Program-made: the position numbers and the translations under genes
Part shown: positions 1 to 63,169 of the stretch, one piece after another
How the letters are laid out: the number at the start of each line of letters is the position of its first letter
How positions within the stretch are numbered: the first letter of the stretch is position 1
Origin: Anaerolineae bacterium
GTDB lineage: Bacteria; Chloroflexota; Anaerolineae; Aggregatilineales; Ch27
Length of the DNA stretch: 63,169 nt
NCBI GenBank assembly: GCA_013178165.1
Contig: JABLXG010000020.1
Coordinates: 1 to 63,169, forward strand
Direction: 5' to 3'
The notes under the pieces: model-generated
Database searches by the model: none
Told to the model about the DNA's origin: nothing
The model's input: only the letters and a program-made list of their open reading frames with translations

Positions 1-114
1 CAACTGGCGCTCAACATTATCAAAAAGGACTCTTCCAAGGGAAGTATCCGCACCAAACGCTTCAAGGCCGGCCTTGATATCACCTTCCTTGAACGGTTAC
101 TGGAACAAATTTGA
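1..114 (+). mobile_element. ISAs1-family transposase, C-terminal end (partial)
   Basis: Frame 1 is open from the first base and gives 37 codons ending in TGA at 112-114. The tail reads QLALNIIKKDSS then GSIRTKRFKAG and ends in LLEQI, which is typical of the C-terminus of ISAs1-family DDE transposases (known family pattern: LALN, basic stretch, KRxKAGxD). The stop codon lies inside a terminal repeat (110-128). The rest of the gene is off the window. The window's right end starts another ISAs1-type transposase in the same orientation. I recognise the family by eye; a search against ISfinder would confirm it. Confidence 0.8.
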
Positions 115-128
115 TGCAATCGCCCTGG
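110..128 (+). repeat. Right terminal inverted repeat (IRR) of the left IS copy
   Basis: Read on the minus strand this is CCAGGGCGATTGCATCAAA. It matches 63043-63061 (CCAGGGCAATCGCATCAAA) at 17 of 19 positions, in the inverted sense expected for the two ends of one element. The transposase stop codon overlaps it. The 8 bases outside it (129-136) do not equal the 8 bases outside the right-hand copy (63035-63042), so the two ends are not simply the two sides of one insertion. Confidence 0.75.
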
Positions 129-204
129 CGCAGGCACGCGATCGGGCCGTTCTGTCTGCCGAGCGCCGCCTGCTGCCGCCAGAGTCTGAACGCTGCCGGG
201 AGGC

Positions 205-256
205 AGCGCCCGGCGGCCTCCCGGTCTCCCGGCCTCTCCACCTCCCGGCCTCCCTG
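205..256. repeat. CCCGG/CCTCC-rich interspersed intergenic repeat (copy R1)
   Basis: A low-complexity tract built from units such as CCTCCCGGTCTCCCGG and CCACCTCCCGGCCTCC. Related tracts occur at 19283-19400, 23262-23312, 38835-38872 and 48061-48150. It sits between the left IS remnant and the LacI gene. No coding frame here is convincing, and its function is unknown. Confidence 0.55.
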
Positions 257-279
257 AAGATATCCTCAAGAAACCCTGC

Positions 280-327
280 TTGACAGGCCGGGCAATCTAT
301 ACTACCTTTGATATGGTAAAACGTTAC
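280..327 (+). promoter_or_regulatory. Possible promoter and LacI-type operator upstream of the lacI-family gene
   Basis: TTGACA lies at 280-285, and GGTAAAACGTTAC at 315-327 resembles the imperfect CG-centred palindromes bound by LacI/GalR proteins. No well-spaced -10 box is obvious. The site is about 65 bases before the regulator's GTG start, so autoregulation is plausible. This is a weak call from sequence appearance only. Confidence 0.35.
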
Positions 328-391
328 AGCAGAAACGAAACAGTGTGTTGTGTGGGCGTTTTGCCGATCCAGACCGGGCAAAGGGTGACGG

Positions 392-1417
392 GTGACCCAC
401 AAGCGCCGATCTACGCTTAGGGATGTGGCTCGCCAGGCGGGAGTTTCGGTCACCACGGCTTCGCAGGTGGTGAACGGGCGCTCCGGCGGCAATATTCGTA
501 TCAGCGACACCACCCGCCAGCGCGTCTGGGAGGCCGTCCGGGCGCTGGGGTACACCCCCAATGCCAGTGCGCGTAGCCTGCGCACCCGCAAGACCAACCT
601 GCTGGCCGTGCTCGTGCCAGACATTGCCAATTCATTCTACCCCCAGTTGATCCGCGGTGTGCAGCAGGTCGCCTCAGCAGAGGGCTACGATCTGCTGGTG
701 TATGACGCCGACGACCACCCCCAGCGGGAAAAGGCTTTTATTGAAGCCATCCTGCGGCGACAGGTCGACGGCGTGATCATGGTGCCGTTCTTTTTGCAGG
801 ATGAAGACCTGGAGCGCATCACGCGGGCGAATATTGCGGTTGCGGTGATGTCCGGAGCGCCATCGCTGATCCCCGGCATCGATGTGCTCAAGGTTGATGA
901 TACGGCTGCCTTAAGCGGCATGATCAACCACCTGATCGCCAAAGGCCACCGCCGCATCGCTCATCTGAGTGGCACCCTGAACACCATTGCCGGGCGGGGG
1001 CGCTTCAAGGGCTATCGCCGGGCGCTGGAGGAGGCCGGCATCCCCTATGACCAGCGGCTGGTGGGCATCGGCAACTTCCGGGCGGATTGCGTGCCAGGGT
1101 TGATCGAGCGACTCTTCGCGCCCGACCACCCCGCGCCAACAGCGATCTTCGCCGCCAACGATGTGATGGCCATCGCTGCGATCTACGCCCTCAAACGCCG
1201 GGGGCTGCGCGTACCGGAAGATGTGGCTGTTTGCGGTTATGACAACATTCCTGAAGCTGCAACCATGATTCCGGCGCTGACGACCATCGACCAGAACATG
1301 CAGCAGGAGGGCCGGATGCTGGCCCAGTTGCTGGTGGAGCGCCTGGCCAGCACGACCAGGCTGCCAGAGCGCGCCGTTCCTTTTGAGTTTCGCCTGGTGA
1401 TCCGGGAGAGCACCTAG
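392..1417 (+). CDS. LacI/GalR-family transcriptional regulator
   Basis: A 341-residue protein of normal family length. Residues 8-30 form the LacI helix-turn-helix and hinge (TLRDVARQAGVSVTTASQVV), followed by a hinge helix (NASARSLRT) and a periplasmic-binding-protein-like effector domain (LLAVLVPDIANSFYP through CGYDNIPEAATMIPALTTI). The start is GTG. It lies 12 bases before the first ADP-ribosylglycohydrolase gene and is probably the local sugar-responsive repressor of the following ABC importer operon. The ligand cannot be read from the sequence. The family and regulatory role are secure; the target operon is inferred from adjacency. Confidence 0.93.
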   Translation: MTHKRRSTLRDVARQAGVSVTTASQVVNGRSGGNIRISDTTRQRVWEAVRALGYTPNASARSLRTRKTNLLAVLVPDIANSFYPQLIRGVQQVASAEGYDLLVYDADDHPQREKAFIEAILRRQVDGVIMVPFFLQDEDLERITRANIAVAVMSGAPSLIPGIDVLKVDDTAALSGMINHLIAKGHRRIAHLSGTLNTIAGRGRFKGYRRALEEAGIPYDQRLVGIGNFRADCVPGLIERLFAPDHPAPTAIFAANDVMAIAAIYALKRRGLRVPEDVAVCGYDNIPEAATMIPALTTIDQNMQQEGRMLAQLLVERLASTTRLPERAVPFEFRLVIREST

Positions 1418-1429
1418 AAAGGCAAGGGC

Positions 1430-3604
1430 ATGTCGCTACCTCACGATTACGCGGAGCGGGTTTATGCGGGGGTGCTGGGCAAGCTGATCGGGGTGTACCT
1501 TGGTCGGCCCTTCGAAGGCTGGTCCTACCAGCGGATTATGGCCGAACTGGGGCTGATCACCTACTACGTCCACGAAAAGCGCGGACTGCCGCTGATCGTC
1601 ACCGACGATGACATCTCCGGGACGTTCACGTTCCTGCGGGCGCTGCCGGATTACGGCAACAGCCTGTCCCTGACCCCGGCGCAGATCGGGCAAACGTGGC
1701 TGAACTACCTGATCGAAAAGCGCACCATCCTCTGGTGGGGCGGCGTCGGCAACTCAACCGAGCATACCGCCTACCAGCGGCTCAAGAGCGGCCTCAAGGC
1801 CCCGGCCAGTGGCTCGATCGCCACCAACGGCCACACCGTAGCGGAGCAAATCGGGGCGCAGATATTCATCGACGGCTGGGCGATGGTTGCACCTGGCGAC
1901 CCCGAACTGGCCGCTGACCTGGCCCGGCGGGCGGCCAGCGTCAGCCACGACGGTGAGGCGGTCTACGGGGCACAGGTGATCGCCGCCATGGAAGCCCAGG
2001 CGTTTGTGGAATCCGACCTGAACCGATTGCTGGATACGGCCACCGGGTTGATCCCCGCCGATTCGACGATCTACCGCGTGATCGCCGACCTGCGCGAACT
2101 GCGTGGCAAAGAGACGGACTGGATGCGGGCACGGGAATGGCTGGAAGAACACTACGGCTACCAGCATTACCAGGGCGTCTGCCACATGGTGCCCAACCAC
2201 GGCCTGATTGTGCTCAGCCTGCTCTATGGTGACGACGACTTCCAGAAAACGCTGATGATCGTCAACACTTCCGGCTGGGACACGGATTGCAACTCCGGCA
2301 ATGTCGGCTGCCTGATGGGCATCAAGAACGGGCTGGCCGGGATTGACGCCGGGCCGGACTGGCGTTCGCCGGTGGCCGATCGGCTATACATCCCCACCGC
2401 CGATGGCGGGCGGGCGATCACCGATGCGGTGCGCGTCAGTTACGACATCATCAACATCGGGCGGGCGCTGCAGGGGCAACCGCCGCTGGCGCCCAAAGGC
2501 GGCGCACGCTACCACTTTGAGCTTCCCGGCGCGGTGCAGGGCTTCCAGCCGGAACCCAGCGTGGAAGTCAATGGCACCACGAGCATCGAAAACGTCGCCG
2601 GGCACAGCGCCCTCGGCGAGCGCAGCCTGGCGATTCGCTACCAGCGGCTGGCGCCGGGGCGGGTATCGCGGGTCAGGACGCACACCTTCATCCCGGCGGA
2701 TACCGGCGACCTGGGGCATTACGCCCTGCTGGCCTCGCCCTCGCTGTATCCGGGGCAGACGGTGACCGCTGCCGTCCAGGCCGACCCGACCAACGCCGAG
2801 CCAGTTCAGGCGCGGCTGTACATCCGCGTCTACGAGGCGGCTGGCACAGCGCACTTCTCAGTTGGACCGGAGGCGCTCAAGGCGATGGAGCAGGCCGTTG
2901 ACGCCCTGGTGCCGATCTACGGTCCGGCGGTGACGCTGGCGCCGGGGGCGCGGCAGGACTTCACCTGGACCGTACCGGAGACAGAAGGCCGCCCGATCGC
3001 CGAGATCGGGCTGGAGATCGCGCCGGTAGAGGGCTATGTCCCCGCTGGCAGCGTGTACCTGGATTACCTGACCTGGGGCGGCGCCCCCAACGTCCGGCTG
3101 GGCAAGCCGGCCAAATTCGGCAAGATGTGGTCGCTGGCCTGGACAAACGGCGTCGATGACTGGTGGCCGTGGTGGCCGCTTGGCCTGCGACTGATGCACA
3201 ACGAAGGCACCGGGTTGCTGATCCAGGGCACGCGGGAATGGACGGACTACCAGGTTTCGACCCGCCTGACGCCGCACCTGTGCGCTTCGGCGGGGATTGC
3301 GGCGCGGGTGCAGGGGATGCGGCGCTATTACGCTCTGCTGTTGCGCCCCGGCAACCGCGCCTGCCTGGTCAAGGCGCTGGATGGCGAGCGTATCCTGGCC
3401 GAGAAGGAGTTTGCCTGGGCATTTGATGAGAGCCATGACCTCCGGCTGGCGGTGGAAGGCCAGCGCATCAGAGGGTGGGTTGATGGCACGCTGCTGTTTG
3501 ACGTACAGGATACGGAGCGGCCGCTGGAAGGCGGCGCAGTGGCCATCGTCCTGGAAGAAGGTACGCTGGAGTGCGGCGATGTGTTCGTCCGCCCGGTAAC
3601 CTGA
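1430..3604 (+). CDS. ADP-ribosylglycohydrolase-fold protein with C-terminal LamG-like module
   Basis: A 724-residue protein. Residues 1-330 match the DraG/ADP-ribosylglycohydrolase (ADPRH) fold: an N-terminal GVLGKLIGVYLG, the metal-binding acidic triad in VTDDDISGTF, the SVSHDGEAVYGAQ helix and the second metal motif GWDTDCNSGNVGCLMG. The catalytic aspartates appear intact. The remaining ~390 residues are not part of that enzyme; the last ~150 look like a concanavalin/LamG-like glycan-binding domain (REWTDYQVSTRL, YYALLLRP, LEEGTLECGDVFV). There is no signal peptide, so it is probably cytoplasmic. It is cotranscribed between lacI and an ABC sugar-binding protein, which suggests action on an imported glycoside rather than on ADP-ribosylated protein. 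Substrate unknown. Confidence 0.85.
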   Translation: MSLPHDYAERVYAGVLGKLIGVYLGRPFEGWSYQRIMAELGLITYYVHEKRGLPLIVTDDDISGTFTFLRALPDYGNSLSLTPAQIGQTWLNYLIEKRTILWWGGVGNSTEHTAYQRLKSGLKAPASGSIATNGHTVAEQIGAQIFIDGWAMVAPGDPELAADLARRAASVSHDGEAVYGAQVIAAMEAQAFVESDLNRLLDTATGLIPADSTIYRVIADLRELRGKETDWMRAREWLEEHYGYQHYQGVCHMVPNHGLIVLSLLYGDDDFQKTLMIVNTSGWDTDCNSGNVGCLMGIKNGLAGIDAGPDWRSPVADRLYIPTADGGRAITDAVRVSYDIINIGRALQGQPPLAPKGGARYHFELPGAVQGFQPEPSVEVNGTTSIENVAGHSALGERSLAIRYQRLAPGRVSRVRTHTFIPADTGDLGHYALLASPSLYPGQTVTAAVQADPTNAEPVQARLYIRVYEAAGTAHFSVGPEALKAMEQAVDALVPIYGPAVTLAPGARQDFTWTVPETEGRPIAEIGLEIAPVEGYVPAGSVYLDYLTWGGAPNVRLGKPAKFGKMWSLAWTNGVDDWWPWWPLGLRLMHNEGTGLLIQGTREWTDYQVSTRLTPHLCASAGIAARVQGMRRYYALLLRPGNRACLVKALDGERILAEKEFAWAFDESHDLRLAVEGQRIRGWVDGTLLFDVQDTERPLEGGAVAIVLEEGTLECGDVFVRPVT

Positions 3605-3730
3605 TCACGCCATCATCAATGCGGGGCGATAGTTGAGGAAGGAGGTGCCCGCCAGGTCAGAGTTATCCGATGCAATGAAAACTGATTGTCACGACAAGTG
3701 CTGATTACTCAAGTGAGGAGGGAGATTGCC

Positions 3731-5071
3731 GTGAAAGCACGCGCTCTGTCTATTCTGCTCATCATTGCCCTGTTCCTGATGGTCACGCCGATTGTCAGCG
3801 CCCAGGGTGACGAAATCGCCATCACCTGGTGGACCGAGCCGAACTCCGTGCCCACCAACATTCAGGAACTGTTCATCGACCCCTGGAATGAGGCACACCC
3901 CGGTTATCGGCTGGAAATCACCGAGCATGAGGACCTCAACAACGTCCTGCGTACGGCCATCACCGCTGGCGAAGCACCGGACATCATTCAGTCGCCCGGC
4001 GCCTCCTTCATCGCCGAATTCGTGGAAGCCGGCCTGGTGCAGCCGCTGGATGACTATGCCGCGCAGTGGGGCTGGCAAGATCGTCTGCTCCCCTGGGCCT
4101 TCGAGTCCGGGTTCATCGGTGGGACACTATACAGTGTTCCACTGACCTACGAGAGCATGATCTTGATGTACAACAAGACTCTGTTTGAGGAGAAGGGGTG
4201 GACCCCGCCCACCAACCTCGAGGAGTTCGAAGCGCTGGCCGAGGCTGCCGTTGCCGAGGGCATCTATCCCCTGATCTACGGCAATGTTGGCTGGCAGCCC
4301 ACCAATGAGCACCTCGTGGGCATCTACCTCAACAATGTGGCCGGGCCGGAGAATGTCTACAAGGCCCTGATCGGCGAGAAGCCGTGGACGGATCCGGAGT
4401 TCGTGGAGGCGATGGAACTGCTGCGGACCCACATCGCCGACAAGGGCTGGTTCAGCGGCGGCCTGGAAAACTACTTCGCCATCGGCTGGGATGATTACTG
4501 GCCAACACTCTCCACCGGCGAAGCGGCCATGATGATGATCGGCACCTGGGGCTTCTGGGGCGTGGGCGCTTTTGAAGAGGCCGGAACGGAATGGGACTGG
4601 GCGCCGCTGCCCGTCTTCAATGAGCGCGCTGGCGAGTACAACTACGAACTGGCGACCGGCTCCACGCTGTCGATCAACGCTGCTTCGAAGCATCCTGAGG
4701 TGGCGGCGGAAGTGATCGACTTCCTGCTGAGCGATCCGGACCGCGTCCTGGACATGTCGGCCACCCAGAGCTTCGGCGAGTGGATGGTGCCGGTGCGCAT
4801 CACCCCTGAGGACTTCCCGGAGGGGGTGGACGAGCGCTTTGTTCGCTTCTTCTCTGACTTTGCCAAGGTCACCGGCGAAGGCCGGATCGGTTACACCACC
4901 TGGACGTTCTGGCCGGCTGGTCCGAATGTCCAGCTGTGGGAGGAAATCGAGCTGGTCTGGTACGGCGAACTGAGCGTCGAAGACTATCTGGCCAACCATC
5001 AGGCGGCCTGGGATGAAGCGCGGGCGTCAGGCGCCGTGCTGAACGTCCCGGCGCCGGGTGTCAGCGAATAA
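3731..5071 (+). CDS. ABC sugar transporter, extracellular solute-binding protein (family 1)
   Basis: A 446-residue protein. I chose the GTG at 3731 because AGGAGGGAG precedes it by about 7 bases and the protein then begins with a clean signal peptide (MKARALSILLIIALFLMV..VSAQ); the longer frame from 3686 has no such site. The mature protein is a cluster B/D sugar-binding protein: ITWWTEPN, APDIIQSPGASFIAEFVEAGLVQPLDD, the hinge segment YESMILMYNKTLFEEKGWTPP, and GEAAMMMIGTWGFWG. It delivers substrate to the two permeases downstream. No lipobox Cys is seen. The acid- and Trp-rich sequence suits a carbohydrate ligand, but the specific sugar is not readable. Confidence 0.92.
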   Translation: MKARALSILLIIALFLMVTPIVSAQGDEIAITWWTEPNSVPTNIQELFIDPWNEAHPGYRLEITEHEDLNNVLRTAITAGEAPDIIQSPGASFIAEFVEAGLVQPLDDYAAQWGWQDRLLPWAFESGFIGGTLYSVPLTYESMILMYNKTLFEEKGWTPPTNLEEFEALAEAAVAEGIYPLIYGNVGWQPTNEHLVGIYLNNVAGPENVYKALIGEKPWTDPEFVEAMELLRTHIADKGWFSGGLENYFAIGWDDYWPTLSTGEAAMMMIGTWGFWGVGAFEEAGTEWDWAPLPVFNERAGEYNYELATGSTLSINAASKHPEVAAEVIDFLLSDPDRVLDMSATQSFGEWMVPVRITPEDFPEGVDERFVRFFSDFAKVTGEGRIGYTTWTFWPAGPNVQLWEEIELVWYGELSVEDYLANHQAAWDEARASGAVLNVPAPGVSE

Positions 5072-5090
5072 GCAGGGCGATAATCGCCAC

Positions 5091-5114
5091 GGGGGCGGTG
5101 ACGTCACCGCCCCC
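5091..5114 (+). promoter_or_regulatory. Perfect intercistronic palindrome after the binding-protein gene
   Basis: A 24-base perfect inverted repeat (GGGGGCGGTGAC and its complement) starts 20 bases after the binding-protein stop and ends 59 bases before the permease start. In other sugar operons such hairpins protect the 3' end of the binding-protein mRNA and reduce downstream transcription, which makes binding protein in excess of permease. No U-run follows, so partial attenuation or mRNA stabilisation is more likely than full termination. Confidence 0.6.
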
Positions 5115-5173
5115 TCTCCTGTTCCCGGCGAGTATTTCACCGATTACTTGAACACAGGTCTGGAGAAGGCAGT

Positions 5174-6082
5174 ATGGCAGCCACATCGCTTCATCGTGAA
5201 GCCCGCCAGGCCCGGCGACGGCAGCAGATCAGCGGCTGGCTATTCGTCGTGCCGGTACTGTTGCTCAACCTGATCGTCGTGGTCATCCCTTCGATTGCCG
5301 GTCTGGGGATGGCCTTCACGGACTGGTCGGGCGTGGGCAGCATGAATTTTGTGGGTCTGGCTAACTTTAGGCAGTTGCTCCAGGATCAGGTCTTCTTCAA
5401 GGCTTTGATCCACAACCTGATGTGGACGGTATTCTTTCTCACCATACCGGTAGCGCTGGGCTTGCTGGGAGCGTATCTGCTTTCCGGCGTCAAACGCGGG
5501 CAGATGTTCTTCCGGGTGGCCTACTTCATCCCGTATGTGATCGCGGCGGTGGTCAATGCGCAGCTGTGGCGCTTCCTGCTCAATCCGCGCATCGGCATCG
5601 GCCCGGCGCTGGCCAAGTGCTGCGGGATAACCTTCCTGGATGTGGCGATCTTCGGCTCCCGCGATCTGGCCCTGTTCGGCGTCGCCTTTGTCGACATGTG
5701 GCACTTCTGGGGGTTCCTGCTGGTGCTGTACCTGGCCGCCATGTCTGCCGTGGACGTGGAGCTGTACGAAGTGGCCCGCCTGGACGGGGCTAACCGTCTG
5801 CAGCAGTTCCGCTTTGTGACTCTGCCCAGTATCCGCCCGACGCTGGTCTTCACCATCCTGATGATCACGATCTGGTCCGGGCTGGTCTTTGACTACGTGT
5901 ACATCATCACCGGCGGCGGACCAGCCAACGCCTCCGAAGTGATGGGGACTTACCTGTACACCAGCGCCTTTGAGCGCTTCAAGTCTGGCTACGCGGCGGC
6001 GGTAGGCGTATTCATGACGCTGTGGGTGGCCATCGCCACCGGCGGCTTTGTGCTGCTGCGCAAACTGGGATGGGAGATCTAG
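5174..6082 (+). CDS. ABC sugar transporter permease (MalF/UgpA type)
   Basis: A 302-residue integral membrane protein with six predicted membrane segments (VVPVLLLNLIVVVIPSIAG is the first). It carries the conserved EAA-loop region that contacts the ATPase (ELYEVARLDGANRLQQFRFVTLPSIRPTL). The start follows GGAGAAGGC. It pairs with the MalG-type permease 2 bases downstream. No ATPase gene is in the operon; such importers commonly share a multi-operon MsmK/UgpC-type ATPase encoded elsewhere (known pattern; here inferred). Confidence 0.93.
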   Translation: MAATSLHREARQARRRQQISGWLFVVPVLLLNLIVVVIPSIAGLGMAFTDWSGVGSMNFVGLANFRQLLQDQVFFKALIHNLMWTVFFLTIPVALGLLGAYLLSGVKRGQMFFRVAYFIPYVIAAVVNAQLWRFLLNPRIGIGPALAKCCGITFLDVAIFGSRDLALFGVAFVDMWHFWGFLLVLYLAAMSAVDVELYEVARLDGANRLQQFRFVTLPSIRPTLVFTILMITIWSGLVFDYVYIITGGGPANASEVMGTYLYTSAFERFKSGYAAAVGVFMTLWVAIATGGFVLLRKLGWEI

Positions 6083-6084
6083 CC

Positions 6085-6918
6085 ATGTTCCGGACCAGAA
6101 GAACAGTCTCCACACTACCTAACTATGTCATTTTGACGCTGCTGGCGATCTTCGCCCTTGTCCCGATCCTGTTGCTGTTCCTCAATTCGCTCAAGAGCAC
6201 CGCCGAGATCAACCTCAGCCCGTTCACGCTGCCCCAGGAACCGCTGTGGGACAACTTTACGACAGCCTGGCGGGAAGGTAACTATGCCAACACGATCAAG
6301 AACAGCGCGATCCTGACCGGCTTTACCGTGGCCGGGGTGATCGTGCTGGCGGGGATGGCGGCTTACGCGCTGGCCCGGCTGGACCTCAGGGGCGGCAATG
6401 TCATTTCCTTCTATTTCCTGATCGGTACCGGGGTACCCGCGCAGTTGTTCATCATCCCGCTGTTTTACATCTGGAAGCAACTGGGGCTGATCAACTCGCA
6501 CGCCGGCCTGATCATCATCTATATCGCCCTGCAATCACCCTTTGCCACGTACCTGTTGCGGTCGTACATGGTGGCCCTGCCCCAGGACTTCATTGACGCG
6601 GCGCGTATTGATGGCGCTTCCAACATCCAGGTGCTGCGGGAGATCATCCTGCCACTATCCTGGCCTGGCTTTTTGACGGCGGCGCTGGTGGTCGGGCTGT
6701 TCACCTGGAACGAATTTCTGTTCGCTGTCACCTTCCTGCCTGGCACCGACCTGAAGCCGATCTCGACCAGCCTGTACGCCTTCCAGCAGCGTTATGGCCG
6801 CGACTGGGGGCTGACCAACGCCGGATCGGTGATCATGATCGTGCCGGTGTTGATCCTGTTCCTGCTGCTGCAGCGCAATTTCATCGAGGGTCTGACCCAG
6901 GGCGGCCTGAAGGCATGA
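6085..6918 (+). CDS. ABC sugar transporter permease (MalG/UgpE type)
   Basis: A 277-residue membrane protein. The ATG at 6085, just after the upstream stop, is preferred over in-frame starts that overlap the previous gene, because the protein then begins with a short basic cytoplasmic tail and a membrane helix (NYVILTLLAIFALVPILLLF). The EAA motif is present (DFIDAARIDGASNIQVLREIILPLSWPGF). The C-terminal NFIEGLTQGGLKA is typical of UgpE/MalG proteins. Its stop overlaps the next gene's ATG (ATGA), indicating translational coupling to the second ADP-ribosylglycohydrolase-like gene. Confidence 0.93.
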   Translation: MFRTRRTVSTLPNYVILTLLAIFALVPILLLFLNSLKSTAEINLSPFTLPQEPLWDNFTTAWREGNYANTIKNSAILTGFTVAGVIVLAGMAAYALARLDLRGGNVISFYFLIGTGVPAQLFIIPLFYIWKQLGLINSHAGLIIIYIALQSPFATYLLRSYMVALPQDFIDAARIDGASNIQVLREIILPLSWPGFLTAALVVGLFTWNEFLFAVTFLPGTDLKPISTSLYAFQQRYGRDWGLTNAGSVIMIVPVLILFLLLQRNFIEGLTQGGLKA

Positions 6919-8786
6919 AGGAGTTCATGATGACGACTTCCCGACACGCCTGGTTATTGAGGCGGTGGGGTGTGGTGGCGGTTACCTGTATCGGCGTGCT
7001 GATCGTGTTCAGCCTGTTCACCCGCGCGATCGGCTGGATGTCTCTGTGCGACGGCGGGCTGGCCCTGACCGGGGCGGCTCAGCCGGTCGCTGCCCAGGCA
7101 GAATCCCGGCAGATCAACCGGGCGGACTACGCCGACCACTTGCGGGCGATGTGGCTGGGCGAAACCATCGCCAACTGGACCGGCCTGACCACCGAAGCCG
7201 TCAAGACCGGGCCGCCGTTTTACACCGACGCCGACTGGGGTCTTGACCAGGGGATCGACTGGAAGCCCAACGACGTGATTGACTTCGTGTTTCAGGACCC
7301 CTGGCTGGCGGATGACGACACCGATATTGAATACGTCTACCTGCACCTGCTCGCCCGGCATGGCACGAACCTGCTCACACCGGCGCAGATCGTCGAAGGA
7401 TGGCAGCAGCACATCAACGACTGGATCTGGGTTTCTAACCGGCAGGCCCGCGATCTGATGGAGCGGGGCGTGCTGCCACCCGTGACAGGGATGCGGTCGG
7501 TCAACCCGGAGAGCCTGCAGATTGACGCGCAACTGACCACGGAAATCTTTGGGGCGCTGGCCCCGGGCATGCCCGATCAGGCGCTCCGGCTGGCTAACCT
7601 GCCGATCCTGACTACAGCAAGCGGGTACGCCGCCCATGCCGCGCAGTTCCATGTGGCGCTCTATGCGCTGGCCGCGCAGGTCGACCGCTCCCTCCCGCCG
7701 CGCGAGCAGATCATCTGGCTGGTCAGGGCAGCGCGGGAATACCTCCCAGATACGTCAAAAGCCGCTGAGGTGATCGACTTTGTGCTGGCCGACTATCTGG
7801 ACAACCCTGACCGGGACAACTGGGAACGCACCCGCGACCGGATTTGCGAACACTTCCAGCTAAATGCTGATGAAAACGGTTATGTCTACCGGGGCTGGAC
7901 GGAATCTTCCGTGAATCTGGCGACGGGGGTGATGGCCCTGCTCTATGGCGAGGGCGACTTCAGGCGCACTATTCAGATCGGAACGCTCGCCGGCTGGGAT
8001 TCGGACAACGGCACGGCCACCATGGGCGGGCTGCTGGGCCTGTTGCTGGGCTATGACGCGCTGCTTGAACAGTTCCCCGGTGTGGCGATTGCTGACCGGT
8101 ATCAGATCAGCCGCACGCGGGAGAATCTGCCGGACTACCTGCCGGATGACCGGCAGGCCGAAGACACGTTCACCCTGATGGCGGAACGGATGCTCCCGAT
8201 CATCGAGCAGACTATCCTTGAAGCGGGGGGAAGCGTAGCAGGCGAGGTGTGGACTCTGCCGCCCGCGCCAGACGGCCCGCCGCTGAGCCATAACCCGCTG
8301 GAGCAGCTCTGGCAACGCAGCGCCAACAACCGCGTCCGCCAGCACGGAGGAACCGTGGAAGCCCGCGTAGAAGGCGAACCTTCCCAGGCCACCAGCCGGG
8401 CGATCGCGGACGGGGTGGAGCACGACTTTAGCGGGGTTGAGCCGCGCCCGCCAGCGCGGGTGTACCGGGGCAAAGCCCGCGACGGGGCGATCACGCTATC
8501 GGTAGTCTATGATCGCCCGGTTGAAGCGAGCGTCATCCGCTTCATCGAAGGCGATCCCGGCGTGTTCACCGCCTTCCAGCTGGAATGCCTGGTTGACGGC
8601 GAGTGGGTTGCCGCGCCGGAGGGCACAACGCTGATCGGCGCGCCCGATCCACAGGTGCCTTACCAGCTCTTTGATTTCGCGCTGCCAGCGCCGATCGAAC
8701 TGACCGGCGTCCGCCTGACCGGGACGGTTGAGGTGGGGCCGCTGGATGACGTGAAGGTGGTAGAACTGGATGTGCTGGCGGAGTGA
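6915..8786 (+). CDS. Exported ADP-ribosylglycohydrolase-fold protein with C-terminal beta-rich domain
   Basis: A 623-residue protein translationally coupled (ATGA) to the permease. An N-terminal hydrophobic segment (WGVVAVTCIGVLIVFSLF) followed by AQPVAAQAES suggests a signal peptide or anchor, so the enzyme probably acts outside the membrane. The body matches the ADPRH fold: YADHLRAMWLGETIANWTG, the acidic DDDTDIEYVY, and GWDSDNGTATMGGLLGLLLG. The last ~140 residues (GVEHDFSGVEPRPPARVYRG to LDDVKVVELDVLA) look like a discoidin/F5-8-type glycan-binding module. Similar proteins are often annotated as ADP-ribosylglycohydrolase family. Here the context argues for glycan or glycoside hydrolysis before import. 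Catalytic acids are retained; substrate unknown. Confidence 0.8.
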   Translation: MKEFMMTTSRHAWLLRRWGVVAVTCIGVLIVFSLFTRAIGWMSLCDGGLALTGAAQPVAAQAESRQINRADYADHLRAMWLGETIANWTGLTTEAVKTGPPFYTDADWGLDQGIDWKPNDVIDFVFQDPWLADDDTDIEYVYLHLLARHGTNLLTPAQIVEGWQQHINDWIWVSNRQARDLMERGVLPPVTGMRSVNPESLQIDAQLTTEIFGALAPGMPDQALRLANLPILTTASGYAAHAAQFHVALYALAAQVDRSLPPREQIIWLVRAAREYLPDTSKAAEVIDFVLADYLDNPDRDNWERTRDRICEHFQLNADENGYVYRGWTESSVNLATGVMALLYGEGDFRRTIQIGTLAGWDSDNGTATMGGLLGLLLGYDALLEQFPGVAIADRYQISRTRENLPDYLPDDRQAEDTFTLMAERMLPIIEQTILEAGGSVAGEVWTLPPAPDGPPLSHNPLEQLWQRSANNRVRQHGGTVEARVEGEPSQATSRAIADGVEHDFSGVEPRPPARVYRGKARDGAITLSVVYDRPVEASVIRFIEGDPGVFTAFQLECLVDGEWVAAPEGTTLIGAPDPQVPYQLFDFALPAPIELTGVRLTGTVEVGPLDDVKVVELDVLAE

Positions 8787-8814
8787 TCCGGCCCGTTGTG
8801 GCGGGATCCACCGG

Positions 8815-8843
8815 CGGGGCGACCCTGAAGAAGGGTCGCCCCG
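8815..8843 (+). terminator. Strong hairpin ending the ABC/ADPRH operon
   Basis: A 12-bp stem (CGGGGCGACCCT with its complement) around the loop GAAGA, 29 bases past the stop of the exported ADPRH-like gene and facing the convergent SH3 gene. No T-run follows, so it may be a bidirectional hairpin or an mRNA end stabiliser. Confidence 0.6.
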
Positions 8844-8921
8844 CGGCGTAACCGGGAATCGCCGGGCGGCGCAGCCCCTCCGGCGCGGGTCACAGGCACG
8901 GAGGGGTACGGCGCAACGCTG

Positions 8922-9581
8922 CTACGGCGCTGGCTCCAGCCAGTACTGCGATCCCCATGGGCTGATGACCTGGCTCTCCGACGCCCAGCCGACCGCCCCA
9001 CCACCATAGTCAATCCGGTACCAGATGAGCGGCCCGGCAGCAGCACAAACCGGCCCTTCCAGCACGGTGAATTCCTCGTGATAGCCACGCACACTGATCA
9101 CCGGACCACCGGGGCTGCTGCGCAGGCTGCTGAAGGAGCGTGCCACCCGGCCTGTATCGCCGACCGCCAGACGGGGAGCCAGCGAACCGGCGCAGGCTGT
9201 CGGTGTGCCACCGCCGTCCTCAACGGGAGCCAGCCAGTACTGCGCCCCCCACGGGCTGGCGACCGCGCTCTCCGAGGCCCAGCCAACCAGCCCACCGCCG
9301 TAATCGATCTTGTAGAAGGTCAGCCCGCCCGCGCAGGTCGGCCCCTCCAGCACGGTGAAGCGCGCGCCGGTGTACATGACACGGATCACCAGCCCACCGG
9401 GGCTGTTGCGCAGGCTGCTGAAGCTACGGGCGACTTCCCCCGTATCACCGACCGCCAGCCGTGTCGGCAGCGATCCCGGACAGGGAGTGCCGCCATCGGC
9501 ATAGGCTGGCAGCGGCGGCAGGAGCAACCCGATCAACACCAGTACAACCGCGAGGGCAACAATTTTTGACAACTTACGCAT
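8922..9581 (-). CDS. Secreted protein with two SH3b-like repeats
   Basis: A 219-residue protein with a signal peptide (MRKLSKIVALAVVLVLIGLL..PAYA). The ATG at 9581 is chosen because the upstream in-frame extension is a non-signal Arg/His-rich stretch. The mature part is two tandem ~90-residue repeats, each starting C.GSL..RLAVGDTG.VARSFSSLR.SPGG, continuing FTVLEGP.C and ending VGWASES.V.SPWG.QYWL.P. The pattern (short beta strands, GWASES) is that of bacterial SH3 domains, which bind cell-wall or surface glycans. Two Cys per repeat could pair outside the cell. The two repeats are very similar, so a recent internal duplication is likely. Confidence 0.8.
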   Translation of the reverse strand: MRKLSKIVALAVVLVLIGLLLPPLPAYADGGTPCPGSLPTRLAVGDTGEVARSFSSLRNSPGGLVIRVMYTGARFTVLEGPTCAGGLTFYKIDYGGGLVGWASESAVASPWGAQYWLAPVEDGGGTPTACAGSLAPRLAVGDTGRVARSFSSLRSSPGGPVISVRGYHEEFTVLEGPVCAAAGPLIWYRIDYGGGAVGWASESQVISPWGSQYWLEPAP

Positions 9582-9711
9582 GATGTGGTTTCCCCCATTT
9601 CTCAACAAGTGAAGAGTCGCCCCGGATCGCCGGTGACCCGCCAGCCGCAAAGACCCGGCTGCGCCCCGAACCGGCCAGAGCCTTCACCCAGGGCTGTGAA
9701 ATGCTCTTACT

Positions 9712-9727
9712 GATATTATACAATATC
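9712..9727. promoter_or_regulatory. AT-rich perfect palindrome between divergent genes
   Basis: GATATT-ATAC-AATATC, 6-bp arms with a 4-base centre, between the divergent SH3-repeat gene (start 9581) and the phosphoesterase-like gene (start 9856). It stands out against GC-rich flanks and is a plausible operator. TATAAT at 9792-9797 could be the -10 for the rightward gene. No cognate regulator is recognisable nearby. Confidence 0.4.
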
Positions 9728-9855
9728 CGGTGGAAATTGAGATGACGCAACGGCGCCTGCGGGCTGCAGTTTCGCCGGGGCCATCGAAGCCTATAATGAA
9801 GACGGGGAAAATCCCCCCTACCCACCGCCAGCAGCTGGATTAAGGGAGTCCCGGC

Positions 9856-10944
9856 ATGCCCAAGTATCGCGACCTTGACCCGATCAACAAGCCTGAAGAC
9901 CGACGCATCGCCGAGCGGTTGCTGGCCCTGCGCCGCCAGCTTGACCGCGATGTGCCGGTGACGCGCACGCTTTCCCGTAACCTGCTCGTGGCCACCTGGA
10001 ACATCCGCGAGTTCGATTCGCCTGCCTACGGCGAGCGCCTGCCGGAAGCGTTCTACTACATCGCCGAGATCATCGACCGCTTTGACCTGGTGGCTGTCCA
10101 GGAGGTGCGCAAGGACCTCAAGGCGTTGCACCGTGTTCAGGAGCTATTGGGCGATCACTGGCAATATCTGATCACTGATGTGACCGAAGGCGAGCCGGGC
10201 AACGATGAACGGATGGCTTTTCTCTATGATTCGCGCAAGGTGCACTTCGGCGGGCTGGCCAGCGAACTGGTCCTGCCTCCGCTAAGGACCAAGGACGAAC
10301 AGGGCAAGACAGTCTACCTGCCGGTGACACAGATCGCCCGCACGCCGTTCATTTGCGGCTTTGAGGCAGGTTGGACACGCTTTATGCTATGTACCGTCCA
10401 CATCCTGTACGGCAAGGGTATCGCCAACGATCCTGAGCGCGTGGCCGAGATCGAGCACATCGCGCAGTTCCTGCGCCGCCGCACACTGGATGAGACGGCC
10501 TGGTCGCAAAACCTGATCCTGCTGGGCGACTTCAATATCTTCAGCCATGATGATCTGACCATGCGCGCCCTGCTGGACGCCGGTTTCTCCATCCCGATCG
10601 GGATCGACGGCCCCACCCGGCTGCCAACCAATGCTGCCCAGAACAAATTCTACGACCAGATCATGTTCCGGGTGCGGGACCAACGCTTCGGTGAGATCGG
10701 CAAGTCGGGCGTCTTCAACTACTACGAGACGGTCTTCCGCAACGACGACGAGGCGCTTTACGCCCCGTACATGAGTGAGGCCTACAACACCACCGAAGCC
10801 GGCAAGCCGCGCAAGGACAAATCGGCCTACTACCGCACCTACTGGCGCACCCATCAGATGTCCGACCACTTCCCGCTGTGGGTGGAGCTGCGCATTGATT
10901 ACTCCGATGACTACCTGCAGCGCAAGCTGAGCGGCAACGCGTAG
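9856..10944 (+). CDS. Endonuclease/exonuclease/phosphatase-fold protein
   Basis: A 362-residue protein of the EEP superfamily (DNase I/exonuclease III fold). Visible motifs: LLVATWNIREF (first metal-site Asn), FDLVAVQEVRKDLKAL (catalytic Glu), DERMAFLYDS, NLILLGDFNIFSHDD (GDFN) and the C-terminal SDHFPLWVEL (SDH). All key residues look intact. No signal peptide is seen. The superfamily cleaves DNA, RNA, sphingomyelin or inositol phosphates, so the substrate cannot be fixed. It is transcribed alone and followed by a terminator. Confidence 0.85.
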   Translation: MPKYRDLDPINKPEDRRIAERLLALRRQLDRDVPVTRTLSRNLLVATWNIREFDSPAYGERLPEAFYYIAEIIDRFDLVAVQEVRKDLKALHRVQELLGDHWQYLITDVTEGEPGNDERMAFLYDSRKVHFGGLASELVLPPLRTKDEQGKTVYLPVTQIARTPFICGFEAGWTRFMLCTVHILYGKGIANDPERVAEIEHIAQFLRRRTLDETAWSQNLILLGDFNIFSHDDLTMRALLDAGFSIPIGIDGPTRLPTNAAQNKFYDQIMFRVRDQRFGEIGKSGVFNYYETVFRNDDEALYAPYMSEAYNTTEAGKPRKDKSAYYRTYWRTHQMSDHFPLWVELRIDYSDDYLQRKLSGNA

Positions 10945-10975
10945 CGCTACCGTGAACATTCAGGGGTGAGTTGGA

Positions 10976-11021
10976 GCCGGGTGGAGCGCGTAAAAAGCGG
11001 CTACCACCCGGCGATCTTTTT
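10976..11021 (+). terminator. Rho-independent terminator after the EEP gene
   Basis: A 9-bp stem GCCGGGTGG/CCACCCGGC (10976-10984 with 11004-11012), loop of 19 bases, followed by ATCTTTTT. It lies 31 bases downstream of the stop codon and separates this gene from the phage-like cassette. Confidence 0.65.
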
Positions 11022-11192
11022 CGCTTCAGAAATAGAACATCCGTGCTACAGTGCGAATGGTTCACGGACGCGCTGCCCGGCCCCTACCGCGCGGGAGACA
11101 ACCCATCTGGAGCGTATCCTGGTGCTCCCGCCAGCAGCCGGATGGCGAGCGGTAGGCGCCGGGCGGCCAGCCCGCACAGGAGGTGCGCAACA

Positions 11193-11561
11193 GTGACGGT
11201 CATGGCAAAGACGACTCAACGCTCCCGTAAGAAGGCCCCTCCCTCCGATGTTGAACTGGCCCAGGCGTTGCGCCGGGGCGCGCTGGCCCTGGCCGAAGCC
11301 GTGCCGGACAAGATCGCCGATGCGCCGTTACACCAGGTAGCGGCGGCGCTCAAGACCACGATCGAGCTGATCAGGATGCTGGAAGCGCCGGATGACGCCA
11401 CGCACGAACAGGTTATCCGCTGGGAATTCGCCTATGACGGTGCGGTCCATGCGGCTCCACCCTGGGCAGGCGCGGGTGATGGCTCATCCGGCCCGCTTCC
11501 GGGTGGTGGCCTGTGGCCGCCGCTGGGGCAAGACGGAACTGGGCAAGGTGGCCCTGCTTGA
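11193..11561 (+). CDS. Small protein preceding the large terminase (phage-like, terminase-small position)
   Basis: A 122-residue protein. The GTG at 11193 is chosen because AGGAGG sits 9 bases before it; an internal ATG at 11202 is possible. The N-terminus is basic (MAKTTQRSRKK) and the middle is helical (DVELAQALRRGALALAEAV, VAAALKTTIELIRML), followed by WEFAYDGAVHAAPPWA and a Gly-rich tail. It overlaps the terminase start by about 130 bases in another frame. Small terminase subunits or accessory proteins occupy this place in phage genomes, but no recognisable small-terminase signature is visible, so that role is inferred from position only. Confidence 0.6.
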   Translation: MTVMAKTTQRSRKKAPPSDVELAQALRRGALALAEAVPDKIADAPLHQVAAALKTTIELIRMLEAPDDATHEQVIRWEFAYDGAVHAAPPWAGAGDGSSGPLPGGGLWPPLGQDGTGQGGPA

Positions 11562-12621
11562 CGCCGCCCGGCGCGGCGGGCTGGGCTGGTGGATCGCCCC
11601 GACCTACGGCCTGGCCGATGCCGTCTGGCGAAGCCTCAAGGCGGCGCTGGAGGGGGTATGGGTGGAAAAGAACGAGCAGATGCGGCTGGTGATCCTGCCC
11701 GGCGGCGGTGCGATCCAGGTCCGCAGTGGGCACGAGCCTGACGCCCTGCGTGGCACGGGGCTGGACCTGGCCGTGCTGGATGAAGCGGCCTTCATGCCGG
11801 AGGAAGTCTGGACGGGGGCCATCCGCCCGGCGCTCTCCGACCGGCGGGGGCGCGCCTTGTTCCTCTCCACGCCCAACGGCCTCAACTGGTTCTACCGCCT
11901 CTATCTGCTGGGCCTGGACCCGCTCCAGCCGGACTGGGCAAGCTTCCACCACCCCACCCGCGACAACCCCCTGATCGCGCCGGAGGAGATCGACGCCGCC
12001 CGGCTGGAACTGCCTGATCGCTGGTTCCGGCAGGAATACGAGGCTGAGTTCGTGGAGGATGCCGGGCAGGTCTTCCGCAACCTCGACGCCGTCTGCACTG
12101 GCCAGCCAGGGGAGCCAGAGCCAGGCGGTCGCTACGTCTGCGGCATCGACTGGGGGCGTGTCGACGACTACACCGCCTTTGCCGTGTTCGATGTCGCGGC
12201 GCGGCGGCTGGTAGCCCTGGAGCGCTTCCGCCAGATTTCATGGGCGCAACAACGCGACCGTCTGCGCGCCCTATGCGATCGCTGGGGGCCGGGTGCGATC
12301 TGGGCGGAAGCCAACAGCATCGGCAGCGTCAACATCGAGGCGCTGCAGGCGTACGGCCTGCCCGTCCGCCCGTTCCAGACGACGGCCCAGAGCAAAGCGC
12401 CGCTGATCGAAGCGCTGGCCCTGGCCATGGAACGCGGCGACGTCACCCTGCTGAACGACCCGCTATTGCGCGGGGAACTGAACGCCTACACGATGGAGCG
12501 GCTGCCTTCCGGTACGTATCGCTACGGCGCGCCGCCGGGCATGCACGACGACACCGTGATCGCGGTGGCGCTGGGCTGGATGGGCGTCCGCCACGCGGGC
12601 GGACCGCTCTCGTTCGCCTGA
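11434..12621 (+). CDS. Phage large terminase subunit
   Basis: A 395-residue DNA-packaging motor. The ATPase half shows Walker A GRRWGKTE (about residues 28-35), an adenine/Q-like YGLADAVWRSLK region, Walker B LAVLDEAAFM and coupling motif FLSTPNGLNWFY. The C-terminal RNase H-like nuclease starts at CGIDWGRVDDYTAFAVFD and ends near PPGMHDDTVIAVALGWMG, with its acidic residues retained. All motifs look functional. The start could be 11434 or 11449. In a phage this enzyme translocates DNA into capsids and cuts concatemers. Here only the portal follows, after an interposed reverse-strand gene; no capsid genes are nearby. Confidence 0.9.
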   Translation: MTVRSMRLHPGQARVMAHPARFRVVACGRRWGKTELGKVALLDAARRGGLGWWIAPTYGLADAVWRSLKAALEGVWVEKNEQMRLVILPGGGAIQVRSGHEPDALRGTGLDLAVLDEAAFMPEEVWTGAIRPALSDRRGRALFLSTPNGLNWFYRLYLLGLDPLQPDWASFHHPTRDNPLIAPEEIDAARLELPDRWFRQEYEAEFVEDAGQVFRNLDAVCTGQPGEPEPGGRYVCGIDWGRVDDYTAFAVFDVAARRLVALERFRQISWAQQRDRLRALCDRWGPGAIWAEANSIGSVNIEALQAYGLPVRPFQTTAQSKAPLIEALALAMERGDVTLLNDPLLRGELNAYTMERLPSGTYRYGAPPGMHDDTVIAVALGWMGVRHAGGPLSFA

Positions 12622-12648
12622 GGAAACAAGGAGGGCGCGGCGGTGATT

Positions 12649-13104
12649 TTAGAACGCCGGGCTGAGGCCCATGTAAATGGCAACGATAGTGAGGACAGTC
12701 AGCAAACCAGCACTGGCCAGAGCAACGATCGCTTCCCGGCTCAAACCGCGCAGCAGGTAGGCGCGCTCCGGGTGACGCGGGTCATAATGGACGGTCACCA
12801 TGCTACCAGGTTGGAAGCGGCGTACAACTGCCTCAGCGCGGCGGCGATCGAAGGTGGCAATGCTGTTGCTCAGAGGGTTGTCATACAGACGTGTGCTGAC
12901 GTAGCCCTCATGGTTGACCACGTAGCGAAATTTGACCACCGGCTGGTAGAGCTGGCTGAAGGCGTGATCCCCGGCGTCGGGGCGGGTCGGGCACACGCTG
13001 GCAGCCACGATGACGCCGGTCGCACGGGAGGGCCGGGCAACAGCCGACGCCCTATCCCATAGCAGGGCAGGTAGACGAACCGTAAGTTCCAGTAAAGAGA
13101 GCAT
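12649..13104 (-). CDS. DUF3592-type membrane protein
   Basis: A 151-residue protein with an N-terminal hydrophobic stretch, a central extracytoplasmic beta domain and a C-terminal membrane helix (IVALASAGLLTVLTIVAIYMGL). The central part matches the DUF3592 pattern: VVKFRYVVNHEGYVSTRLYDN, then AEAVVRRFQPGSMVTVHYDPRHPERAYL. Function unknown; the family is widespread in bacterial genomes and not phage-derived. It lies between, and opposite to, the terminase and portal genes, so the packaging cassette has been interrupted by, or assembled around, a host-type gene. Confidence 0.75.
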   Translation of the reverse strand: MLSLLELTVRLPALLWDRASAVARPSRATGVIVAASVCPTRPDAGDHAFSQLYQPVVKFRYVVNHEGYVSTRLYDNPLSNSIATFDRRRAEAVVRRFQPGSMVTVHYDPRHPERAYLLRGLSREAIVALASAGLLTVLTIVAIYMGLSPAF

Positions 13105-13244
13105 AGTGACTCCTGAGTCCGAGGTTATACCGTCATTCCGTAATCAGTAATTAGATGTAAACCTGCCCAGTACAGTAACACAGACTGCGCCGGAAGAACC
13201 TGAAAATTGTGTGAATCTTTTGCGCAGGGTGAGGAGGAACGATC

Positions 13245-14711
13245 ATGCCCGCATGGTTGGACTGGCTGCCGGGCCGCCGGCGGCGACTGGAAAAGCGCCC
13301 GCCGCATCTGGCTGCTGTCGCCCGGCACAATACTTTCGGCTGGCCTGCCCTGACGACTTACGAACGTCAGGCGGCCGTCTATGAGGATAACGCCTGGGTC
13401 TATGTGGCCGTCAACCGCATCGCGGAGGCGGCGGCGCTGGTGCCGCTGCGCGTCTACCGGCGGGCGGGGGAACGCCGCATCCCACTGGAAGCGCACCCGG
13501 CGGAAGCACTGCTGGCCGCGCCCAACCCGTTCCTGAGCGGTTTTGAGTTGATCGAGCAGACGGTTGGCGCCCTGGAACTGACCGGTAATGCCTACTGGTT
13601 CCTGGCCGGGGATGCGCAGGGCCGCCCGGCCCAAATCTGGCTGCTGCGCCCCGACCGCGTGGCCGTTGTGCCGGATGAGCGCGATCACGTGCGCGGCTAT
13701 ATCTACACTCTCGATGGGGAGCACATCCCGCTGGAAGCGGTGGAAGTCATCCATTTCCGGCGCTGGCACCCGCGCAGCGACTACTACGGGTTGAGCGCCC
13801 TCCAGGCGGCGCGGCTGGCCGTCCAGACCGACGATGCGATGACCCGTTGGAACCGCGATACATTCGGCGCGGATCGCGCCGTGCCCGCCGGGATCGTCAA
13901 CATCACGGAATATGTCAGCGACGCCGACTTTGAGCGGCTCAAGCGCGAATGGCGCGAATCCTACGGCGGCGCGGAACGGCGCACGGCTTTCCTGCGCGGC
14001 GGCTCAGTACAGTGGCAGGCCATTGGCCTCAGCCAGCAGGACATGGACTTCCTCAACGGGCGGCGCTTTAACCGGGAGACGATCTTTCACATCTACGGCA
14101 TCCCGCCGGGCATGTGGAGCGAGAACGCTACCGAAGCCAACGCGACCATCGCTGAGCGCGTGTTTGTGGAGCGCACACTGTGGCCCAAGCTGGTGCGGCT
14201 GGCAGGCAAGATCACCGCCGAGTTACTGCCTTTCTGGGGTGCAGACCTGGAGGCGGCCTTCGACGACATTCGCCCGACCGATATCGGCACACGCCTGGCC
14301 GAGGTCCGCACCGCCTACCCGGTGCTGAGCATCAACGAGATTCGCGCCCGCTACTACGACCTGCCGCCCGTCACCTGGGGAGAAACGCCGGTCAGCGGGG
14401 CGGGATCGCGTCGGCCAGCGGACGGCCAGCTGGCCGTTTCCGTGGCGGATAACGAAGCGCGCGATCCAGGCAGCCCGGCCATCGCGCCACCGGTCAAAGA
14501 CGCCGCCGTACAGCGGGAGTTGAAGCAGTGGGAGCGCTGGGCCATCCGGCGGCTGGGCCAGTCCGCCGAGCGCCCGTTTGTCGTGGAGGCCGTGCCGGAG
14601 GCGCTGGCGGCGGAGATCAGCGCCCGCCTGCTACTGGCGGAAACGCCGGAGGACATCCGGGCGGTATTCCGGGCGGCGGCAGGGCAGGAAGCCAGCCCGC
14701 CAACGGATTAG
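13245..14711 (+). CDS. HK97-family phage portal protein
   Basis: A 488-residue protein. The start ATG follows GAGGAGGAACGATC. Portal-family hallmarks: VYEDNAWVYVAVNRIAEAAALVPLRVYRR at the N-terminus, HPAEALLAAPNPFLSGFELIEQ, GNAYWFLAG, IWLLRPDRVAVVPD, EVIHFRRWHPRSDYYGLSALQAARLAV, and the stem/crown region IYGIPPGMWSENATEANA. Normal family length. It would form the dodecameric DNA channel of a capsid, yet no protease, capsid or head-tail genes follow: the next gene is a host-type VIT1 protein. Codon use resembles its neighbours, so this is an old or host-adapted insertion. Confidence 0.9.
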   Translation: MPAWLDWLPGRRRRLEKRPPHLAAVARHNTFGWPALTTYERQAAVYEDNAWVYVAVNRIAEAAALVPLRVYRRAGERRIPLEAHPAEALLAAPNPFLSGFELIEQTVGALELTGNAYWFLAGDAQGRPAQIWLLRPDRVAVVPDERDHVRGYIYTLDGEHIPLEAVEVIHFRRWHPRSDYYGLSALQAARLAVQTDDAMTRWNRDTFGADRAVPAGIVNITEYVSDADFERLKREWRESYGGAERRTAFLRGGSVQWQAIGLSQQDMDFLNGRRFNRETIFHIYGIPPGMWSENATEANATIAERVFVERTLWPKLVRLAGKITAELLPFWGADLEAAFDDIRPTDIGTRLAEVRTAYPVLSINEIRARYYDLPPVTWGETPVSGAGSRRPADGQLAVSVADNEARDPGSPAIAPPVKDAAVQRELKQWERWAIRRLGQSAERPFVVEAVPEALAAEISARLLLAETPEDIRAVFRAAAGQEASPPTD

Positions 14712-14739
14712 CAAGGCCCGTCGGAACTGGAAAAGCATC

Positions 14740-14764
14740 GAGAGCAACCCGTGTGGTTGCTCTC
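14740..14764 (+). terminator. Terminator after the portal gene
   Basis: A 10-bp stem GAGAGCAACC/GGTTGCTCTC with loop CGTGT, followed by TTCTGT. It lies between convergent portal and VIT1/ferritin-like genes and may serve both. Confidence 0.6.
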
Positions 14765-14789
14765 TTCTGTATCCCCGGCCAGTGCCCCC

Positions 14790-15674
14790 TCAGACCTCAA
14801 TGCCCAGCACATTACGCACAATCACCCCGATCAGGAAGGACAGCAGGGCCACACCCAGGCTCAGCCCGGCCATCTCCAGGAAGCGCCGCCGGAACGATTC
14901 ATCCCGCGCCACGGAAAGGTAGAAGTTGAACACGGCAATGATCCCGATGGCGATGATCAGTGTGACGATCAGGCTGACAAAGATATTGGTGAAGATCAGG
15001 TAGGGCAGGATCAGGGCAATGACAGTGAAGACGTAAGCAATGCCCGTATACAGAGCGGCGCGGCCCGGCTCCTGCTGCCCTGATGGCTCCGAGCGCGTGG
15101 AAAGGTACTCCGAGGCGGCCATCGAGAGCGAGGCGGAGATACCGGTGATCAGCCCGGAGAGGGCAACCAGACCGGTATTTTGCAGGGCGAAGGTCAACCC
15201 AGCCAGCGCCCCCGTCAACTCCACCAGCGCATCGTTCAGCCCCAGCACGACCGATCCAGCATATTTGAGCCAGTCTTCATCCAGCATGGCCAGCAGCGCA
15301 TTCTCGTGCTCTTCTTCTTCCCGCAGAACCTCCTCCATGCCGGGGATAGCATCCAGCAGGCGGCTGTAAGCGCTCTGGGCGGCTTCTTCGCTGCGCTCCA
15401 TCAGCTTGACGCCGAAGGTCAGGCCAAACAGCCGCGCCAACCAGTAATGCAGGCGCACCTTCCAGGAATCAGGTTGCGCTTCATGACCGGTATGAGCCTT
15501 CCAGAAGTCGTGATGCTTGCGCTCCTCCCCGGCGATCCGGCGCAGCACTGCCGCGTTATCCGGGTTTTTGATCGTTTCGGCCAGCTTCAGGTAGATGTGA
15601 TGGCCGGTGATCTCCTCTTTTTGCAGGTAACGCATAGCCTGCTGAAGATCGGCGTCTCTGGCTGCCTGGGTCAT
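14790..15674 (-). CDS. Ferritin-like domain fused to VIT1/CCC1-family membrane protein
   Basis: A 294-residue protein. Residues 1-115 form a rubrerythrin/ferritin-like four-helix domain with repeated metal-ligand motifs: KEEITGHHIY, EERKHHDFW, and EEEEHENALL. Residues ~130-294 are a VIT1/CCC1-type membrane domain with about five helices (GSVVLGLNDALVELTGALAGL, SMAASEYLSTRSEP, final LLSFLIGVIVRNVLG). The family moves Fe(II)/Mn(II) across membranes; the ferritin-like domain probably binds or oxidises iron at the membrane face. A second VIT1/CCC1 gene without the ferritin-like domain lies at 19454-20203. Direction of transport is unknown. Confidence 0.88.
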   Translation of the reverse strand: MTQAARDADLQQAMRYLQKEEITGHHIYLKLAETIKNPDNAAVLRRIAGEERKHHDFWKAHTGHEAQPDSWKVRLHYWLARLFGLTFGVKLMERSEEAAQSAYSRLLDAIPGMEEVLREEEEHENALLAMLDEDWLKYAGSVVLGLNDALVELTGALAGLTFALQNTGLVALSGLITGISASLSMAASEYLSTRSEPSGQQEPGRAALYTGIAYVFTVIALILPYLIFTNIFVSLIVTLIIAIGIIAVFNFYLSVARDESFRRRFLEMAGLSLGVALLSFLIGVIVRNVLGIEV

Positions 15675-15757
15675 CGGGCTTCCCTCCCTGTCCTCTGCTG
15701 CAAGCGGTACATCCCTGTCCAGGATTATACCGCCGCCGGAGGAAGGTCAGCGGAATC

Positions 15758-15786
15758 AAAACGCCCGCGTCGGGGTGACGCGGGCG
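15758..15786 (-). terminator. Rho-independent terminator downstream of the cold shock gene
   Basis: A 10-bp stem CGCCCGCGTC/GACGCGGGCG (15762-15786) followed on the minus strand by TTTTG. It lies 27 bases after the cold shock gene's stop. Confidence 0.7.
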
Positions 15787-15812
15787 CGGGTAGTCAGTGT
15801 CGCGGAGCAGGC

Positions 15813-16025
15813 TTAGCGCAGCTTGACGACCTGGCGAGCCTGAAGGCCCTTGGGACCCTGTTCGATGGAGAATTCGACGCGGTCGCCTTCCTCGAGGTTA
15901 CGGAAGCCGGTGCCCTCGATGGCCGAGTAGTGGACGAAGACGTCCGGCCCGTTCGGCTGCTGGAGGAACCCATAACCCTTGGTCCCGTTGAACCATTTGA
16001 CAGTACCCTGAATACGTTCAGCCAT
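15813..16025 (-). CDS. Cold shock protein (CspA family)
   Basis: A 70-residue single-domain nucleic-acid-binding protein. RNP1 (KGYGFL) and RNP2 (VFVHYS) are intact within the OB-fold pattern [14 protein letters not shown]. It binds single-stranded RNA and acts as an RNA chaperone in the cytoplasm. The start follows GAAGGAG. It is monocistronic between two minus-strand terminators. Gene name not assigned, because paralogues cannot be told apart by sequence alone. Confidence 0.95.
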
Positions 16026-16097
16026 TGGAGAAGCTCCTTCAACTGTAATGGCTTATTCGAAGATCGTAGTTGGGCATGCACGACCGCGTGGTTGAGA

Positions 16098-16123
16098 CAA
16101 AAAACGCCCGGAAATTGGGCGTT
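16098..16123 (-). terminator. Terminator between lysE-like and cold shock genes
   Basis: Stem AACGCCC/GGGCGTT (16103-16123) followed on the minus strand by a T-run (TTTTTT with the stem end). It lies about 130 bases after the LysE-family stop and about 80 bases before the cold shock start, so it insulates the two genes. Confidence 0.6.
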
Positions 16124-16252
16124 GCACTGCTCACCTACACACTGCACCTGCCTGCTTTCCTACTGCCGGGCAGTATATACCGATCCGGGGGCGTTTGTCA
16201 ATGCCTGTTTTGACCTGTGACAGGGCCAAAGCGGGCTGCCCACCGGCCCCCC

Positions 16253-16900
16253 TCACATCACCAGCACCCGCAGCCCCAGCAGAATCAACAGGGCGCCGGA
16301 AAAACGGCGCTGCCAGCGGGCTGCCCCCTCCCGCTGGCGCAGCCAGTCGCCGGCCGTCCCGGCCAGCAGTGCGATGATGGTATGGGTTGTCGTCGCAGTG
16401 GCATTGAAGAGCAGACCCAGCGCGATCACCTGTCCGGCGACCGCCCCCCGCGCCGGGGTGACAAACCCAGGCAAAAAGGCCAGGAAGAACACCGCGATGC
16501 TGGGGTTGAGCGTACTGGTTAGCGCCCCCTGGCGGAAGACCGCCGGCCAGCGAGCGTCATCGCCCACCGGCGCGGCAGCAATCCCCGCCGGGCGATCGGG
16601 CGCCTCACGCTCCCGGCGCGGCCACAGCGCCCGCATGCCCAGATAGACCAGGTACAGCGCCCCGGCGATACGGACGGCGCCGTAGGCCCCCGGCGCAGAG
16701 GCCAGCAGCGCCGCCAGTCCGGAGGCGGCCAGCAGCGTGTGGAGCACGTAGCCCACGCTCAGCCCCAGGGCGGAGACAATCCCCGCCCGCCGCCCCTGCC
16801 CTACACTACGGGCGATCACATACAACATATCCGGGCCGGGCGTCAGGTTGATCGAAATGGCCGCTGTTGCAAACAGCAGCAGCGTGCTGGCATCCGGCAT
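16253..16900 (-). CDS. LysE/RhtB-family amino-acid exporter
   Basis: A 215-residue inner-membrane protein. The family signature NLTPGPDMLYVIARS lies at residues 18-32, followed by GIVSALGLSVGYVLHTLLAASGLAALL and a C-terminal pair of helices. About six membrane segments. These proteins export amino acids (Lys, Arg, Thr or homoserine lactones); the substrate is not predictable from sequence. The start follows AGGGGA. Monocistronic. Confidence 0.9.
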   Translation of the reverse strand: MPDASTLLLFATAAISINLTPGPDMLYVIARSVGQGRRAGIVSALGLSVGYVLHTLLAASGLAALLASAPGAYGAVRIAGALYLVYLGMRALWPRREREAPDRPAGIAAAPVGDDARWPAVFRQGALTSTLNPSIAVFFLAFLPGFVTPARGAVAGQVIALGLLFNATATTTHTIIALLAGTAGDWLRQREGAARWQRRFSGALLILLGLRVLVM

Positions 16901-17015
16901 GGTATTTTCCCCTGGGAGACTGCGTCACACATCCGGGCGGCACCACGCGGGTTCGCGCTTAGAAGGGAGGCTCACCGCCAGCCGCGCCGGTCTGTCTCCA
17001 TCCGGCAAGGACAGT

Positions 17016-19172
17016 TCAGATCAGCGCGTCCAGCACCTGTTTCAGATGCTCAATGGCCATCTCCGTCAGATCCAGCAATTCGTGAGCGATGTTGATCGCC
17101 GGGGCGCGGCGGCTTTCCCGCAGGAAGGTGTTACCGGCCTTGGTGCGGCCTTTGGCCACGCGGATCAGGGCGCGGGCCTGGGCCAGTTCAAGCCGCGTGG
17201 GGAAGGTCTCATCCCCGCGTTCGACGGCAAAATCCATGTAAGCGGCGCGAACCGTCTCGATCAGTTCTTCCAGCAGGAGGCGGTCGCTGACCCCCTTGAG
17301 CGAACTCATGGCCAGCCTCAGGTCAGCCAGCAACTCGCCGCCATCCAGCGCCACGTCGCCATCCAGCCGCAGCTTTTCCAGGTCGATCAGCTTGAAGTCC
17401 AGCGCCCGGCTGTCATTGCCACGCTCGCGGGCGGGCAGGCGGCGAACCATGATGTTGCGCGAATGCAGGTCGCCGTGCATGTAGGCGACCGGGAAGCCCT
17501 CCAGCCTGAGCTGGTGACGCACCAGGCTGCCCATCTGATCCAGCAGGCTGTGCTTGAGTTGAGCGGCGTGTTCCAGCTTGCGCTGGTCAAGCAGGCCGTT
17601 ATCCTGAATGTAGGTGAAGACGCGCCCGATGTGCTCCTGCATCGGCAGCAGGTACAACTCCCATAGCAGGCCGTACGGGGCAGGGCTGGTCTTACGGCGC
17701 TGGCCGGTGTGCATCCCGAGCAGGAACGGCCCCAGTTCGGCGCTGATCTCCGGGCGGGCTTGGGGCACGTCCTTCAGCATCTCAATCAGGGTGCGGTAGC
17801 CATTGAGGTCCTGCAGGATCAGGAAGGATCGCCCCTGCTCATCCTCATAGCTGGGCTGGGGCACCATGGCGAAGCAGGAGCGGATACTGGCGGGCAGACG
17901 GTCGTAGTTGGCCCGCTCCTCCTCGATCTCGGCCTTTGGCCCGTACTTGACGACCAACATGCTGGCGTAAGGGATGCTCACCGCGCCCGATCCATCGGGG
18001 ATCATCGGGTTGGAGATATATGGCTTGATCCGCACGATCTCGGTATCAGACATGCCCAGCCGCAGGCGCTCCGGCTCGCCTTCCAGATCGACACGCAACC
18101 AGCGGCGCAGGGCCTCGCGGATGCTCTCGCGATCGGGCTGGGCGACCTGCTCCAGTTCAAGCTCGACCAGCTTGTGATGGACATAGCTCATCCCCCACTG
18201 GATCAGCGGCGCGCCCAGGTAGGCACGCACGGCGACCAGCGTGCGGGCCAGAATCATCAGGTAATCGTAAGGCGTCGGGAAAAGCGCGTGCAGCGTATTG
18301 GCGGCATTGCGCCCATGGAAGACACCCCACCATAGCTCCATCGCCCTGCGCAGCGTCTCCTGCGCGATGGGAAAGTCGCTCGCCAGCGGCATCAGATTCT
18401 CGATCACGTAACAGGTGCTGAGGATGGCTTCGCGCAGGACCTCGCGGTGGGTGGCGAAGTCCCCGGCGGTCAGGTTCTGCTGGCGCAGGTATTCGGCCAC
18501 CCACAGCATATCCTGATCCAGCCCCCAGATGCCGCCTGTGCGCTCCGCCACACGCAACAGCTTTTCCAGGCTCTGTTTCTGCGCATGGCGCAGGCCGCCG
18601 GCCAGCTTGTGGCGCAGGCGCAGGGCCAGCGCCAGGTCCTTATCCAGCGGCGTACCGGCGATTACCCGCCCGGCCAGCTGGCGTAACTGCTCGCGGTCCA
18701 CCAGGCCGTTGAGCAGCCCCCGCTCATCGGCCAGCTCCAGCACCTTGAGCGACCAGAGGGTGTCAAAATCGCTGCCGCGCCCCTCGATCACAAAGTGATC
18801 GCTGCCAATAGTGCGCTGGTGGAGGAGCTGCTCCAACCGCGGCAGGATACAGCGTTCCGGCGCGTTAAGCAGTAGCAGGGCTTCCAGCCGCGTCATTTCC
18901 ACCGCGTCCACCCGGCGGTGAGTCTCGCTGGGGAAGGGCGTATCAAACCAGCGCAGGGTTTCCTGCAACTCCTCATAGGAGGCGTCAAAACCGTAGGCCA
19001 GCAGGCCAGCGACGTAATGCTGGGTCACCCGCACCGCGTCCGGGGCGACTTCGCCGCGCTGATCGAGCGGGGCGCTGCGCACCATCTCCGGGTACAGGCG
19101 CGGCGCGCGCATCAGGTCCAGCGCCAGATCGCCGACCGTCTGTTCAAGATCAGGAAGCAGGGATTGAGGCAT
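17016..19172 (-). CDS. Large protein with C-terminal APH/choline-kinase-like phosphotransferase domain
   Basis: A 718-residue cytoplasmic protein. I start at the ATG at 19172 (MPQSLLPDLEQ), because the 95 residues upstream in the open frame are Arg/Pro-rich and run through an intergenic repeat. Residues ~1-420 are an all-helical domain I do not recognise. Residues ~420-700 resemble aminoglycoside/choline-kinase-like phosphotransferases: IPYASMLVVKYG, YMHGDLHSRNIMVRR (Brenner-type HGDxHxxN catalytic loop) and FKLIDLEKLRLDG (metal-binding Asp). Catalytic residues look intact. Small-molecule or protein kinase activity is likely; the substrate is unknown. The helical fusion is unusual for the superfamily. 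Confidence 0.75.
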   Translation of the reverse strand: MPQSLLPDLEQTVGDLALDLMRAPRLYPEMVRSAPLDQRGEVAPDAVRVTQHYVAGLLAYGFDASYEELQETLRWFDTPFPSETHRRVDAVEMTRLEALLLLNAPERCILPRLEQLLHQRTIGSDHFVIEGRGSDFDTLWSLKVLELADERGLLNGLVDREQLRQLAGRVIAGTPLDKDLALALRLRHKLAGGLRHAQKQSLEKLLRVAERTGGIWGLDQDMLWVAEYLRQQNLTAGDFATHREVLREAILSTCYVIENLMPLASDFPIAQETLRRAMELWWGVFHGRNAANTLHALFPTPYDYLMILARTLVAVRAYLGAPLIQWGMSYVHHKLVELELEQVAQPDRESIREALRRWLRVDLEGEPERLRLGMSDTEIVRIKPYISNPMIPDGSGAVSIPYASMLVVKYGPKAEIEEERANYDRLPASIRSCFAMVPQPSYEDEQGRSFLILQDLNGYRTLIEMLKDVPQARPEISAELGPFLLGMHTGQRRKTSPAPYGLLWELYLLPMQEHIGRVFTYIQDNGLLDQRKLEHAAQLKHSLLDQMGSLVRHQLRLEGFPVAYMHGDLHSRNIMVRRLPARERGNDSRALDFKLIDLEKLRLDGDVALDGGELLADLRLAMSSLKGVSDRLLLEELIETVRAAYMDFAVERGDETFPTRLELAQARALIRVAKGRTKAGNTFLRESRRAPAINIAHELLDLTEMAIEHLKQVLDALI

Positions 19173-19282
19173 AAGCAACCATCTCCGTTGCCAGTGAAGG
19201 CTATAAGCGATGACAACGTTGCCGGATGGCCATATTACCATGCTTTCGCGAACAGAGATAGGCGGGCACCATGCAGACAACG

Positions 19283-19400
19283 AAGAGACCAGGTGGTCAG
19301 GAGGCCAGGAAACCGGGAAAGAAGTGGCAGGCAGCAAGAGGTCAGGAGGCCGGCGGCCCCCTACTGCCTTTTCCCTGTTCCCCACTCCCATTTTCCCCTG
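19283..19400. repeat. CCCGG/CCTCC-rich interspersed intergenic repeat (copy R3)
   Basis: This copy fills much of the 281-base gap between the kinase-like gene and the VIT1 gene. It contains GTCAGGAGGCCAGGAAACCG, GAGGTCAGGAGGCCGG and a tail TTTTCCCTGTTCCCCACTCC. It resembles R4 (ATTCCCCGTTCTTGC) and R5 on the opposite strand. No coding function is seen in the gap. Confidence 0.6.
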
Positions 19401-19453
19401 CGGATGAGACCTGCCTGCGATTCCGGAGCGCGGCAGGCAGCCCGCCGCCAGGA

Positions 19454-20203
19454 TCATGGCCCGCCGGGCACCCGGAGCAGCAGGCCCACCGCGTAGCCGA
19501 CCAGCGCGCTGACCGTGCCGATAGCCGCCATTTCCAGCCCGCTGCGCCCCGGACGCCCGATGGTCACCCGCGCTTTGTAGGCCCCGACCGCAAACAGCAC
19601 CAGCGCCGACAGCCCGATGGAGACGGGGATGCCAATGGCCACGGGAAATAACAGGAACGGCAGGAGCGGGATCAGCGAGCCGATGATGGCCGAGACGCCG
19701 ACGATTACGGCGGACTTCAGGGCCTGGCGGCGATCCACATGGGCCAGCCCGTGTTCCTCGGCCATCATCACCGCCACCCAGACATCCGGGTTGGCCGTGA
19801 TCGTGTCCACAATGTGGTCAAGCAGCTGGCCTTCGAAGCCTTTGAGGGTGTAAATCTCACGGATTTCGCGGCGTTCTACCGCCGGGACTTCCAGCAGGTG
19901 GCGGTACTCGCGGGTACGCTCGCTCTCGTAGAAGTCGGCCTCGGCCAGGGTAGAGGTGTAGGCCACAGCACCCATCGAGACCGATTCAGCAAAGGTCGCC
20001 GCCAGCCCGGCCACAAGCACGATGCGCGGATCGCTGGTGGCGGCGGCCACCCCCAGAATCACCCCCAGTACATTGACCAGCCCATCCTGGCCGCCCAGGA
20101 TGACATCGGATAGCCCCGAAGCGCGGCGGTGGGGATCGATGCGGGTATGGTAGGTCACCTGCTCATCATGGGTCACTCCGGACGCGGCAGATCGTACCGG
20201 CAT
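19454..20203 (-). CDS. VIT1/CCC1-family membrane protein
   Basis: A 249-residue protein. The ATG at 20203 is chosen because GAGGAGGG precedes it by 7 bases. The family pattern is clear: HRRASGLSDVILGGQDGLVNVLGVILGVAAAT, AESVSMGAVAYTSTLAEADFYESER, a cytosolic metal-binding loop (EIREIYTLKGFEGQLLDHI, MMAEEHGL) and three C-terminal helices. It probably transports Fe(II) or Mn(II). It is a second copy of the fold seen at 14790-15674 but without the ferritin-like domain. Confidence 0.88.
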   Translation of the reverse strand: MPVRSAASGVTHDEQVTYHTRIDPHRRASGLSDVILGGQDGLVNVLGVILGVAAATSDPRIVLVAGLAATFAESVSMGAVAYTSTLAEADFYESERTREYRHLLEVPAVERREIREIYTLKGFEGQLLDHIVDTITANPDVWVAVMMAEEHGLAHVDRRQALKSAVIVGVSAIIGSLIPLLPFLLFPVAIGIPVSIGLSALVLFAVGAYKARVTIGRPGRSGLEMAAIGTVSALVGYAVGLLLRVPGGP

Positions 20204-20270
20204 GGCTTCCCTCCTCACTATGGGCCACCTGGCCCCGTCAGGATAGGCCGGTTCGCCGCGGCTCAGGCGG

Positions 20271-20825
20271 TCAGATGGATGGGCGGCGGAACCAGCCGTA
20301 AGCGATCGCCAGCAGGACAGCGTTGAACAGCAGCGGCCAGACCAGAACGGTCGGCGGTGCGCCCAGCAGGACGAACTGCAGATTCGGCAGCAGCGCCGGT
20401 AACGCGCCGATCACAATCCCGGCAGCCACCGCCAGGTAGGTGTAGCGTCCCCGGCGGCGACCGGTCAGCGAGCTAATGAGCTGTGGCAACAGGCCACCAG
20501 CTGCCGCCGCCAGGAACAGCATCAGGAACAGCGGCAGCAGCCCGGCTATGTAATTGGCGGCCAGGCTGACGCCCGCGCTGGCCGCCGCAGCGATGACCAG
20601 ATCCAGCGGCGTGGCCGTGTAGAACACGTCCTGCTGGTTGCGGACACACTCCCGGCAGCGATAGCCAACCGGCGTTTGCACAGCGCAGGACACACACATG
20701 GGTCGCCCGCAGCGGTTACAGCGCAGACTGGTGGCGCGCTCAGGATGCACCGGGCAATACAGGGTGTCGCCCTCGGCGGGTGACAGGGCAAGCGAGGAGG
20801 CGTCAGGTGGTGAGGTGTCAGGCAT
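20271..20825 (-). CDS. Zinc-binding (B-box-like) membrane protein
   Basis: A 184-residue protein. I start at the ATG at 20825; the in-frame upstream extension overlaps the NAD kinase gene and is a shadow. Residues 23-58 hold a zinc-binding cluster: YCPVHPERATSLRCNRCGRPMC, then CAVQTPVGYRCREC, similar to the B-box zinc finger plus C4 seen in bacterial rhomboid/DUF proteins. Three to four membrane helices follow (LDLVIAAAASAGVSLAANYIAGLLPLFLMLFLAAAAGG). It starts 38 bases after the NAD kinase stop and is likely cotranscribed. Function unknown. Confidence 0.78.
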   Translation of the reverse strand: MPDTSPPDASSLALSPAEGDTLYCPVHPERATSLRCNRCGRPMCVSCAVQTPVGYRCRECVRNQQDVFYTATPLDLVIAAAASAGVSLAANYIAGLLPLFLMLFLAAAAGGLLPQLISSLTGRRRGRYTYLAVAAGIVIGALPALLPNLQFVLLGAPPTVLVWPLLFNAVLLAIAYGWFRRPSI

Positions 20826-20862
20826 GTTCCGGTTCTCGCTGATGGCTGTTGGCTCCGCTGAT

Positions 20863-21762
20863 CTAGTTCTCGTCGTTTTCCATAAACCCGGTATGGCGCG
20901 GGCGCTGGCGGGAAGGATGGCGCGGCTCCAGCCGGTCGAGCAGCGAACGGTAGAAATAGTTGCGCCCCCGCAGGCGAACGAAGCGGCTGACGTGCGCACT
21001 GGCCTGAACGGTGACCCGATCGCCGACCTGCAGCGTCGTCGCCAACACGCCATCGGCGGACACAATGACCCCCGTCCGATTCTCCGGCGCGACAAACACA
21101 TCGATCACCGCGCCTTCGGAAACCACAATCGGGCGGTCCATCGTCAGGTGCGGGGCTACCGGCACGATCAGGATGTTGCGCAGCTCCGGCGGCAAGATCG
21201 GCCCGCCGACGGCCAGCGCATAAGCCGTCGAGCCGGTGGCGGTGGCGATGATCAGGGCGTCGGCGGCGTATGTGGTCGTCCAGCCGCGGTCAATGTACGT
21301 CTCCAGCCAGACGGTAGTTGCCAGTTCGCCACGCCCGATCACGACGTCGTTGAGGGCGTCACCCGCGCACAGGCACTGATCGCCGCGCCGGGCTTCGTAG
21401 CCGACCATCATGCGCTCTTCGATCCAGTAGCGCCCGGCCAGCACCGCGTCGAGGGCCTGCGGCCAGCGGTTGGGGCTGCGCACCTCCGTCAGGAAACCCA
21501 GGCGACCAACGTTGACGCCCAACACAGGCACGCTGTGGGGGGCGCAGAGCCGCGCCGCCCGCAGCATCGCGCCGTCGCCACCGATGGCAACGACCAGATC
21601 GGTCTCCGGCGCCAGGTCGTGGATCTGCTCGGCGGCCTCGCCGGTGCGCACCCAGCAGTTCAGGCCACGCTCCCGCAAACCGGCGGCGATCTCCTCCGCC
21701 AGCGGGAAGGTCGCCGGACGGAAGGGATGGGCCAGGACGCCAACCGTCTGCAGACTGTGCAT
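20863..21762 (-). CDS. nadK: NAD kinase
   Basis: A 299-residue cytoplasmic enzyme phosphorylating NAD+ to NADP+. Conserved motifs: VVAIGGDGAMLRAAR (GGDG nucleotide/Asp catalytic motif), VLGVNVGRLGFLTEV, the GDALNDVVIGRG region (NE/D site) and TATGSTAYALAVGGPILPPE (the conserved TPTGSTAYxxSAGG region). Length is normal. It is followed closely by the zinc-finger membrane gene. Confidence 0.95.
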   Translation of the reverse strand: MHSLQTVGVLAHPFRPATFPLAEEIAAGLRERGLNCWVRTGEAAEQIHDLAPETDLVVAIGGDGAMLRAARLCAPHSVPVLGVNVGRLGFLTEVRSPNRWPQALDAVLAGRYWIEERMMVGYEARRGDQCLCAGDALNDVVIGRGELATTVWLETYIDRGWTTTYAADALIIATATGSTAYALAVGGPILPPELRNILIVPVAPHLTMDRPIVVSEGAVIDVFVAPENRTGVIVSADGVLATTLQVGDRVTVQASAHVSRFVRLRGRNYFYRSLLDRLEPRHPSRQRPRHTGFMENDEN

Positions 21763-21851
21763 AGGGTCATCCCTCTCCTCGCTGGCGGCAGAAGTAGCGC
21801 TTCTGCCGCCGATTATAGCCGCGGGCCGGGAGCATCACCATCGCCGGCCAC

Positions 21852-23201
21852 TCACCATCCTGGCAGGCTGGGCAGGATGAAGCGCCACAGCGCCAGCACA
21901 GCCAGCCCAGCTAACCCCCACATCACCGCCGCCGGCAGCCAGCGCAACATTCCCGCCCAGCGGTCGGGTAACAGGGACGCCCAGCCCGCCCAGCCCCCGG
22001 CAAAGGCCAGTGCCAGCGCGCTCAGGGCCGGGTACAGGTAGCGCCCCTGGAATTGTACAAAGGTGAGGTTGTAGTAGATGAACTGGGCGATCCCCAGCGC
22101 CAGGAGCGCCGCAAGCAAAGCCAGCACGTCGCGGGCGGTGGGGGTGAGGGCATCCCACCGTTGCGCCCGGATCGCCAGCGGGATCAGCCCGGCGGCGCTG
22201 AGCACGGTGAACACCAGCAACGCGGTATAGACCCAGCCCGGCATAGGCACGCCCATCCAGCCGAACTGGCCCCAGAAGCTCTGGAAGGTCACGCGGACGC
22301 CTTCCGCCAGCCATCCCCCCAGGCCTCTGGCGGCGATCCAGTCGACGGTACGCGGCTGGCCGACAACAACGGCGTCATGTCTCCCCAGGCCCATGACATC
22401 CGGCCAGCCGTACAGAGCCAGGTTGCGCCCCCACCACAGCCCGCCGAGCAGCAGGACGGGCAACAGGAATAGCGCCCAGGCTGCCAGCAACCCGGCCAGA
22501 CGGCGGTCAGCTTCCCCCCGCCAGCGCAGGTAGATGGCCAGCGCGGCCAGCGGCCCCAGCAGCAGGGTTGAGGCTTTGGTCAGGAAGCCCAACCCCACCA
22601 TACCGCCCAGCAGGAGCGCGCCGCGCCGCCCAGGGAGCCGCCCGGTTGCCTGTAGCACGGCCAGCAGCGTCCCCGCGCCAACGATCAGCCCGGCCAGGCC
22701 ATCGTTGTTCACCCCGGCCAGAATCGCCACATGCTGCGGCAAAAAGGCGGCAAAAGCCATCGCGCCAAGCCGGATGGGCGGCTCCGCCCCGGCGGCCCGC
22801 GCCACGCCGTAGACGCACAGCACCACGCCCGCCCCGATGAGCGCCGAGAACAGCCGCAACGCCGCCAGACTCCCACCGGTCAGGCGGTAAACCGGCGCAG
22901 CCAGCAGGTAATACAGCGGCGGCTGGTGATCTTCGTACTGGACGCTATCCAGCTGCTCCAGATGCTGCGGGGCGAAGCCGCTACCGGTGAGCGTCGCCAG
23001 GTAACTGGCATCCCAGTCTTCGGCGGTCAGGGCCGGGCAGCAGCCTTCCGCCGCCACCTGGCGGATATAGTTGTAATGGGCCGGTTCATCGGGAACCTGC
23101 CAGGCGGGGGTCAGCAGGGCGTAGAGCGCGGCCAGGACAGCATAGGCCAGCAATATCACGGCAGCAGCGGCGCGCTCAACAGTTACAGCGGAAAAGCGCA
23201 T
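21852..23201 (-). CDS. DUF2142/GT-C-like integral membrane protein
   Basis: A 449-residue protein with about 10-11 membrane helices. After the first helix it has PAWQVPDEPAHYNYIRQVAAEG, the acidic first-loop motif typical of GT-C glycosyltransferase-fold proteins and DUF2142 membrane proteins, followed by YEDHQPPLYYLLAAPVY. Such proteins often transfer sugars from polyprenyl-phosphate donors outside the membrane, but acceptor and donor are unknown. Monocistronic. Confidence 0.78.
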   Translation of the reverse strand: MRFSAVTVERAAAAVILLAYAVLAALYALLTPAWQVPDEPAHYNYIRQVAAEGCCPALTAEDWDASYLATLTGSGFAPQHLEQLDSVQYEDHQPPLYYLLAAPVYRLTGGSLAALRLFSALIGAGVVLCVYGVARAAGAEPPIRLGAMAFAAFLPQHVAILAGVNNDGLAGLIVGAGTLLAVLQATGRLPGRRGALLLGGMVGLGFLTKASTLLLGPLAALAIYLRWRGEADRRLAGLLAAWALFLLPVLLLGGLWWGRNLALYGWPDVMGLGRHDAVVVGQPRTVDWIAARGLGGWLAEGVRVTFQSFWGQFGWMGVPMPGWVYTALLVFTVLSAAGLIPLAIRAQRWDALTPTARDVLALLAALLALGIAQFIYYNLTFVQFQGRYLYPALSALALAFAGGWAGWASLLPDRWAGMLRWLPAAVMWGLAGLAVLALWRFILPSLPGW

Positions 23202-23261
23202 ACGGGCATCCTGTCATCGGCAACCGGCGCACGCGCATTATACCCCGCCCCCGCTGGATCT

Positions 23262-23312
23262 GGCCGGGCGGCCAGGGAGAGTGGGAGACCTGCCCACTGC
23301 CTATTCCCCGTT
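23262..23312. repeat. CCCGG/CCTCC-rich interspersed intergenic repeat (copy R4)
   Basis: GCCGGGCGGCCAGGGAGAG then GGGAGACCTGCCCACTGCC and ATTCCCCGTTCTTGC. It lies in the 273-base divergent gap between the DUF2142-like gene and the peptide-binding-protein gene. A GC-rich imperfect hairpin (about 23370-23400) follows. Confidence 0.5.
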
Positions 23313-23474
23313 CTTGCATGCAGCGTCATCTGATGGCTGACAGCCATGGCCTGCAGTTTCGTTGTCAGGCGGCGCGGAGTCAGGTAGACTCCCCGCCGGA
23401 CTGATGGGGGGCGGGCATCCGCACAGGCCCGCCCCTCCTGTCTGTAGCCGGATTGTACTGAGGACAGCGGACTG

Positions 23475-25121
23475 ATGCCCGGAACCCTGACCCGTGTTGC
23501 CCGTACCCTGATCGCGCTCGCTGCGCTGGCCGGTCTGCTTGCCCCGGCAGACGTTGGGGCGCAGGAGAGGGCGATTTTACGCGTCGCCGCCCGACCTATC
23601 ACCGGCGCGACGGCGGGAATCCCCTTGCCAGACCCGCAGGCGCTGCCCGCCGGTCCTTCCGCCGCCCGCGATCTGGTGGAGAATCTGTTCGTCGGCCTGT
23701 TCCGCTACGATGCGGCAACCCGCCAGGCGGCGCCCGTCCTGGCCCGCAACTGGTCGGTCAGCGCCGACGGCCTGACCTGGACCTTCAGCCTGCGGGAGGA
23801 CATCCCCTGGGTGAGCTTCAACGCGCCGGAGGGGGCGATCCAGGCCCTGCGGCCGGTAGTCGCCGACGATGTCGTTGCCGCGCTGCGCCGCGCCTGCCAC
23901 CCCCTCAAGCCCAAACCGGCCAGCACAGCCATCTTCATCATTCGCGGTTGCTATGCCGCCCTGCAGGCTAACCCGTTGCTCACCACCGATGAGCAGATCG
24001 CCGCCCTGATCGGCGCGGAAGCGCCCGACCCGACCACACTGGTGTTGCACCTGACCTTCCCGGCGGCGTACCTGCCCGGCCTGCTGGCCGCACCGGAGTT
24101 CCGCCCCATCCCCCGCGAATTTGCCGCTTTTACCGCCGCCTGGCCGATGCAGGCCAGCAATGGCCCCTATGTCCTGACCGGCTGGACAGCCGGAGAGCGC
24201 CTGATCCTGGAGCGCAATCCCTTCTGGCCGGACCCCCTGCCGGGCAACATCGACCGGGTGGAGATCACCTACGGCGACGATCCGGGCGAGGTCTTTGCTG
24301 CTGGCGAGGCCGACTTCGTCCGGCTGGGGGCGGAAACCGCGCCCGGCGCGTCCGCGCTGCGGGGCGACCGGGTGACCGTGCTGGGCTTTTCCACCGAGCG
24401 GACTTTTGTTAATGCGGCGGGTGTCCGCCAGGCGCTATCGTGGAGCATCGACCGCGCCGCGCTGGTCGCCGACGATTCTGGCCACCTAGCGGTGACAACA
24501 TTCACCCATCCGGGCAGCATCGCCGGGCCGGAGGAAGCGGCGGCTGTCGGCTACGCGCCGGAGGCGGCCCGCGCGGCGCTGGCGGCAGCCGGTTATCCCG
24601 GCTGCAACCATGTGCCGGAAGTGCTCAAGCTGGGCGTGCCGCCCGGCCAGGAGCCGCTGGCGGCGCAGATCATCGGTATGTGGTCGAGCGTGCTGGGCTG
24701 CCAGCCGGGCCTGTTCGAGGTGGTGCGGGTGCGCGCGGCCACGCTGCGCAACATTGGCCGTGACCTGATCGATGAAGAAGCCAGCGACCGGATTCACCTG
24801 TGGCTGACCGACTATACGCCTGAGCATCTGGATGCACACGGTGGCGCGGCGGATGCCTTCCATTGCACCTTCGGTTACTTCCACAGCGGCCTGCCGTGCG
24901 GCGCGGTGGACGCGCTGATCGACTGGGCGGCGACCAGCGTCATCGATCCTGCTGAGCGCGCCGATGTCTACACCCGGATTGAGGCCCGATTGTTTGGCCC
25001 AGCAGGGACGATCCCGGTGGTTCCGCTGTATGCCAACGCGGAATACATGGGTGTGGCTGCCGGGCTGACCGGTGTGGGCGATTATGGTCCGGCCTGGTGG
25101 GGCGCGTGGATCAAGTCCTGA
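23475..25121 (+). CDS. Oligopeptide-type ABC transporter substrate-binding protein (family 5)
   Basis: A 548-residue secreted protein with a signal peptide (TLIALAALAGLLAPADVGAQ). Family-5 features: ENLFVGLFRYDAATRQAAPVLARNWSVSADGLTWTFSLREDIPW (the canonical SDGLTWTFxLR motif), VVAALRRACHP, and SNGPYVLTGWTAGERLILERNPFW. It would bind peptides, nickel or glycans outside the cell. No permease or ATPase genes adjoin it, so it is an orphan binding protein that must use a transporter encoded elsewhere or act as a sensor. Confidence 0.88.
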   Translation: MPGTLTRVARTLIALAALAGLLAPADVGAQERAILRVAARPITGATAGIPLPDPQALPAGPSAARDLVENLFVGLFRYDAATRQAAPVLARNWSVSADGLTWTFSLREDIPWVSFNAPEGAIQALRPVVADDVVAALRRACHPLKPKPASTAIFIIRGCYAALQANPLLTTDEQIAALIGAEAPDPTTLVLHLTFPAAYLPGLLAAPEFRPIPREFAAFTAAWPMQASNGPYVLTGWTAGERLILERNPFWPDPLPGNIDRVEITYGDDPGEVFAAGEADFVRLGAETAPGASALRGDRVTVLGFSTERTFVNAAGVRQALSWSIDRAALVADDSGHLAVTTFTHPGSIAGPEEAAAVGYAPEAARAALAAAGYPGCNHVPEVLKLGVPPGQEPLAAQIIGMWSSVLGCQPGLFEVVRVRAATLRNIGRDLIDEEASDRIHLWLTDYTPEHLDAHGGAADAFHCTFGYFHSGLPCGAVDALIDWAATSVIDPAERADVYTRIEARLFGPAGTIPVVPLYANAEYMGVAAGLTGVGDYGPAWWGAWIKS

Positions 25122-25191
25122 TGCAACTACCGCCCTGGCTCTGCGTACAGGGGATCAGAGTCTTGCCACCTGAGGCGAAAGGAGCCAAACC

Positions 25192-25578
25192 ATGCGCGGA
25201 TTCATCCTGCGCCTGATCATCAACGGGATTGCCATCGCGGTTGTCGCCGCGTTATTGCCGGGCATCACAGTGGTCAACGACGATCTGGGCACACTGGCGG
25301 TGCTGGCGCTGATCATCGCCCTGGTCAACGCGCTGGTGAAGCCGGTGATCATATTCCTCGGCTGCCCGTTCATCATCCTGTCGCTGGGCCTGCTGATCCC
25401 GATCATCAACGGCTTGCTGTTGTTACTCACTGCTGCCCTGTCTGGGGGCCGCCTGATCGTGGATGGCCTGGGCTGGGCCATTCTGGGTGGCCTGATTATG
25501 GGCATTGTCAGCATGGTGCTGGAAGGCGCCCTGGGTGTGAAAGAGGACAGGCGTGAGGAGCAGCGGCAGCGTCGCTAG
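25192..25578 (+). CDS. Phage-holin-4-superfamily (PF04020-like) membrane protein
   Basis: A 128-residue protein with four membrane helices. The characteristic sequence is LALIIALVNALVKPVIIFLGCPFIILSLGLLIPIINGLLLLL. The start follows AAAGGAG. Despite the family name it is a common chromosomal membrane protein (YvlD-like) and not evidence of a prophage. Function unknown. It is followed by a bidirectional terminator. Confidence 0.85.
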   Translation: MRGFILRLIINGIAIAVVAALLPGITVVNDDLGTLAVLALIIALVNALVKPVIIFLGCPFIILSLGLLIPIINGLLLLLTAALSGGRLIVDGLGWAILGGLIMGIVSMVLEGALGVKEDRREEQRQRR

Positions 25579-25627
25579 GCCGCTGCTGACTCCCGCCCTG
25601 GACGAATCGCTGAAGCGCAGGTTTGAC

Positions 25628-25667
25628 CACAAGAACGCCGGGGGTGGCGACCTCCGGCGTTCTTGTG
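25628..25667. terminator. Bidirectional terminator
   Basis: A perfect 14-bp stem CACAAGAACGCCGG/CCGGCGTTCTTGTG around a 12-base loop, with further outer complementarity TTGACCAC/GTGGTCAA (25623-25630 and 25671-25678). It lies between convergent holin-like and Fe-S protein genes. Confidence 0.75.
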
Positions 25668-25706
25668 CCTGTGGTCAAGCGGCCATCGCCGCGGGCCAGG
25701 GTGCGT

Positions 25707-26243
25707 TTACAGCATCGCCTGTAGGGTAGCGCGGCGATCCGCCAGCGCCTCGTCAGTCAGCAACGGGGTGCATTCGTCCACCGTGCGCTGCCCCTGGATC
25801 AGCGCTACCGCGAAGGCCATACAGGTCGGCTCCCCACAGGCTTTGCAGTTCGTTTGTGGCAGCAGCGACCAGACATCCATCATGCGCGGGGCGCGGCGGG
25901 CCGCCCTGGCCGGGGCCAGCGCGTCACGCTCGGCCCAGGTGGCGTTGATCGCCTCCACCAGCGCCCCCAGCAGCGCCAGCCCTTCTTCAACATTCGCCAC
26001 CTGGGTGAAGTACACCCGGTCAGGGTAGAGTGTCAGGAAACCGCGCTGGCGGCGAAAGGTCAACGCGCCCTGGTGTGGGTTGTAGGTGATCACGTCCGGC
26101 AGTGTTGCCAGGTACGGCAGCACGTCATCCAGCAGCCGGGACGGTTGCCCGATCACGATGATCCGGCCCGGTTCCGCCAGGCAGGGCAGCGTCCGGATCA
26201 GCGCGATCGATTCCAGGTACGGGCTATCATCTGGCGGCGCCAT
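25707..26243 (-). CDS. Protein with C-terminal 4Fe-4S (CxxCGxxxC..C) motif
   Basis: A 178-residue protein. The C-terminus carries LLPQTNCKACGEPTCMAFA followed by VDECTPL: four Cys in the pattern of the Fe-S domain PF04060 found in corrinoid/acetyl-CoA synthase subunits and RnfB. The N-terminal ~110 residues (IIVIGQPSRLLDDVLPYLATL, ALTFRRQRGFLTLYPDRVYFTQV) are a conserved-looking domain I cannot name. The start follows CAGGAGACAGG. It lies 48 bases after the ACR3 stop and is probably cotranscribed with it, so a redox role linked to arsenic handling is possible. Such Fe-S proteins are seen near arsenic genes in anaerobes. Confidence 0.75.
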   Translation of the reverse strand: MAPPDDSPYLESIALIRTLPCLAEPGRIIVIGQPSRLLDDVLPYLATLPDVITYNPHQGALTFRRQRGFLTLYPDRVYFTQVANVEEGLALLGALVEAINATWAERDALAPARAARRAPRMMDVWSLLPQTNCKACGEPTCMAFAVALIQGQRTVDECTPLLTDEALADRRATLQAML

Positions 26244-26291
26244 GTCCTGTCTCCTGACTCGGCCAGATACCTGCAGGCGCTCACACCCCTG

Positions 26292-27413
26292 CTAGAGTGA
26301 TGGGCTGGCCCCTGTCGGTTCCGCCGGGAGGGTGGGGTCGCCAGCAAACAGCCGCCGGCCCAGCCACAGAGCCACGTAGACCAGCCCGATCAGCACCGGG
26401 ACTTCGATCAGCGGGCCAACGACAGTCGCCAGCGCCTGGCCGGAAGCGATGCCGAATGCGCCGACAGCTACCGCGATTGCCAGCTCAAAGTTGTTGCTGG
26501 CTGCCGTAAAAGAGAGCGTGGCTGAGGCATCATAAGGGAAGCCCAGTCGCCTAGCCATGAAGAAGCTCACGGCGAACATGATGACAAAATAGGCCAGCAG
26601 AGGCAGGGCGATCCGCAGCACATCACCGGGCAGGGCCAGGATCTTCTCGCCCTGCATGCTGAACATGACCACGACGGTGAACAGCAGGCCGATGATCGCC
26701 GTCCGCCCCAGGCGCGGCGCGAAATCCGTATCGTACCATTCTTTGCCTCTACGGCTGATGAGGACAAAGCGGGTGATCACCCCCGCCGCCAGCGGGATAC
26801 CCAGGAAGATCAGCACGCTTTTGGCGATGTCCCACATCGTCACGCCAACGTTGGCCGTGTCCGCGCCAAACCAGCCAGGCACGATCGTCAGGTAGAAGTA
26901 GGCCAGCGGGCTATACATGATGATCTGGAACACGGAATTCAGCGCGACCAACACGGCACAATCCTCGCTGTTCCCTCCAGCAAGCATGTTCCAGATGAGC
27001 ACCATAGCAATACAGCGAGCCAGCCCGACAATGATCAGGCCGGTGCGGTATTCGGGCATATCCGACAGGAAGAGCCAGGCCAGGCCGGTCATCAGCGCCG
27101 GGCCAATCAGCCAATTCTGCAGGATGGAGACGCCAAAGAGTCGGCCCTGATTCCGGATCTTGCCTAGTTCCTCATATTTGACCTTCGCCAGCACGGGGTA
27201 CATCATCCACAGCAGGCCGATGGCAATGGGAAAAGAAACGGTGTCGATGCGCAGAGCGTCAAATGCCGTCTGGATGCCGGGAAAGGCAGCGCCCAGTAGC
27301 ACGCCGGCGGCCATTGCCAGGAAGATCCACAGCGGTAAGAACCGGTCCAGTAGCGAAAGTCGCTGAAATACACCGGTTACCTGTCTGCGGGACACATAGG
27401 TTGTTTCTGTCAT
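26292..27413 (-). CDS. acr3: ACR3-family arsenite efflux permease
   Basis: A 373-residue protein with ten membrane helices. The ATG at 27413 is chosen because AAAGGAG precedes it. ACR3 hallmarks: LGVLLG-type first helices, GLARCIAMVLIWNMLAGGNSEDCAVLVALNS (the conserved Cys that binds As(III) and the charged loop) and TLSFTAASNNFELAIAVAVGAFG. It exports arsenite (and sometimes antimonite) using the proton gradient. Together with the ArsR, thioredoxin and permease genes upstream on the same strand it forms a scattered arsenic/sulfur cluster. Confidence 0.95.
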   Translation of the reverse strand: MTETTYVSRRQVTGVFQRLSLLDRFLPLWIFLAMAAGVLLGAAFPGIQTAFDALRIDTVSFPIAIGLLWMMYPVLAKVKYEELGKIRNQGRLFGVSILQNWLIGPALMTGLAWLFLSDMPEYRTGLIIVGLARCIAMVLIWNMLAGGNSEDCAVLVALNSVFQIIMYSPLAYFYLTIVPGWFGADTANVGVTMWDIAKSVLIFLGIPLAAGVITRFVLISRRGKEWYDTDFAPRLGRTAIIGLLFTVVVMFSMQGEKILALPGDVLRIALPLLAYFVIMFAVSFFMARRLGFPYDASATLSFTAASNNFELAIAVAVGAFGIASGQALATVVGPLIEVPVLIGLVYVALWLGRRLFAGDPTLPAEPTGASPSL

Positions 27414-27673
27414 GGATTTGCTGCTCCTTTCGAACATTTCTCCGGTCAGATAGAGTTACCTCAACAGAGCCATTAAAGGCACCTGGCAGGGCAGCCAACG
27501 CGCAGGGATGCGCCAGACACCAGGAAAGCAGACATCGCAGAACAGGTGTCTAACGGCCTGGCGTGGGCAACCAGCTGCTCTGGCTGAACATCCTACCGCA
27601 AATACGGCTCCCGTCTGAAGAGATCACCCTGCATCCTGGCTGTACCCGCCCCGGGCACCTGAATAAGCACCTT

Positions 27674-27820
27674 TCAGCCGCCTTCGAGCAGGTTGCGCAC
27701 CTGGCCTTTCAGATGCGCCTTCAGAAAGGCCAGCGCACTTTCCGCATCCTCATCGAGCAGGATACGGTATAGCTCGATGATCTCCTCATGATCCAGGATC
27801 AGCGTGACCGCTTTTTTCAT
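27674..27820 (-). CDS. Small conserved-looking acidic protein
   Basis: A 48-residue protein (MKKAVTLILDHEEIIELYRILLDEDAESALAFLKAHLKGQVRNLLEGG has the look of two helices; key residues 11-35). The ATG at 27820 follows GGAG with 6-base spacing, which is better than the upstream in-frame TTG/ATG. I do not recognise the family. It lies between the degenerate region and acr3, on the same strand. Probably a real short gene in the arsenic cluster; function unknown. The 255-base gap from 27414 to 27673 contains no other feature I can support. Confidence 0.6.
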   Translation of the reverse strand: MKKAVTLILDHEEIIELYRILLDEDAESALAFLKAHLKGQVRNLLEGG

Positions 27821-27880
27821 CGTTGGCTCCGTCTGGCTGTCTATCTTATCGCTTCCAGTCATTAGCTTTGCCTGTCATTA

Positions 27881-27985
27881 TAATGAGGCTAGCGCCGCCC
27901 CGAACAGGTATCCGGCAATTGTGCTGAACAGGGCGACGAGACTCACAGCGGTCCCGGTTCTGGCTCTGTTGCGTATTCGCCGGGA
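27881..27985 (-). pseudogene. 3' remnant of a second ArsP-like permease gene
   Basis: On the minus strand this encodes TAVSLVALFSTIAGYLFGAA ending LASL and stop. The intact permease at 29856-31172 ends KTAVYVSLVAVFSTLAGYLF..LAAL. DNA identity between the two tails is also high (for example GCGCCGCCCC.AACAGGTA.CCGGC). No permease body precedes it, so only the last ~34 codons survive. A fused ferredoxin/thioredoxin remnant abuts it upstream (27990-28276), indicating deletion of an older duplicate gene cluster. Confidence 0.8.
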
Positions 27986-27989
27986 TGTG

Positions 27990-28276
27990 CCCGTAGCCTA
28001 TCTTTGCTCTGGCGGGCGACTTTCTTCTCGCGGATCAGTTGCTGAATTATAGCCCCGTGAGGGGAATTCGATCGCTTCGCGTGGGCAGATCGTTGCGCAG
28101 GTTGAGCAGCCAACCATGCAGCGATCTGTGCCCTGCTGGGAATCCACCCACTGCACAGCACCTTCTCGTTGAGCGCCAACCCAGGCAACCGCAACAGGTC
28201 GTGGTCGGTTAGCCCGAAGGTCGGTTACCCTGATCACTTCATACACTACCGGCGGCCCCATCGTCTCCTCCAACAC
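27990..28276 (-). pseudogene. Frameshifted remnant of thioredoxin and ferredoxin-like genes
   Basis: Two overlapping minus-strand frames each hold part of a recognisable gene. One frame reads VIRVTDLRA, then after a shift TDHDLLRLPGLALNEKVLCS and GWIPSRAQIAAWL, the C-terminal half of a CxxC-thioredoxin like the intact copy at 31291 (which has TPGLVINEKVVAQGRIPSTDE). The other frame reads DRCMVGCSTCATICPREAIE, a 4Fe-4S ferredoxin motif, continuing after a shift as IQQLIREKKVARQSKDRLR. The two overlap around TGGTTGGCTGC, which looks like a deletion junction. No functional product is expected. Confidence 0.7.
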
Positions 28277-28381
28277 GACGCGTGTTTCTGCTTCCAGCTA
28301 TCGTCAGGTGGGGCAGCCAGAACCAGGAATTTTGACGGTTAACACAAGCCGTTTCCTTCGTTTGCCGCTACGGATTGGATG

Positions 28382-29161
28382 TCACAGGTATCCTAGGAGC
28401 TTCAGCAGGATCTGGGCCGCCAGCAGCCACATCAGTAGCCCGAGGCCAGCCTTGATCATTGACGATTTGAATCTCATGCTGAACCTTGCCCCGAGGTTAC
28501 CGCCAATGAGAACGGCAGCGCCAGTCACCATCATCAGTTGAAAATCGAGACTGTGAGACGCCGCATGGCCTATGATTCCGGCAAGCGCGGAGAACGAGAT
28601 GATCAAATGTGACGATCCTGCCGCAAACTTGGTCGGATATTTGCAGACATAAACCATGAAAGGAACAATGAGTATCCCGCCGCCTACACCGAGCAGCCCG
28701 GCGATGATTCCCACAGCGAAACTGAATAACACGATGAGGGTGTACATGGCTGCGGATAGTCTTGTTGGAGGGTTTTGCTCAACTGTTCCTTTCTCCCAAT
28801 AGGAGTAGAACATCCTCGCTCCCAAACCAACCAGGAAGAACACAAACAACCATAGCAAGAGGGTGGAATCGACAAATTTGGACAGGTATCCTCCCAGAAA
28901 CGCGCCAAGGATGATACCAGGTACGAACGCGAAGGACGCTTTATAGTCAATCATCCTGTTACGGAAAAAGACATAGCCGGCAGACACTGACGTGATGAGA
29001 TTCAGTACGAGGGATGTAGAAGTGGCCAGCAATGTCGCGTAACCGAGCAAGATGAGCATCGGGGAGTACACCGATCCGCCACCCTGGCCAAACATGGAGA
29101 ATACAAAAGCTATCACAAAGGCAAGGATGACAGCAGCCAGAAGTGTGCTACTGAGTTCCAT
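28382..29161 (-). CDS. TauE/SafE-family anion exporter
   Basis: A 259-residue membrane protein with about eight helices. The start ATG at 29161 follows GAGAGGA. Family motifs: FSMFGQGGGSVYSPMLILLGY near the N-terminus and, in the second half, VGIIAGLLGVGGGILIVPFMVY, the duplicated GxGGG motif, then SSHLIISFSALAGIIGHA. Members export sulfite, sulfoacetate or other C2/S anions. The gene has lower GC and more A/T third positions than its neighbours, suggesting separate acquisition. It follows the FmdE-like gene after a strong hairpin. Confidence 0.9.
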   Translation of the reverse strand: MELSSTLLAAVILAFVIAFVFSMFGQGGGSVYSPMLILLGYATLLATSTSLVLNLITSVSAGYVFFRNRMIDYKASFAFVPGIILGAFLGGYLSKFVDSTLLLWLFVFFLVGLGARMFYSYWEKGTVEQNPPTRLSAAMYTLIVLFSFAVGIIAGLLGVGGGILIVPFMVYVCKYPTKFAAGSSHLIISFSALAGIIGHAASHSLDFQLMMVTGAAVLIGGNLGARFSMRFKSSMIKAGLGLLMWLLAAQILLKLLGYL

Positions 29162-29178
29162 CTTTGTCCTCTCAGTTA

Positions 29179-29209
29179 GCCTTCCGAAGGCTTCTGGCCT
29201 TCGGAAGGC
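29179..29209 (-). terminator. Intercistronic hairpin between FmdE-like and TauE-like genes
   Basis: A 12-bp perfect stem GCCTTCCGAAGG/CCTTCGGAAGGC with loop CTTCTGG, 8 bases after the FmdE-like stop and 17 bases before the TauE ATG. No T-run follows, so partial termination or transcript processing is likely. Each arm is itself nearly palindromic (CCTTCCGAAGG). Confidence 0.6.
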
Positions 29210-29217
29210 CGTTGAAT

Positions 29218-29838
29218 TCACCGCTCAACCAAGACAGTCTTTTCATAGCCGGAGCAGGGAATACACACCGGTTGGCCGTCTTGCATCCGCACGTAGCGAT
29301 CAAAGACATACTCGCCGCACACACTGCACCTGGTCTTGTTGAACGACCCTTTGACCGGCGTATACGTGAAATCGGGCCTGGCTTCTACTTTGAAGAGCGC
29401 TTCATCAGGCTGGTCGTACACCCACTGGATCACCTCGCGGCGCACGTCCAGCGGAATGTGAGACGGCTCGATACCCTTCTTGCGATAGGCAAAAAACTCG
29501 AACTTACCCATCGCGTCGATGAAATCGGGCAGCAGCGAATAGCGCACTGCGCCTTTCTGTGGATGGTAGAACGTGGCCGCCAGTTTGCCGTAGAAAGTCT
29601 TGGCGACCATTACTTTGCCATAGGTTGCACCGGTCGCGATCTGAATCCCATCTATCATGCAGGTCTGTGGGTGGCCTTCGCCCAGTTCGGGGAAGACAAA
29701 GAAACCGTGATCGGGTTCTTTCTCAGCGCCCAGATACTCAAGCGCCAGTTTGCCCATGCGGTAGCCTATGGGCATGAAGGGACATTCATGCCCATGAAAT
29801 TCAAAGGCCCATTCGGGAGGAATGAACTGCGTCGTCAT
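29218..29838 (-). CDS. FmdE-family protein with C-terminal zinc finger
   Basis: A 206-residue protein. Residues 1-140 match the FmdE (formylmethanofuran dehydrogenase subunit E) domain: FHGHECPFMPIGYRMGKLALEYLG, then TCMIDGIQIATGATYGK. The C-terminus is a C4 zinc finger (RCSVCGEYV..CIPCSGY). FmdE-like proteins occur in many bacteria without methanogenesis; the conserved HGHxCP and TCxxDGI.. TGxTxGK suggest metal or cofactor binding. Start follows AAGGAGAAA. Located directly downstream of the ArsP-like permease. Role in metal or sulfur handling is inferred from neighbours. Confidence 0.85.
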   Translation of the reverse strand: MTTQFIPPEWAFEFHGHECPFMPIGYRMGKLALEYLGAEKEPDHGFFVFPELGEGHPQTCMIDGIQIATGATYGKVMVAKTFYGKLAATFYHPQKGAVRYSLLPDFIDAMGKFEFFAYRKKGIEPSHIPLDVRREVIQWVYDQPDEALFKVEARPDFTYTPVKGSFNKTRCSVCGEYVFDRYVRMQDGQPVCIPCSGYEKTVLVER

Positions 29839-29855
29839 ATGTTTCTCCTTTTGCG

Positions 29856-31172
29856 CTACAAGGCGGCCAGCGCCGCCCCAAACAGGTACCCGGCCAACGT
29901 ACTGAACACGGCCACCAGTGACACGTATACTGCTGTCTTCCTGCGGCCCAGGATACGCCCGGTCACCAGGATGCTCTGCAGGCTCAGTTCTGGGTCGGCC
30001 AGCAGGTAGGCCAGCAGCGGCCCGCGATGCATCCCCAGGTCCAGGAACATGCGGGCGATCGGCACCTCGACCAGCGTCGGGAAGTACATAAAGACACCGA
30101 ACAGCACCGCCAGCAGGTTAGCCGGGAGCGTATTCTGCCCGGCCAGCGCCCGGATCCAGTCCTCCGGGATGATCGCCCGCGCCATCCCGGCCAGGAAGAC
30201 GCCCGCCAGCAGCAGGGGGAAGATCTGCTTGACAAAGCGCCAGGTCTCCCACAACCAGTGGGCCAGCTCGTCTTCGGTGAGCTTGCGAGTTGCCACGTAA
30301 CCGATTGCGCCGATCAGCAGCAACTCAGCTACAAAACGCCCGGTGATGTGGATGACCAGACTGCCTTTTTCAGTGGTCGGGGCGGCCAGCAGCACGGTCA
30401 GGCCGACCAGCACCAGTGCGCCCCATGTCCAGCTGCTGACCGCGCTCAGGACATTGTTGAAGCCCTTCCAGGCCAGCGGGGCGATGAGCACCAGCATGAG
30501 GATCAGGACGGCTCCCTGCACGGTCAGGTTGAGCGCGTCCAGCGTGCTCCCTACGCCGGCGGGCAGCTCTAGCGGCAGGGTCACGCTGAAGAGCGTCCCG
30601 GTCAGTAGATCGATCTGGAGCGTTCCGGCGATCAGGACGGCGATCAGCAACCCGAACAGCGCCCACAGCGCTGGGCGGAGTGCCGCCTGTCCCTCAAACA
30701 TGGTGGCGTTTTGAACAGCTGTCTGCTCTCCCCGGAAGATAGCAGCCATGATCAGGCCGATCACGATGCCGAAGGCAATGGACAGCACGATCCGGGCCAG
30801 GGCGATATCCAGCCCGATCGCCGCGCCGGTGTAGCTGATCGCCAGGATGTTGACCGCCGGGCCGACAAACAGGAAGGTGATGGCCGGGCCGAGGCCCGCG
30901 CCACGCTTCCAGATGCCGGCGAACAGCGGCAGGATGGTGCAGGAGCACACCGCCAGCAGAAAGCCGCCGATCGCCGACGCCGGGTAGCTGATCCATTTGG
31001 GCGTCTTTGGCCCCAGGTAGCGGGTGACAACCTCCGGCGGCATCAGACCACCAAGATAACCAGCGATAAAGAAGGCCGGTAGCAGGCAAAGCAACACATG
31101 CGCAGCCAGGTAATCCAGCAAGCCTGTCCATCCGGCCTGGAGTAGTTGCAGAATCAGATCGCCGATTGGCAT
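29856..31172 (-). CDS. ArsP/DUF318-family permease
   Basis: A 438-residue protein with about ten helices. The signature KWISYPASAIGGFLLAVCSC and TILPLFAGIWKRGAG is the CxC(T) membrane motif of PF03773 permeases, which export organoarsenicals (ArsP) or take part in thiol/metalloid movement. LFVGPAVNILAISYTG and PTLVEVPIARMFLDLG are also conserved. It lies 17 bases upstream of the FmdE-like gene, and an ArsR-type palindrome sits before its start (31229-31244). A second, mostly deleted copy remains at 27881-27985. Substrate uncertain. Confidence 0.88.
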   Translation of the reverse strand: MPIGDLILQLLQAGWTGLLDYLAAHVLLCLLPAFFIAGYLGGLMPPEVVTRYLGPKTPKWISYPASAIGGFLLAVCSCTILPLFAGIWKRGAGLGPAITFLFVGPAVNILAISYTGAAIGLDIALARIVLSIAFGIVIGLIMAAIFRGEQTAVQNATMFEGQAALRPALWALFGLLIAVLIAGTLQIDLLTGTLFSVTLPLELPAGVGSTLDALNLTVQGAVLILMLVLIAPLAWKGFNNVLSAVSSWTWGALVLVGLTVLLAAPTTEKGSLVIHITGRFVAELLLIGAIGYVATRKLTEDELAHWLWETWRFVKQIFPLLLAGVFLAGMARAIIPEDWIRALAGQNTLPANLLAVLFGVFMYFPTLVEVPIARMFLDLGMHRGPLLAYLLADPELSLQSILVTGRILGRRKTAVYVSLVAVFSTLAGYLFGAALAAL

Positions 31173-31228
31173 ACCTTCCTCCGTGGGGGGTGTTTGTCGC
31201 AGCAGTATTTGCTGGAGAGCAGCAAGGC

Positions 31229-31244
31229 ATTCAAGTTTTTGAAT
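31229..31244 (-). promoter_or_regulatory. ArsR-type operator upstream of the ArsP-like permease
   Basis: ATTCAA-GTTT-TTGAAT: 6-bp perfect arms, 4-base spacer, in the gap between the thioredoxin gene stop (31291) and the permease start (31172). The same 6-4-6 design occurs upstream of arsR (31922-31937). ArsR-family sites are commonly AT-rich imperfect repeats of this kind, so the permease is probably in the same regulon even though it is downstream of arsR. Confidence 0.65.
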
Positions 31245-31290
31245 GATTCCTTGCCATCAAAACGCCTCGCCGGGGCGAGGCAGATTCGTC

Positions 31291-31545
31291 CTATCCGGCT
31301 TCCAGGGCGTCGGCCAGCCAGGTCATGATCTCGTCGGTTGAGGGGATGCGTCCCTGGGCTACAACCTTCTCGTTGATCACCAGGCCTGGTGTACGCAGGA
31401 TGTAGCTGCTGATCTCCATCGGGTTCTTGACCTTGATCAGTTCGTAGCCACCTTCCGGCTGGAGCATGGCCAGCGCTTCGCGCGTGCGCTCCTCAACCTT
31501 CTGGCAGTTGGGGCAACCGGGGCCGAGCACTTTGATGGTGAGCAT
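31291..31545 (-). CDS. Thioredoxin-like CxxC protein (thioredoxin_3 type)
   Basis: An 84-residue protein. Start ATG at 31545 follows AGGAGGAGG. The active site is GPGCPNCQKVEERTREAL (Cys 11 and 14), and the C-terminus TPGLVINEKVVAQGRIPSTD matches the small archaeal/bacterial MTH895-type thioredoxins. Such proteins commonly sit with ArsR and ArsP-like permeases and may supply electrons or bind metalloid. The gene overlaps the ArsR 3' end by 53 bases. A degenerate second copy is at 27990-28276. Confidence 0.9.
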   Translation of the reverse strand: MLTIKVLGPGCPNCQKVEERTREALAMLQPEGGYELIKVKNPMEISSYILRTPGLVINEKVVAQGRIPSTDEIMTWLADALEAG

Positions 31546-31909
31546 GAATATCCTCCTCCTTGATTGGATGCACAGTGGCGAATAGGTTTGCCGCGGTGCA
31601 ACGCGGGCAGGAGCACTCCTCCAGCGCGGGGTTCTCCGCCGGGGCCGGGCCGAACAGGTCGTCCAGCAGCCGCAGGGTTCGTTCCTCCGTGATCCAGTAG
31701 AAGACCTGGCGGCCTTCCTTGCGGGAGTCAATCAAACCGGCCTCGCGCAGGATCATCAGTTGCTGGGAGATATAAGCCTGCCGCTTGCCCAGTGCGGCTT
31801 CCATGTGGCAGACACAAACCTCGCCCGCCCGCAGCAGGCTCAGGATTTGCAGGCGGACGGGATGAGCTAAGGCTTTGAACAGCGCAGCGCAGGTGTCGAA
31901 GTCAGGCAT
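31493..31909 (-). CDS. arsR: ArsR/SmtB-family metalloregulator
   Basis: A 138-residue winged-helix repressor. The ATG at 31909 is chosen because the protein then begins MPDFDTCAALFKALAHPVRLQILSLL, the standard ArsR N-terminus; the longer frame runs through the operator. The alpha-3 metal site GEVCVCHMEAAL (CVC) is present, followed by the recognition helix KRQAYISQQLMILREAGL and wing GRQVFYWI. A C-terminal CSCPRC adds two more Cys pairs. It represses metalloid-resistance genes and releases DNA on As(III)/Sb(III) binding. Binding site at 31922-31937; start overlaps no other gene. Confidence 0.93.
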   Translation of the reverse strand: MPDFDTCAALFKALAHPVRLQILSLLRAGEVCVCHMEAALGKRQAYISQQLMILREAGLIDSRKEGRQVFYWITEERTLRLLDDLFGPAPAENPALEECSCPRCTAANLFATVHPIKEEDIHAHHQSARPRLPQLPEG

Positions 31910-31921
31910 GGTAACACACCT

Positions 31922-31937
31922 ATTCAATATTCTGAAT
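31922..31937 (-). promoter_or_regulatory. ArsR-type operator upstream of arsR
   Basis: ATTCAA-TATT-CTGAAT: the arms match at 5 of 6 positions and share the 6-4-6 spacing of the site at 31229-31244. It lies 12 bases before the arsR ATG and just after a plausible -10 box, so bound repressor would block its own promoter. Confidence 0.7.
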
Positions 31938-31940
31938 GTG

Positions 31941-31969
31941 AATCTATCGCTCCCCCGCTGCCAGGGCAA
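31941..31969 (-). promoter_or_regulatory. Promoter of arsR
   Basis: On the minus strand TTGCCC (31964-31969) and TAGATT (31941-31946) are separated by 17 bases. The ArsR-type operator begins 3 bases beyond the -10 box. Weak match to consensus but well placed. Confidence 0.45.
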
Positions 31970-32128
31970 TAGCCGGATGTCACCTCAATGGCATGATCTC
32001 CGGCCTACCCGGTGATCAACAGGATAAAGGCTAAAGGTTAGCCTCTGGTTTTCATCATGTGTTCATTTTTTGACCAGCTATATCCGCTATAATCCGGTGT
32101 GATCAGGCTGAAGAAAGACATTACCACC

Positions 32129-33625
32129 ATGAGGTCCCCTTTTCTTTCCACCCTGCTGAACCGTCTGTGGGCAGTTCTGGGCGGGGTGAGCATTCGGATC
32201 AAGGTGTTGGGAATCGTGCTGGGCACGGTGACGCTGCTGGGGGTGTTCGTTACCCTTCAGATGCGGGAAGTGCTGGTCGACACCCTCCAGCAGCAACTGG
32301 AGAACCAGGGCATAGCCCTGATCGAGCGCCTGGCGGAGCGCAGCGCCGACTTTGTGGCGGCGGGAGATACTCACGGGTTGGAACTCTTCCTGAAGCAGGA
32401 AGAGATTCATTACTCTACTGATGCCCACAATACCCATGTGGCGTATATCGTCGTCGTGGATCGGCGCGGAGAATTGCTCGCCAGCACCTTCTCCGGCGAT
32501 CTGCCGCCGTGGCTGGCAACCCATCTTGGCCCGGCTGCCGATGATGCTCACCGCCATACCACCATGACGCTGGCGGCGGGTGCGTCCGGCCCAGTCCTGG
32601 ATGTGAGCAATACCTTGCCGGAGGGCGGACTGACAGTACACCTAGGCCTGGCCCAGGAACAGCTGCTGACGACTGTCAGCACGGTCACCTGGCAACTGGT
32701 GCTCACGACGCTGATCATGGTGGCGGTCGGGCTGGTGGCAGCGACCTTTCTGACCTGGGTGCTGACGCGGCCCATTCTGGAACTGGTGGCCGCGGCGCAT
32801 GATGTGGAGCATGGCAATTTTGCCCGGCGGGTGGAACGCTGGGCCGCCGACGAGATCGGTGACCTGGCCGACGCCTTCAACAGCATGACGGAGGCCCTGG
32901 CGGTGGCTGACCGTGAGCGGGCCGAACGGGAGCGGCTGCGGGCGCGCTACATCAGCGGTGTCATTGTGGCTCAGGAGGCCGAACGCAGACGCATTGCTCG
33001 CGAGCTGCATGACAGTACCAGTCAGTCCCTCACCTCGATCCTGATCGGGCTGCGCAACCTGGAAGAAACCCCGCACGGCATATTGCTCAAACCACGCCTG
33101 GACGAACTGCGCCAGATTGTGGATGCCACCCTGGCCGAAGTGCATGCCATCGCCTGGCAGCTACGCCCGGCAGTGCTGGACGACCTGGGTTTGCTGGCGG
33201 CTCTGGAGCGTCTGGCGGAAGACTACCAGCGCCGTTACGGTATCCCGGTCGACCTGGTGGCCAAAGGTCTGGATCGGCGGCTGCCGGTGGAGATGGAAAC
33301 GGCCCTTTACCGGATTGTGCAAGAAGGGCTGACGAACATCGTCCGCCACGCGCAAGCCACGGTAGCCAGCGTCCTGATCGACCGTCAAAACGATGTCTTG
33401 AAGATCGTGATTGAGGATGATGGGCGCGGTTTTGACCCGGCGGTGGTCAACATCAGCGGTGGGGAGAGTCTGGGCTTGCAGGGCATCCGTGAGCGTGCCT
33501 GGTTGTTCGGGGGCAGCCTGACCATTGAATCGCAGCCAGGCCAGGGGACAAGCCTGTTTGTTCGTCTACCGCTGCCGGGTCATGAGCGGTACGCTGCCCA
33601 TCCTTTGGAGGAGCCTGATGCCTGA
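32129..33625 (+). CDS. NarL-type sensor histidine kinase
   Basis: A 498-residue membrane sensor. Two membrane helices (about 20-45 and 190-215) enclose a ~140-residue extracytoplasmic sensor; a HAMP domain follows (LTRPILELVAAAHDVEHGNFARRVERW), then the HisKA_3 box with phosphorylated His at about residue 294 (RRIARELHDSTSQSL) and an HATPase domain (NIVRHAQA, VIEDDGRGFDP, GLQGIRERA). ATG 32129 is used, but GTG 32099 is also possible: TATAAT at 32088-32093 would place transcription start at that GTG, giving a leaderless mRNA. It overlaps the response regulator start by 8 bases. Confidence 0.92.
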   Translation: MRSPFLSTLLNRLWAVLGGVSIRIKVLGIVLGTVTLLGVFVTLQMREVLVDTLQQQLENQGIALIERLAERSADFVAAGDTHGLELFLKQEEIHYSTDAHNTHVAYIVVVDRRGELLASTFSGDLPPWLATHLGPAADDAHRHTTMTLAAGASGPVLDVSNTLPEGGLTVHLGLAQEQLLTTVSTVTWQLVLTTLIMVAVGLVAATFLTWVLTRPILELVAAAHDVEHGNFARRVERWAADEIGDLADAFNSMTEALAVADRERAERERLRARYISGVIVAQEAERRRIARELHDSTSQSLTSILIGLRNLEETPHGILLKPRLDELRQIVDATLAEVHAIAWQLRPAVLDDLGLLAALERLAEDYQRRYGIPVDLVAKGLDRRLPVEMETALYRIVQEGLTNIVRHAQATVASVLIDRQNDVLKIVIEDDGRGFDPAVVNISGGESLGLQGIRERAWLFGGSLTIESQPGQGTSLFVRLPLPGHERYAAHPLEEPDA

Positions 33626-34280
33626 TCCCAAGCGTATCCTGCTGGCCGATGACCATGCCATCCTGCGGGCTGGACTGCGTTTGCTCATTGATCGTCAGCC
33701 GGACCTGACCGTGGTCGGCGAGGCAAGCGATGGGCAGGAAGCTGTACGCGCGGCGCTGGCGCTCCGCCCCGATCTGATCCTGCTCGACCTGAATATGCCG
33801 GGGTTGGATGGACTGGCCGCGCTCCCGCGGCTGCGGGAGCAGTTGCCGCAAAGCCGTATCCTGATCCTGACCATGCATGACGACGCCAGCTACCTGCAAA
33901 AAGCCTTGCTACTGGGCGCGGCGGGCTATGTGCTCAAGAAGGCGGCGGATGCCGAGCTGCTGTTGGCCATCCGGGCCGTGCTGCGTGGGGAAACCTACGT
34001 CCATTCCGCCATGACCCAGAAGCTGCTCCAGAACGTCCTGCCGGGCGTAGGTGATAGCAAGCCTTCCTCCTCGGCGAACCCCTGGCAGGAGCTTTCCGAG
34101 CGCGAATACGAAGTGCTGCGTCGCGTGGCGCTTGGCTACACCAACGCCGAGATCGCCGAGGAGATGTACATCAGCGTCAAAACGGTGGAAACGTACCGGG
34201 CACGGGGGATGGAAAAGCTGGGGCTGCAAACGCGGGCGCAGCTCGTGCGCTCCGCGCTGGAGCACGGTGTGCTGGACTGA
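33618..34280 (+). CDS. NarL/FixJ-family response regulator
   Basis: A 220-residue protein. Start follows TTTGGAGGAG and overlaps the kinase stop (ATGCCTGA), so it is translationally coupled. Receiver domain: ILLADDHAILRAGLRLL, phosphoacceptor Asp57 in LILLDLNMPGLDG, and the conserved Thr/Lys in ILILTMHDD and YVLKKAAD. Output domain: LuxR-type HTH (LSEREYEVLRRVALGYTNAE, ISVKTVETYRARGMEKLG). It works with the adjacent kinase. The regulated genes are unknown; the neighbouring arsenic cluster and DoxX gene are candidates only by position. Confidence 0.95.
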   Translation: MPDPKRILLADDHAILRAGLRLLIDRQPDLTVVGEASDGQEAVRAALALRPDLILLDLNMPGLDGLAALPRLREQLPQSRILILTMHDDASYLQKALLLGAAGYVLKKAADAELLLAIRAVLRGETYVHSAMTQKLLQNVLPGVGDSKPSSSANPWQELSEREYEVLRRVALGYTNAEIAEEMYISVKTVETYRARGMEKLGLQTRAQLVRSALEHGVLD

Positions 34281-34288
34281 GCAGGACG

Positions 34289-34363
34289 GCTGTCAGGGTT
34301 TCCCCGGCGTAAATCCAGGGCAATCCCTGACAGCCAGCGGGCCGGGAGCGGGTTTTCCCCGCT
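34289..34363 (+). terminator. Tandem hairpins after the two-component operon
   Basis: First stem GCTGTCAGGG/CCCTGACAGC (34289-34298 with 34325-34334), then AGCGGG-TTTTC-CCCGCT (34347-34363) with a CTACAAAAC follow-on. Together they separate the regulator gene from the doxX-like gene. Confidence 0.6.
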
Positions 34364-34432
34364 ACAAAACGCTCTTGTCAGGGGCTACCATCGGGTCATA
34401 TGTGAGGGTAGCAGCGACGAGAGGATAACATC

Positions 34433-35038
34433 ATGGCCAACCTGCTCAAGCGTCATCAGGACCGGGTGATCGAGGACCCGGCGTTTGTCAGGACACTGTT
34501 CAACGATGTGCGTTTTTCCGTGTTGTGGCTTGTCCTGCGCATCTGGCTGGGCTACCAGTGGATTGAGGCCGCCAGCCACAAGATCGGCAATCCTGCCTGG
34601 GTAGTCACCGGCGATGCGCTCAAGGGTTACTGGAGCAATGCCATTGCTATCCCAGAAACAGGCCGCCCACCCATCGCCTTCGACTGGTACCGGGGCTTCA
34701 TTCAGAGCCTGTTGGATGCCCAGGCATATACCTGGTTTGCCAAGCTGGTCGCTTACGGTGAGCTGCTGGTCGGCATTGCACTGATTGTTGGTGCATTTGT
34801 AGGGATTGCCGCCTTCTTCGGCGCGGTCATGAACTGGAACTTCATGATGGCCGGCAGCGCCAGCACCAACCCGGTACTCTTCATCACCGCCCTGGTGCTC
34901 ATCTTTGCCTGGAAGACCGCCGGTTACCTGGGGCTTGACTACTTCCTGTTGAACTGGCTGGGCACGCCCTGGGGACGCCGCCGCGCGGCCAGAACAGAAG
35001 CGCTCCGAAAAGAGCCAGCTTCCGCCGCCGGCGACTGA
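34433..35038 (+). CDS. DoxX-family membrane protein
   Basis: A 201-residue protein with four helices. Family-like sequence: VLWLVLRIWLGYQWIEAASHKIGNP, YGELLVGIALIVGAFVGIAAFFGAVMNWNFMMAG and WKTAGYLGLDYFLLNWLG. DoxX/DoxD proteins include the membrane subunit of thiosulfate:quinone oxidoreductase; most bacterial copies are uncharacterised. A 100-residue periplasmic-facing insert (IPETGRPPIAFDWYRGFIQSLL) is typical. Start follows GAGAGGATAAC. Monocistronic, followed by a strong terminator. Confidence 0.88.
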   Translation: MANLLKRHQDRVIEDPAFVRTLFNDVRFSVLWLVLRIWLGYQWIEAASHKIGNPAWVVTGDALKGYWSNAIAIPETGRPPIAFDWYRGFIQSLLDAQAYTWFAKLVAYGELLVGIALIVGAFVGIAAFFGAVMNWNFMMAGSASTNPVLFITALVLIFAWKTAGYLGLDYFLLNWLGTPWGRRRAARTEALRKEPASAAGD

Positions 35039-35058
35039 TCGTCATGACCGGGAATCTT

Positions 35059-35091
35059 CGGGGCCGCACCTATCGTGCGGCCCCGCTTTTT
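35059..35091 (+). terminator. Rho-independent terminator after the doxX-like gene
   Basis: An 11-bp stem CGGGGCCGCAC/GTGCGGCCCCG with loop CTATC, followed by CTTTTT. A textbook structure, 21 bases past the stop. Confidence 0.85.
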
Positions 35092-35189
35092 GCCTGGGCA
35101 GGCTCCCGGCGCTCGATCTGCCGCCGCGCCCGGCGTACAATCGGTGGCATGTGCCGGCGCTTTGTGCCCATCAGGAGGCAACACCTGCC

Positions 35190-35663
35190 ATGACCACACC
35201 GCCAACCCCCCGCCGCAGCCGCCCGCAGATCGAAAAAAGCTACGGCATCCCGGAAGAAGAAGAGGGGATGCTCCCCTGGGAATTCGTCGACACGCAGATG
35301 GCTGCCGCCCGCAACTACTGGCTGGCGACCGTCCGCCCGGACGGCCGCCCGCACGCCATGCCGGTCTGGGGTATCTGGCTGGATGGCGCGTTCTACTGTA
35401 GCGGCGGCCCGACCACACGCTGGAACCGCAACCTGGCCGTCAACCCCAATCTGGTTGTGCACCTGGAAAGTGGCGATAACGTCGTGATCCTGGACGGGCA
35501 GGCGGAACGAGTCACCGATCCAGCGCTGGTAGCCCGCATCGACGCGGCTTACCTGGCCAAGTACGATACGCCGCATGGCGAGCCGATGTGGGTGCTGCGG
35601 CCCCGCGTGGCCTTTGCCTGGACGGACTACCCCACCACGGTGACCCGCTTCCAGTTTGATTAA
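35190..35663 (+). CDS. Pyridoxamine 5'-phosphate oxidase-like flavin/F420-binding protein
   Basis: A 157-residue split-barrel protein. ATG at 35190 follows AGGAGG. Conserved: NYWLATVRPDGRPHAMPVWGIWLDGAFYCSGG, TRWNRNLAVNPNLVVHLESGDNVVILDGQAERV, all typical of the PNPOx-like superfamily that binds FMN or F420. Members reduce or oxidise small molecules; true PdxH activity is unlikely because the PLP-binding C-terminal region is absent. Exact substrate unknown. Confidence 0.85.
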   Translation: MTTPPTPRRSRPQIEKSYGIPEEEEGMLPWEFVDTQMAAARNYWLATVRPDGRPHAMPVWGIWLDGAFYCSGGPTTRWNRNLAVNPNLVVHLESGDNVVILDGQAERVTDPALVARIDAAYLAKYDTPHGEPMWVLRPRVAFAWTDYPTTVTRFQFD

Positions 35664-35692
35664 GCGCTGTTTGTGGGCGCCAGGGAAAAAGA

Positions 35693-35742
35693 TCAGAGGG
35701 CACGGCGGGCTAACCGCAGGCGATCGGCCCTGTGCCCTCTGA
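35693..35742. terminator. Bidirectional terminator
   Basis: An 11-bp stem TCAGAGGGCAC/GTGCCCTCTGA around a 28-base loop. On the minus strand it is followed by TCTTTTTCC, on the plus strand by AGTTTTC. It ends the convergent PNPOx-like gene and ABC exporter operon. Confidence 0.75.
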
Positions 35743-35758
35743 AGTTTTCAGGGGTGGC

Positions 35759-36601
35759 CTAGAACTCTTGCCGCTCAAAGCGCCAGAGCGTCACGCTGAT
35801 GAAGATGGCGATCCAGACCATCGTCGCGGCGACTGGCAGCAGGGAGGAGACGGGGTCGCCGCGCGCGATCAGCAGCGCCAGGCCGGGGTCGTCCGCTCCG
35901 CCAGGCACGGTCAGGCCGTAAGGCGTGATCTGGCGCAGGCCAGGGGCGATGCCTAGCAGGATCTGATAGCCAAAGACCAGCAGCAACGGGATGGCGATCA
36001 CCGGCCCCCGGTTGTCAAAGAGCACACCCAGCATCAGCGTCAGGGCCAGGTAGAACAGCAGGTGCAGCCCCAGTACCCCCAGGGCCAGCAGGAACGGCCC
36101 CGGCGCGACATCGCTCCCGGCCAGCCGCAACTGGACAAAAGCGACCGCCCCCTGCAACAGGATCATGATCGCCAGGGCGCCGATGCTGTTGGCGACCAGC
36201 TTGGCGATGATCACCGCCGGGCGGGCGACCGGTTTGGAGAGCACCCAGGCCAGCGTACCGGATTTCTTCTCGTCCATGATGGAATCCTGCATGATGATCG
36301 CGATGCCAATGGCGGTGGCCATCGCGCTGACCATCAGGAAGACCTCCAGCCCATCAACGACGGCCTGCTGACCGGTGAGTTCCTCGGCGGCCCGACCAGC
36401 CTCCACCGCCTGGCGCGACTGCGCGGGAGCCATCCACAGGATGATCGCCAGCAGACCGTTGCAGATCGCCAGCCAGATGATGGCCTGAACCAGCCAGGCC
36501 CTGGTGCCCCACCATTCGCCGTTTTCCTTGCGCAACAGGTTAGCCAGCCCCACCCGCCAGCCATGCTCGTTGAGGCGTTGCAGTTTGCTCTCGCTGACCA
36601 T
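35759..36601 (-). CDS. ABC-2-type exporter permease
   Basis: A 280-residue membrane protein with six helices. The sequence after helix 1 has AMATAIGIAIIMQDSIMDEKKSGTLAWVLSKPVARPAVIIAKL, the conserved ABC-2 permease 'ERExGT' region. Its start overlaps the ATPase stop by one base (TGATG). It pairs with the ATPase to export an unknown compound or to act in resistance/stress. No accessory genes follow. Confidence 0.9.
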   Translation of the reverse strand: MVSESKLQRLNEHGWRVGLANLLRKENGEWWGTRAWLVQAIIWLAICNGLLAIILWMAPAQSRQAVEAGRAAEELTGQQAVVDGLEVFLMVSAMATAIGIAIIMQDSIMDEKKSGTLAWVLSKPVARPAVIIAKLVANSIGALAIMILLQGAVAFVQLRLAGSDVAPGPFLLALGVLGLHLLFYLALTLMLGVLFDNRGPVIAIPLLLVFGYQILLGIAPGLRQITPYGLTVPGGADDPGLALLIARGDPVSSLLPVAATMVWIAIFISVTLWRFERQEF

Positions 36602-37563
36602 CAGGCTTCCCCTCCTTCGGTCATCCGGAGGAAGATATCCTCCAGTTCATAGCGGCGGCGGCCAAATTCGGTCACAGTCACGCTCTCGTCGGCCAGCACC
36701 AGCCGCAGCAGCTGCGCCTCGGCGGCGGACTCGTCGCTCACGCTGACCTGCCAGTGGGTCAGCCCGTTAGCGGCGGTGGTGGCGCTCACGCCTTTCACCC
36801 AGGGTTGAGCGTTCACAGCGGGCAGGATACGCCCCGCATCGCCGCGCAGGGTCAGGGCATACACGGTACCCTCGCTGCCGGCCAGCAACTGCTCGATTGG
36901 CGCCTGGGCGATCAGCTGTCCCTTGTTCAGGATGGCCACCGTATCGCTGACCTTCTGCACATCATCCAGGATGTGGGTGGAGTAGAAGATCGTGGTGTAC
37001 TTGCGCAGGCGCTCCATCACCTCCAGCACATCGCGGCGACCGCCGGGGTCAAGGGATGCTGCTGGCTCGTCCAGGATCAGCAGGTCAGGGTAGTTGATCT
37101 GAGCCTGGGCGATGCCCAGCCGCTGCCGTTCCCCGCCGGAAAAGCCGCGTACGGGGCGGTTGGCCTTGTCCTCCAGGCCGACCAGCCGCAACGTATCCTC
37201 GATGCGCGCCTCAATGGCCTCCGCCGGGCCGCTGTAGAAGAAGCGGGCGGTGAAGCGCAGCGTTTCGCGGGCGGTCATGTGATCGTAAAAGCGCGGGTCC
37301 TGAGCCAGATAGCCGACGTGCTTGCGGATTTCGGCGTTGTCATGCAGGATGTCGTGGCCCAGGATCGTGCCGCCGCCGCCGGTAGGGCGAGCCAGGCCAA
37401 GCAGCAGTTTCATCGTGGTGGTCTTTCCCGCGCCGTTGGGGCCGAGAAAACCAAAGATCGAGTTGCGGCGCACCTTGAGGTCCAGCGCCCTGAGCGCCTG
37501 TACATTGCCGTATGTTTTGCTCAGACCGTGCGTTTCGATGACGTACGTGTCCGGCTGGTTCAT
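36601..37563 (-). CDS. ABC-2-type exporter ATPase
   Basis: A 320-residue ATPase. Start ATG 37563 follows GGGGGA. Walker A FLGPNGAGKTTTMKLLLGL, Q-loop GYLAQDP, signature FSGGERQRLGIAQ, Walker B LLILDEPAASLDPGGR and the switch His in YSTHILDD are all intact. The ~80-residue C-terminal extension (VYALTLRGDAGRILPAV, FGRRRYELEDIFLRMTEGGE) is typical of CcmA/NatA/DrrA-like exporters. Works with the downstream permease. Confidence 0.93.
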   Translation of the reverse strand: MNQPDTYVIETHGLSKTYGNVQALRALDLKVRRNSIFGFLGPNGAGKTTTMKLLLGLARPTGGGGTILGHDILHDNAEIRKHVGYLAQDPRFYDHMTARETLRFTARFFYSGPAEAIEARIEDTLRLVGLEDKANRPVRGFSGGERQRLGIAQAQINYPDLLILDEPAASLDPGGRRDVLEVMERLRKYTTIFYSTHILDDVQKVSDTVAILNKGQLIAQAPIEQLLAGSEGTVYALTLRGDAGRILPAVNAQPWVKGVSATTAANGLTHWQVSVSDESAAEAQLLRLVLADESVTVTEFGRRRYELEDIFLRMTEGGEA

Positions 37564-37713
37564 CGATTCCCCCTTCTCCAGTCGGTTGTTTTGCACCCCG
37601 TGCAGTGGCACAATGGGAGCAGAGTCACTGTCCCGCTATACGGGAAAACGCCCGTGTGGTTGCGGCGGGTTCTGCCGCGCCGGGCGATAGTTTAGAGGCA
37701 CAAGGAGAGCACA

Positions 37714-38856
37714 ATGCGGGTGGGTCTGCTGGCCCCGGAACTGAGCGAAGCACATGGCTGGGGCCGCTACACGCTGGATCTGGCGCGGGCGCTGGCGGCT
37801 CAGGGCGATATCGAGCTGGTCATCGCCGCTTCGTCGGCCAGTCCCGGCGATGGCGGCCTGCCACACGCCGGCTACTATCCGATTCTGCCGCCGCTCATCC
37901 CGGCCCAGCGGGGCACCAGCCTGCGAAGCTTGCTGACCGCCCCGCGCCTGCGGGCCGTCCTGCGCGGCTGCGACGTGATCCACGCTGTCGCCGAACATTA
38001 CCTGCCGGTGGCGGCGGTGGTCGCCGGACGCCGCCCGCTGGTCGCTACGGCGCACGGGACGTATCTCCCCTTGCATCTGGGGCGCTGGAACGGCCCGCTG
38101 TTCCGCTGGGCGGCGCGGCGAGCGGTGATCCTGCCCGTCAGCGCCTACACTGCCGGGCGCGTGCGCGAACAACTGCCAGAAGCCCGCCTACAGGTGATCC
38201 CCAACGGCGTGCACGCGGAACGCTTCGCCATGCCGCCGGCCCAGCTGCCGCCCCGGTACGGCCCGACCGTGCTGGGGGTAGGCGTCAATAAGGCCCGCAA
38301 GGGCTTTCACATCCTGCTGCAGGCGGTCGCGCAGGCCCGCGCAACCGTGCCGGATATTCAGTGCGTGATCATCGGCGACACCAGCGACGCCGCCTACCAG
38401 GCGGAACTGGCCCGTATCAGCGCAGAAAACGCGCTGGAGGGCTGCGTGCACATCCTGGGCCGTGTGCCTGATGAGACGCTGATCGGCTACTACCACATCG
38501 CTGATGTGTTCGCCCTGCCCTCAATCAACATCGGCGGGCGCTTTGAGGGCTTCGGCCTGGTCTACCTGGAGGCTGGCGCGGCGGGCCTGCCGGTCATCGG
38601 CACACTGGGCTGCGGGGCGGAAGAGGCCATTGTGAACGGCGAAACTGGCTTTCTGGTGCCCCAGCATGACGCCGGGGCGCTGGCCCGTGCCATCGTCCGC
38701 CTGTTGACCGACCCCGATCTGCGGGCGCGGATGGGGGCGGCGGGCCGGGCGCGGGCGGCAGCCTGCTCCTGGACCAACGTGGCGGCGCAGGTGCGGGCCG
38801 TCTACGAATCCGCCCCGGCACTGAGGCCGCCCACGGCCGGTCTCCCGGCCTCCTGA
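37714..38856 (+). CDS. Glycosyltransferase family 4 protein
   Basis: A 380-residue GT-B enzyme. N-terminal acceptor domain MRVGLLAPELSEAHGWGRYTLDLARAL; C-terminal donor domain with HILGRVPDETLIGYYHIADVFALPS, GFGLVYLEAGAAGLPVIG and the EX7E catalytic segment (EGFGLVYLE). Start follows AAGGAGA. The last codons (TAGLPAS) and the stop lie in a CCCGG/CCTCC-type repeat (38835-38872), so the C-terminus has been reshaped by that repeat. It probably adds a sugar in surface polysaccharide synthesis together with the Wzz-like gene downstream. Confidence 0.9.
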   Translation: MRVGLLAPELSEAHGWGRYTLDLARALAAQGDIELVIAASSASPGDGGLPHAGYYPILPPLIPAQRGTSLRSLLTAPRLRAVLRGCDVIHAVAEHYLPVAAVVAGRRPLVATAHGTYLPLHLGRWNGPLFRWAARRAVILPVSAYTAGRVREQLPEARLQVIPNGVHAERFAMPPAQLPPRYGPTVLGVGVNKARKGFHILLQAVAQARATVPDIQCVIIGDTSDAAYQAELARISAENALEGCVHILGRVPDETLIGYYHIADVFALPSINIGGRFEGFGLVYLEAGAAGLPVIGTLGCGAEEAIVNGETGFLVPQHDAGALARAIVRLLTDPDLRARMGAAGRARAAACSWTNVAAQVRAVYESAPALRPPTAGLPAS

Positions 38857-38872
38857 CCTCCCGGCCTCCGGC
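38835..38872. repeat. CCCGG/CCTCC-rich interspersed repeat overlapping the GT stop codon (copy R2)
   Basis: GGCCGGTCTCCCGGCCTCC then TGACCTCCCGGCCTCCGGCC. It closely resembles R1 at 205-256 and provides the TGA stop (38854-38856) and the last few codons of the upstream glycosyltransferase. Confidence 0.6.
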
Positions 38873-38893
38873 CATGGGGGGCCGCCAGAGCGG

Positions 38894-38922
38894 TTGAAGA
38901 GCGGCGCAAAACCGGGTATAGT
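38894..38922 (+). promoter_or_regulatory. Promoter of the Wzz-like gene
   Basis: TTGAAG (38894-38899) and TATAGT (38917-38922) with a 17-base spacer, about 68 bases before the ATG. Good sigma-70-type match. Confidence 0.6.
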
Positions 38923-38990
38923 GCGCGGGCTGGAGACCCGGAGCCGATCGCAGCGTCGGCCTGGAAGCCGGCGCTCTGGAGAAACGCAGT

Positions 38991-39686
38991 ATGGAACTGA
39001 AAAACCTGTGGAAGATGATCCGGCGACGCTGGTGGCTGATCCTGGTCCCGCCAGCGGTAGTGCTGGCCCTGACCTATCCGGCGCTGCTCAACCCGCCAGG
39101 TGGCGCATTCACCACGGCCATGCACATCACCGCGGCCCAGCCACTGGCCGGCATCGAGGAAACGTACGAGGACGCCAGCTACTTCCCCTGGCTGGCCGCC
39201 GAGCAACTGATCGACGCCCTGACCATGTGGGCGCGCACCAGTACCTTCGCTGAAGAAGTGCGGCTGGCCGTAGCCGAGAAGGGCATCGAGCTGCCGCCCC
39301 GCGCGCTGCTGGGCGCCTTCGCCGCGGATAACTCGCAGATGGTGATGCGCCTGATCATCACCTGGCCGGACGCCGACCAGCTGGAGGCCATCGCCCGTGC
39401 AGCAGTGGACGTGCTCAAGAACCGCAACCAGGACTATTTCCCGTCGCTGGCCGATAACCCGGCCCGGGTGATCGGCCTGGACGAGCCGGTGCTCAGTCCG
39501 GTCGCCCCGCCGCTGCTGACCCGCTACCGGCCACTGGCGCAGATCGCTCTGGCCCTGGCGGTCGGGCTGGGCCTGGCCGCCCTGGTGGAATATCTGGACA
39601 CCGCCATCCGTTCCCGCGAGGAGCTGGAGGCACTCGACCTGCCCATCCTGGGGGAAATCCCGCGCCATCGCGGTCTGCGCTACTGA
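38991..39686 (+). CDS. Wzz/YveK-like polysaccharide chain-length regulator
   Basis: A 231-residue inner-membrane protein with one helix near each end: RRRWWLILVPPAVVLALTYPALL (residues ~10-33) and PLAQIALALAVGLGLAALVEYLDTAI (~180-205). The C-terminal YLDTAIRSREELEALDLPILGEIPRH is the standard motif of Wzz/YveK proteins, which control polymer length and recruit BY-kinases. The periplasmic part is short and no cytoplasmic kinase domain is fused. Coupled by position with the GT4 gene upstream. Confidence 0.88.
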   Translation: MELKNLWKMIRRRWWLILVPPAVVLALTYPALLNPPGGAFTTAMHITAAQPLAGIEETYEDASYFPWLAAEQLIDALTMWARTSTFAEEVRLAVAEKGIELPPRALLGAFAADNSQMVMRLIITWPDADQLEAIARAAVDVLKNRNQDYFPSLADNPARVIGLDEPVLSPVAPPLLTRYRPLAQIALALAVGLGLAALVEYLDTAIRSREELEALDLPILGEIPRHRGLRY

Positions 39687-39710
39687 GCGGCGCCGGGGAA
39701 AGGCTACTTG

Positions 39711-40316
39711 ATGAATGCCGAAACGCTGCCCGCCCCGCCTGGTTACCGGCTGGCGCACCGCTTCCAGCTGAGCCGCCGCTGGACTCTGCTCTGGATCAAC
39801 GTGACCGCCGTGGCGCTGTTCGTGATCACGCTGGGGGCGGCCTTCAGCGGCCTGTTGCTCTACGCCCGCCTGGGTGCGCCGCTGGCGCGCACCGACCTGC
39901 CAGCGTTCCTGCCAGCCTGGGCATATATCCTGCTGCTGATCGGCACGTTGATCCTGCACGAAGCGCTGCACGGACTGGCTATGCTGGCCTGCGGGGCGCG
40001 CCCGATCTTCGGTGCACAGCTAACCCGCCTGGTGCTCTACACCACCAGCCAGGCGTTCTTCTCCCGCCGCGCCTATCTGTTCGTGACACTGGCCCCGCTG
40101 TTCGGCGTGACTCTGCTGGGCCTCCCGGCCATGCTCCTGCTGCCGAGCGGGCTGGCGATCTGGGTAGCAATCATGGTTGCTATGAACGCCGCGTCCTCAC
40201 TGGGAGACCTGTGGATGGCCGCTGTGATCGCCAGCTTCCCGCCGGAAGCGCGCTTCCGCGACGAGGTGGATGGCATGAGCATCTTCCTGCCGGAAGGGTT
40301 ACCGCCCGGCCTGTGA
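39711..40316 (+). CDS. Putative membrane zincin peptidase (DUF3267)
   Basis: A 201-residue membrane protein with four to five helices. The zinc motif HEALHGLAM (HExxH) sits in helix 3 (LLLIGTLILHEALHGLAM), typical of DUF3267 putative zincins; a later acidic ligand would lie in NAASSLGDLWMA. ATG at 39711 is used; TTG at 39708 is in frame. Substrate unknown. It lies between polysaccharide and EamA genes with no shared operon evidence beyond spacing. Confidence 0.85.
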   Translation: MNAETLPAPPGYRLAHRFQLSRRWTLLWINVTAVALFVITLGAAFSGLLLYARLGAPLARTDLPAFLPAWAYILLLIGTLILHEALHGLAMLACGARPIFGAQLTRLVLYTTSQAFFSRRAYLFVTLAPLFGVTLLGLPAMLLLPSGLAIWVAIMVAMNAASSLGDLWMAAVIASFPPEARFRDEVDGMSIFLPEGLPPGL

Positions 40317-40394
40317 ACGGCACAGCAGCGCAGCACAACGTTCAGGGCACAAGTGCGCTCAGCCGTGCCTTTTCGCTGGAGATAAGAGCGGCTC

Positions 40395-41318
40395 ATGGCA
40401 ACTGATGCGCCCGCCGGTCGGCCCGACACAAGCCCCTGGCCGTACGTGATCCTGATTCTGAGCGCGGTCGCTTTTGGCTTCAGCGCGATCTTCGCCCGGC
40501 TGGCTGCTGAGGCCCCGGCCCTGGTGATCGCCACCTGGCGGGCCACCATCGCCGCCCTGGCGATGACGCTGCCCTTTCTGGCGCAGTCCCCGGCGGCCCG
40601 CCGTCTGGATGCACCCCGCCGCCGGGCCGGGCTGCTGGGCGGTCTGCTCTTTGCCGTCAGCCTGGCGGTCTTCCATATTGCGCTGGAGCGGACCACCGCT
40701 GCCAACGCCACATTTCTGGGCAACCTGGCCCCGCTGTGGGTGGGCGTGATCACCCTGCTGGTGCTGCGCCGCGCCCTGCCGCGCCTGTTCTGGCCGGGCA
40801 TGGCGGTTGCCCTGCTGGGCGCGGGGCTGATGGTTTTCAGCGAAGGCGGGCTGACCGGCGTTCATAGCGGTGACCTGATCATCTTCGCCAACAGCACGAT
40901 CTGGGCCGCCTACCAGGTGCTGACCGGGGAGGCGCGGGCGCGCATCAGCGCGTTGACCTGGGGCTGGATGGTGACCGGGATCGGCATGCTGATCCTGATC
41001 CCGCTGACGCTGTTGCGGGGCTATTCCCTGACCGGCTACGATGGGCCGACGATCGCGGCGCTGGTGGCCGCCGGGTTGATCTCGCAGTTTGGCGGGTTTA
41101 TGGGCTACAACTACGCGTTGGGCTATGTCCCGGTAGCGCGGGCCTCGGTGATCAATCTGCTACAGCCAGTGATCACGGCGGTGGTTGCGGCCCTGTTGCT
41201 GGGCGAACCGTTTGGCGGCTGGCGGCTGGCCGGCGGGGCGCTGGTGTTGACCGGTATCTACGTGGCGACGCGCCCCGGCTACAGCCGCCTGGCCTCCCAA
41301 CAGGCAGCGGAGGCCTGA
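40395..41318 (+). CDS. EamA/DMT-family transporter
   Basis: A 307-residue protein with ten helices arranged as two EamA repeats: FGFSAIFARLAAEAPALVIATWRATIAALAM, LAVFHIALERTTAANATFLGNLAPLWVGVITLLVLRR, and in the second half YNYALGYVPVARASVINLLQPVITAVVAALLLGEPF. The family exports amino acids, nucleotide sugars or other metabolites. Substrate unknown. Confidence 0.92.
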   Translation: MATDAPAGRPDTSPWPYVILILSAVAFGFSAIFARLAAEAPALVIATWRATIAALAMTLPFLAQSPAARRLDAPRRRAGLLGGLLFAVSLAVFHIALERTTAANATFLGNLAPLWVGVITLLVLRRALPRLFWPGMAVALLGAGLMVFSEGGLTGVHSGDLIIFANSTIWAAYQVLTGEARARISALTWGWMVTGIGMLILIPLTLLRGYSLTGYDGPTIAALVAAGLISQFGGFMGYNYALGYVPVARASVINLLQPVITAVVAALLLGEPFGGWRLAGGALVLTGIYVATRPGYSRLASQQAAEA

Positions 41319-41384
41319 GCAGCCCCCGCTACAGCGCCTGCTGCAGCGGCCACCGCCCGGCCCCCCGCCTGAACTCCTGAACGG

Positions 41385-41945
41385 TTATTGCTCGCGTGAC
41401 CAGCGCTCGCGGTCAACTTCCGTGACGAAAACGACGTTGCCTTCCTGATCCAGGATGCGTATCTCCTTGGCCTGCAGGTCAGCGTCCAGATTCCACAGCG
41501 GTACAACCAGATCAACAACCGCGCTGGCCTGCATCTCAGAAGTATGGGCCATATCTCGCTGGGCGTCTTCTCCGCCATAGACGTGCAGACGACGCGGGTC
41601 CTCAATCCCAAAGCGCAGGCTGCGCTCCCCAACGACTTCGACCGTCCACTCGCCGGGGCGCTCAGCGACATTGGGCGCGTAACTATTGATGATCCGTCCC
41701 CGTTCAAGCTGGACGCCCTTGAGCCTACCCTCGGGGTCCGATTCAATGACCAGGGTCAGGATGGCCACCTGCCGCCCGTCCGGCGGGGTTGGCGCCGGCG
41801 TCAGGCCGTCAGCGGGCACGAAGGTAGGCTTGGGGCCGATTTCGTTCTGGGCAGTGATGGCGGCGGAGCCAAACAGGAGCGCCACTCCCACCAGCGCCAG
41901 CACGCCCAGCCCGGCGGTCAGAAGAACAGTCTGTTTGCGGTTCAT
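41385..41945 (-). CDS. Secreted protein of unknown function
   Basis: A 186-residue protein with an N-terminal signal/anchor (TVLLTAGLGVLALVGVALLF) followed by a Pro/Thr linker (PTFVPADGLTPAPTPPDGR). The mature part is beta-rich with no recognised motif (VAILTLVIESDPEGRLKGV, WTVEVVGERSLRFGIEDP). Start follows AAGGAG. It lies 18 bases downstream of the M64-like protease gene and is likely cotranscribed; a partner or pro-region role is possible but not shown. Confidence 0.75.
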   Translation of the reverse strand: MNRKQTVLLTAGLGVLALVGVALLFGSAAITAQNEIGPKPTFVPADGLTPAPTPPDGRQVAILTLVIESDPEGRLKGVQLERGRIINSYAPNVAERPGEWTVEVVGERSLRFGIEDPRRLHVYGGEDAQRDMAHTSEMQASAVVDLVVPLWNLDADLQAKEIRILDQEGNVVFVTEVDRERWSREQ

Positions 41946-41963
41946 CGCCAGACTCCTTTGCCT

Positions 41964-42821
41964 TTATGGCCAGTCCCAGTTGGTGGGGGCGAACACACTT
42001 GGCGCGTTGACGGTCGCACCGAGGGCGGTGAGCACATTGCGCACGATCACCCAGTCAGCCGGCCCGAATTCCCAGACGGTCGGCCCGGCGTCACGCATCA
42101 GGTCGATGTTGTTGTCCTCGGAACGCCACCAGGTGGTACCGTTATTGGCGGTGAAGGATCGGCAGTTGCGCCAGCCGGCATTGGCCGCGTCACTGGTGCA
42201 GGCGGCCTGGCTGTTATACAGAATCGGGGAGATGTTCCAGTAACCACCGTCACAACAGTATTCATCCGGCAGGCCAAAGGCCGCGTGCCCGGATTCGTGG
42301 ACGGCGATCCACTCTCTGCCGCCACCGGCCATGGCGCTGGCCCGCCCGCCGCCGCCACAATCGCGGACGCCGGCCTCGCGGTGGACGATCACGACCAGCT
42401 CGGCGAAGGCGGCGTCGGCCAGGTTCGGCCAGGTGATGCGCGGGCAGATGCCGCTGGTCGGCGGCTCGACATCGCCGCCGGCGGCCGTGGAGAACCAGAA
42501 GTTGAACAGGCCCAGGTTGGCGCCAACAACAGCATTCTGCCAGAAGCCAGTATCGATCAGGTCAGCCACGTCATTAAGAAAATTTTGGCGGTTGGCGGTG
42601 TTGGTCAGGGCGCCATAGCCCTCGTCCGCCACGAAGACAACATCAATCGCGCTGGCCGGGTCGCGCCAGCGGATGGCCGAAAACACGGTAGTGCCGACGG
42701 AAAACGCCGGTGTCGCCGTAGCGGAAAGGGTGAAATCGCAGCCGGTCAGGATCAGGGCCAGCAGCGTCAGTCCGCCCAGCAGGCGACGCCAGGGCACGGC
42801 ACTTCGGCGATGCTCGTCCAT
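41964..42821 (-). CDS. Lipoprotein with M64-like metalloprotease domain
   Basis: A 285-residue lipoprotein: the signal ends in LALILTGC, a good lipobox with Cys as the lipid site. ATG 42821 follows AAGGAGA. The protease motif AVHESGHAAFGLPDEY (HExxHxxxxxxDE) matches peptidase family M64 (IgA-protease type), preceded by AIDVVFVADEGYG and a NFW region, as in that family. It should be a zinc protease anchored outside the membrane. Eight or so Cys suggest disulfides. The downstream secreted protein is probably its partner. Confidence 0.85.
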   Translation of the reverse strand: MDEHRRSAVPWRRLLGGLTLLALILTGCDFTLSATATPAFSVGTTVFSAIRWRDPASAIDVVFVADEGYGALTNTANRQNFLNDVADLIDTGFWQNAVVGANLGLFNFWFSTAAGGDVEPPTSGICPRITWPNLADAAFAELVVIVHREAGVRDCGGGGRASAMAGGGREWIAVHESGHAAFGLPDEYCCDGGYWNISPILYNSQAACTSDAANAGWRNCRSFTANNGTTWWRSEDNNIDLMRDAGPTVWEFGPADWVIVRNVLTALGATVNAPSVFAPTNWDWP

Positions 42822-43068
42822 AACAGGGTCTCCTTGAGATGCTACAGGACAGGGATGAATACGAGCACGCAGCGCTCGCCGCGTGACGACACAGGTGGGC
42901 TGACGGGGTAGCACCCGGGCCAGGCAGGAGGACTGCCGGTCGATAACCGCTCGGACAGTCCGGGGAAGTCCGTGCCCGCCGGACATCCTCAGTCACTTAT
43001 ACAGGAGTTTTATGGAGTGCGCAAATCTGATTTTTCGGGGTTATCCAGCGGCAGAGCGCTATCAAAAC

Positions 43069-43099
43069 GGGAGCGCCGGGCACAGACTCCGGCGCTCCC
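43069..43099 (-). terminator. Terminator after the threonine dehydrogenase gene
   Basis: An 11-bp stem GGGAGCGCCGG/CCGGCGCTCCC with an 9-base loop, followed on the minus strand by GTTTTG. The wider 306-base gap 42822-43127 holds only this hairpin and the protease gene's promoter region; I see no other feature in it. Confidence 0.65.
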
Positions 43100-43127
43100 C
43101 TGCTCCATGGGTTGCTGCTGGCGGCGC

Positions 43128-44156
43128 TCATGCGCCGGGCATGGTGTAACGCTCGCGGATGTTGGGCACCAGGTATTCGTCAAAGGCGCGGCGCAGGTCG
43201 TAATCGGGTGCCCAGCCCCAGTCCTGCCGGGCGCGACTGTCGTCCTGGTCGACCGGCCAGCTATCCACGATGCCCTGCCGCCGCCGATCCGGGGCAAAGG
43301 TGATCTGTGCGCCGGGGAAGGCCCGCAGTACCTCCCCGCGGAAGTCCCCGGCGGAGAGGCTGAAGCTGGTCACATTGTAGACATGGGTGGTCAGGCGTTC
43401 CTGCGGCGCGGCTTCCAGCATCAGCAGGGCCTTGATCGCGTCCGGCATGGCCATGAAGGGCATGGTTGTATCTTCCCGGACGAAGCAGGCGTACGGCTCG
43501 CCCCGCGCGGCAGCGTGCAGCATCTCCGGGCCATAGTCGCTGGTACCGCCGCTGGGCACGGTGAAGGCGCTGATCAGGCCGGGGAAGCGAATGGCGCGGA
43601 AGTCCACCGTGTGAGGCGGGCGTTCGGCGGCCAGCTGGCGGTAATGACGGGCGTAGTAGCGACCCAGGTGCTCGGCGTAGAGCTTGTTGCAGCCGTACAT
43701 GGTGGTCGGGATGTTCCACTCATGCTCGCGGACGGCCCCGGCGCTGGCCTTGGTGGCCAGGTCCGGCAGGCCATAGACGGCGATCGAACTGGGAAAGATA
43801 AACTTGACCGGCTGGCCCAGCCACATGGCCTGGTCAACAGCCAGCTTGAGCAGGCCCAGTGTGCCATCGACATTGACGCGGTGGGCGGCCTCCGGCGTGA
43901 ATTCCGCGCGGGTAGAGAGCAAAGCGGCCAGGTGAAAGATGCGCGGAATCGAAAACTCTGAAACCAGGCGATCCATTAATTTGTCATCCAACAGATCGCC
44001 GGTGATGCTGTACGGGCAGTGTTTGCGGATCTCGTCTGGCAGGGGGCGGACATCCAGGGCCAGGATATTGCGCACACCGCTGGCGGACAGACGCTGGATC
44101 AGGGCCTGGCCCATCTCGCCGCTGGCGCCCGTCACAAGCACAACTTCTTTGCGCAT
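43128..44156 (-). CDS. SDR-type L-threonine 3-dehydrogenase
   Basis: A 342-residue NAD-dependent short-chain dehydrogenase. VLVTGASGEMGQALIQRL is the Rossmann GxxGxxG; YGCNKLYAEHLGRYYA holds the catalytic YxxxK. The segment PSGGTSDYGPEMLHAAARGE, then YACFVREDTTMPFMAMPDAI, is characteristic of the epimerase-like threonine dehydrogenases (TDH2/short-chain type), distinct from UDP-sugar epimerases. It oxidises L-threonine to 2-amino-3-ketobutyrate. Length fits. A role in amino-acid catabolism is likely; sugar epimerase activity is less likely. Confidence 0.85.
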   Translation of the reverse strand: MRKEVVLVTGASGEMGQALIQRLSASGVRNILALDVRPLPDEIRKHCPYSITGDLLDDKLMDRLVSEFSIPRIFHLAALLSTRAEFTPEAAHRVNVDGTLGLLKLAVDQAMWLGQPVKFIFPSSIAVYGLPDLATKASAGAVREHEWNIPTTMYGCNKLYAEHLGRYYARHYRQLAAERPPHTVDFRAIRFPGLISAFTVPSGGTSDYGPEMLHAAARGEPYACFVREDTTMPFMAMPDAIKALLMLEAAPQERLTTHVYNVTSFSLSAGDFRGEVLRAFPGAQITFAPDRRRQGIVDSWPVDQDDSRARQDWGWAPDYDLRRAFDEYLVPNIRERYTMPGA

Positions 44157-44248
44157 GGCTTCTCCTTGAGATGCGTATCGCTGTCTTCCGGCCAGCTGGC
44201 CAGCGCCCTGGGCGCCCTGGCGGGCCGGCGATGGGCATTCTAGCGCCC

Positions 44249-44551
44249 TCAGGCGGCGCCTGCCAGGTTCCGATCCTCATCAAGCGGGACGCCAAGTGAC
44301 CTGTCATGCTCGCGCAGCATACCGCCATAAGGCAGCAGGCCGGCGGGCGCCGGCTGACCGATCAGGAGGAGCGATCGGCGGCGGCAAACGTGAAAATCGC
44401 CGCGGCAATACAACATGAGGTAAACCCGCCGGGCGTTCTGGCGGAAGTAAGCGAACATCGGACAGGCTTCTACAAACTCGCAAACCTGCTGTTCAGGGGC
44501 CATGCGGAATATGGTCTCTTGGTTAGATAGCGAATCTCTATCCGTTGTCAT
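44249..44551 (-). CDS. Small Cys-rich protein, possible metal-binding
   Basis: A 100-residue protein. The central part reads CEFVEACPMFAYFRQNARRV then YLMLYCRGDFHVCRRR, with Cys spaced C-x5-C...C-x6-C; a basic C-tail follows. I recognise this only as a recurring small bacterial family with an F..CP.F..F..Y pattern, possibly binding Fe-S or zinc. The start at 44551 sits 5 bases after a good -10 box (TATACT), so the mRNA may be leaderless. Function unknown. Confidence 0.6.
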   Translation of the reverse strand: MTTDRDSLSNQETIFRMAPEQQVCEFVEACPMFAYFRQNARRVYLMLYCRGDFHVCRRRSLLLIGQPAPAGLLPYGGMLREHDRSLGVPLDEDRNLAGAA

Positions 44552-44556
44552 GATAA

Positions 44557-44586
44557 AGTATAAAGTAAAATAGAATTTATCACCAA
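44557..44586 (-). promoter_or_regulatory. AT-rich promoter of the small Cys-rich gene, apparently leaderless
   Basis: On the minus strand TTGGTG (44581-44586), an 18-base spacer and TATACT (44557-44562). The ATG at 44551 starts where transcription would begin. The ~70-base gap between this gene and the flippase stop is unusually AT-rich for the window. Confidence 0.55.
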
Positions 44587-44621
44587 AGAATTAATGTTTT
44601 ATTTACGATCCAGGGAAGTAG

Positions 44622-46010
44622 CTACCCGGTGGCAGCCTGCAGGATCGCCGCCAGAGCAGCCAGAGTCAGGCCGGTCGCCAGCAGCAGGAGGAAGGGGAAC
44701 AGATTCGCCTGCTTGAGCCGGAAGCGCACAAAGGCAGCATGGAAGAGAAACAACAGCAGGTAACCCAGGACGGTTGTCCAGGCAGCGACGGGGTAGCCAT
44801 AGGGGGGGATCAGGGCCACATTGAGGGCGATATTGGCTGCCGCCGCCAGCATCGTCCCCAGGGAGATTGTGCCGGTGCGCTTTTCGTAATATTCCAGGTT
44901 GACGTAGAAGGTGTGCGGCAACATAAAGAAGCATCCCGCCATCACCACCGGGACGATCGCCAGCCCTTCGCGGTATTCTGGCGGGGTCACCAGCCGGGCC
45001 AGCGGCGGCCCGACGATGATAAGGCCAGCGGTGACCACCGCAAACAGCAGCGTATACTGGCTGGCGCGGGCGCGGATGGCGGCGCGTATTGCGACGCGGG
45101 CAGTAGAGTCGCCTTCCTGCCCTTCACGGGCCATCTGCTCGAAGAACCAGGGCACCCAGGCGCGGTTGGCCCCAGCCCACAGCACAAAGACCACGCTGCC
45201 AATCTGGTAGGCGAAGCTGTAGATGCCCGCCGCTCCCAGCCCGGCATACTGGCCGATCAGCACCCGGTCAAACTGGCTCAACAACAGCCCGGCCAGCAGG
45301 TGCGGGATCAACGGCACGCTATAGGCCAGGGCGTAGCGCCAGGCTGCCCGATCGACCGGACGCCGCCCGCGCCACAATAGCCCCGCCCCCAGCACCAGCC
45401 CACCTCCCCCGCTGACCAGCGCAATACCCAGGGCGCGGGCCAGCGCCCCGTCCACGCCCGGCAGCCGACCCGGCAGGATCAGGATGAAAGCGAGGGATAG
45501 CACGATCCGCAGCAAGGCCAGGGCCAGGCTGAGCGCCGTATACAGCCGGTAGCGGTAGGCGTACAGCCAGGCTTCCAGGACGATCTCGATGACAAAGAGG
45601 CCCGCCGCTGCGGATGCCGCCAGCAACACCAGCCGCCGCTCAATGCGGAAGAGTGCTGCCAGTGTCTCCCCCGGCAACAGGGCCAGCCCGCCCAGCGCCG
45701 CCAGCGCCGTCAGCGTCCCCAGCGCAGCGATGGTGGAGAGAAACTGGCGGAAGCGCCGGTCATCATAGTCGTAGCGGGCGCGGCCCACTGCCCGATCCAG
45801 CCGGAGCGTGATCGTGCTGTTGAAGATCGTCATCCAGGTGAGGAACAGGGCAACCGCCCCGTATTCCTCCGGTGTCAGCAGCAGGGCGAAAACCGGCATG
45901 AACAGGAAGTCGAGGCCCTTTTGCAGGGTATGGCCGGTCACATACCACAGCGTGGTGCGGGCCGACCGGCTCTCCAGGGCGCGCTGGCCGCGGCGCAGGA
46001 CAGCGATCAT
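44622..46010 (-). CDS. Wzx-type polysaccharide flippase (MOP superfamily)
   Basis: A 462-residue protein with about twelve helices. Features of lipid-linked oligosaccharide flippases: LQKGLDFLFMPVFALLLTPEEYGAVALFLTWMTIF, the Arg-containing DRAVGRARYD, and LAYSVPLIPHLLAGLLLSQFDRVLIGQYAGLGAAGIYSFAYQIG. It should move undecaprenyl-linked repeat units across the membrane. Its ATG overlaps the preceding glycosyltransferase stop (ATGA), making it the third gene of a GT2/GT52-like/flippase operon. Confidence 0.92.
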   Translation of the reverse strand: MIAVLRRGQRALESRSARTTLWYVTGHTLQKGLDFLFMPVFALLLTPEEYGAVALFLTWMTIFNSTITLRLDRAVGRARYDYDDRRFRQFLSTIAALGTLTALAALGGLALLPGETLAALFRIERRLVLLAASAAAGLFVIEIVLEAWLYAYRYRLYTALSLALALLRIVLSLAFILILPGRLPGVDGALARALGIALVSGGGGLVLGAGLLWRGRRPVDRAAWRYALAYSVPLIPHLLAGLLLSQFDRVLIGQYAGLGAAGIYSFAYQIGSVVFVLWAGANRAWVPWFFEQMAREGQEGDSTARVAIRAAIRARASQYTLLFAVVTAGLIIVGPPLARLVTPPEYREGLAIVPVVMAGCFFMLPHTFYVNLEYYEKRTGTISLGTMLAAAANIALNVALIPPYGYPVAAWTTVLGYLLLFLFHAAFVRFRLKQANLFPFLLLLATGLTLAALAAILQAATG

Positions 46011-47095
46011 CGATGGCTATCCTCGCTCGCCGGCATCCGGACGCCGATCGCGGCCAGGAAGCGGGCCAGTTCCGGCGGGAAGGGAGCGTCCTCCGCGCTG
46101 ATCAGCCAGGCTTCCGCCGCCGGGTTGAGCCAGCGCGTGGTGTGCAGGACACTGGACGGCCCGGAGGCCACCGCGCGCAGCGCCGATCCCAGCCGGGCGA
46201 TGATCAGTTCGGCGGGAATAGTCCGCACCAGTACGCGAACATCCTCTCCTACCGCCAGCAGCCGGGCGAGGTCCTCCTGCTCGCGTGGGTGAGCTTTGAG
46301 CAGCACCTGCCAGCCCTGCCCCTCCCAGGCCCGGATCAGGCCGCGCAGGTTCGCCAGCAGCGCCGGAGTCAGAGCCGACGAATGAGGGACGCAGATCAGG
46401 GCGGGACGGCTCAGCCCCTGCCAGTCGAACAAGCCATCCTCCGGCGGGGCAAAGAGGCCGATCAGGGCGTCCAGCTCCGGCGGGGTAAAGACCGGGCGCG
46501 GCAGGGCGTGGCGTGGCAGCCGTCGCAGGGCAGCGTTGGCGTGCTCCGGAAAGGTCAGGTAAGCGGCCTGCAACAGGCTGAAGCCGCCCATGCCTTCCAG
46601 GCGCTCAAAGCCCCGCCCGTAGACCAGCGGGAAAAGCGCGGTCAGCCGCCTGGCATGGGTGCGCTCTGGCGGCTGGCGATCCACGTAGGCCGCCGCGCCA
46701 TCTTCAACGGCATACAGGCGGCAGCCGGGGCTGCGCCGGAGGGCATCCACCGCGATCTGCTGGACATCCGGGCGCATGTCGTTAAACAGGTAAACGGTCT
46801 GCGGCGGATGGGGGGCCAGCAGATGGCGGGCGCGGCGGACAGCAGCAATCAGCGGCAGGTGAGCCGTGAGGCGGCGCAGCGGATGTGGCGGGCGCGGGGC
46901 GTCCTGTGCGCCAGGGAGCAGGATCGTCCGGCCCGACGCGGGCAGCAGCCCTGCCAGCCCATCAACGGCGCGGCGCGCGCCCTCGAAGTCGTTGAACACG
47001 GCCAGCCATGGCGAGGGACCAGGCTCGGCCCGGATCAGGCTGAGGCTATACAGGATGTGCAGCGGGGTATGAGCCAGAAAGAGGCGGATGGTCAT
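46007..47095 (-). CDS. GT52/polysialyltransferase-like glycosyltransferase
   Basis: A 362-residue protein. ATG 47095 is chosen because it overlaps the GT2 stop by one base (TGATG); the upstream frame is that gene's shadow. MTIRLFLAHTPLHILYSLSLI is the N-terminal motif of GT52/LOS alpha-2,3-sialyltransferase and polysialyltransferase-like enzymes; later HPREQED and GPSSVLHTTRWL match their HP and SS/T motifs. The donor may be CMP-sialic acid or another nucleotide sugar. No sialic-acid synthesis genes are in the window. Probably adds a terminal or capsule-like sugar. Confidence 0.75.
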   Translation of the reverse strand: MTIRLFLAHTPLHILYSLSLIRAEPGPSPWLAVFNDFEGARRAVDGLAGLLPASGRTILLPGAQDAPRPPHPLRRLTAHLPLIAAVRRARHLLAPHPPQTVYLFNDMRPDVQQIAVDALRRSPGCRLYAVEDGAAAYVDRQPPERTHARRLTALFPLVYGRGFERLEGMGGFSLLQAAYLTFPEHANAALRRLPRHALPRPVFTPPELDALIGLFAPPEDGLFDWQGLSRPALICVPHSSALTPALLANLRGLIRAWEGQGWQVLLKAHPREQEDLARLLAVGEDVRVLVRTIPAELIIARLGSALRAVASGPSSVLHTTRWLNPAAEAWLISAEDAPFPPELARFLAAIGVRMPASEDSHR

Positions 47096-47985
47096 CAGTA
47101 GAGCAGCCTGGCGCCAATGCGCCGCAGATAGCGGACGGTCGCCGGACGGATCGGGCGGCGTTCCCGGCGCAACAGGGTGCGTTCCGCCCACAGGGCGCCC
47201 AGCATGCCCAGCGCTACGCCCGGTCGCCGGGTCCTGATCAGCGCCGCCACACCCCAGATCAGCATCGTGGTCAGCGGGTAGGGCAGCGGCAACAGACGCC
47301 AGGCCATACGCGCCTTATTGAGACTGTAATGCTGCCAGCGCTCGACTTCCTCCAGGCGCCCCTCTGACGAGGTGTAATGGCGGGCGGCAACCTCCGGCAG
47401 GTACACGATCTCCCAGCCGGCGTCAATCAGGCGCAGGCTCAGATCGATCTCCTCCATGGCGTAGAAGTAACGCTCCGGGTAGACCTCCGGGCCGCCCAGC
47501 GCCGCAGCGCGCAGGGCATGCGCTGTGCCCAGGAAGTAAGGGGCCGGGGTAGGCGCCGTCAGGGCGCGGGCGTAGGCCTTATCGGGGTAAGGTAGATGGC
47601 GCTCATCCAGCCGTCCGTCCGGGTGCAGGATGCGCCCACACAGCCCGCCGCAGCGCGGATTGGCGGCGAAGTACCCCACGATCCGGCTGACTTCCTGCGG
47701 GGTAGACCATGCGGCGTCGTCATCGATGAAGATCAGCAGATCGCCCCGGGCCAGCCTGATCCCCAGGTTGCGCCCGCCGCAGACGCCCAGATTGTGCGGC
47801 GCGTGCTCCACGTGGAGCCGGGCGCGGTCATCCAGCGGGGGAAGGCGCAGGGTTTCCTGCGGGCCATTGTTGATCAGGATGATCTCATAGGGTGCAGGCA
47901 GACCCTCCTGACGGAAGATCGATTCCAGGCAGCGGTACAGATCATCCTGGCGTCCGTAGGTGATGACAATAAAGGAAAGCTGCAT
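47095..47985 (-). CDS. Glycosyltransferase family 2 protein
   Basis: A 296-residue GT-A enzyme. LSFIVITYGRQDDLYRCLESIFRQ is the nucleotide-sugar motif; NLGVCGGRNLGIRLARGDLLIFIDDDAAW holds the DxD-type metal site (IDDD). It continues with YAMEEIDLSLRLIDAGWEIVYLPEVAARHY, the second conserved ED/RRxxW-like region. First gene of the GT2/GT52-like/flippase operon. Transfers a sugar to a lipid-linked glycan; specificity unknown. Confidence 0.92.
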   Translation of the reverse strand: MQLSFIVITYGRQDDLYRCLESIFRQEGLPAPYEIILINNGPQETLRLPPLDDRARLHVEHAPHNLGVCGGRNLGIRLARGDLLIFIDDDAAWSTPQEVSRIVGYFAANPRCGGLCGRILHPDGRLDERHLPYPDKAYARALTAPTPAPYFLGTAHALRAAALGGPEVYPERYFYAMEEIDLSLRLIDAGWEIVYLPEVAARHYTSSEGRLEEVERWQHYSLNKARMAWRLLPLPYPLTTMLIWGVAALIRTRRPGVALGMLGALWAERTLLRRERRPIRPATVRYLRRIGARLLY

Positions 47986-48060
47986 GGCAGGCGTTTCATC
48001 CGACGCTCAGGTTAAGCCTGGCTTATTATAGACATACAGGCCCCTCCTGGCATACCGGTC

Positions 48061-48150
48061 GCAGCCGGCAGCCGGGAGACTGGGAGACCGGCAAGAAAGA
48101 GGCAGGAGGCAAGCGGCAGGTGACAGGAACAGAGACGCCGGGACACCCGG
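48061..48150. repeat. CCCGG/CCTCC-rich interspersed intergenic repeat (copy R5)
   Basis: GCCGGGAGACTGGGAGACCGG, then AGAGGCAGGAGGCAAGCGGC and GACGCCGGGACACCCGG. On the other strand it reads like R1/R2 (CCGGTCTCCCAGTCTCCCGG). It lies in the gap before ridA. Confidence 0.6.
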
Positions 48151-48238
48151 CCCCTTGCGGCAGCAGGGCGGATCGTTTACTGTTGGACCAGCGTGGATCG
48201 CGGGGGCGGCTTCCCCCGCCTGGTGATGAGGTGAAGCG

Positions 48239-48631
48239 ATGCGTGACGTGATCAAGACTTCCGACGCCCCAAAGGCCATCGGGCCATATTCGCAGGGGAT
48301 CCGAATCGGCAACCTGGTCTATACAGCCGGTCAGGCAGCAGTTGACCCGGCGACCGGTCGTCTGATCGAGGGCGACATCAAGGCCCAGACCGAGCAGACG
48401 ATGAAGAACCTGGACGCCATCCTCAGGGCGGCGGGCACTTCCCTGCAGCGTGCCGTCAAGGCGAATGTCTACCTGCACAACATCGCCGATTTCGCCGCCA
48501 TGAACGAGGTCTACGCCCGCTGGATTGACCCGGAGAAGCCGCCGGCGCGGACGACCGTCGGTGGGCTGGATTTGCCACTAGGGGCGCTGGTGGAGATCGA
48601 GGTGGTGGCCGACGCGAGCGAGGGCAGCTGA
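48239..48631 (+). CDS. ridA: RidA family reactive intermediate deaminase
   Basis: A 130-residue protein of exact family length. IKTSDAPKAIGPYSQGIRIGNLVYTAGQ, IKAQTEQTMKNLDAILRAAG and the active-site Arg plus C-terminal Glu region PPARTTVGGLDLPLGALVEIEVVA are typical. It hydrolyses enamine/imine intermediates such as 2-aminoacrylate released by PLP enzymes. Start follows GAGGTGA. Monocistronic. Confidence 0.95.
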   Translation: MRDVIKTSDAPKAIGPYSQGIRIGNLVYTAGQAAVDPATGRLIEGDIKAQTEQTMKNLDAILRAAGTSLQRAVKANVYLHNIADFAAMNEVYARWIDPEKPPARTTVGGLDLPLGALVEIEVVADASEGS

Positions 48632-48749
48632 CGCCTTAACAGGGAGCAGAAGGGAGTACCAGGCCGCCGGTGACGATCATCGGCGGCCTGGAGGGTGGTG
48701 GAAGTGTCCTTAACGATTTACTGAAAAACCAAGTTATTGTCTCCCCCCT

Positions 48750-49853
48750 CTACCCCCCGATCACCTGTAGCTCGCGCGGGAAGGTCGTCAGCGATTCCGC
48801 GCCGTCTGCTGTGATCAGCACGTTGTCTTCAATGCGCACCCCGCCCACCCCCGGCAGGTAGACACCCGGCTCCACCGTGAAGACATGGCCCGGCTCCAGC
48901 AACTGCGCATTCCCCTCGCGGATATAGGGGCCTTCGTGCACTTCCATGCCCAGGCCGTGCCCGGTGCGATGGGTGAAGTACGCCCCCAGCCCGGCCTTCT
49001 CGATTTCGGCACGGGCGGCGCGGTCGACTTCCTGGCAGGGCACACCCGGTCCGGCAGCCCGGCGCCCGGCGGCGTTGGCCGCGTAGACCGCCGCGTAAGC
49101 CTCCCGCAAACGCGCGTCCGGCTCCCCCAGGGCGAAGGTGCGGGTGATATCGGAGGTATAGTGGTCGAAGCTGATGCCGAAGTCAAAGAGCAGCAGGTCG
49201 CCTTCGCGCAGGGCGCGGCTTCCGGGGACGCCGTGTGGCAGGGCGCTATTCGGTCCGCCCAGCACGATCGGCGGGAAGAGCAGCTCGCCCCCACCGCGCT
49301 GCAACATAGCGATCACCAGAGCGTTAGCGATCTGGCGCTCGGTCATGCCGGGCCGGACAGTCCCGATCACCTCCTGCAGGGCATCCTGGCTGATGGCAAT
49401 CGCCCGGCGCAGGGCGGCCACCTCGGCGGCGTCCTTGCGCAGCCGCAGCGCGGCCAGCGCGTCCCCGGCGTCGGTGATGACAGCCCCCGGCGCATGGCGG
49501 GTGATCAACAGCGCCTCGTTATAGCGCATTCGCAGTCCTTCCACGCCCAGCCGCTTGCCGGGCAGGTCCAGCGCCGCCAGCGCGGCATGCACGGCCCCGT
49601 CCGGCCCATCGGTGTCGGTGTAGGTGAAGAGCCGGATCGGGTATGGCGGGCTGGCCAGCTTATCCTGCTCCAGGGCCGGCAGGACAAAAACCGGGTCGCC
49701 GGCGGGCGGGTAGAAGCCGAACAGCGGGCGCTCCATCAGGTGGAACTCCTGCCCGGTCAGGTAAATCATATTGGGGCCGGGGACAAGCGCAATGGCGTCC
49801 AGCCCGGCGCTGGCTACAATCTGCTGGAGGGTCTGTAAGCGTGTCGTGTACAT
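48750..49853 (-). CDS. M24 Xaa-Pro aminopeptidase family protein
   Basis: A 367-residue two-domain enzyme. N-terminal creatinase-like domain (LDAIALVPGPNMIYLTG); C-terminal pita-bread domain with metal ligands in LLFDFGISFDHYTSDITRTF (two Asp), HRTGHGLGMEVHEGPYI (His), and FTVEPGVYLPG/VRIEDNVLIT (two Glu). All five ligands look intact. It removes N-terminal residues before Pro or acts on related dipeptides. Monocistronic. Confidence 0.93.
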   Translation of the reverse strand: MYTTRLQTLQQIVASAGLDAIALVPGPNMIYLTGQEFHLMERPLFGFYPPAGDPVFVLPALEQDKLASPPYPIRLFTYTDTDGPDGAVHAALAALDLPGKRLGVEGLRMRYNEALLITRHAPGAVITDAGDALAALRLRKDAAEVAALRRAIAISQDALQEVIGTVRPGMTERQIANALVIAMLQRGGGELLFPPIVLGGPNSALPHGVPGSRALREGDLLLFDFGISFDHYTSDITRTFALGEPDARLREAYAAVYAANAAGRRAAGPGVPCQEVDRAARAEIEKAGLGAYFTHRTGHGLGMEVHEGPYIREGNAQLLEPGHVFTVEPGVYLPGVGGVRIEDNVLITADGAESLTTFPRELQVIGG

Positions 49854-49935
49854 CGATCACTGCCTCTGAGCGTCAGATGAGCGCAACTACGGCCAAGCGT
49901 AGCAACGGAGCGAGATTCGGGCAACCAGGGCACAG

Positions 49936-51102
49936 CTACTCTTGCTGCACAAACAGGATCACTACCCCCAGCGCCAGCAGGTAGGCCAGCGCCGCGGCAG
50001 CAGCATTGGCGGCGATTCCCCCGGCGAAGAGGGCCGTCCCCAGCGGCGCGCCTACCATGCGCCCGAAGGAGACAAAGGCCACATTGCCGGCCAGCAGCGT
50101 CGCCCGGCGTTCCGGAGCAATCTCCGTCATCAGGGCGATGCTCGTCACCAGCGTTGCCTCAAACGTCAGGTAGAACAGGAACAGTCCCAGCAGGCTACCC
50201 TCCACGCTGGTCCCCAGCGCCGGCAGCGCCAGGGCGCTCAGCACGCTGGCCGCTGCGCCCAGCGCCACCGCCCGCCGCTTGCCCAGCCGGTCGACCACGC
50301 CGATAACCAGCCCTTCGCCGCCCAGTTCCGCCACGCCGATCACGATCGATGCCGCCCCCAGCGCCGCGATCTGCAGGCCGAAGGCATCCTCCAGCCACAC
50401 GCCAAAGACGATGCTGACCAGCTCATTGGCGAAGGTGATCAGCAGGCTGACGGTCAGGGCAGCCAGGGCGGAGCGGTAGGTCAGCAGGGCACGGATGGCA
50501 TCCGGCAGTGCGGGCGGCTGGCTGCCCGATCCACGCCCGCCGCTGACCAGCAGCGCCAGCAGGACGCAGCAGCCAAGCAGCAGCGCCGCCAGCCAGGGGA
50601 AGGCCGCGTTCCAACCGCCGCGCGCGATCAGCCACCCGGCAACCGGGATGCCCACCAGATATGCCGCTGACCAGGCCAGCTCGGTCAGGCCAATGGCCAG
50701 GCCCCGCCGCCGGTAATCCACCCGATCGCCAACGTAAGCCTGCATTGACGTGTCAAAGACGATCTTGCCCGCACCCAGCAGTAGCAGCCCGGCGAAGAAA
50801 ATGCCGTACAGCGGCAGGATCGTCATCAGCAACAGGGCAGCGATCACCGCGATGAGGCCGATCAGCATCCCCGCCCGGCGCCCGCGCCGATCAGCGATCA
50901 CGCCAAAGGCCGGACCAAGCAACCCCAGGCTGGAACGGGCGGTAATGGCCAGCGCCACCGCCTCCAGGTCCACGCCCAGTCCGCGGGCGATGGTTGGCAG
51001 GAAGGGGTAAACCAGCCGGTAGGCGGTATTGATCAGGGTGCGGGTGACGGTGATGGTGACGATCTGGTAGCGCAGGCGGGCAGGTTGGCGAATGGCGCTC
51101 AC
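49936..51102 (-). CDS. Major facilitator superfamily transporter
   Basis: A 388-residue membrane protein with about twelve helices. GTG start at 51102 is supported by AAAGGAG 5 bases upstream. Between helices 2 and 3 is the MFS loop ITARSSLGLLGPAFGVIADRRGRRAGML (D..GRR); the second-half equivalent is VIGVVDRLGKRRAVALG. Substrate unknown; drug or metabolite export is typical. It lies 23 bases after the tandem Nudix gene and could be cotranscribed with it. Confidence 0.92.
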   Translation of the reverse strand: MSAIRQPARLRYQIVTITVTRTLINTAYRLVYPFLPTIARGLGVDLEAVALAITARSSLGLLGPAFGVIADRRGRRAGMLIGLIAVIAALLLMTILPLYGIFFAGLLLLGAGKIVFDTSMQAYVGDRVDYRRRGLAIGLTELAWSAAYLVGIPVAGWLIARGGWNAAFPWLAALLLGCCVLLALLVSGGRGSGSQPPALPDAIRALLTYRSALAALTVSLLITFANELVSIVFGVWLEDAFGLQIAALGAASIVIGVAELGGEGLVIGVVDRLGKRRAVALGAAASVLSALALPALGTSVEGSLLGLFLFYLTFEATLVTSIALMTEIAPERRATLLAGNVAFVSFGRMVGAPLGTALFAGGIAANAAAAALAYLLALGVVILFVQQE

Positions 51103-51125
51103 AGAGTCTCCTTTGCAGGCAGGCG

Positions 51126-52133
51126 TCAGCGAATATGCGGCCAGCCGCCGCGATCCAGATAATCGTGCATGATCTGGCTGATGGCTTCCAGGCGCGTCTG
51201 CGCCAGCACCTGTTCGACCGGCAGGAAAGCTACCGCCGAATTCTCGTCGTCCGCGCCTTCCGGGATGAGTTGCCCACCGGTCACGCGGCAGGCATACGCT
51301 GCGCCCACGCCGTGCACCGCATCACCGTTGGGATAGGTGACATAGAACAGGCGCGGATCGCTATAGAGACCCACCAGCGCGTACGGCTCCACGATCAGGC
51401 CGGTTTCCTCCTGCACCTCGCGGACGACGGTAGCCGGGCAGGTCTCGCCCAGATCGCTGAAGCCGCCGGGGAAGTCCCAGCAGGCAAAGTCGGCGCGGTA
51501 GGTCATCAGGATGTAGCCGCGGTCATCCTCCACGATGGCCAGCGCGCCGGGCAGAATCACCGTCTCGTGGCCGACAGCAGCCCGCAATACAGGGTAGTAC
51601 GGGCGCAGCGGCGGAAACGACTCGACCGGTTCGATCTGCGGCGGCTCCCCGGCGCGGGCGCGCAGCGCGCACGTCACCATCTCCTGGTGGGAGGGATGCG
51701 TCCGGCGCAGAAAGGCTTCCGGCTCGATGAAAAAGGCCGTCAGCGTCTCGCCGCCGTCTGCCTGAAGCGCGCCGCCTGCCGCTTCCCCCCAGAAGATAGC
51801 CGTCCACTGCTGAACCTGATCGCCGTTGGGGTAGCGCAGATTGTAGCGGGGATGGGTCAACAGGCCAGCCAATCCCTTGATCTCCGCCGTAATGCCCGTT
51901 TCCTCCCGCACCTCGCGCCGGGCCGTCTGGAGCAGGGTCTCGCCCGGTTCCATGGCCCCGCCGGGGATGCTCAGCCAGTCGAAGTCGTAGCGCGTCTGGG
52001 CCAGGATGCGCCCCTGCGCGTCGAAGATCACGGCGCTGGCGTAAACCAGGTAGATCAGCTGGCTGCCAACCTTGCCGCGCAGCCATTTGACATAGCCATC
52101 TGCCAGCGATTGCGGCGGATTGATTGCACTCAT
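51126..52133 (-). CDS. Tandem double Nudix hydrolase
   Basis: A 335-residue protein with two complete Nudix domains. Nudix box 1: GGAMEPGETLLQTARREVRE then ETGI (about residues 60-82); box 2: GGFSDLGETCPATVVREVQE then ETGL (about residues 225-247). Both keep the catalytic Glu set (REVxEE). The first domain follows SQLIYLVYASAVIFDAQGRILAQTRYD, the second ILPGALAIVEDDRGYILMTYR, so the halves look like a duplicated pair fused head to tail. Hydrolyses a nucleoside diphosphate derivative; substrate unknown. Confidence 0.9.
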   Translation of the reverse strand: MSAINPPQSLADGYVKWLRGKVGSQLIYLVYASAVIFDAQGRILAQTRYDFDWLSIPGGAMEPGETLLQTARREVREETGITAEIKGLAGLLTHPRYNLRYPNGDQVQQWTAIFWGEAAGGALQADGGETLTAFFIEPEAFLRRTHPSHQEMVTCALRARAGEPPQIEPVESFPPLRPYYPVLRAAVGHETVILPGALAIVEDDRGYILMTYRADFACWDFPGGFSDLGETCPATVVREVQEETGLIVEPYALVGLYSDPRLFYVTYPNGDAVHGVGAAYACRVTGGQLIPEGADDENSAVAFLPVEQVLAQTRLEAISQIMHDYLDRGGWPHIR

Positions 52134-52183
52134 GGGTTTCCTCTGTGTGCCGGGTAGCGCGGCCTGCAGGGTACAGCGTGCCC

Positions 52184-52213
52184 TTGACAAGCGCCGCTGG
52201 CGGGCGCTACAAT
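52184..52213 (+). promoter_or_regulatory. Promoter of the tRNA-Ala gene
   Basis: TTGACA (52184-52189), 18-base spacer, TACAAT (52208-52213), with transcription expected to start about 8 bases before the tRNA. Close to consensus. Confidence 0.75.
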
Positions 52214-52227
52214 GCTTGCCACAGGAC

Positions 52228-52300
<73 letters not shown>

Positions 52301-52305
52301 CACAC

Positions 52306-52335
52306 AAAAGCGTGAGCAGCGTGCTCACGCTTTTT
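52306..52335 (+). terminator. Rho-independent terminator of the tRNA gene
   Basis: AAAAGCGTGAGCA-GCG-TGCTCACGCTTTTT: 10-bp or longer stem, 3-base loop and a run of five T. It starts 5 bases after the tRNA. Confidence 0.9.
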
Positions 52336-52401
52336 GCATCGATCGCTCCGGTTGCGCACGTCCTGCTTCCACGGGTTCTGCCCCCGGCAGCGCCGATGAT
52401 G

Positions 52402-52800
52402 CTACGGCCAGACCTCGTCCACGCGGTCGGCCCGGATCGTGATTCGCTCTTCAACCAGATCGCTGCGCCCTGAGTCAAAGTCGGAGTACTGGATCGCCTG
52501 GATGATGGCGTTGCGGTAGATCCAGCGGCGGGTTTCCACCCCCTCATCCAGGGCGATGATGGCCACGTCGCGGGTGGGGCGGCTGCCATCGCGGGAGGTC
52601 CGGGCCCAGACATTAAAGGGCGCGGCAGGATCGTGCTGCACCATCTTGGTGATGGTAAGCGGCGGCAACTCGCCTTCCAGCACAAAACTGGTCAGGCCCT
52701 GCACAGCAAAAATGCCGCTGACCACCTGACCATCCAGCGCCACCTGAAACTCGTGAGCCGAGAGACTGTCAACCGATTTAACACCAATGGCTGGATTCAT
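52402..52800 (-). CDS. T4 gp19-like tail-tube-family protein (orphan)
   Basis: A 132-residue protein. The pattern HEFQVALDGQVVSGIFAVQG near the N-terminus, ITKMVQHDPAAPFNVWAR in the middle and DVAIIALDEGVETRRWIYRN, then the acidic end VEERITIRADRVDEVW, resembles the phage T4 gp19/tail-tube family also used by contractile injection systems. No sheath, baseplate, spike or ATPase genes adjoin it. I would expect it in a phage or injection-system operon; alone beside a tRNA it may be a remnant or a co-opted protein. Confidence 0.65.
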   Translation of the reverse strand: MNPAIGVKSVDSLSAHEFQVALDGQVVSGIFAVQGLTSFVLEGELPPLTITKMVQHDPAAPFNVWARTSRDGSRPTRDVAIIALDEGVETRRWIYRNAIIQAIQYSDFDSGRSDLVEERITIRADRVDEVWP

Positions 52801-53000
52801 AGCCCGATCCAGACTCCTTTCTGCCGGAGGAACCGGTCAGCGGCTTCGTAGCACGTTTCTGTCAAGTGAACGCACCCGCCTGCCTTAGCGCCTGTAGATA
52901 ACAGTATACAGGGGGGCTGAAAATCCACGCAAATGACCGTATTCACTCCCGTAACATGCAACCGGGGGAGCCAGGCCCCGCAACAGCCCGGTGGCCATTG

Positions 53001-53849
53001 CTACGACACCAGCAACCCTTCTTTTGCCAGGAAGTCCAGCATGGCCTCCTGCCACGGGCGCAGGGTGATGCCCAGCAGGGCGGCGGCGCTATTCTCCAGG
53101 GCGCTAAATTCCGGCGGGCGAGAGGGGCGCGGGTACTGGGCCAGGACGATCGGCTCGATCGGGATAGCGGCATAGCCGGCATGATCCAGAACAAAGCGAG
53201 CCAGCCCCCAGCGGGAGACATACCCGGCGTTGACCAGATGGTATGTGCCATAATGCCCGCTGGCCAGCAGGCGGACGATCGCCTCCGCCAGGTCGTCGTT
53301 GTAGGTCGGGGCGGCGATTTCGTTGATTACCACGCGCAGAACCTGTCCCTGCTGCGCCCGGTTGAGGATGGCGTGGACGAAGTTGTGGCCGCCGTGGGCG
53401 ATCAGCCAGGAAGTGCGCACAATGTAGTGCTGCGGGACCAGCTCGCGCACAATCTGCTCGGCCACCCATTTGCTGTAGCCATACGGGTTGATCGGGCTGG
53501 CAGCGTCGTATTCGCGGTAAGGGGCGCGGGCCTGGCCATCAAAGACCTCGTTGGTGCTCACATACAGCAGCGCCGCACCCAGGCGCTGGCAGGCCAGGGC
53601 AACATGCTTGGTGCCATAGGCGTTCACGCGCAGGGCGCGGCCCGGATCGCGGGCGCAGCCGTCAACATCCGTCCAGGCGGCGCAATGGATGACCAGCTCA
53701 GGCGCCTGATCGACCAGCGTGCCCACACTCGCCGGATCGGCCAGGTCGACCTCCGGCAGGTCGACGCCCAGGATCGGATGGTGCGGGGCGAGCAGGGCAG
53801 CCAGCCGCCCGCCCAGTCGACCTTTGACGCCGGTGATCATGATGCGCAT
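53001..53849 (-). CDS. rfbD: dTDP-4-dehydrorhamnose reductase family protein
   Basis: A 282-residue SDR-fold enzyme. MRIMITGVKGRLGGRLAALL holds the Rossmann GxxGxxG; DPASVGTLVDQAPELVIHCAAWTDVDGCARDP is the RmlD-typical THVDGAE-like region; YGYSKWVAEQ is the catalytic YxxxK; NLVVRTSWL-type motif YIVRTSWLIAHGG is present. It completes dTDP-L-rhamnose synthesis by reducing the 4-keto group. ATG at 53849 is used because it begins the Rossmann strand. Other rml genes are not in the window. Confidence 0.88.
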   Translation of the reverse strand: MRIMITGVKGRLGGRLAALLAPHHPILGVDLPEVDLADPASVGTLVDQAPELVIHCAAWTDVDGCARDPGRALRVNAYGTKHVALACQRLGAALLYVSTNEVFDGQARAPYREYDAASPINPYGYSKWVAEQIVRELVPQHYIVRTSWLIAHGGHNFVHAILNRAQQGQVLRVVINEIAAPTYNDDLAEAIVRLLASGHYGTYHLVNAGYVSRWGLARFVLDHAGYAAIPIEPIVLAQYPRPSRPPEFSALENSAAALLGITLRPWQEAMLDFLAKEGLLVS

Positions 53850-54074
53850 GGGCACCCCCTCCCTCAAGTATGCCAGCTATAGCCGCCGGAAGTATACCCG
53901 ATTTCAGGCTTCGAGGCGGCTGATCATGACGTTGGGCGGTGTTGCATCGCTACCTGAGATGCGAGGCTGATGTTCACACCGTGGCGATGTCCCCCGCGGT
54001 GATTCGGAGGTATCGAGCCACCTGTCACCCGTCTGAACAGACATCAATTCATAAATTGAAAATAAATCTTGTAG

Positions 54075-54111
54075 TTGATATATTGACAATAATCAATTAT
54101 CAACTATGATG
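54075..54111 (+). promoter_or_regulatory. AT-rich promoter with overlapping inverted repeat
   Basis: TTGACA (54084-54089), 16-base spacer, TATGAT (54106-54111). GTTGAT (54075-54080) and ATCAAC (54100-54105) form an inverted repeat spanning the -35 box, a plausible operator. This ~85-base stretch (54041-54125) is markedly AT-rich compared with its surroundings. Confidence 0.65.
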
Positions 54112-54144
54112 ATGATACTGACCCAGTGTTCAGGAAGGTGAACT

Positions 54145-54573
54145 ATGAACCGCCTCAGAATTGCTGTACCGGTAATCGTCCTCCTGGTTGGATTGATCAC
54201 CGTTGGCCTGCCTGTTGCCGAAGCCATACCCCGGGAACCGATCACTGTCAAAGTCTGTTGGACCAGCAATCCGCTAATCTCGCAGTATGCTCTGGTTGAC
54301 CTGACCAATGGCACCAGTGTCACCGCCAGCCAGCTGACCGGTGGCGTGTTGCTGGTCGCGCAATACGATGGCTTCGTTGAATACGGGTACTGGACCAGCC
54401 GGGAAGGATACTTTGTCCTCGGCTGGGGCTGGGAGTCTGAGGGACAGCAATTCTATTCCGCTAACGAACAGGGTCTCCTCACCACAGAGCAACTGGCCGA
54501 AGTCATGACTGTGTTCGGGCCGATGTTGCAGACCAACTGCGTCGAGCAATTGAGGGCCAGGTCTATAACCTGA
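54145..54573 (+). CDS. Secreted protein of unknown function
   Basis: A 142-residue protein with a signal peptide (RIAVPVIVLLVGLITVGLPVAEA). Start follows GGAAGGTGAACT. The mature part is ~115 residues with two Cys (VKVCWTSNP and QTNCVEQL) likely to form a disulfide, and a Trp/Gly/Tyr-rich centre (VEYGYWTSREGYFVLGWGWE). No known domain recognised. It has its own strong AT-rich promoter with an overlapping inverted repeat. No neighbour explains it; unknown secreted orphan. Confidence 0.7.
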   Translation: MNRLRIAVPVIVLLVGLITVGLPVAEAIPREPITVKVCWTSNPLISQYALVDLTNGTSVTASQLTGGVLLVAQYDGFVEYGYWTSREGYFVLGWGWESEGQQFYSANEQGLLTTEQLAEVMTVFGPMLQTNCVEQLRARSIT

Positions 54574-55066
54574 GGACCAGGCCACCTGGGCCATTACTCT
54601 AGCGCCGGAGATTTCGGCTTTGGAAGCGTCCCATCAGACGGGACGCGCACACACACGAGCGGGATAATGCCAGGCCTGCTCCAGCATGCTAGCAAGTTCT
54701 GGTAGCATCTGAAGCAGAGCCACTTCAGTCAGAACGAGCAGTGAAAGCCGGGCGGTAGTCGATACAGGCTGCCGCCCGGCTTTTTTACCATTCTGGCACT
54801 TGACAGCGTGTAACAGACAAGATATGATTTTAATTGTCTATTTTATCAAAAATAATTTGAGAATTAGGTTCTGGTCTCACGCGCTACTGGCGTCTGCCAT
54901 CCCAACCTCTTCGCCGCCCGTAGACGATCGCCAACCCAGACAACTACATCGCTACTCCATGACCCGCCGCCATTGATCGGGACGCCCGCGCTGGCCCTAC
55001 CTGCCTGGCAGGGGCGTCACAGGCCCTCATCCAGACCTGCTTATGACCGAGTCATCAGGAGACTTC
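54574..55066 (+). other. 493-base gap with structured RNA-like elements and a terminator
   Basis: The gap follows the secreted orphan. It contains GCGTCCC/GGGACGC (about 54635-54656), TGCTA..TAGCA (about 54688-54708) and a strong terminator at 54744-54786, about 170 bases beyond the preceding stop. An AT-rich stretch (54820-54865) follows, then a GC-rich leader to the multicopper oxidase. A long 3' UTR or a small RNA is possible; I do not recognise a known riboswitch. No coding frame is convincing. Confidence 0.4.
54744..54786 (+). terminator. Rho-independent terminator
   Basis: Stem AAAGCCGGGCGG/CCGCCCGGCTTT with a 16-base loop, followed by TTTTTT. It probably ends the transcript from 54145 or an RNA starting inside the gap. 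Confidence 0.85.
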
Positions 55067-57304
55067 ATGTTAACCCGGAGAAACTTCATCAAGCTCAGCA
55101 CGGCAGTTGGCGCGGCGCTCATGCTGCCGTGGCAGGAGGCCCTGCAGGTATTGGCCCAGATGCCGGCCCTGCTCAACCCGGCCACCCAGCCACAGTTCGT
55201 CAACCCCATGCCGGTAATCAAGGCCGCTGGATTGCGCGTCGACGCTACTTCCGGCGGGACATACACCGTACGCATGGCCCCGACCACGCAATCGCTCGGT
55301 CTGGTCAATCCGCTGACCGGTACGCCGCTGACCACGCCAGTCTGGGGGTACAGCGTGGACGGCTACACGCCGGTGACTTACCCCGGCGCGACATTCGTCG
55401 CCCGGAAAGATGTGCCTCTCAATATCCAGTGGGTCAATGCACTGGCCGTCCGGCACCACCTGTTGCCGGTAGACAGCACCCTGCACTGGGCGCTGGGACA
55501 CCTGGGGCACCACAATCACGGCATGATGTATGACTTCAGCATGTTCGGCGGCGTGCCAGTCGTCCCTCATCTGCACGGCGGCCATACCGAGTCGGATAGC
55601 GACGGCCTGCCCGAATACTGGTGGACGCCCGGATACCACACTGATCCGGCCGACCCCCTGTTCAAAGGCCCGCGTTTCGTTAAGAGCCTGTACCGCTACG
55701 ACAACGATCAGGAGGGCGGGACTCTGTGGTATCACGACCACGCCCTGGGTATCACCCGCCTGAACGTGTACGCCGGCCTGGCCGGTTTCTACTTCCTGCG
55801 GGATGCCAACGAGCTGGCTCTGATCGACGATAACCGGATTCTCTCCGGCGACTATGAGATCGAGATCGTGATCCAGGATCGCATGTTCGCCGCCGACGGC
55901 TCGCTGTTCTACCCCGCCGACCCGGCTATGGCGATCGCTATGGGTGCGATCAACCCGCCCGACCCGACTGCCTTGCCAGAGTTCTTTGGTAACTTCATCC
56001 TGGTCAATGGCAAGGCCTGGCCGGTGCTGGATGTGGAACCGACCAAGTACCGCTTCCGCCTGCTTAACGGTTCCGACTCGCGCTTCTACAGCCTGTGGAT
56101 CAACACTGGCGCAACTGATGCCGTCAACGGCCCGCTGTTCACTCAGATTGGCTCAGACGATGGTTTCCTCAATGCGCCTGTGCCCCTGAACCAGCTGACC
56201 CTCGGCCCCGGCGAGCGCGCCGACGTGGTGGTAGACTTCGCTGGCTGGCAGGGTCAGACGTTGATCGTGCGCAACAACGCCCGTGTGCCATTCCCCAGGG
56301 GAGCGACGGTCAATCCCCGGCTCGATGGCCAGATCATGGCCTTCCGCGTGGGGCAAACCACGTCAGCACCTCCAGTCACGTTGCCAGCGATACTGCGCTC
56401 AACACCATACACCATCCAGGAACCGCCTGTCCGAACACGCCAGCTGGTGCTCTTTGAGGCAATGGACAAATTCGGTCGGCTCCAGCCACTGCTGGGGATC
56501 ATCGATCCGGCGTCACCCCTTGACGGCACGCTGCTATGGGACGAGGCTATCACTGAAGTGCCCAACCTGGGGGATGTTGAAATCTGGGAGATCTTCAACG
56601 CTACGGTGGACGCCCATCCGATCCACCTGCATCTGGTGACATTCGAAGTGCTTAACCGCCAGAAGTACACGGCGACGATCCTGCCCAAGAGCAACATCGA
56701 CCCGCTGCACCCGAACGATCCGCCGACCCTGGGCGGCAAGCTGACCAACATCCAGCTCAAGGGACGACCCACCCCTGCTGCGGCCAATGAGCGCGGCCCC
56801 AAGGACACCGCTCAGATGTTCCCCGGCGAAGTGACGCGGATCAAGGTCAGATTCGACCGGCCAGGGCGCTATGTCTGGCACTGCCATATCCTCTCCCACG
56901 AGGATCACGAGATGATGCGCCCCTATTACGTGGGCATCCACCCGGCTTGGTTCTACCCGCAATCCGCCGCCTACTGGGCTGAGCACAGGATCGAAGGGGC
57001 GAACAGTTTCGACTTCCACTGGTTGCAAATCGGCCGGCTTGGCAGCGAGGAGGTCTTCCTGCATGGGCTGACTTACGGTGCGGTCATGACACCCGGCGGC
57101 AATGAGTGGCACGCCCTGGCCCGCCAGGTCATCACCGCGCGGCTAAACGTCCTGGCCGGGGTAACGCCTCCGGCGGCAATCCAGACCGTGCTGCAGTCGG
57201 CCACGGCCCAGCTCACGGCCAAGACTCCGAACAGCCTCAGCGAGGATGACAAGGCCGCCTTCCTGGCCTTCGCCAGCGCGCTGGCGGGCTTCAACGGCGC
57301 TTAG
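55067..57304 (+). CDS. CotA-like multicopper oxidase
   Basis: A 745-residue secreted or exported laccase-type enzyme. ATG 55067 follows AGGAGACTTC. The N-terminus RRNFIKLSTAVGAALMLPW is a Tat-like signal (RR then hydrophobic). Copper motifs: HLHGGH (~168), WYHDHALG (~221), HPIHLH (~517) and HCHILSHEDHEMM (~605). The layout resembles CotA/bilirubin oxidase rather than CueO (no Met-rich loop). It oxidises phenols or metals such as Mn(II) with O2. It is ~200 residues longer than CotA, with an extra C-terminal helical tail (HALARQVITARLNVLAGVTP). Monocistronic, with its own terminator. Confidence 0.92.
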   Translation: MLTRRNFIKLSTAVGAALMLPWQEALQVLAQMPALLNPATQPQFVNPMPVIKAAGLRVDATSGGTYTVRMAPTTQSLGLVNPLTGTPLTTPVWGYSVDGYTPVTYPGATFVARKDVPLNIQWVNALAVRHHLLPVDSTLHWALGHLGHHNHGMMYDFSMFGGVPVVPHLHGGHTESDSDGLPEYWWTPGYHTDPADPLFKGPRFVKSLYRYDNDQEGGTLWYHDHALGITRLNVYAGLAGFYFLRDANELALIDDNRILSGDYEIEIVIQDRMFAADGSLFYPADPAMAIAMGAINPPDPTALPEFFGNFILVNGKAWPVLDVEPTKYRFRLLNGSDSRFYSLWINTGATDAVNGPLFTQIGSDDGFLNAPVPLNQLTLGPGERADVVVDFAGWQGQTLIVRNNARVPFPRGATVNPRLDGQIMAFRVGQTTSAPPVTLPAILRSTPYTIQEPPVRTRQLVLFEAMDKFGRLQPLLGIIDPASPLDGTLLWDEAITEVPNLGDVEIWEIFNATVDAHPIHLHLVTFEVLNRQKYTATILPKSNIDPLHPNDPPTLGGKLTNIQLKGRPTPAAANERGPKDTAQMFPGEVTRIKVRFDRPGRYVWHCHILSHEDHEMMRPYYVGIHPAWFYPQSAAYWAEHRIEGANSFDFHWLQIGRLGSEEVFLHGLTYGAVMTPGGNEWHALARQVITARLNVLAGVTPPAAIQTVLQSATAQLTAKTPNSLSEDDKAAFLAFASALAGFNGA

Positions 57305-57330
57305 GCAGGATTTTCCAGTAGAAGTTATAA

Positions 57331-57365
57331 AACGGCAGCCGGGGAATTCGCGCCCGGCTGCCGTT
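57331..57365. terminator. Bidirectional terminator
   Basis: A 13-bp perfect stem AACGGCAGCCGGG/CCCGGCTGCCGTT. On the minus strand it is followed by TTATAA. It lies between the convergent oxidase and glycosyltransferase genes. Confidence 0.8.
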
Positions 57366-57371
57366 CGTGAT

Positions 57372-58478
57372 TCAGCCCAGCATTTCGCGGTAGACGGCTA
57401 CCGTCTGCGCCGCAATCTGTTCCTGGGTGAAGCGGGCCAGGACGCGCTCCCGCCCCTTGCGGGCCAACTCGCGGCGCAGGGTATCGTGATCGATCAGGTG
57501 GCGCAGCGCATCCGCCAGCGCCGGCGCATCCCCCTCCGGTACGATCAGCCCGGCGTCGCCAATCACCTCCGGGATCGCCCCGCTGTCGGAGCCGACCGGC
57601 ACCACACCGCAGGCCATCGCCTCCACCAGGACCCGGCCAAACTGCTCTTTCCAGTTGGGGCGGGTCAGGGAGGGCAGCGCCAGGACATCCAGCTGGCGGT
57701 AAAAAGCGGGCATCTCCGCGCTGGGCAGCGGCCCGGTGAAGGTGACGCGCTCCCGCAGGCCCAGCGTAGCCGTCAGCCGTTCCAGCGCGGCGCGTTCCGG
57801 CCCACCGCCGACGATGTCCAGCCGCCAGTTGGCGATGCCGTTGCTGAGCAGCCTGGCCAGCGCCTGCAGCAGCACATCGACGCCCTTCTCCGGGACGAGC
57901 CGCCCGACAAAACCGAGCGCACGTGTCCGCCCGGTGAAGGGCTTTTCCAGCGGGTGGAACAGCGCCGGATCGACGCCAAACTGAGGGATGACCGCCAGGG
58001 GGCCACGGTAGCCTTTCTGCCGCCAGATCTCAGCGGCGCTGGCCGTGCCCGCGATGGCATAGTCGACATGACGCAACGTCCACGCCTCCCCCAGGGCGAA
58101 CGGCAGCGGATAGCGGCGGGGCAGGTTCTGCCAGCTAAAGAACAGGCTGCGCGCCCCGGCCCGCCGGGCCAGCCACAATGTCTGCCAGGTGGCGACGTTG
58201 TACGGCTCTTCATCGATATGAACGATATCCGGCGCAGGCTCGAACCAGCGGCCCAGGCCAGGATAGTAGTGCACATGGAAGTGGCCGTTGAAGCGGATGG
58301 GGTTGACGACCAGCCGGTAGCCGGTTGTATAGCTGCGTTCCAGCGGGGTCTCGCCGCGCTCGTCCCGCCAGGCGGGGGGAACCACCACCGTCAGGTCTAC
58401 CCCCAGCCGGGCGATTTCTTCCAGCTTGCGCTGGTAAACGCCAACGATGCAGGCTTTTGAGAGCATCAGGACGCGCAT
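57372..58478 (-). CDS. Glycosyltransferase family 4 protein
   Basis: A 368-residue GT-B enzyme. ATG 58478 follows AAGGAGACCAC. N-terminal MRVLMLSKACIVGVYQRKLEEIARLGVDLTVV; C-terminal LGFVGRLVPEKGVDVLLQALARL, LPSLTRPNWKEQFGRVLVEAMACGVVPVGSDSGAIPEVIGDAGLIVPEGD with the EX7E segment. It transfers a sugar in surface-glycan synthesis. A second GT4 gene occurs at 37714. No adjacent polysaccharide operon. Confidence 0.92.
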   Translation of the reverse strand: MRVLMLSKACIVGVYQRKLEEIARLGVDLTVVVPPAWRDERGETPLERSYTTGYRLVVNPIRFNGHFHVHYYPGLGRWFEPAPDIVHIDEEPYNVATWQTLWLARRAGARSLFFSWQNLPRRYPLPFALGEAWTLRHVDYAIAGTASAAEIWRQKGYRGPLAVIPQFGVDPALFHPLEKPFTGRTRALGFVGRLVPEKGVDVLLQALARLLSNGIANWRLDIVGGGPERAALERLTATLGLRERVTFTGPLPSAEMPAFYRQLDVLALPSLTRPNWKEQFGRVLVEAMACGVVPVGSDSGAIPEVIGDAGLIVPEGDAPALADALRHLIDHDTLRRELARKGRERVLARFTQEQIAAQTVAVYREMLG

Positions 58479-58581
58479 GTGGTCTCCTTGCCCCCGCCCG
58501 GACGGGGCCAGACGTGCGGCATTGCGCCGCAAGTATACCGCAGGCAGCCCGCTGACGTAGGAGTCGAGAGGCCGAATCAAT

Positions 58582-58610
58582 AGCCCTCCGGCAGGGGGGG
58601 CCGGAGGGCT
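58582..58610 (-). terminator. Terminator after the Hsp20 gene
   Basis: A 10-bp stem AGCCCTCCGG/CCGGAGGGCT, 40 bases past the Hsp20 stop, on the minus strand. No clear T-run. Confidence 0.55.
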
Positions 58611-58649
58611 GAACAGCGCGTGAAGGATACACGCGGTTAGAACCGGGCT

Positions 58650-59090
58650 TTATGCACCCTTCTTGTTCACCGGGATGGTCACCGGGCGGGCTTCCGGCGC
58701 CTTGGGCAGGGTGAGGGTCAGGATGCCATTATCAAAGGTTGCCTCGATGCCCTCCACTACCACCGGCACATTCAACCGCAGGACACGGCGGAACTGGCCC
58801 TGCGCAGCGCGTTCGCGGATCAGGTAGCGGACGTTTTCCACGTTGTGGTTAAACTCGCCCGAAATGGTCAGGACATCATCTTCCAGGTTGATGTTGATCG
58901 CCTCAGGATTCACGCCGGGCACAGAGGCCAGGATCACGACCGCGTCGTCGGTCTCATAGGCATCCACAGCCAGGCGGTAGGTTGCGCCGTCGCCATTCTC
59001 GCTGCGCGGAAACTCCCGCAGCATTTCGTTGGCCATCTCGTTGAACAGTTCCATCGTACGCCAGGGATTGCGACGAACCATCAGAGCCAT
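58650..59090 (-). CDS. Small heat shock protein (Hsp20)
   Basis: A 146-residue chaperone. ATG 59090 follows GAGGAGG. Alpha-crystallin domain: YRLAVDAYETDDAVVILASVPGVNPEAININLEDDVLTISGEF through GIEATFDNGILTLTLPKAP (the conserved A-x-x-x-NGVL-type motif GILTLTLPK). N-terminal NPWRTMELFNEMANEMLREF forms the oligomerisation arm; C-terminal IPV resembles the I-x-I/V anchor. It binds unfolded proteins. No CIRCE or other heat-shock element was recognised upstream. Confidence 0.95.
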   Translation of the reverse strand: MALMVRRNPWRTMELFNEMANEMLREFPRSENGDGATYRLAVDAYETDDAVVILASVPGVNPEAININLEDDVLTISGEFNHNVENVRYLIRERAAQGQFRRVLRLNVPVVVEGIEATFDNGILTLTLPKAPEARPVTIPVNKKGA

Positions 59091-59295
59091 AGCATTTTCC
59101 TCCTCATTAATCCGGGCAGCCAACCGCCTTGAGCGTGACTGCGCGGTTCTTTTGTTCCGTTTACTGCCCGGAACTATAGCGGGTCTGTATCAGAGGCACG
59201 TAGGCGGCGCATAAACGTTTCATAGGAAGGCCGTTGGAGTTATGTAAAATCCGGCCCGGCAGCGCCGATCCCCTGCCCGATGACACGGCTGCCTG

Positions 59296-59964
59296 TCACT
59301 GCCCGGCTTGTACTTCGCTTGCTGCTCGGCCCAGCACAGCACGCAGCCGCCCTTCCAGCTCGGCCAGCATCAGGGCCGTCGCCCCCCAGACCACCTGCCC
59401 GGCCACGTCGTAGTAGGGCACGCGGCAGCGCACCCCCGCCAGGATCATCTCCTGCTCGCGTTTGCGGGCGTCATCCAGCAGATCGGCCAGCGGCAGTTCC
59501 AGCAGGCCGACCACCTCCGTCGGATTGGGGTGGAACGCTGGCCGTTCCGCCAGCACGCCGAGGACCGGCGTGACCACAAAACCGCTGGGCGGGATGTACA
59601 CCGCGGCCAGTTCGCCCAGCACCCGCACCGCCGCCGGGAGCAGGCCGATCTCTTCGTATGCTTCGCGCAGCGCGGCGGCAACGGGCGAGCCATCACCCGG
59701 TTCCAGCGCCCCACCGGGGAAACCAATCTGCCCGGAATGGACGCCGGGATCAGGGGCGCGGCGGATCAGGACGGTCGTCAGGCCGTCGTCCGCCGGGTAG
59801 ACCGGCACCAGCACGGCGGCCTGGCGGGTCAGAATATCAGGCGGAAGTGCCGTGCGGCGCAGATTGGGGATCAGGTGCATGGGCTGCCGCGCCGCCTCTA
59901 CATCAAAGCCGGGCAGGCGGAGGGCCGCTTCCAGCACAGACAGGGGGATGACCAGCCGGGGCAT
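59296..59964 (-). CDS. CoA diphosphatase-type Nudix hydrolase
   Basis: A 222-residue enzyme. VLIRRAPDPGVHSGQIGFPGGALEPGDGSPVAAALREAYEEIGL is the CoA-pyrophosphatase (NUDT7/NudL-type) signature, combining the UPF0035 HSGQxxFPGG motif with the Nudix box. It cleaves CoA to 3',5'-ADP and 4'-phosphopantetheine. ATG is 15 bases after the PCMT-like stop, so the two are likely cotranscribed; whether this serves CoA turnover or the neighbouring E1/E2 genes is unknown. Confidence 0.88.
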   Translation of the reverse strand: MPRLVIPLSVLEAALRLPGFDVEAARQPMHLIPNLRRTALPPDILTRQAAVLVPVYPADDGLTTVLIRRAPDPGVHSGQIGFPGGALEPGDGSPVAAALREAYEEIGLLPAAVRVLGELAAVYIPPSGFVVTPVLGVLAERPAFHPNPTEVVGLLELPLADLLDDARKREQEMILAGVRCRVPYYDVAGQVVWGATALMLAELEGRLRAVLGRAASEVQAGQ

Positions 59965-59979
59965 GGGAGGATGGGACTA

Positions 59980-61194
59980 TCAGGCGCGAGGCCGGGGTTG
60001 CACCCAGAGCGTATAGGTATGCGCCGGGCGGACGAACACGCGGGTCAGCGCGTCCCGTTCTGGCGGCAGGTAATGGCGCTGCCCAGCGGGGGTGATGTAC
60101 AGCCGGAAGTCGTCAAAGTCGGGCCGCCCGGCGGCTTCCCACTCATGGGCCAGATCGGACAGAATCAGGTAGGCGTCGCTGCTGCCGTAAGTATGCACGA
60201 CCCGCATGTCGCCATAAGGGACCAGACAGGCGCTGGTGGGACTCATGATCCCCCAGCCAAACAGCTCCAGGCCATAGGCCAGCTGGCCTTCCTCCACGTG
60301 GTAGGTGATGAAGGCATAGCCAGGGGGTTGCCGCAACAGCATGTAGTAGCTGAACAGGCCCAGGTTGTACTGCTCCAGTTCCAGCGGCAACTGGGCGATC
60401 TCGTGGCCGGTGGAGAGCAACGCCTGGATGACAGCCTCATCCAGACCGGGGCTTTCCCCAAAGTCGACCACCAGCGACGAGCCGGGTACGCGGGTCTGGC
60501 GATCCGGCCCGGCGGCGCTGCCCTGAATGAGCAGGAAAGCAGGCGGGAAGAGCTGGGCGCTTTCCAGCGCTCCGGTCGCCAGGCGGCGCAACGCCGCGCC
60601 GATCTGAATGCGGCCAAAGCTCAGCGGCACGACCAGCAGGCCGCCAACTTTGAGCTGGGCCACCCAGGCCGCCGGGATGTCCCACACGCTGACGGCGGAG
60701 ACAATCCGATCGTAAGGCGCATGGGGCGCGTACCCCTCCGCGCCATCCTGAGCCAGCACGGTGACGGCGGGGTAACCGGCACGCTCCAGATGCGCCTGAG
60801 CCGCTTCCGCCAGGTCCGGGAGCAGTTCCAGCGTGGTCACGCGCCCTGCCGGGCCGACCAGCTCGGCCAGCAGGCCGGTGTTATAGCCGCTGCCGGTGCC
60901 AATTTCCAGCACATTATGGCCCGGCTGGATATCAGCGGCGCTGAGCAGCACTGCCAGGACAGACGGGCGCACCGAGCCGCTAACCGGCATCCCGAATTTG
61001 TCACGCCGGATCACGATCGGCTCGTCGCTGTAGACGGCGTCCAGGTTGACGCCCGGCACAAACAGATGGCGTGGCACGCGCTGGAAGGCCTGCAACACTG
61101 CCGGCGAGAGCGGTGTGCTGGCCCGCCGCACAATTGCCTCCACCAGGGCGGCGCGGCGCTCGTCAATCGAGTGTGGGGAACCGTGACCGATCAT
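59980..61194 (-). CDS. PCMT-like methyltransferase with long C-terminal domain
   Basis: A 404-residue SAM-dependent enzyme. Residues 1-215 match protein-L-isoaspartate O-methyltransferase (PCMT): FQRVPRHLFVPGVNLDAVYSDEPIVIRRDKFGMPVSGSVRPSVLAVLL and VLEIGTGSGYNTGLLAELVG (SAM motif I). The ~190 C-terminal residues (YHVEEGQLAYGLELFGWGIMSPTSA to THTYTLWVQPRP) are not in housekeeping PCMT. Similar fused methyltransferases exist in peptide-modification clusters (FxLD/RiPP-type), but no precursor peptide was found here. It overlaps the Pro-rich gene by 32 bases and lies upstream of the Nudix gene. Confidence 0.82.
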   Translation of the reverse strand: MIGHGSPHSIDERRAALVEAIVRRASTPLSPAVLQAFQRVPRHLFVPGVNLDAVYSDEPIVIRRDKFGMPVSGSVRPSVLAVLLSAADIQPGHNVLEIGTGSGYNTGLLAELVGPAGRVTTLELLPDLAEAAQAHLERAGYPAVTVLAQDGAEGYAPHAPYDRIVSAVSVWDIPAAWVAQLKVGGLLVVPLSFGRIQIGAALRRLATGALESAQLFPPAFLLIQGSAAGPDRQTRVPGSSLVVDFGESPGLDEAVIQALLSTGHEIAQLPLELEQYNLGLFSYYMLLRQPPGYAFITYHVEEGQLAYGLELFGWGIMSPTSACLVPYGDMRVVHTYGSSDAYLILSDLAHEWEAAGRPDFDDFRLYITPAGQRHYLPPERDALTRVFVRPAHTYTLWVQPRPRA

Positions 61195-61543
61195 GGACCT
61201 CTACTGTTCTGCCGGTACAACCCGGCGGCGCATACCAGGCCCGGCGCTTGCGCAGGCTCATACCGGCCTCAGTCTCCTCGCGGCGGGTGGTGCGTACACG
61301 CCCGCGCGAATCGATATGAATCTGGCCGGCCTGCTGCAGCCGGGCGAATTCCTCCGGGGAGATGGCCGGGGCCGGTTCCCCGCCAAGCCGTTCCAGGCGG
61401 CGGGCCATGGCCTCGTCGTCGCTGGCGGCGTCCGGAGCAGGCGGGGTTGTCGCGTCGGCTGGCGCGGGGCCAGGGGCGCCCGAAGCGGGCGGCTGCTCAT
61501 CCGCCGGTGGGTTCGGCAGGTTGCGATCCTTGTCCTCTGCCAT
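61163..61543 (-). CDS. Pro-rich protein of unknown function in the E1/PCMT cluster
   Basis: A 126-residue protein. The first ~45 residues are Pro/Ala-rich and disordered (NPPADEQPPASGAPGPAPAD). The rest has a short helix (AMARRLERLGGEPAPAISPE, EFARLQQAGQIHIDSRGRV) and a basic end (SLRKRRAWYAPPGC). I recognise no fold. Its ATG follows the E1 stop by 2 bases and its 3' end overlaps the methyltransferase start by 32 bases, so it belongs to this operon. It could be a substrate or adaptor of the E1/E2 pair; that is only inference. Confidence 0.6.
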   Translation of the reverse strand: MAEDKDRNLPNPPADEQPPASGAPGPAPADATTPPAPDAASDDEAMARRLERLGGEPAPAISPEEFARLQQAGQIHIDSRGRVRTTRREETEAGMSLRKRRAWYAPPGCTGRTVEVHDRSRFPTLD

Positions 61544-61545
61544 GC

Positions 61546-62466
61546 TTAGCTTTCTCCGTCCTGTACTTCCGCTTCCTCGTAATGAATCCCGGAATCGCTC
61601 AACAACTGATCCAGGCTCAACTCACCTTCAGCAGCTTCTGCTTCCTGCAGGCGCCCGCGATGACTGCATTCCAGGCAGGCAGGGTCGCGGGCGATGGTGA
61701 TCCATTCAGCGCCATAGGGTGGCGTGATCCGGCCCTGGAAGATCTCCAGCGGCCGGTTGGCCAGGATCACGGTATTGCCTGGCATGCGGCGGTACTGATC
61801 TGTGCCCTGTAGCAACTCGTTGAGCGCCAGATCGGCCTGCACAGAGGCCACCCGCACCACATGCAGCCACAGGCCCGGCTCGGCCTCCAGAGTGCCATCC
61901 GGCCCGATCATACCATAATCAAGCTCATCCGCACCGGGGTCCACCAATCCTTCGCGGACATCATCGGCCTAGCAGGCGTAGCACGGGCTGGCTTCGTCGC
62001 GGGGGTTGATCACCACCACATCGCCGCCCTCGCCCCGTTCATAGACACCGGCATAGACGGCGGTCAGGCCACGGGCCAGGCAGGCTTCGTTGATCAGATA
62101 CTTGACCCGCTCGCCATCCACCCCAACAACGACCAGGTCCACGCTATTGAGGGCGTCAAAGTGCTGCTCGATGCGGCCACGGATGGCCGTCACCTCGGCG
62201 TCGGCGTTACGAGCGCGAATCAGATCGGCGACGGCCTCCACTTTGGGGCGGCCCACGTCGCGCAGATCGCCCACATGGCGCACCACGTTAACGCTCTCCA
62301 GCAGGTCGTCGTCGATCAGGACAAAGCGCCCGACGCCACTCATGGCCAGGCTCTCCGCCACGAAGCCGCCGCCGGAACCCAGCCCGACAATGCCAACCGT
62401 GCGTTTGTGCAGGTAGTCCAGCGCCTCCTTGCCCAGCAGGCGCTCAATGCGATCCCAGGCGGTCAT
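61546..62466 (-). pseudogene. ThiF/E1-like activating enzyme split by one in-frame TAG
   Basis: The two open frames 62466-61969 and 61947-61546 are one frame: codon 166 (61971-61969) is TAG, and the frame continues ADDVREGLVDPGADELDYGM. Upstream half: GIVGLGSGGGFVAESLAMSG (ATP-binding GxGxxG), IDDDLLESVNVVRHVGDLRDVGRPK, and the first Cys pair in PCYAC. Downstream half: the second Cys pair in DPACLECSHR. E1/ThiF proteins bind Zn with two CxxC pairs, which here lie on opposite sides of the stop. A TGG (Trp) codon at this place would restore CYACWADD, the usual sequence. Start follows GGTGAGGAACC. Confidence 0.85.
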
Positions 62467-62503
62467 GGTTCCTCACCTCTGCTCGATCCTGACTCTCTAT
62501 ACG

Positions 62504-62611
62504 CTAAACGCCCGACGCTGGATGCAGGGGGAAAGCGCACTTGCCACAGGAGAGGCAAGCTGCCACGCCTGCGGGTACGACTTTTCCCGGCGGCGAACCA
62601 GCCGCCTTCAC
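62504..62611 (-). CDS. Tiny CxxC ORF coupled to the E2-like gene
   Basis: A 35-codon frame starting with GTG that overlaps the E2-like stop (GTGA). It reads VKAAGSPPGKVVPAGVAA, then CLSCGKCAFPLHPASGV. One CxxC plus a third Cys. No ribosome-binding site beyond coupling. It could be a degraded zinc ribbon, a peptide product or chance. I list it because its position between E2 and E1 is where a Ubl or small partner gene would be expected; low confidence. Confidence 0.3.
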   Translation of the reverse strand: MKAAGSPPGKVVPAGVAACLSCGKCAFPLHPASGV

Positions 62612-63057
62612 CCTTCATCGGTCGCCTGAGCGCCCGGCGCGGGGCTGCTGGCCGCGGGGCCACTGAGGGCGGCTTCCACCGCCCGTACCAGTTCCAGCAG
62701 CGTGCGCTCCGCCGTCCAGGGCAGGTCGGGCGTCTCCTGGGCGGTCAGCGGGCGCGATTCGGCCCACAGCCGGGCGAACATATCCTCACTGTCCTGCAGC
62801 CTGAGCATCGGGGCGATCCGCACGGTTGGCGGCGTGGCCGGATAATTATAACCGGTGATCAGCAGCAGGACGTGATCGCCGCCCATCCGCCCGACCAGAA
62901 AGCAGATCTCCAGCGGCGGGCGCTGGTCGGCATCCCACTCGGTGATGCTGACGGCCAGCCCGTCGCCGGTTAACAGGTCATATTCCGCCTGGAAGCGCTC
63001 GCGGTCGGCCAGATGCCAGCCCAGCGGCGGCATGGCCGGCAACCAGGGCAATCGCAT
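62608..63057 (-). CDS. E2-like (UBC-fold) protein, 5' end cut by the IS
   Basis: About 149 residues remain. The core resembles bacterial E2/RWD domains: HLADRERFQAEYDLLTGDGLAVSITEWDADQRPPLEICFLVG (N-terminal helix and first strands), GYNYPATPPTVRIAPML (the YPxxPP motif of UBC proteins) and a C-terminal helix TLLELVRAVEAAL. No Cys sits at the usual catalytic place after the YP motif, so a degenerate or non-catalytic E2 is possible. The first codons (MRLPW) are encoded by the inverted repeat of the right-hand IS, so the native start is lost or replaced. It lies upstream of the E1 gene on the same strand. Confidence 0.65.
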   Translation of the reverse strand: MRLPWLPAMPPLGWHLADRERFQAEYDLLTGDGLAVSITEWDADQRPPLEICFLVGRMGGDHVLLLITGYNYPATPPTVRIAPMLRLQDSEDMFARLWAESRPLTAQETPDLPWTAERTLLELVRAVEAALSGPAASSPAPGAQATDEG

Positions 63058-63061
63058 CAAA
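63043..63061 (+). repeat. Left terminal inverted repeat (IRL) of the right IS copy
   Basis: CCAGGGCAATCGCATCAAA, matching the left-end IS repeat (110-128) at 17 of 19 positions in inverted orientation. It lies 44 bases before the transposase ATG and inside the 5' end of the E2-like gene, marking the insertion point. Confidence 0.8.
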
Positions 63062-63104
63062 AGTGCTGATAGGGAATAATAGGATGCCTCTAACCAGGAG
63101 GCAC

Positions 63105-63169
63105 TATGTCAGACGAAAACCCGATCAGCTTACTCATCAGTTTTCGGGACCTGCCCGATCCCCGAGTGG
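63105..63169 (+). mobile_element. ISAs1-family transposase, N-terminal end (partial)
   Basis: ATG at 63105 after AGGAGG. The first 21 codons read MSDENPISLLISFRDLPDPR then V, matching the ISAs1-family N-terminal motif (FxDLPDPRV). It runs off the window. Orientation is the same as the left-end copy at 1-114. Confidence 0.8.

Follow-up and report, generated by a model that had tools for sequence, protein, structure and literature searches.

We consider, with a probability of about 0.75, that the locus at the end of the window (the whole 63,169-nucleotide stretch of DNA analysed here) represents the 3′ half of an operon for ubiquitin-like conjugation which is complete and conserved in its lineage, and that this copy has been broken by an ISAs1-type element and by a nonsense mutation. 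The window corresponds to contig C20 in a genome of 4.19 Mb that is 98.6% complete, and the genes of the locus lie on its minus strand in the order UBC-fold fragment, E1, ProR (a small Pro-rich protein), PCMT-like methyltransferase and Nudix hydrolase.

Genes of the locus in the window

The UBC-fold fragment (62611..63043, minus strand; stop codon at 62608-62610) is the C-terminal UEV/RWD-type domain, an inactive E2 fold, of a gene hereafter called JAB-UEV. It corresponds to approximately residues 207-351 of the intact protein, and the 5′ part of the gene has been lost to an insertion sequence (IS). Comparison with residues 209-350 of the 351 aa protein of a sister genome of the same genus (G001) gave 92% identity. 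The initial annotation had read 62608-63057 as an E2 gene, a reading to be abandoned if its predicted structure lacked a UBC/RWD fold. The predicted structure does have a UBC/UEV fold, and this part of the reading stands, but a whole E2 gene at this position is ruled out, since the counterpart of 351 aa in the sister opens with a JAB domain.

The E1-like adenylating enzyme of the ThiF family (61546..62466, minus strand; Pfam ThiF, E 9e-32) adjoins the fragment on the same strand, as had been annotated, although the gene is longer than the open reading frame listed for it, which was too short because of an in-frame TAG. The gene comprises 306 codons and a stop, and the nonsense codon (61969..61971, minus strand) takes the place of residue 166, which is TGG (Trp) in the sister. 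Downstream of E1 come, as had been described, three further minus-strand genes: ProR (61163..61543), with a conserved C-terminal region that ends in SLRKRRAWY; the PCMT-like methyltransferase (59980..61194; Pfam PCMT, E 4e-38), an optional member of the locus; and the Nudix hydrolase (59296..59964; Pfam NUDIX, E 9e-15), a frequent one.

The insertion sequence and the other half of the operon

Inspection of the end of the window agrees with the earlier view that the operon is cut by an IS, which starts at 63044. The window contains one end of this 1.21 kb ISAs1-type element (63044..63169, plus strand), and the other end is located on another contig of the same genome (C40:23887-24012). The same IS is found in several copies in the genome and is repeated on both ends of C20. 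The 9 bp target-site duplication GTTGCCGGC (written in the operon sense) occupies 63035..63043 on the minus strand, and its second copy lies on C40 by the other IS end. The ISAs1 family is characterized by a DDE transposase with an associated domain, terminal inverted repeats and, usually, a target duplication of 8-10 bp. As expected for a member of this family, the element has the transposase domains (DDE_Tnp_1_assoc, 3e-29; DDE_Tnp_1, 1e-21), inverted repeats that begin with CAGGGC and match at 16 of 18 bases, and the 9 bp duplication.

The end of C40 carries two membrane genes, E2 and the first approximately 207 residues of the JAB-UEV protein, followed by the IS end. Its E2 is 99% identical to the E2 of the sister, and its part of JAB-UEV is 97% identical. 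Missing genes had been presumed to lie beyond the IS, and E2, JAB and the membrane genes were recovered there; JAB, which had been reported as absent, proved to be the N-terminal domain of the very gene whose UEV fragment remains in the window. From the shared 9 bp duplication and the inverted-repeat IS ends, we infer that a single, simple insertion interrupted one gene without any deletion, with the IS and the TAG being known from one draft genome and the C20/C40 joins being deduced from matching contig ends.

Because the IS separates the two domains encoded by the JAB-UEV gene and E1 carries a nonsense mutation, the copy of the operon in this genome is broken, and it is dead or dying. The Trp at the position of the TAG is invariant in 31 relatives and adjoins zinc-type cysteines; decoding of the TAG as a recoded unusual amino acid is ruled out by the Trp of these relatives. 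When the lesions were excluded, dN/dS against the sister was 0.02-0.06 for E2, JAB and E1, indicating strong purifying selection, and for this reason the breakage looks recent. The value for the UEV part was 0.25, which is not evidence of relaxed selection because the intact relatives G001 and G002 also differ more in UEV than in JAB (64% and 77% identity, respectively). Such selection on E1, its stop apart, together with a JAB domain that is complete to approximately residue 207, is what would be seen if the copy were still functional, the TAG being a strain variant, a sequencing error or subject to readthrough, and the JAB half working without the UEV half. We regard this as quite improbable, as two independent lesions occur within one operon, the stop sits exactly at the invariant Trp beside the zinc-type cysteines, and the start of the UEV half is gone.

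Layout and distribution of the intact operon

In the sister genome the operon is intact (contig JAIOAT010000008.1) and encodes membrane proteins of 269 and 310 aa, E2 of 156 aa, JAB-UEV of 351 aa, E1, ProR, PCMT and Nudix. A single layout, E2-JAB/UEV-E1-ProR-(PCMT)-Nudix preceded by 0-3 membrane proteins, was observed across the Aggregatilineales (Anaerolineae, Chloroflexota), the order being taken according to NCBI taxonomy. E2 was present in 105 of the 121 genomes of the order and in 80 of its 83 good genomes, and the families f3, f5 and f6 of the order were without the system. A phylum-wide draw of 251 genomes gave an E2 match outside the order in three genomes only (G121, G140 and G180). 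The E2 of G180 adjoins a nucleotidyltransferase-like protein in a CBASS-like setting and is ruled out as the same system; the match in G140 has a score similar to that of G180, and G121 is described below.

Partners were counted over 80 named loci, some of which are short: E2 and JAB-UEV were found in all 80, E1 in 77, ProR in 57, Nudix in 41, and PCMT and membrane proteins in 26 each. The question raised by the initial annotation, whether the neighbours are conserved, can thus be answered for these loci, as Nudix in approximately half and PCMT in approximately a third of them are not random neighbours, and the conservation of the neighbours also speaks against an ancestral locus that consisted of E1 only. 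That annotation had further supposed that a Ubl gene could lie upstream of the IS. Intact relatives have E2 and the membrane proteins there and no Ubl, and no further conserved gene was found within 7 kb when all open reading frames of the 80 loci were clustered; a linked Ubl beyond the IS is thereby ruled out.

Across genomes, ProR and E2 were both present in 101, both missing in 14 and mismatched in 6, and any P value for this co-occurrence would be too small because of shared descent. Where ProR is away from E1, it sits elsewhere with PCMT and/or Nudix, suggesting that the locus consists of two modules that usually adjoin each other.

Domains of E2, JAB-UEV and E1

The AlphaFold2 model of the window UEV fragment alone had a pLDDT of 90.4. 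Its best structural matches by VIA-align were Tsg101 UEV domains (Z 9.8 over 108 residues, 3.7 A), and nearly all of the remaining matches were UBC/UEV/RWD chains; Foldseek alone gave no match to the UEV domain model under E 0.001. The sole invariant Cys of the domain (Cys52) is located in the second strand, whereas the active site of E2 follows the fourth strand. The domain in the window is therefore predicted, on the model, to be a UBC-like fold without the catalytic cysteine (UEV/RWD).

The model of the whole JAB-UEV protein had a pLDDT of 89.5, and the UEV domain was modelled separately because the JAB domain filled the match list of the whole protein. In this model the JAB domain has an MPN fold, and Rpn11 and Caldiarchaeum Rpn11 match it at Z 15.4. 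In its metal motif the Glu, the first His, the Ser and the Asp are invariant, whereas the position of the second metal His is occupied by Gln in 68 of the 80 loci, the lineage of the window included, and by His in 10. Three changes suffice to explain the distribution of Gln and His on the tree, the direction of change being unsure because of several long branches. Because most lineages have another residue in place of the second metal His, their JAB domain may no longer act in deconjugation.

The separate E2 matched E2 profiles at 2.9e-14 and UBE2L3 structures at approximately 3e-5. Its invariant cysteine (Cys96) is located within HQFEDGQLCLF, and conservation in the locus is highest at this cysteine and its surroundings. 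The structure matches of E1 were UBA5, ThiF, MccB and MoeB (1e-18 to 1e-20), with which it shares the adenylation domain and the CxxC...CxxC zinc-type motif. Only four cysteines of E1, forming the two zinc-type CxxC pairs, are invariant, and no conserved thioester cysteine beyond these four was seen in the alignment of relatives, which distinguishes the present E1 from ThiF and UBA5. It differs from all four proteins in having a C-terminal SLxxL tail.

These features can also be read in another way, namely that E1, E2 and JAB-UEV conjugate nothing now and form a binding or peptide-modifying assembly, in which E1 would, for example, adenylate a peptide C-terminus as MccB does, with PCMT and Nudix as partners. 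An E1 without a conserved catalytic cysteine, the presence of MccB among its matches and the replaced metal His of JAB are all in line with this, and PCMT is related to methyltransferases of peptide maturation, although it falls below their cut-offs. Nevertheless, the region that has been kept most strictly in the locus is that of the E2 cysteine, and most loci are without PCMT, so that we consider such an assembly rather unlikely.

A tail motif common to E1 and the membrane proteins

A C-terminal SLxxL motif within the last 60 residues was found in 46 of 54 membrane proteins and 68 of 77 E1 proteins, as compared with 15 of 1426 other open reading frames; these counts come from related sequences, and it is the contrast that matters, not the P value. 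The strict form SL[DESQN][DEQN]LL within the last 40 residues was present in 60 membrane proteins and 10 E1s and in nothing else among 6479 open reading frames. A tail common to E1 and the membrane proteins suggests that they share the same docking partner and that E1 is brought to the membrane by it.

Comparison with known systems

The operon of the intact relatives most likely encodes, to judge from its sequence, an E1-E2 pathway of conjugation together with a linked JAB. Two features of the broad E1-E2-JAB class, a predicted ThiF-type E1 and an invariant E2 cysteine of the putative catalytic type, were both found, the E2 of the window genome being on C40. As far as gene content and order can tell, the layout matches none of Bil, type II CBASS and Iyer types 6a-6e. 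By analogy, the operon would work like an E1-E2-JAB pathway, and we assign it to no named type.

Bil (BilABCD, bacterial ISG15-like) resembles the present operon in that it, too, contains E2, JAB and E1 as separate genes. However, its definition requires that the operon encode BilA, with ubiquitin-like domains in tandem (PMC11354881), and no Ubl of the BilA type was found here within 7 kb in the 80 loci. The fusion of JAB with UEV, the membrane, ProR and Nudix partners, and an E1 that is a single short adenylation protein of approximately 306 aa are further differences, in agreement with the initial annotation, which had held the layout to be unlike Bil. In type II CBASS, E1, E2 and JAB are also encoded together without a Ubl gene (Cap2, an E2-E1 fusion, and Cap3, a JAB), and its E1 and E2 profiles are the best family matches of the E1 and E2 described here. 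In contrast to Cap2, E1 and E2 are separate genes here. JAB and the UEV domain form one protein, the gene lists and the clustering of the loci showed neither a CD-NTase nor an effector gene, and the system is order-wide whereas CBASS is patchy.

Among the types of Iyer 2006, type 6d likewise has separate E2, JAB and E1, and type 6e is an operon with an inactive E2/RWD-like domain, but both encode Ubl proteins and the present locus encodes none. In addition, type 6e has a JAB-E1 fusion and carries its RWD-like domain alone or on a polyUbl; in the present locus it is the RWD/UEV domain to which JAB is joined.

The operon of G121 (locus L169), from another class of the Chloroflexota, has a JAB followed by a UEV-like region, adjoining E2 and E1, and membrane proteins nearby. 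Its JAB protein, however, is 813 aa long with extra regions, its E1 has an N-terminal extension, and ProR and Nudix were not found there; it is a distant system. In the open-access papers searched, we found no description of a Chloroflexi operon with such a layout. In broad terms, Bub (bacterial ubiquitination-like) loci are operons of this general kind. The Bub gene set is reportedly defined by Gong 2025 and Ye 2026. Bub loci have been described with immune regulators (PMC13373217).

Proposed pathway and candidate modifiers

Judging from the protein families, E1 would adenylate the C-terminus of the modifier, which would then pass to the invariant cysteine of E2, either directly or via a non-conserved residue of E1, because E1 is without a conserved catalytic cysteine. 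E2 would then hand the modifier to the target, probably at the membrane, because SLxxL, which resembles a docking tail, is shared by E1 and the membrane proteins. The UEV domain may hold the modifier or E2. Processing or removal of the modifier would fall to the JAB domain in those lineages in which JAB has kept its metal site. We tentatively put forward, as one possible form of this, an order-wide, housekeeping-like E1-E2-JAB/UEV pathway whose modifier, ProR or another resident protein, is not of the beta-grasp type and which is tethered to the membrane via SLxxL.

ProR is a possible, if doubtful, modifier. It is small and has no recognised Ubl domain, and it would be activated by E1, carried by E2 and attached to targets like CD-NTase in type II CBASS, which provides a precedent for a modifier other than a Ubl (PMC10097602). 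It usually lies directly 3′ of E1 and co-occurs with E2, and, as opposed to its variable Pro-rich N-terminus, its C-terminus is conserved, most of all the terminal SLRKRRAWY, beyond which only 0-3 residues follow in 47 of 57 loci. This end is, however, not Gly, and in CBASS conjugation is lost with most substitutions at the C-terminal Gly (PMC10097602). Moreover, where it is away from E1, ProR is accompanied by PCMT and/or Nudix and may belong to their module, and its co-occurrence with E2 may reflect few events on the tree.

Alternatively, the modifier would be an unlinked Ubl of the ThiS/MoaD kind that is shared with cofactor biosynthesis. SAMPs in archaea and URM1 in eukaryotes are Ubls with such dual use. 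ThiS-family genes were present in 60 of the 61 genomes searched, and E1 is related to UBA5, ThiF and MoeB, but genomes without the system have these genes equally often, and the genes are unlinked to the locus, so that their distribution is of little help and this source of the modifier appears rather unlikely. Neither ThiS/MoaD nor YukD tracks the system, and YukD, which is absent from the genome of the window and from the sister and adjoins a different E1 in several relatives, is an unlikely modifier as well.

Significance of the operon

With the operon read as an E1-E2 conjugation pathway, its distribution bears on its role. Most of the ubiquitin-like systems known from bacteria are defence cassettes of patchy occurrence that bring their own Ubl. 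The set of E2, JAB-UEV fusion and E1 described here approaches universality in those families of one bacterial order that were sampled, and this near-universality, together with the lack of a linked Ubl, suggests a resident cellular role and raises the question of the modifier and its targets. Eukaryotes usually have the deubiquitinase and the inactive E2 variant as separate proteins. The JAB-UEV fusion unites these parts in one protein, and thus bears on how such modules combined.

Sequence motifs of the operon proteins

In the JAB-UEV proteins the peptidase domain is fused to an inactive E2-fold domain. Most lineages carry HKQP as the JAB metal motif (residues 121-124 of L064:7125-8177, minus strand), and HKHP stands there in family f7 of the Aggregatilineales, in genome G033 and in the outgroup G121, which belongs to another class of Chloroflexota. 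The two forms differ by a naturally occurring His-to-Gln swap at a metal ligand.

An SLxxL motif (strict form, SL[DESQN][DEQN]LL) is common to the C-termini of the E1 (window 61546-61640) and of the operon membrane proteins (L064:8782-10586 and relatives), and other ORFs are almost devoid of it. The PCMT-like methyltransferase (window 59980-61194) has relatives among the peptide-maturation methyltransferases (FxLD and ATP-grasp system), and its score lies under the peptide-maturation cut-offs (217 bits versus 320).

Related and separate loci

G121 carries a relative operon (L169:3083-13673) composed of genes for a VWA membrane protein, a JAB protein of 813 aa with a UEV-like region, E2, an extended E1 and more membrane proteins, and a radical-SAM gene is located upstream.

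Several relatives have YukD-type Ubl genes no more than about 3 kb away from another E1-like gene, distinct from the operon's own (G016:C160, G021:C324, G036:C66, G019:C162 and G039:C300); this pair probably represents a separate system. Outside the order, the small E2 gene of G180 is directly preceded by a nucleotidyltransferase-like (CD-NTase-type) gene (L171:9564-11065), a pair that resembles CBASS, and a similar CBASS-like pair is possibly present in G140 (L170).

The window's contig begins and ends in one and the same ISAs1-type element of 1.21 kb (window 1-127 and 63044-63169), of which this genome has several copies.

In several genomes, the block of ProR, the small Pro-rich protein, with Nudix and in some cases PCMT is located apart from E2-JAB-E1 (L173, L176-L180 and L182), and for this reason ProR may be a member of the PCMT/Nudix module.
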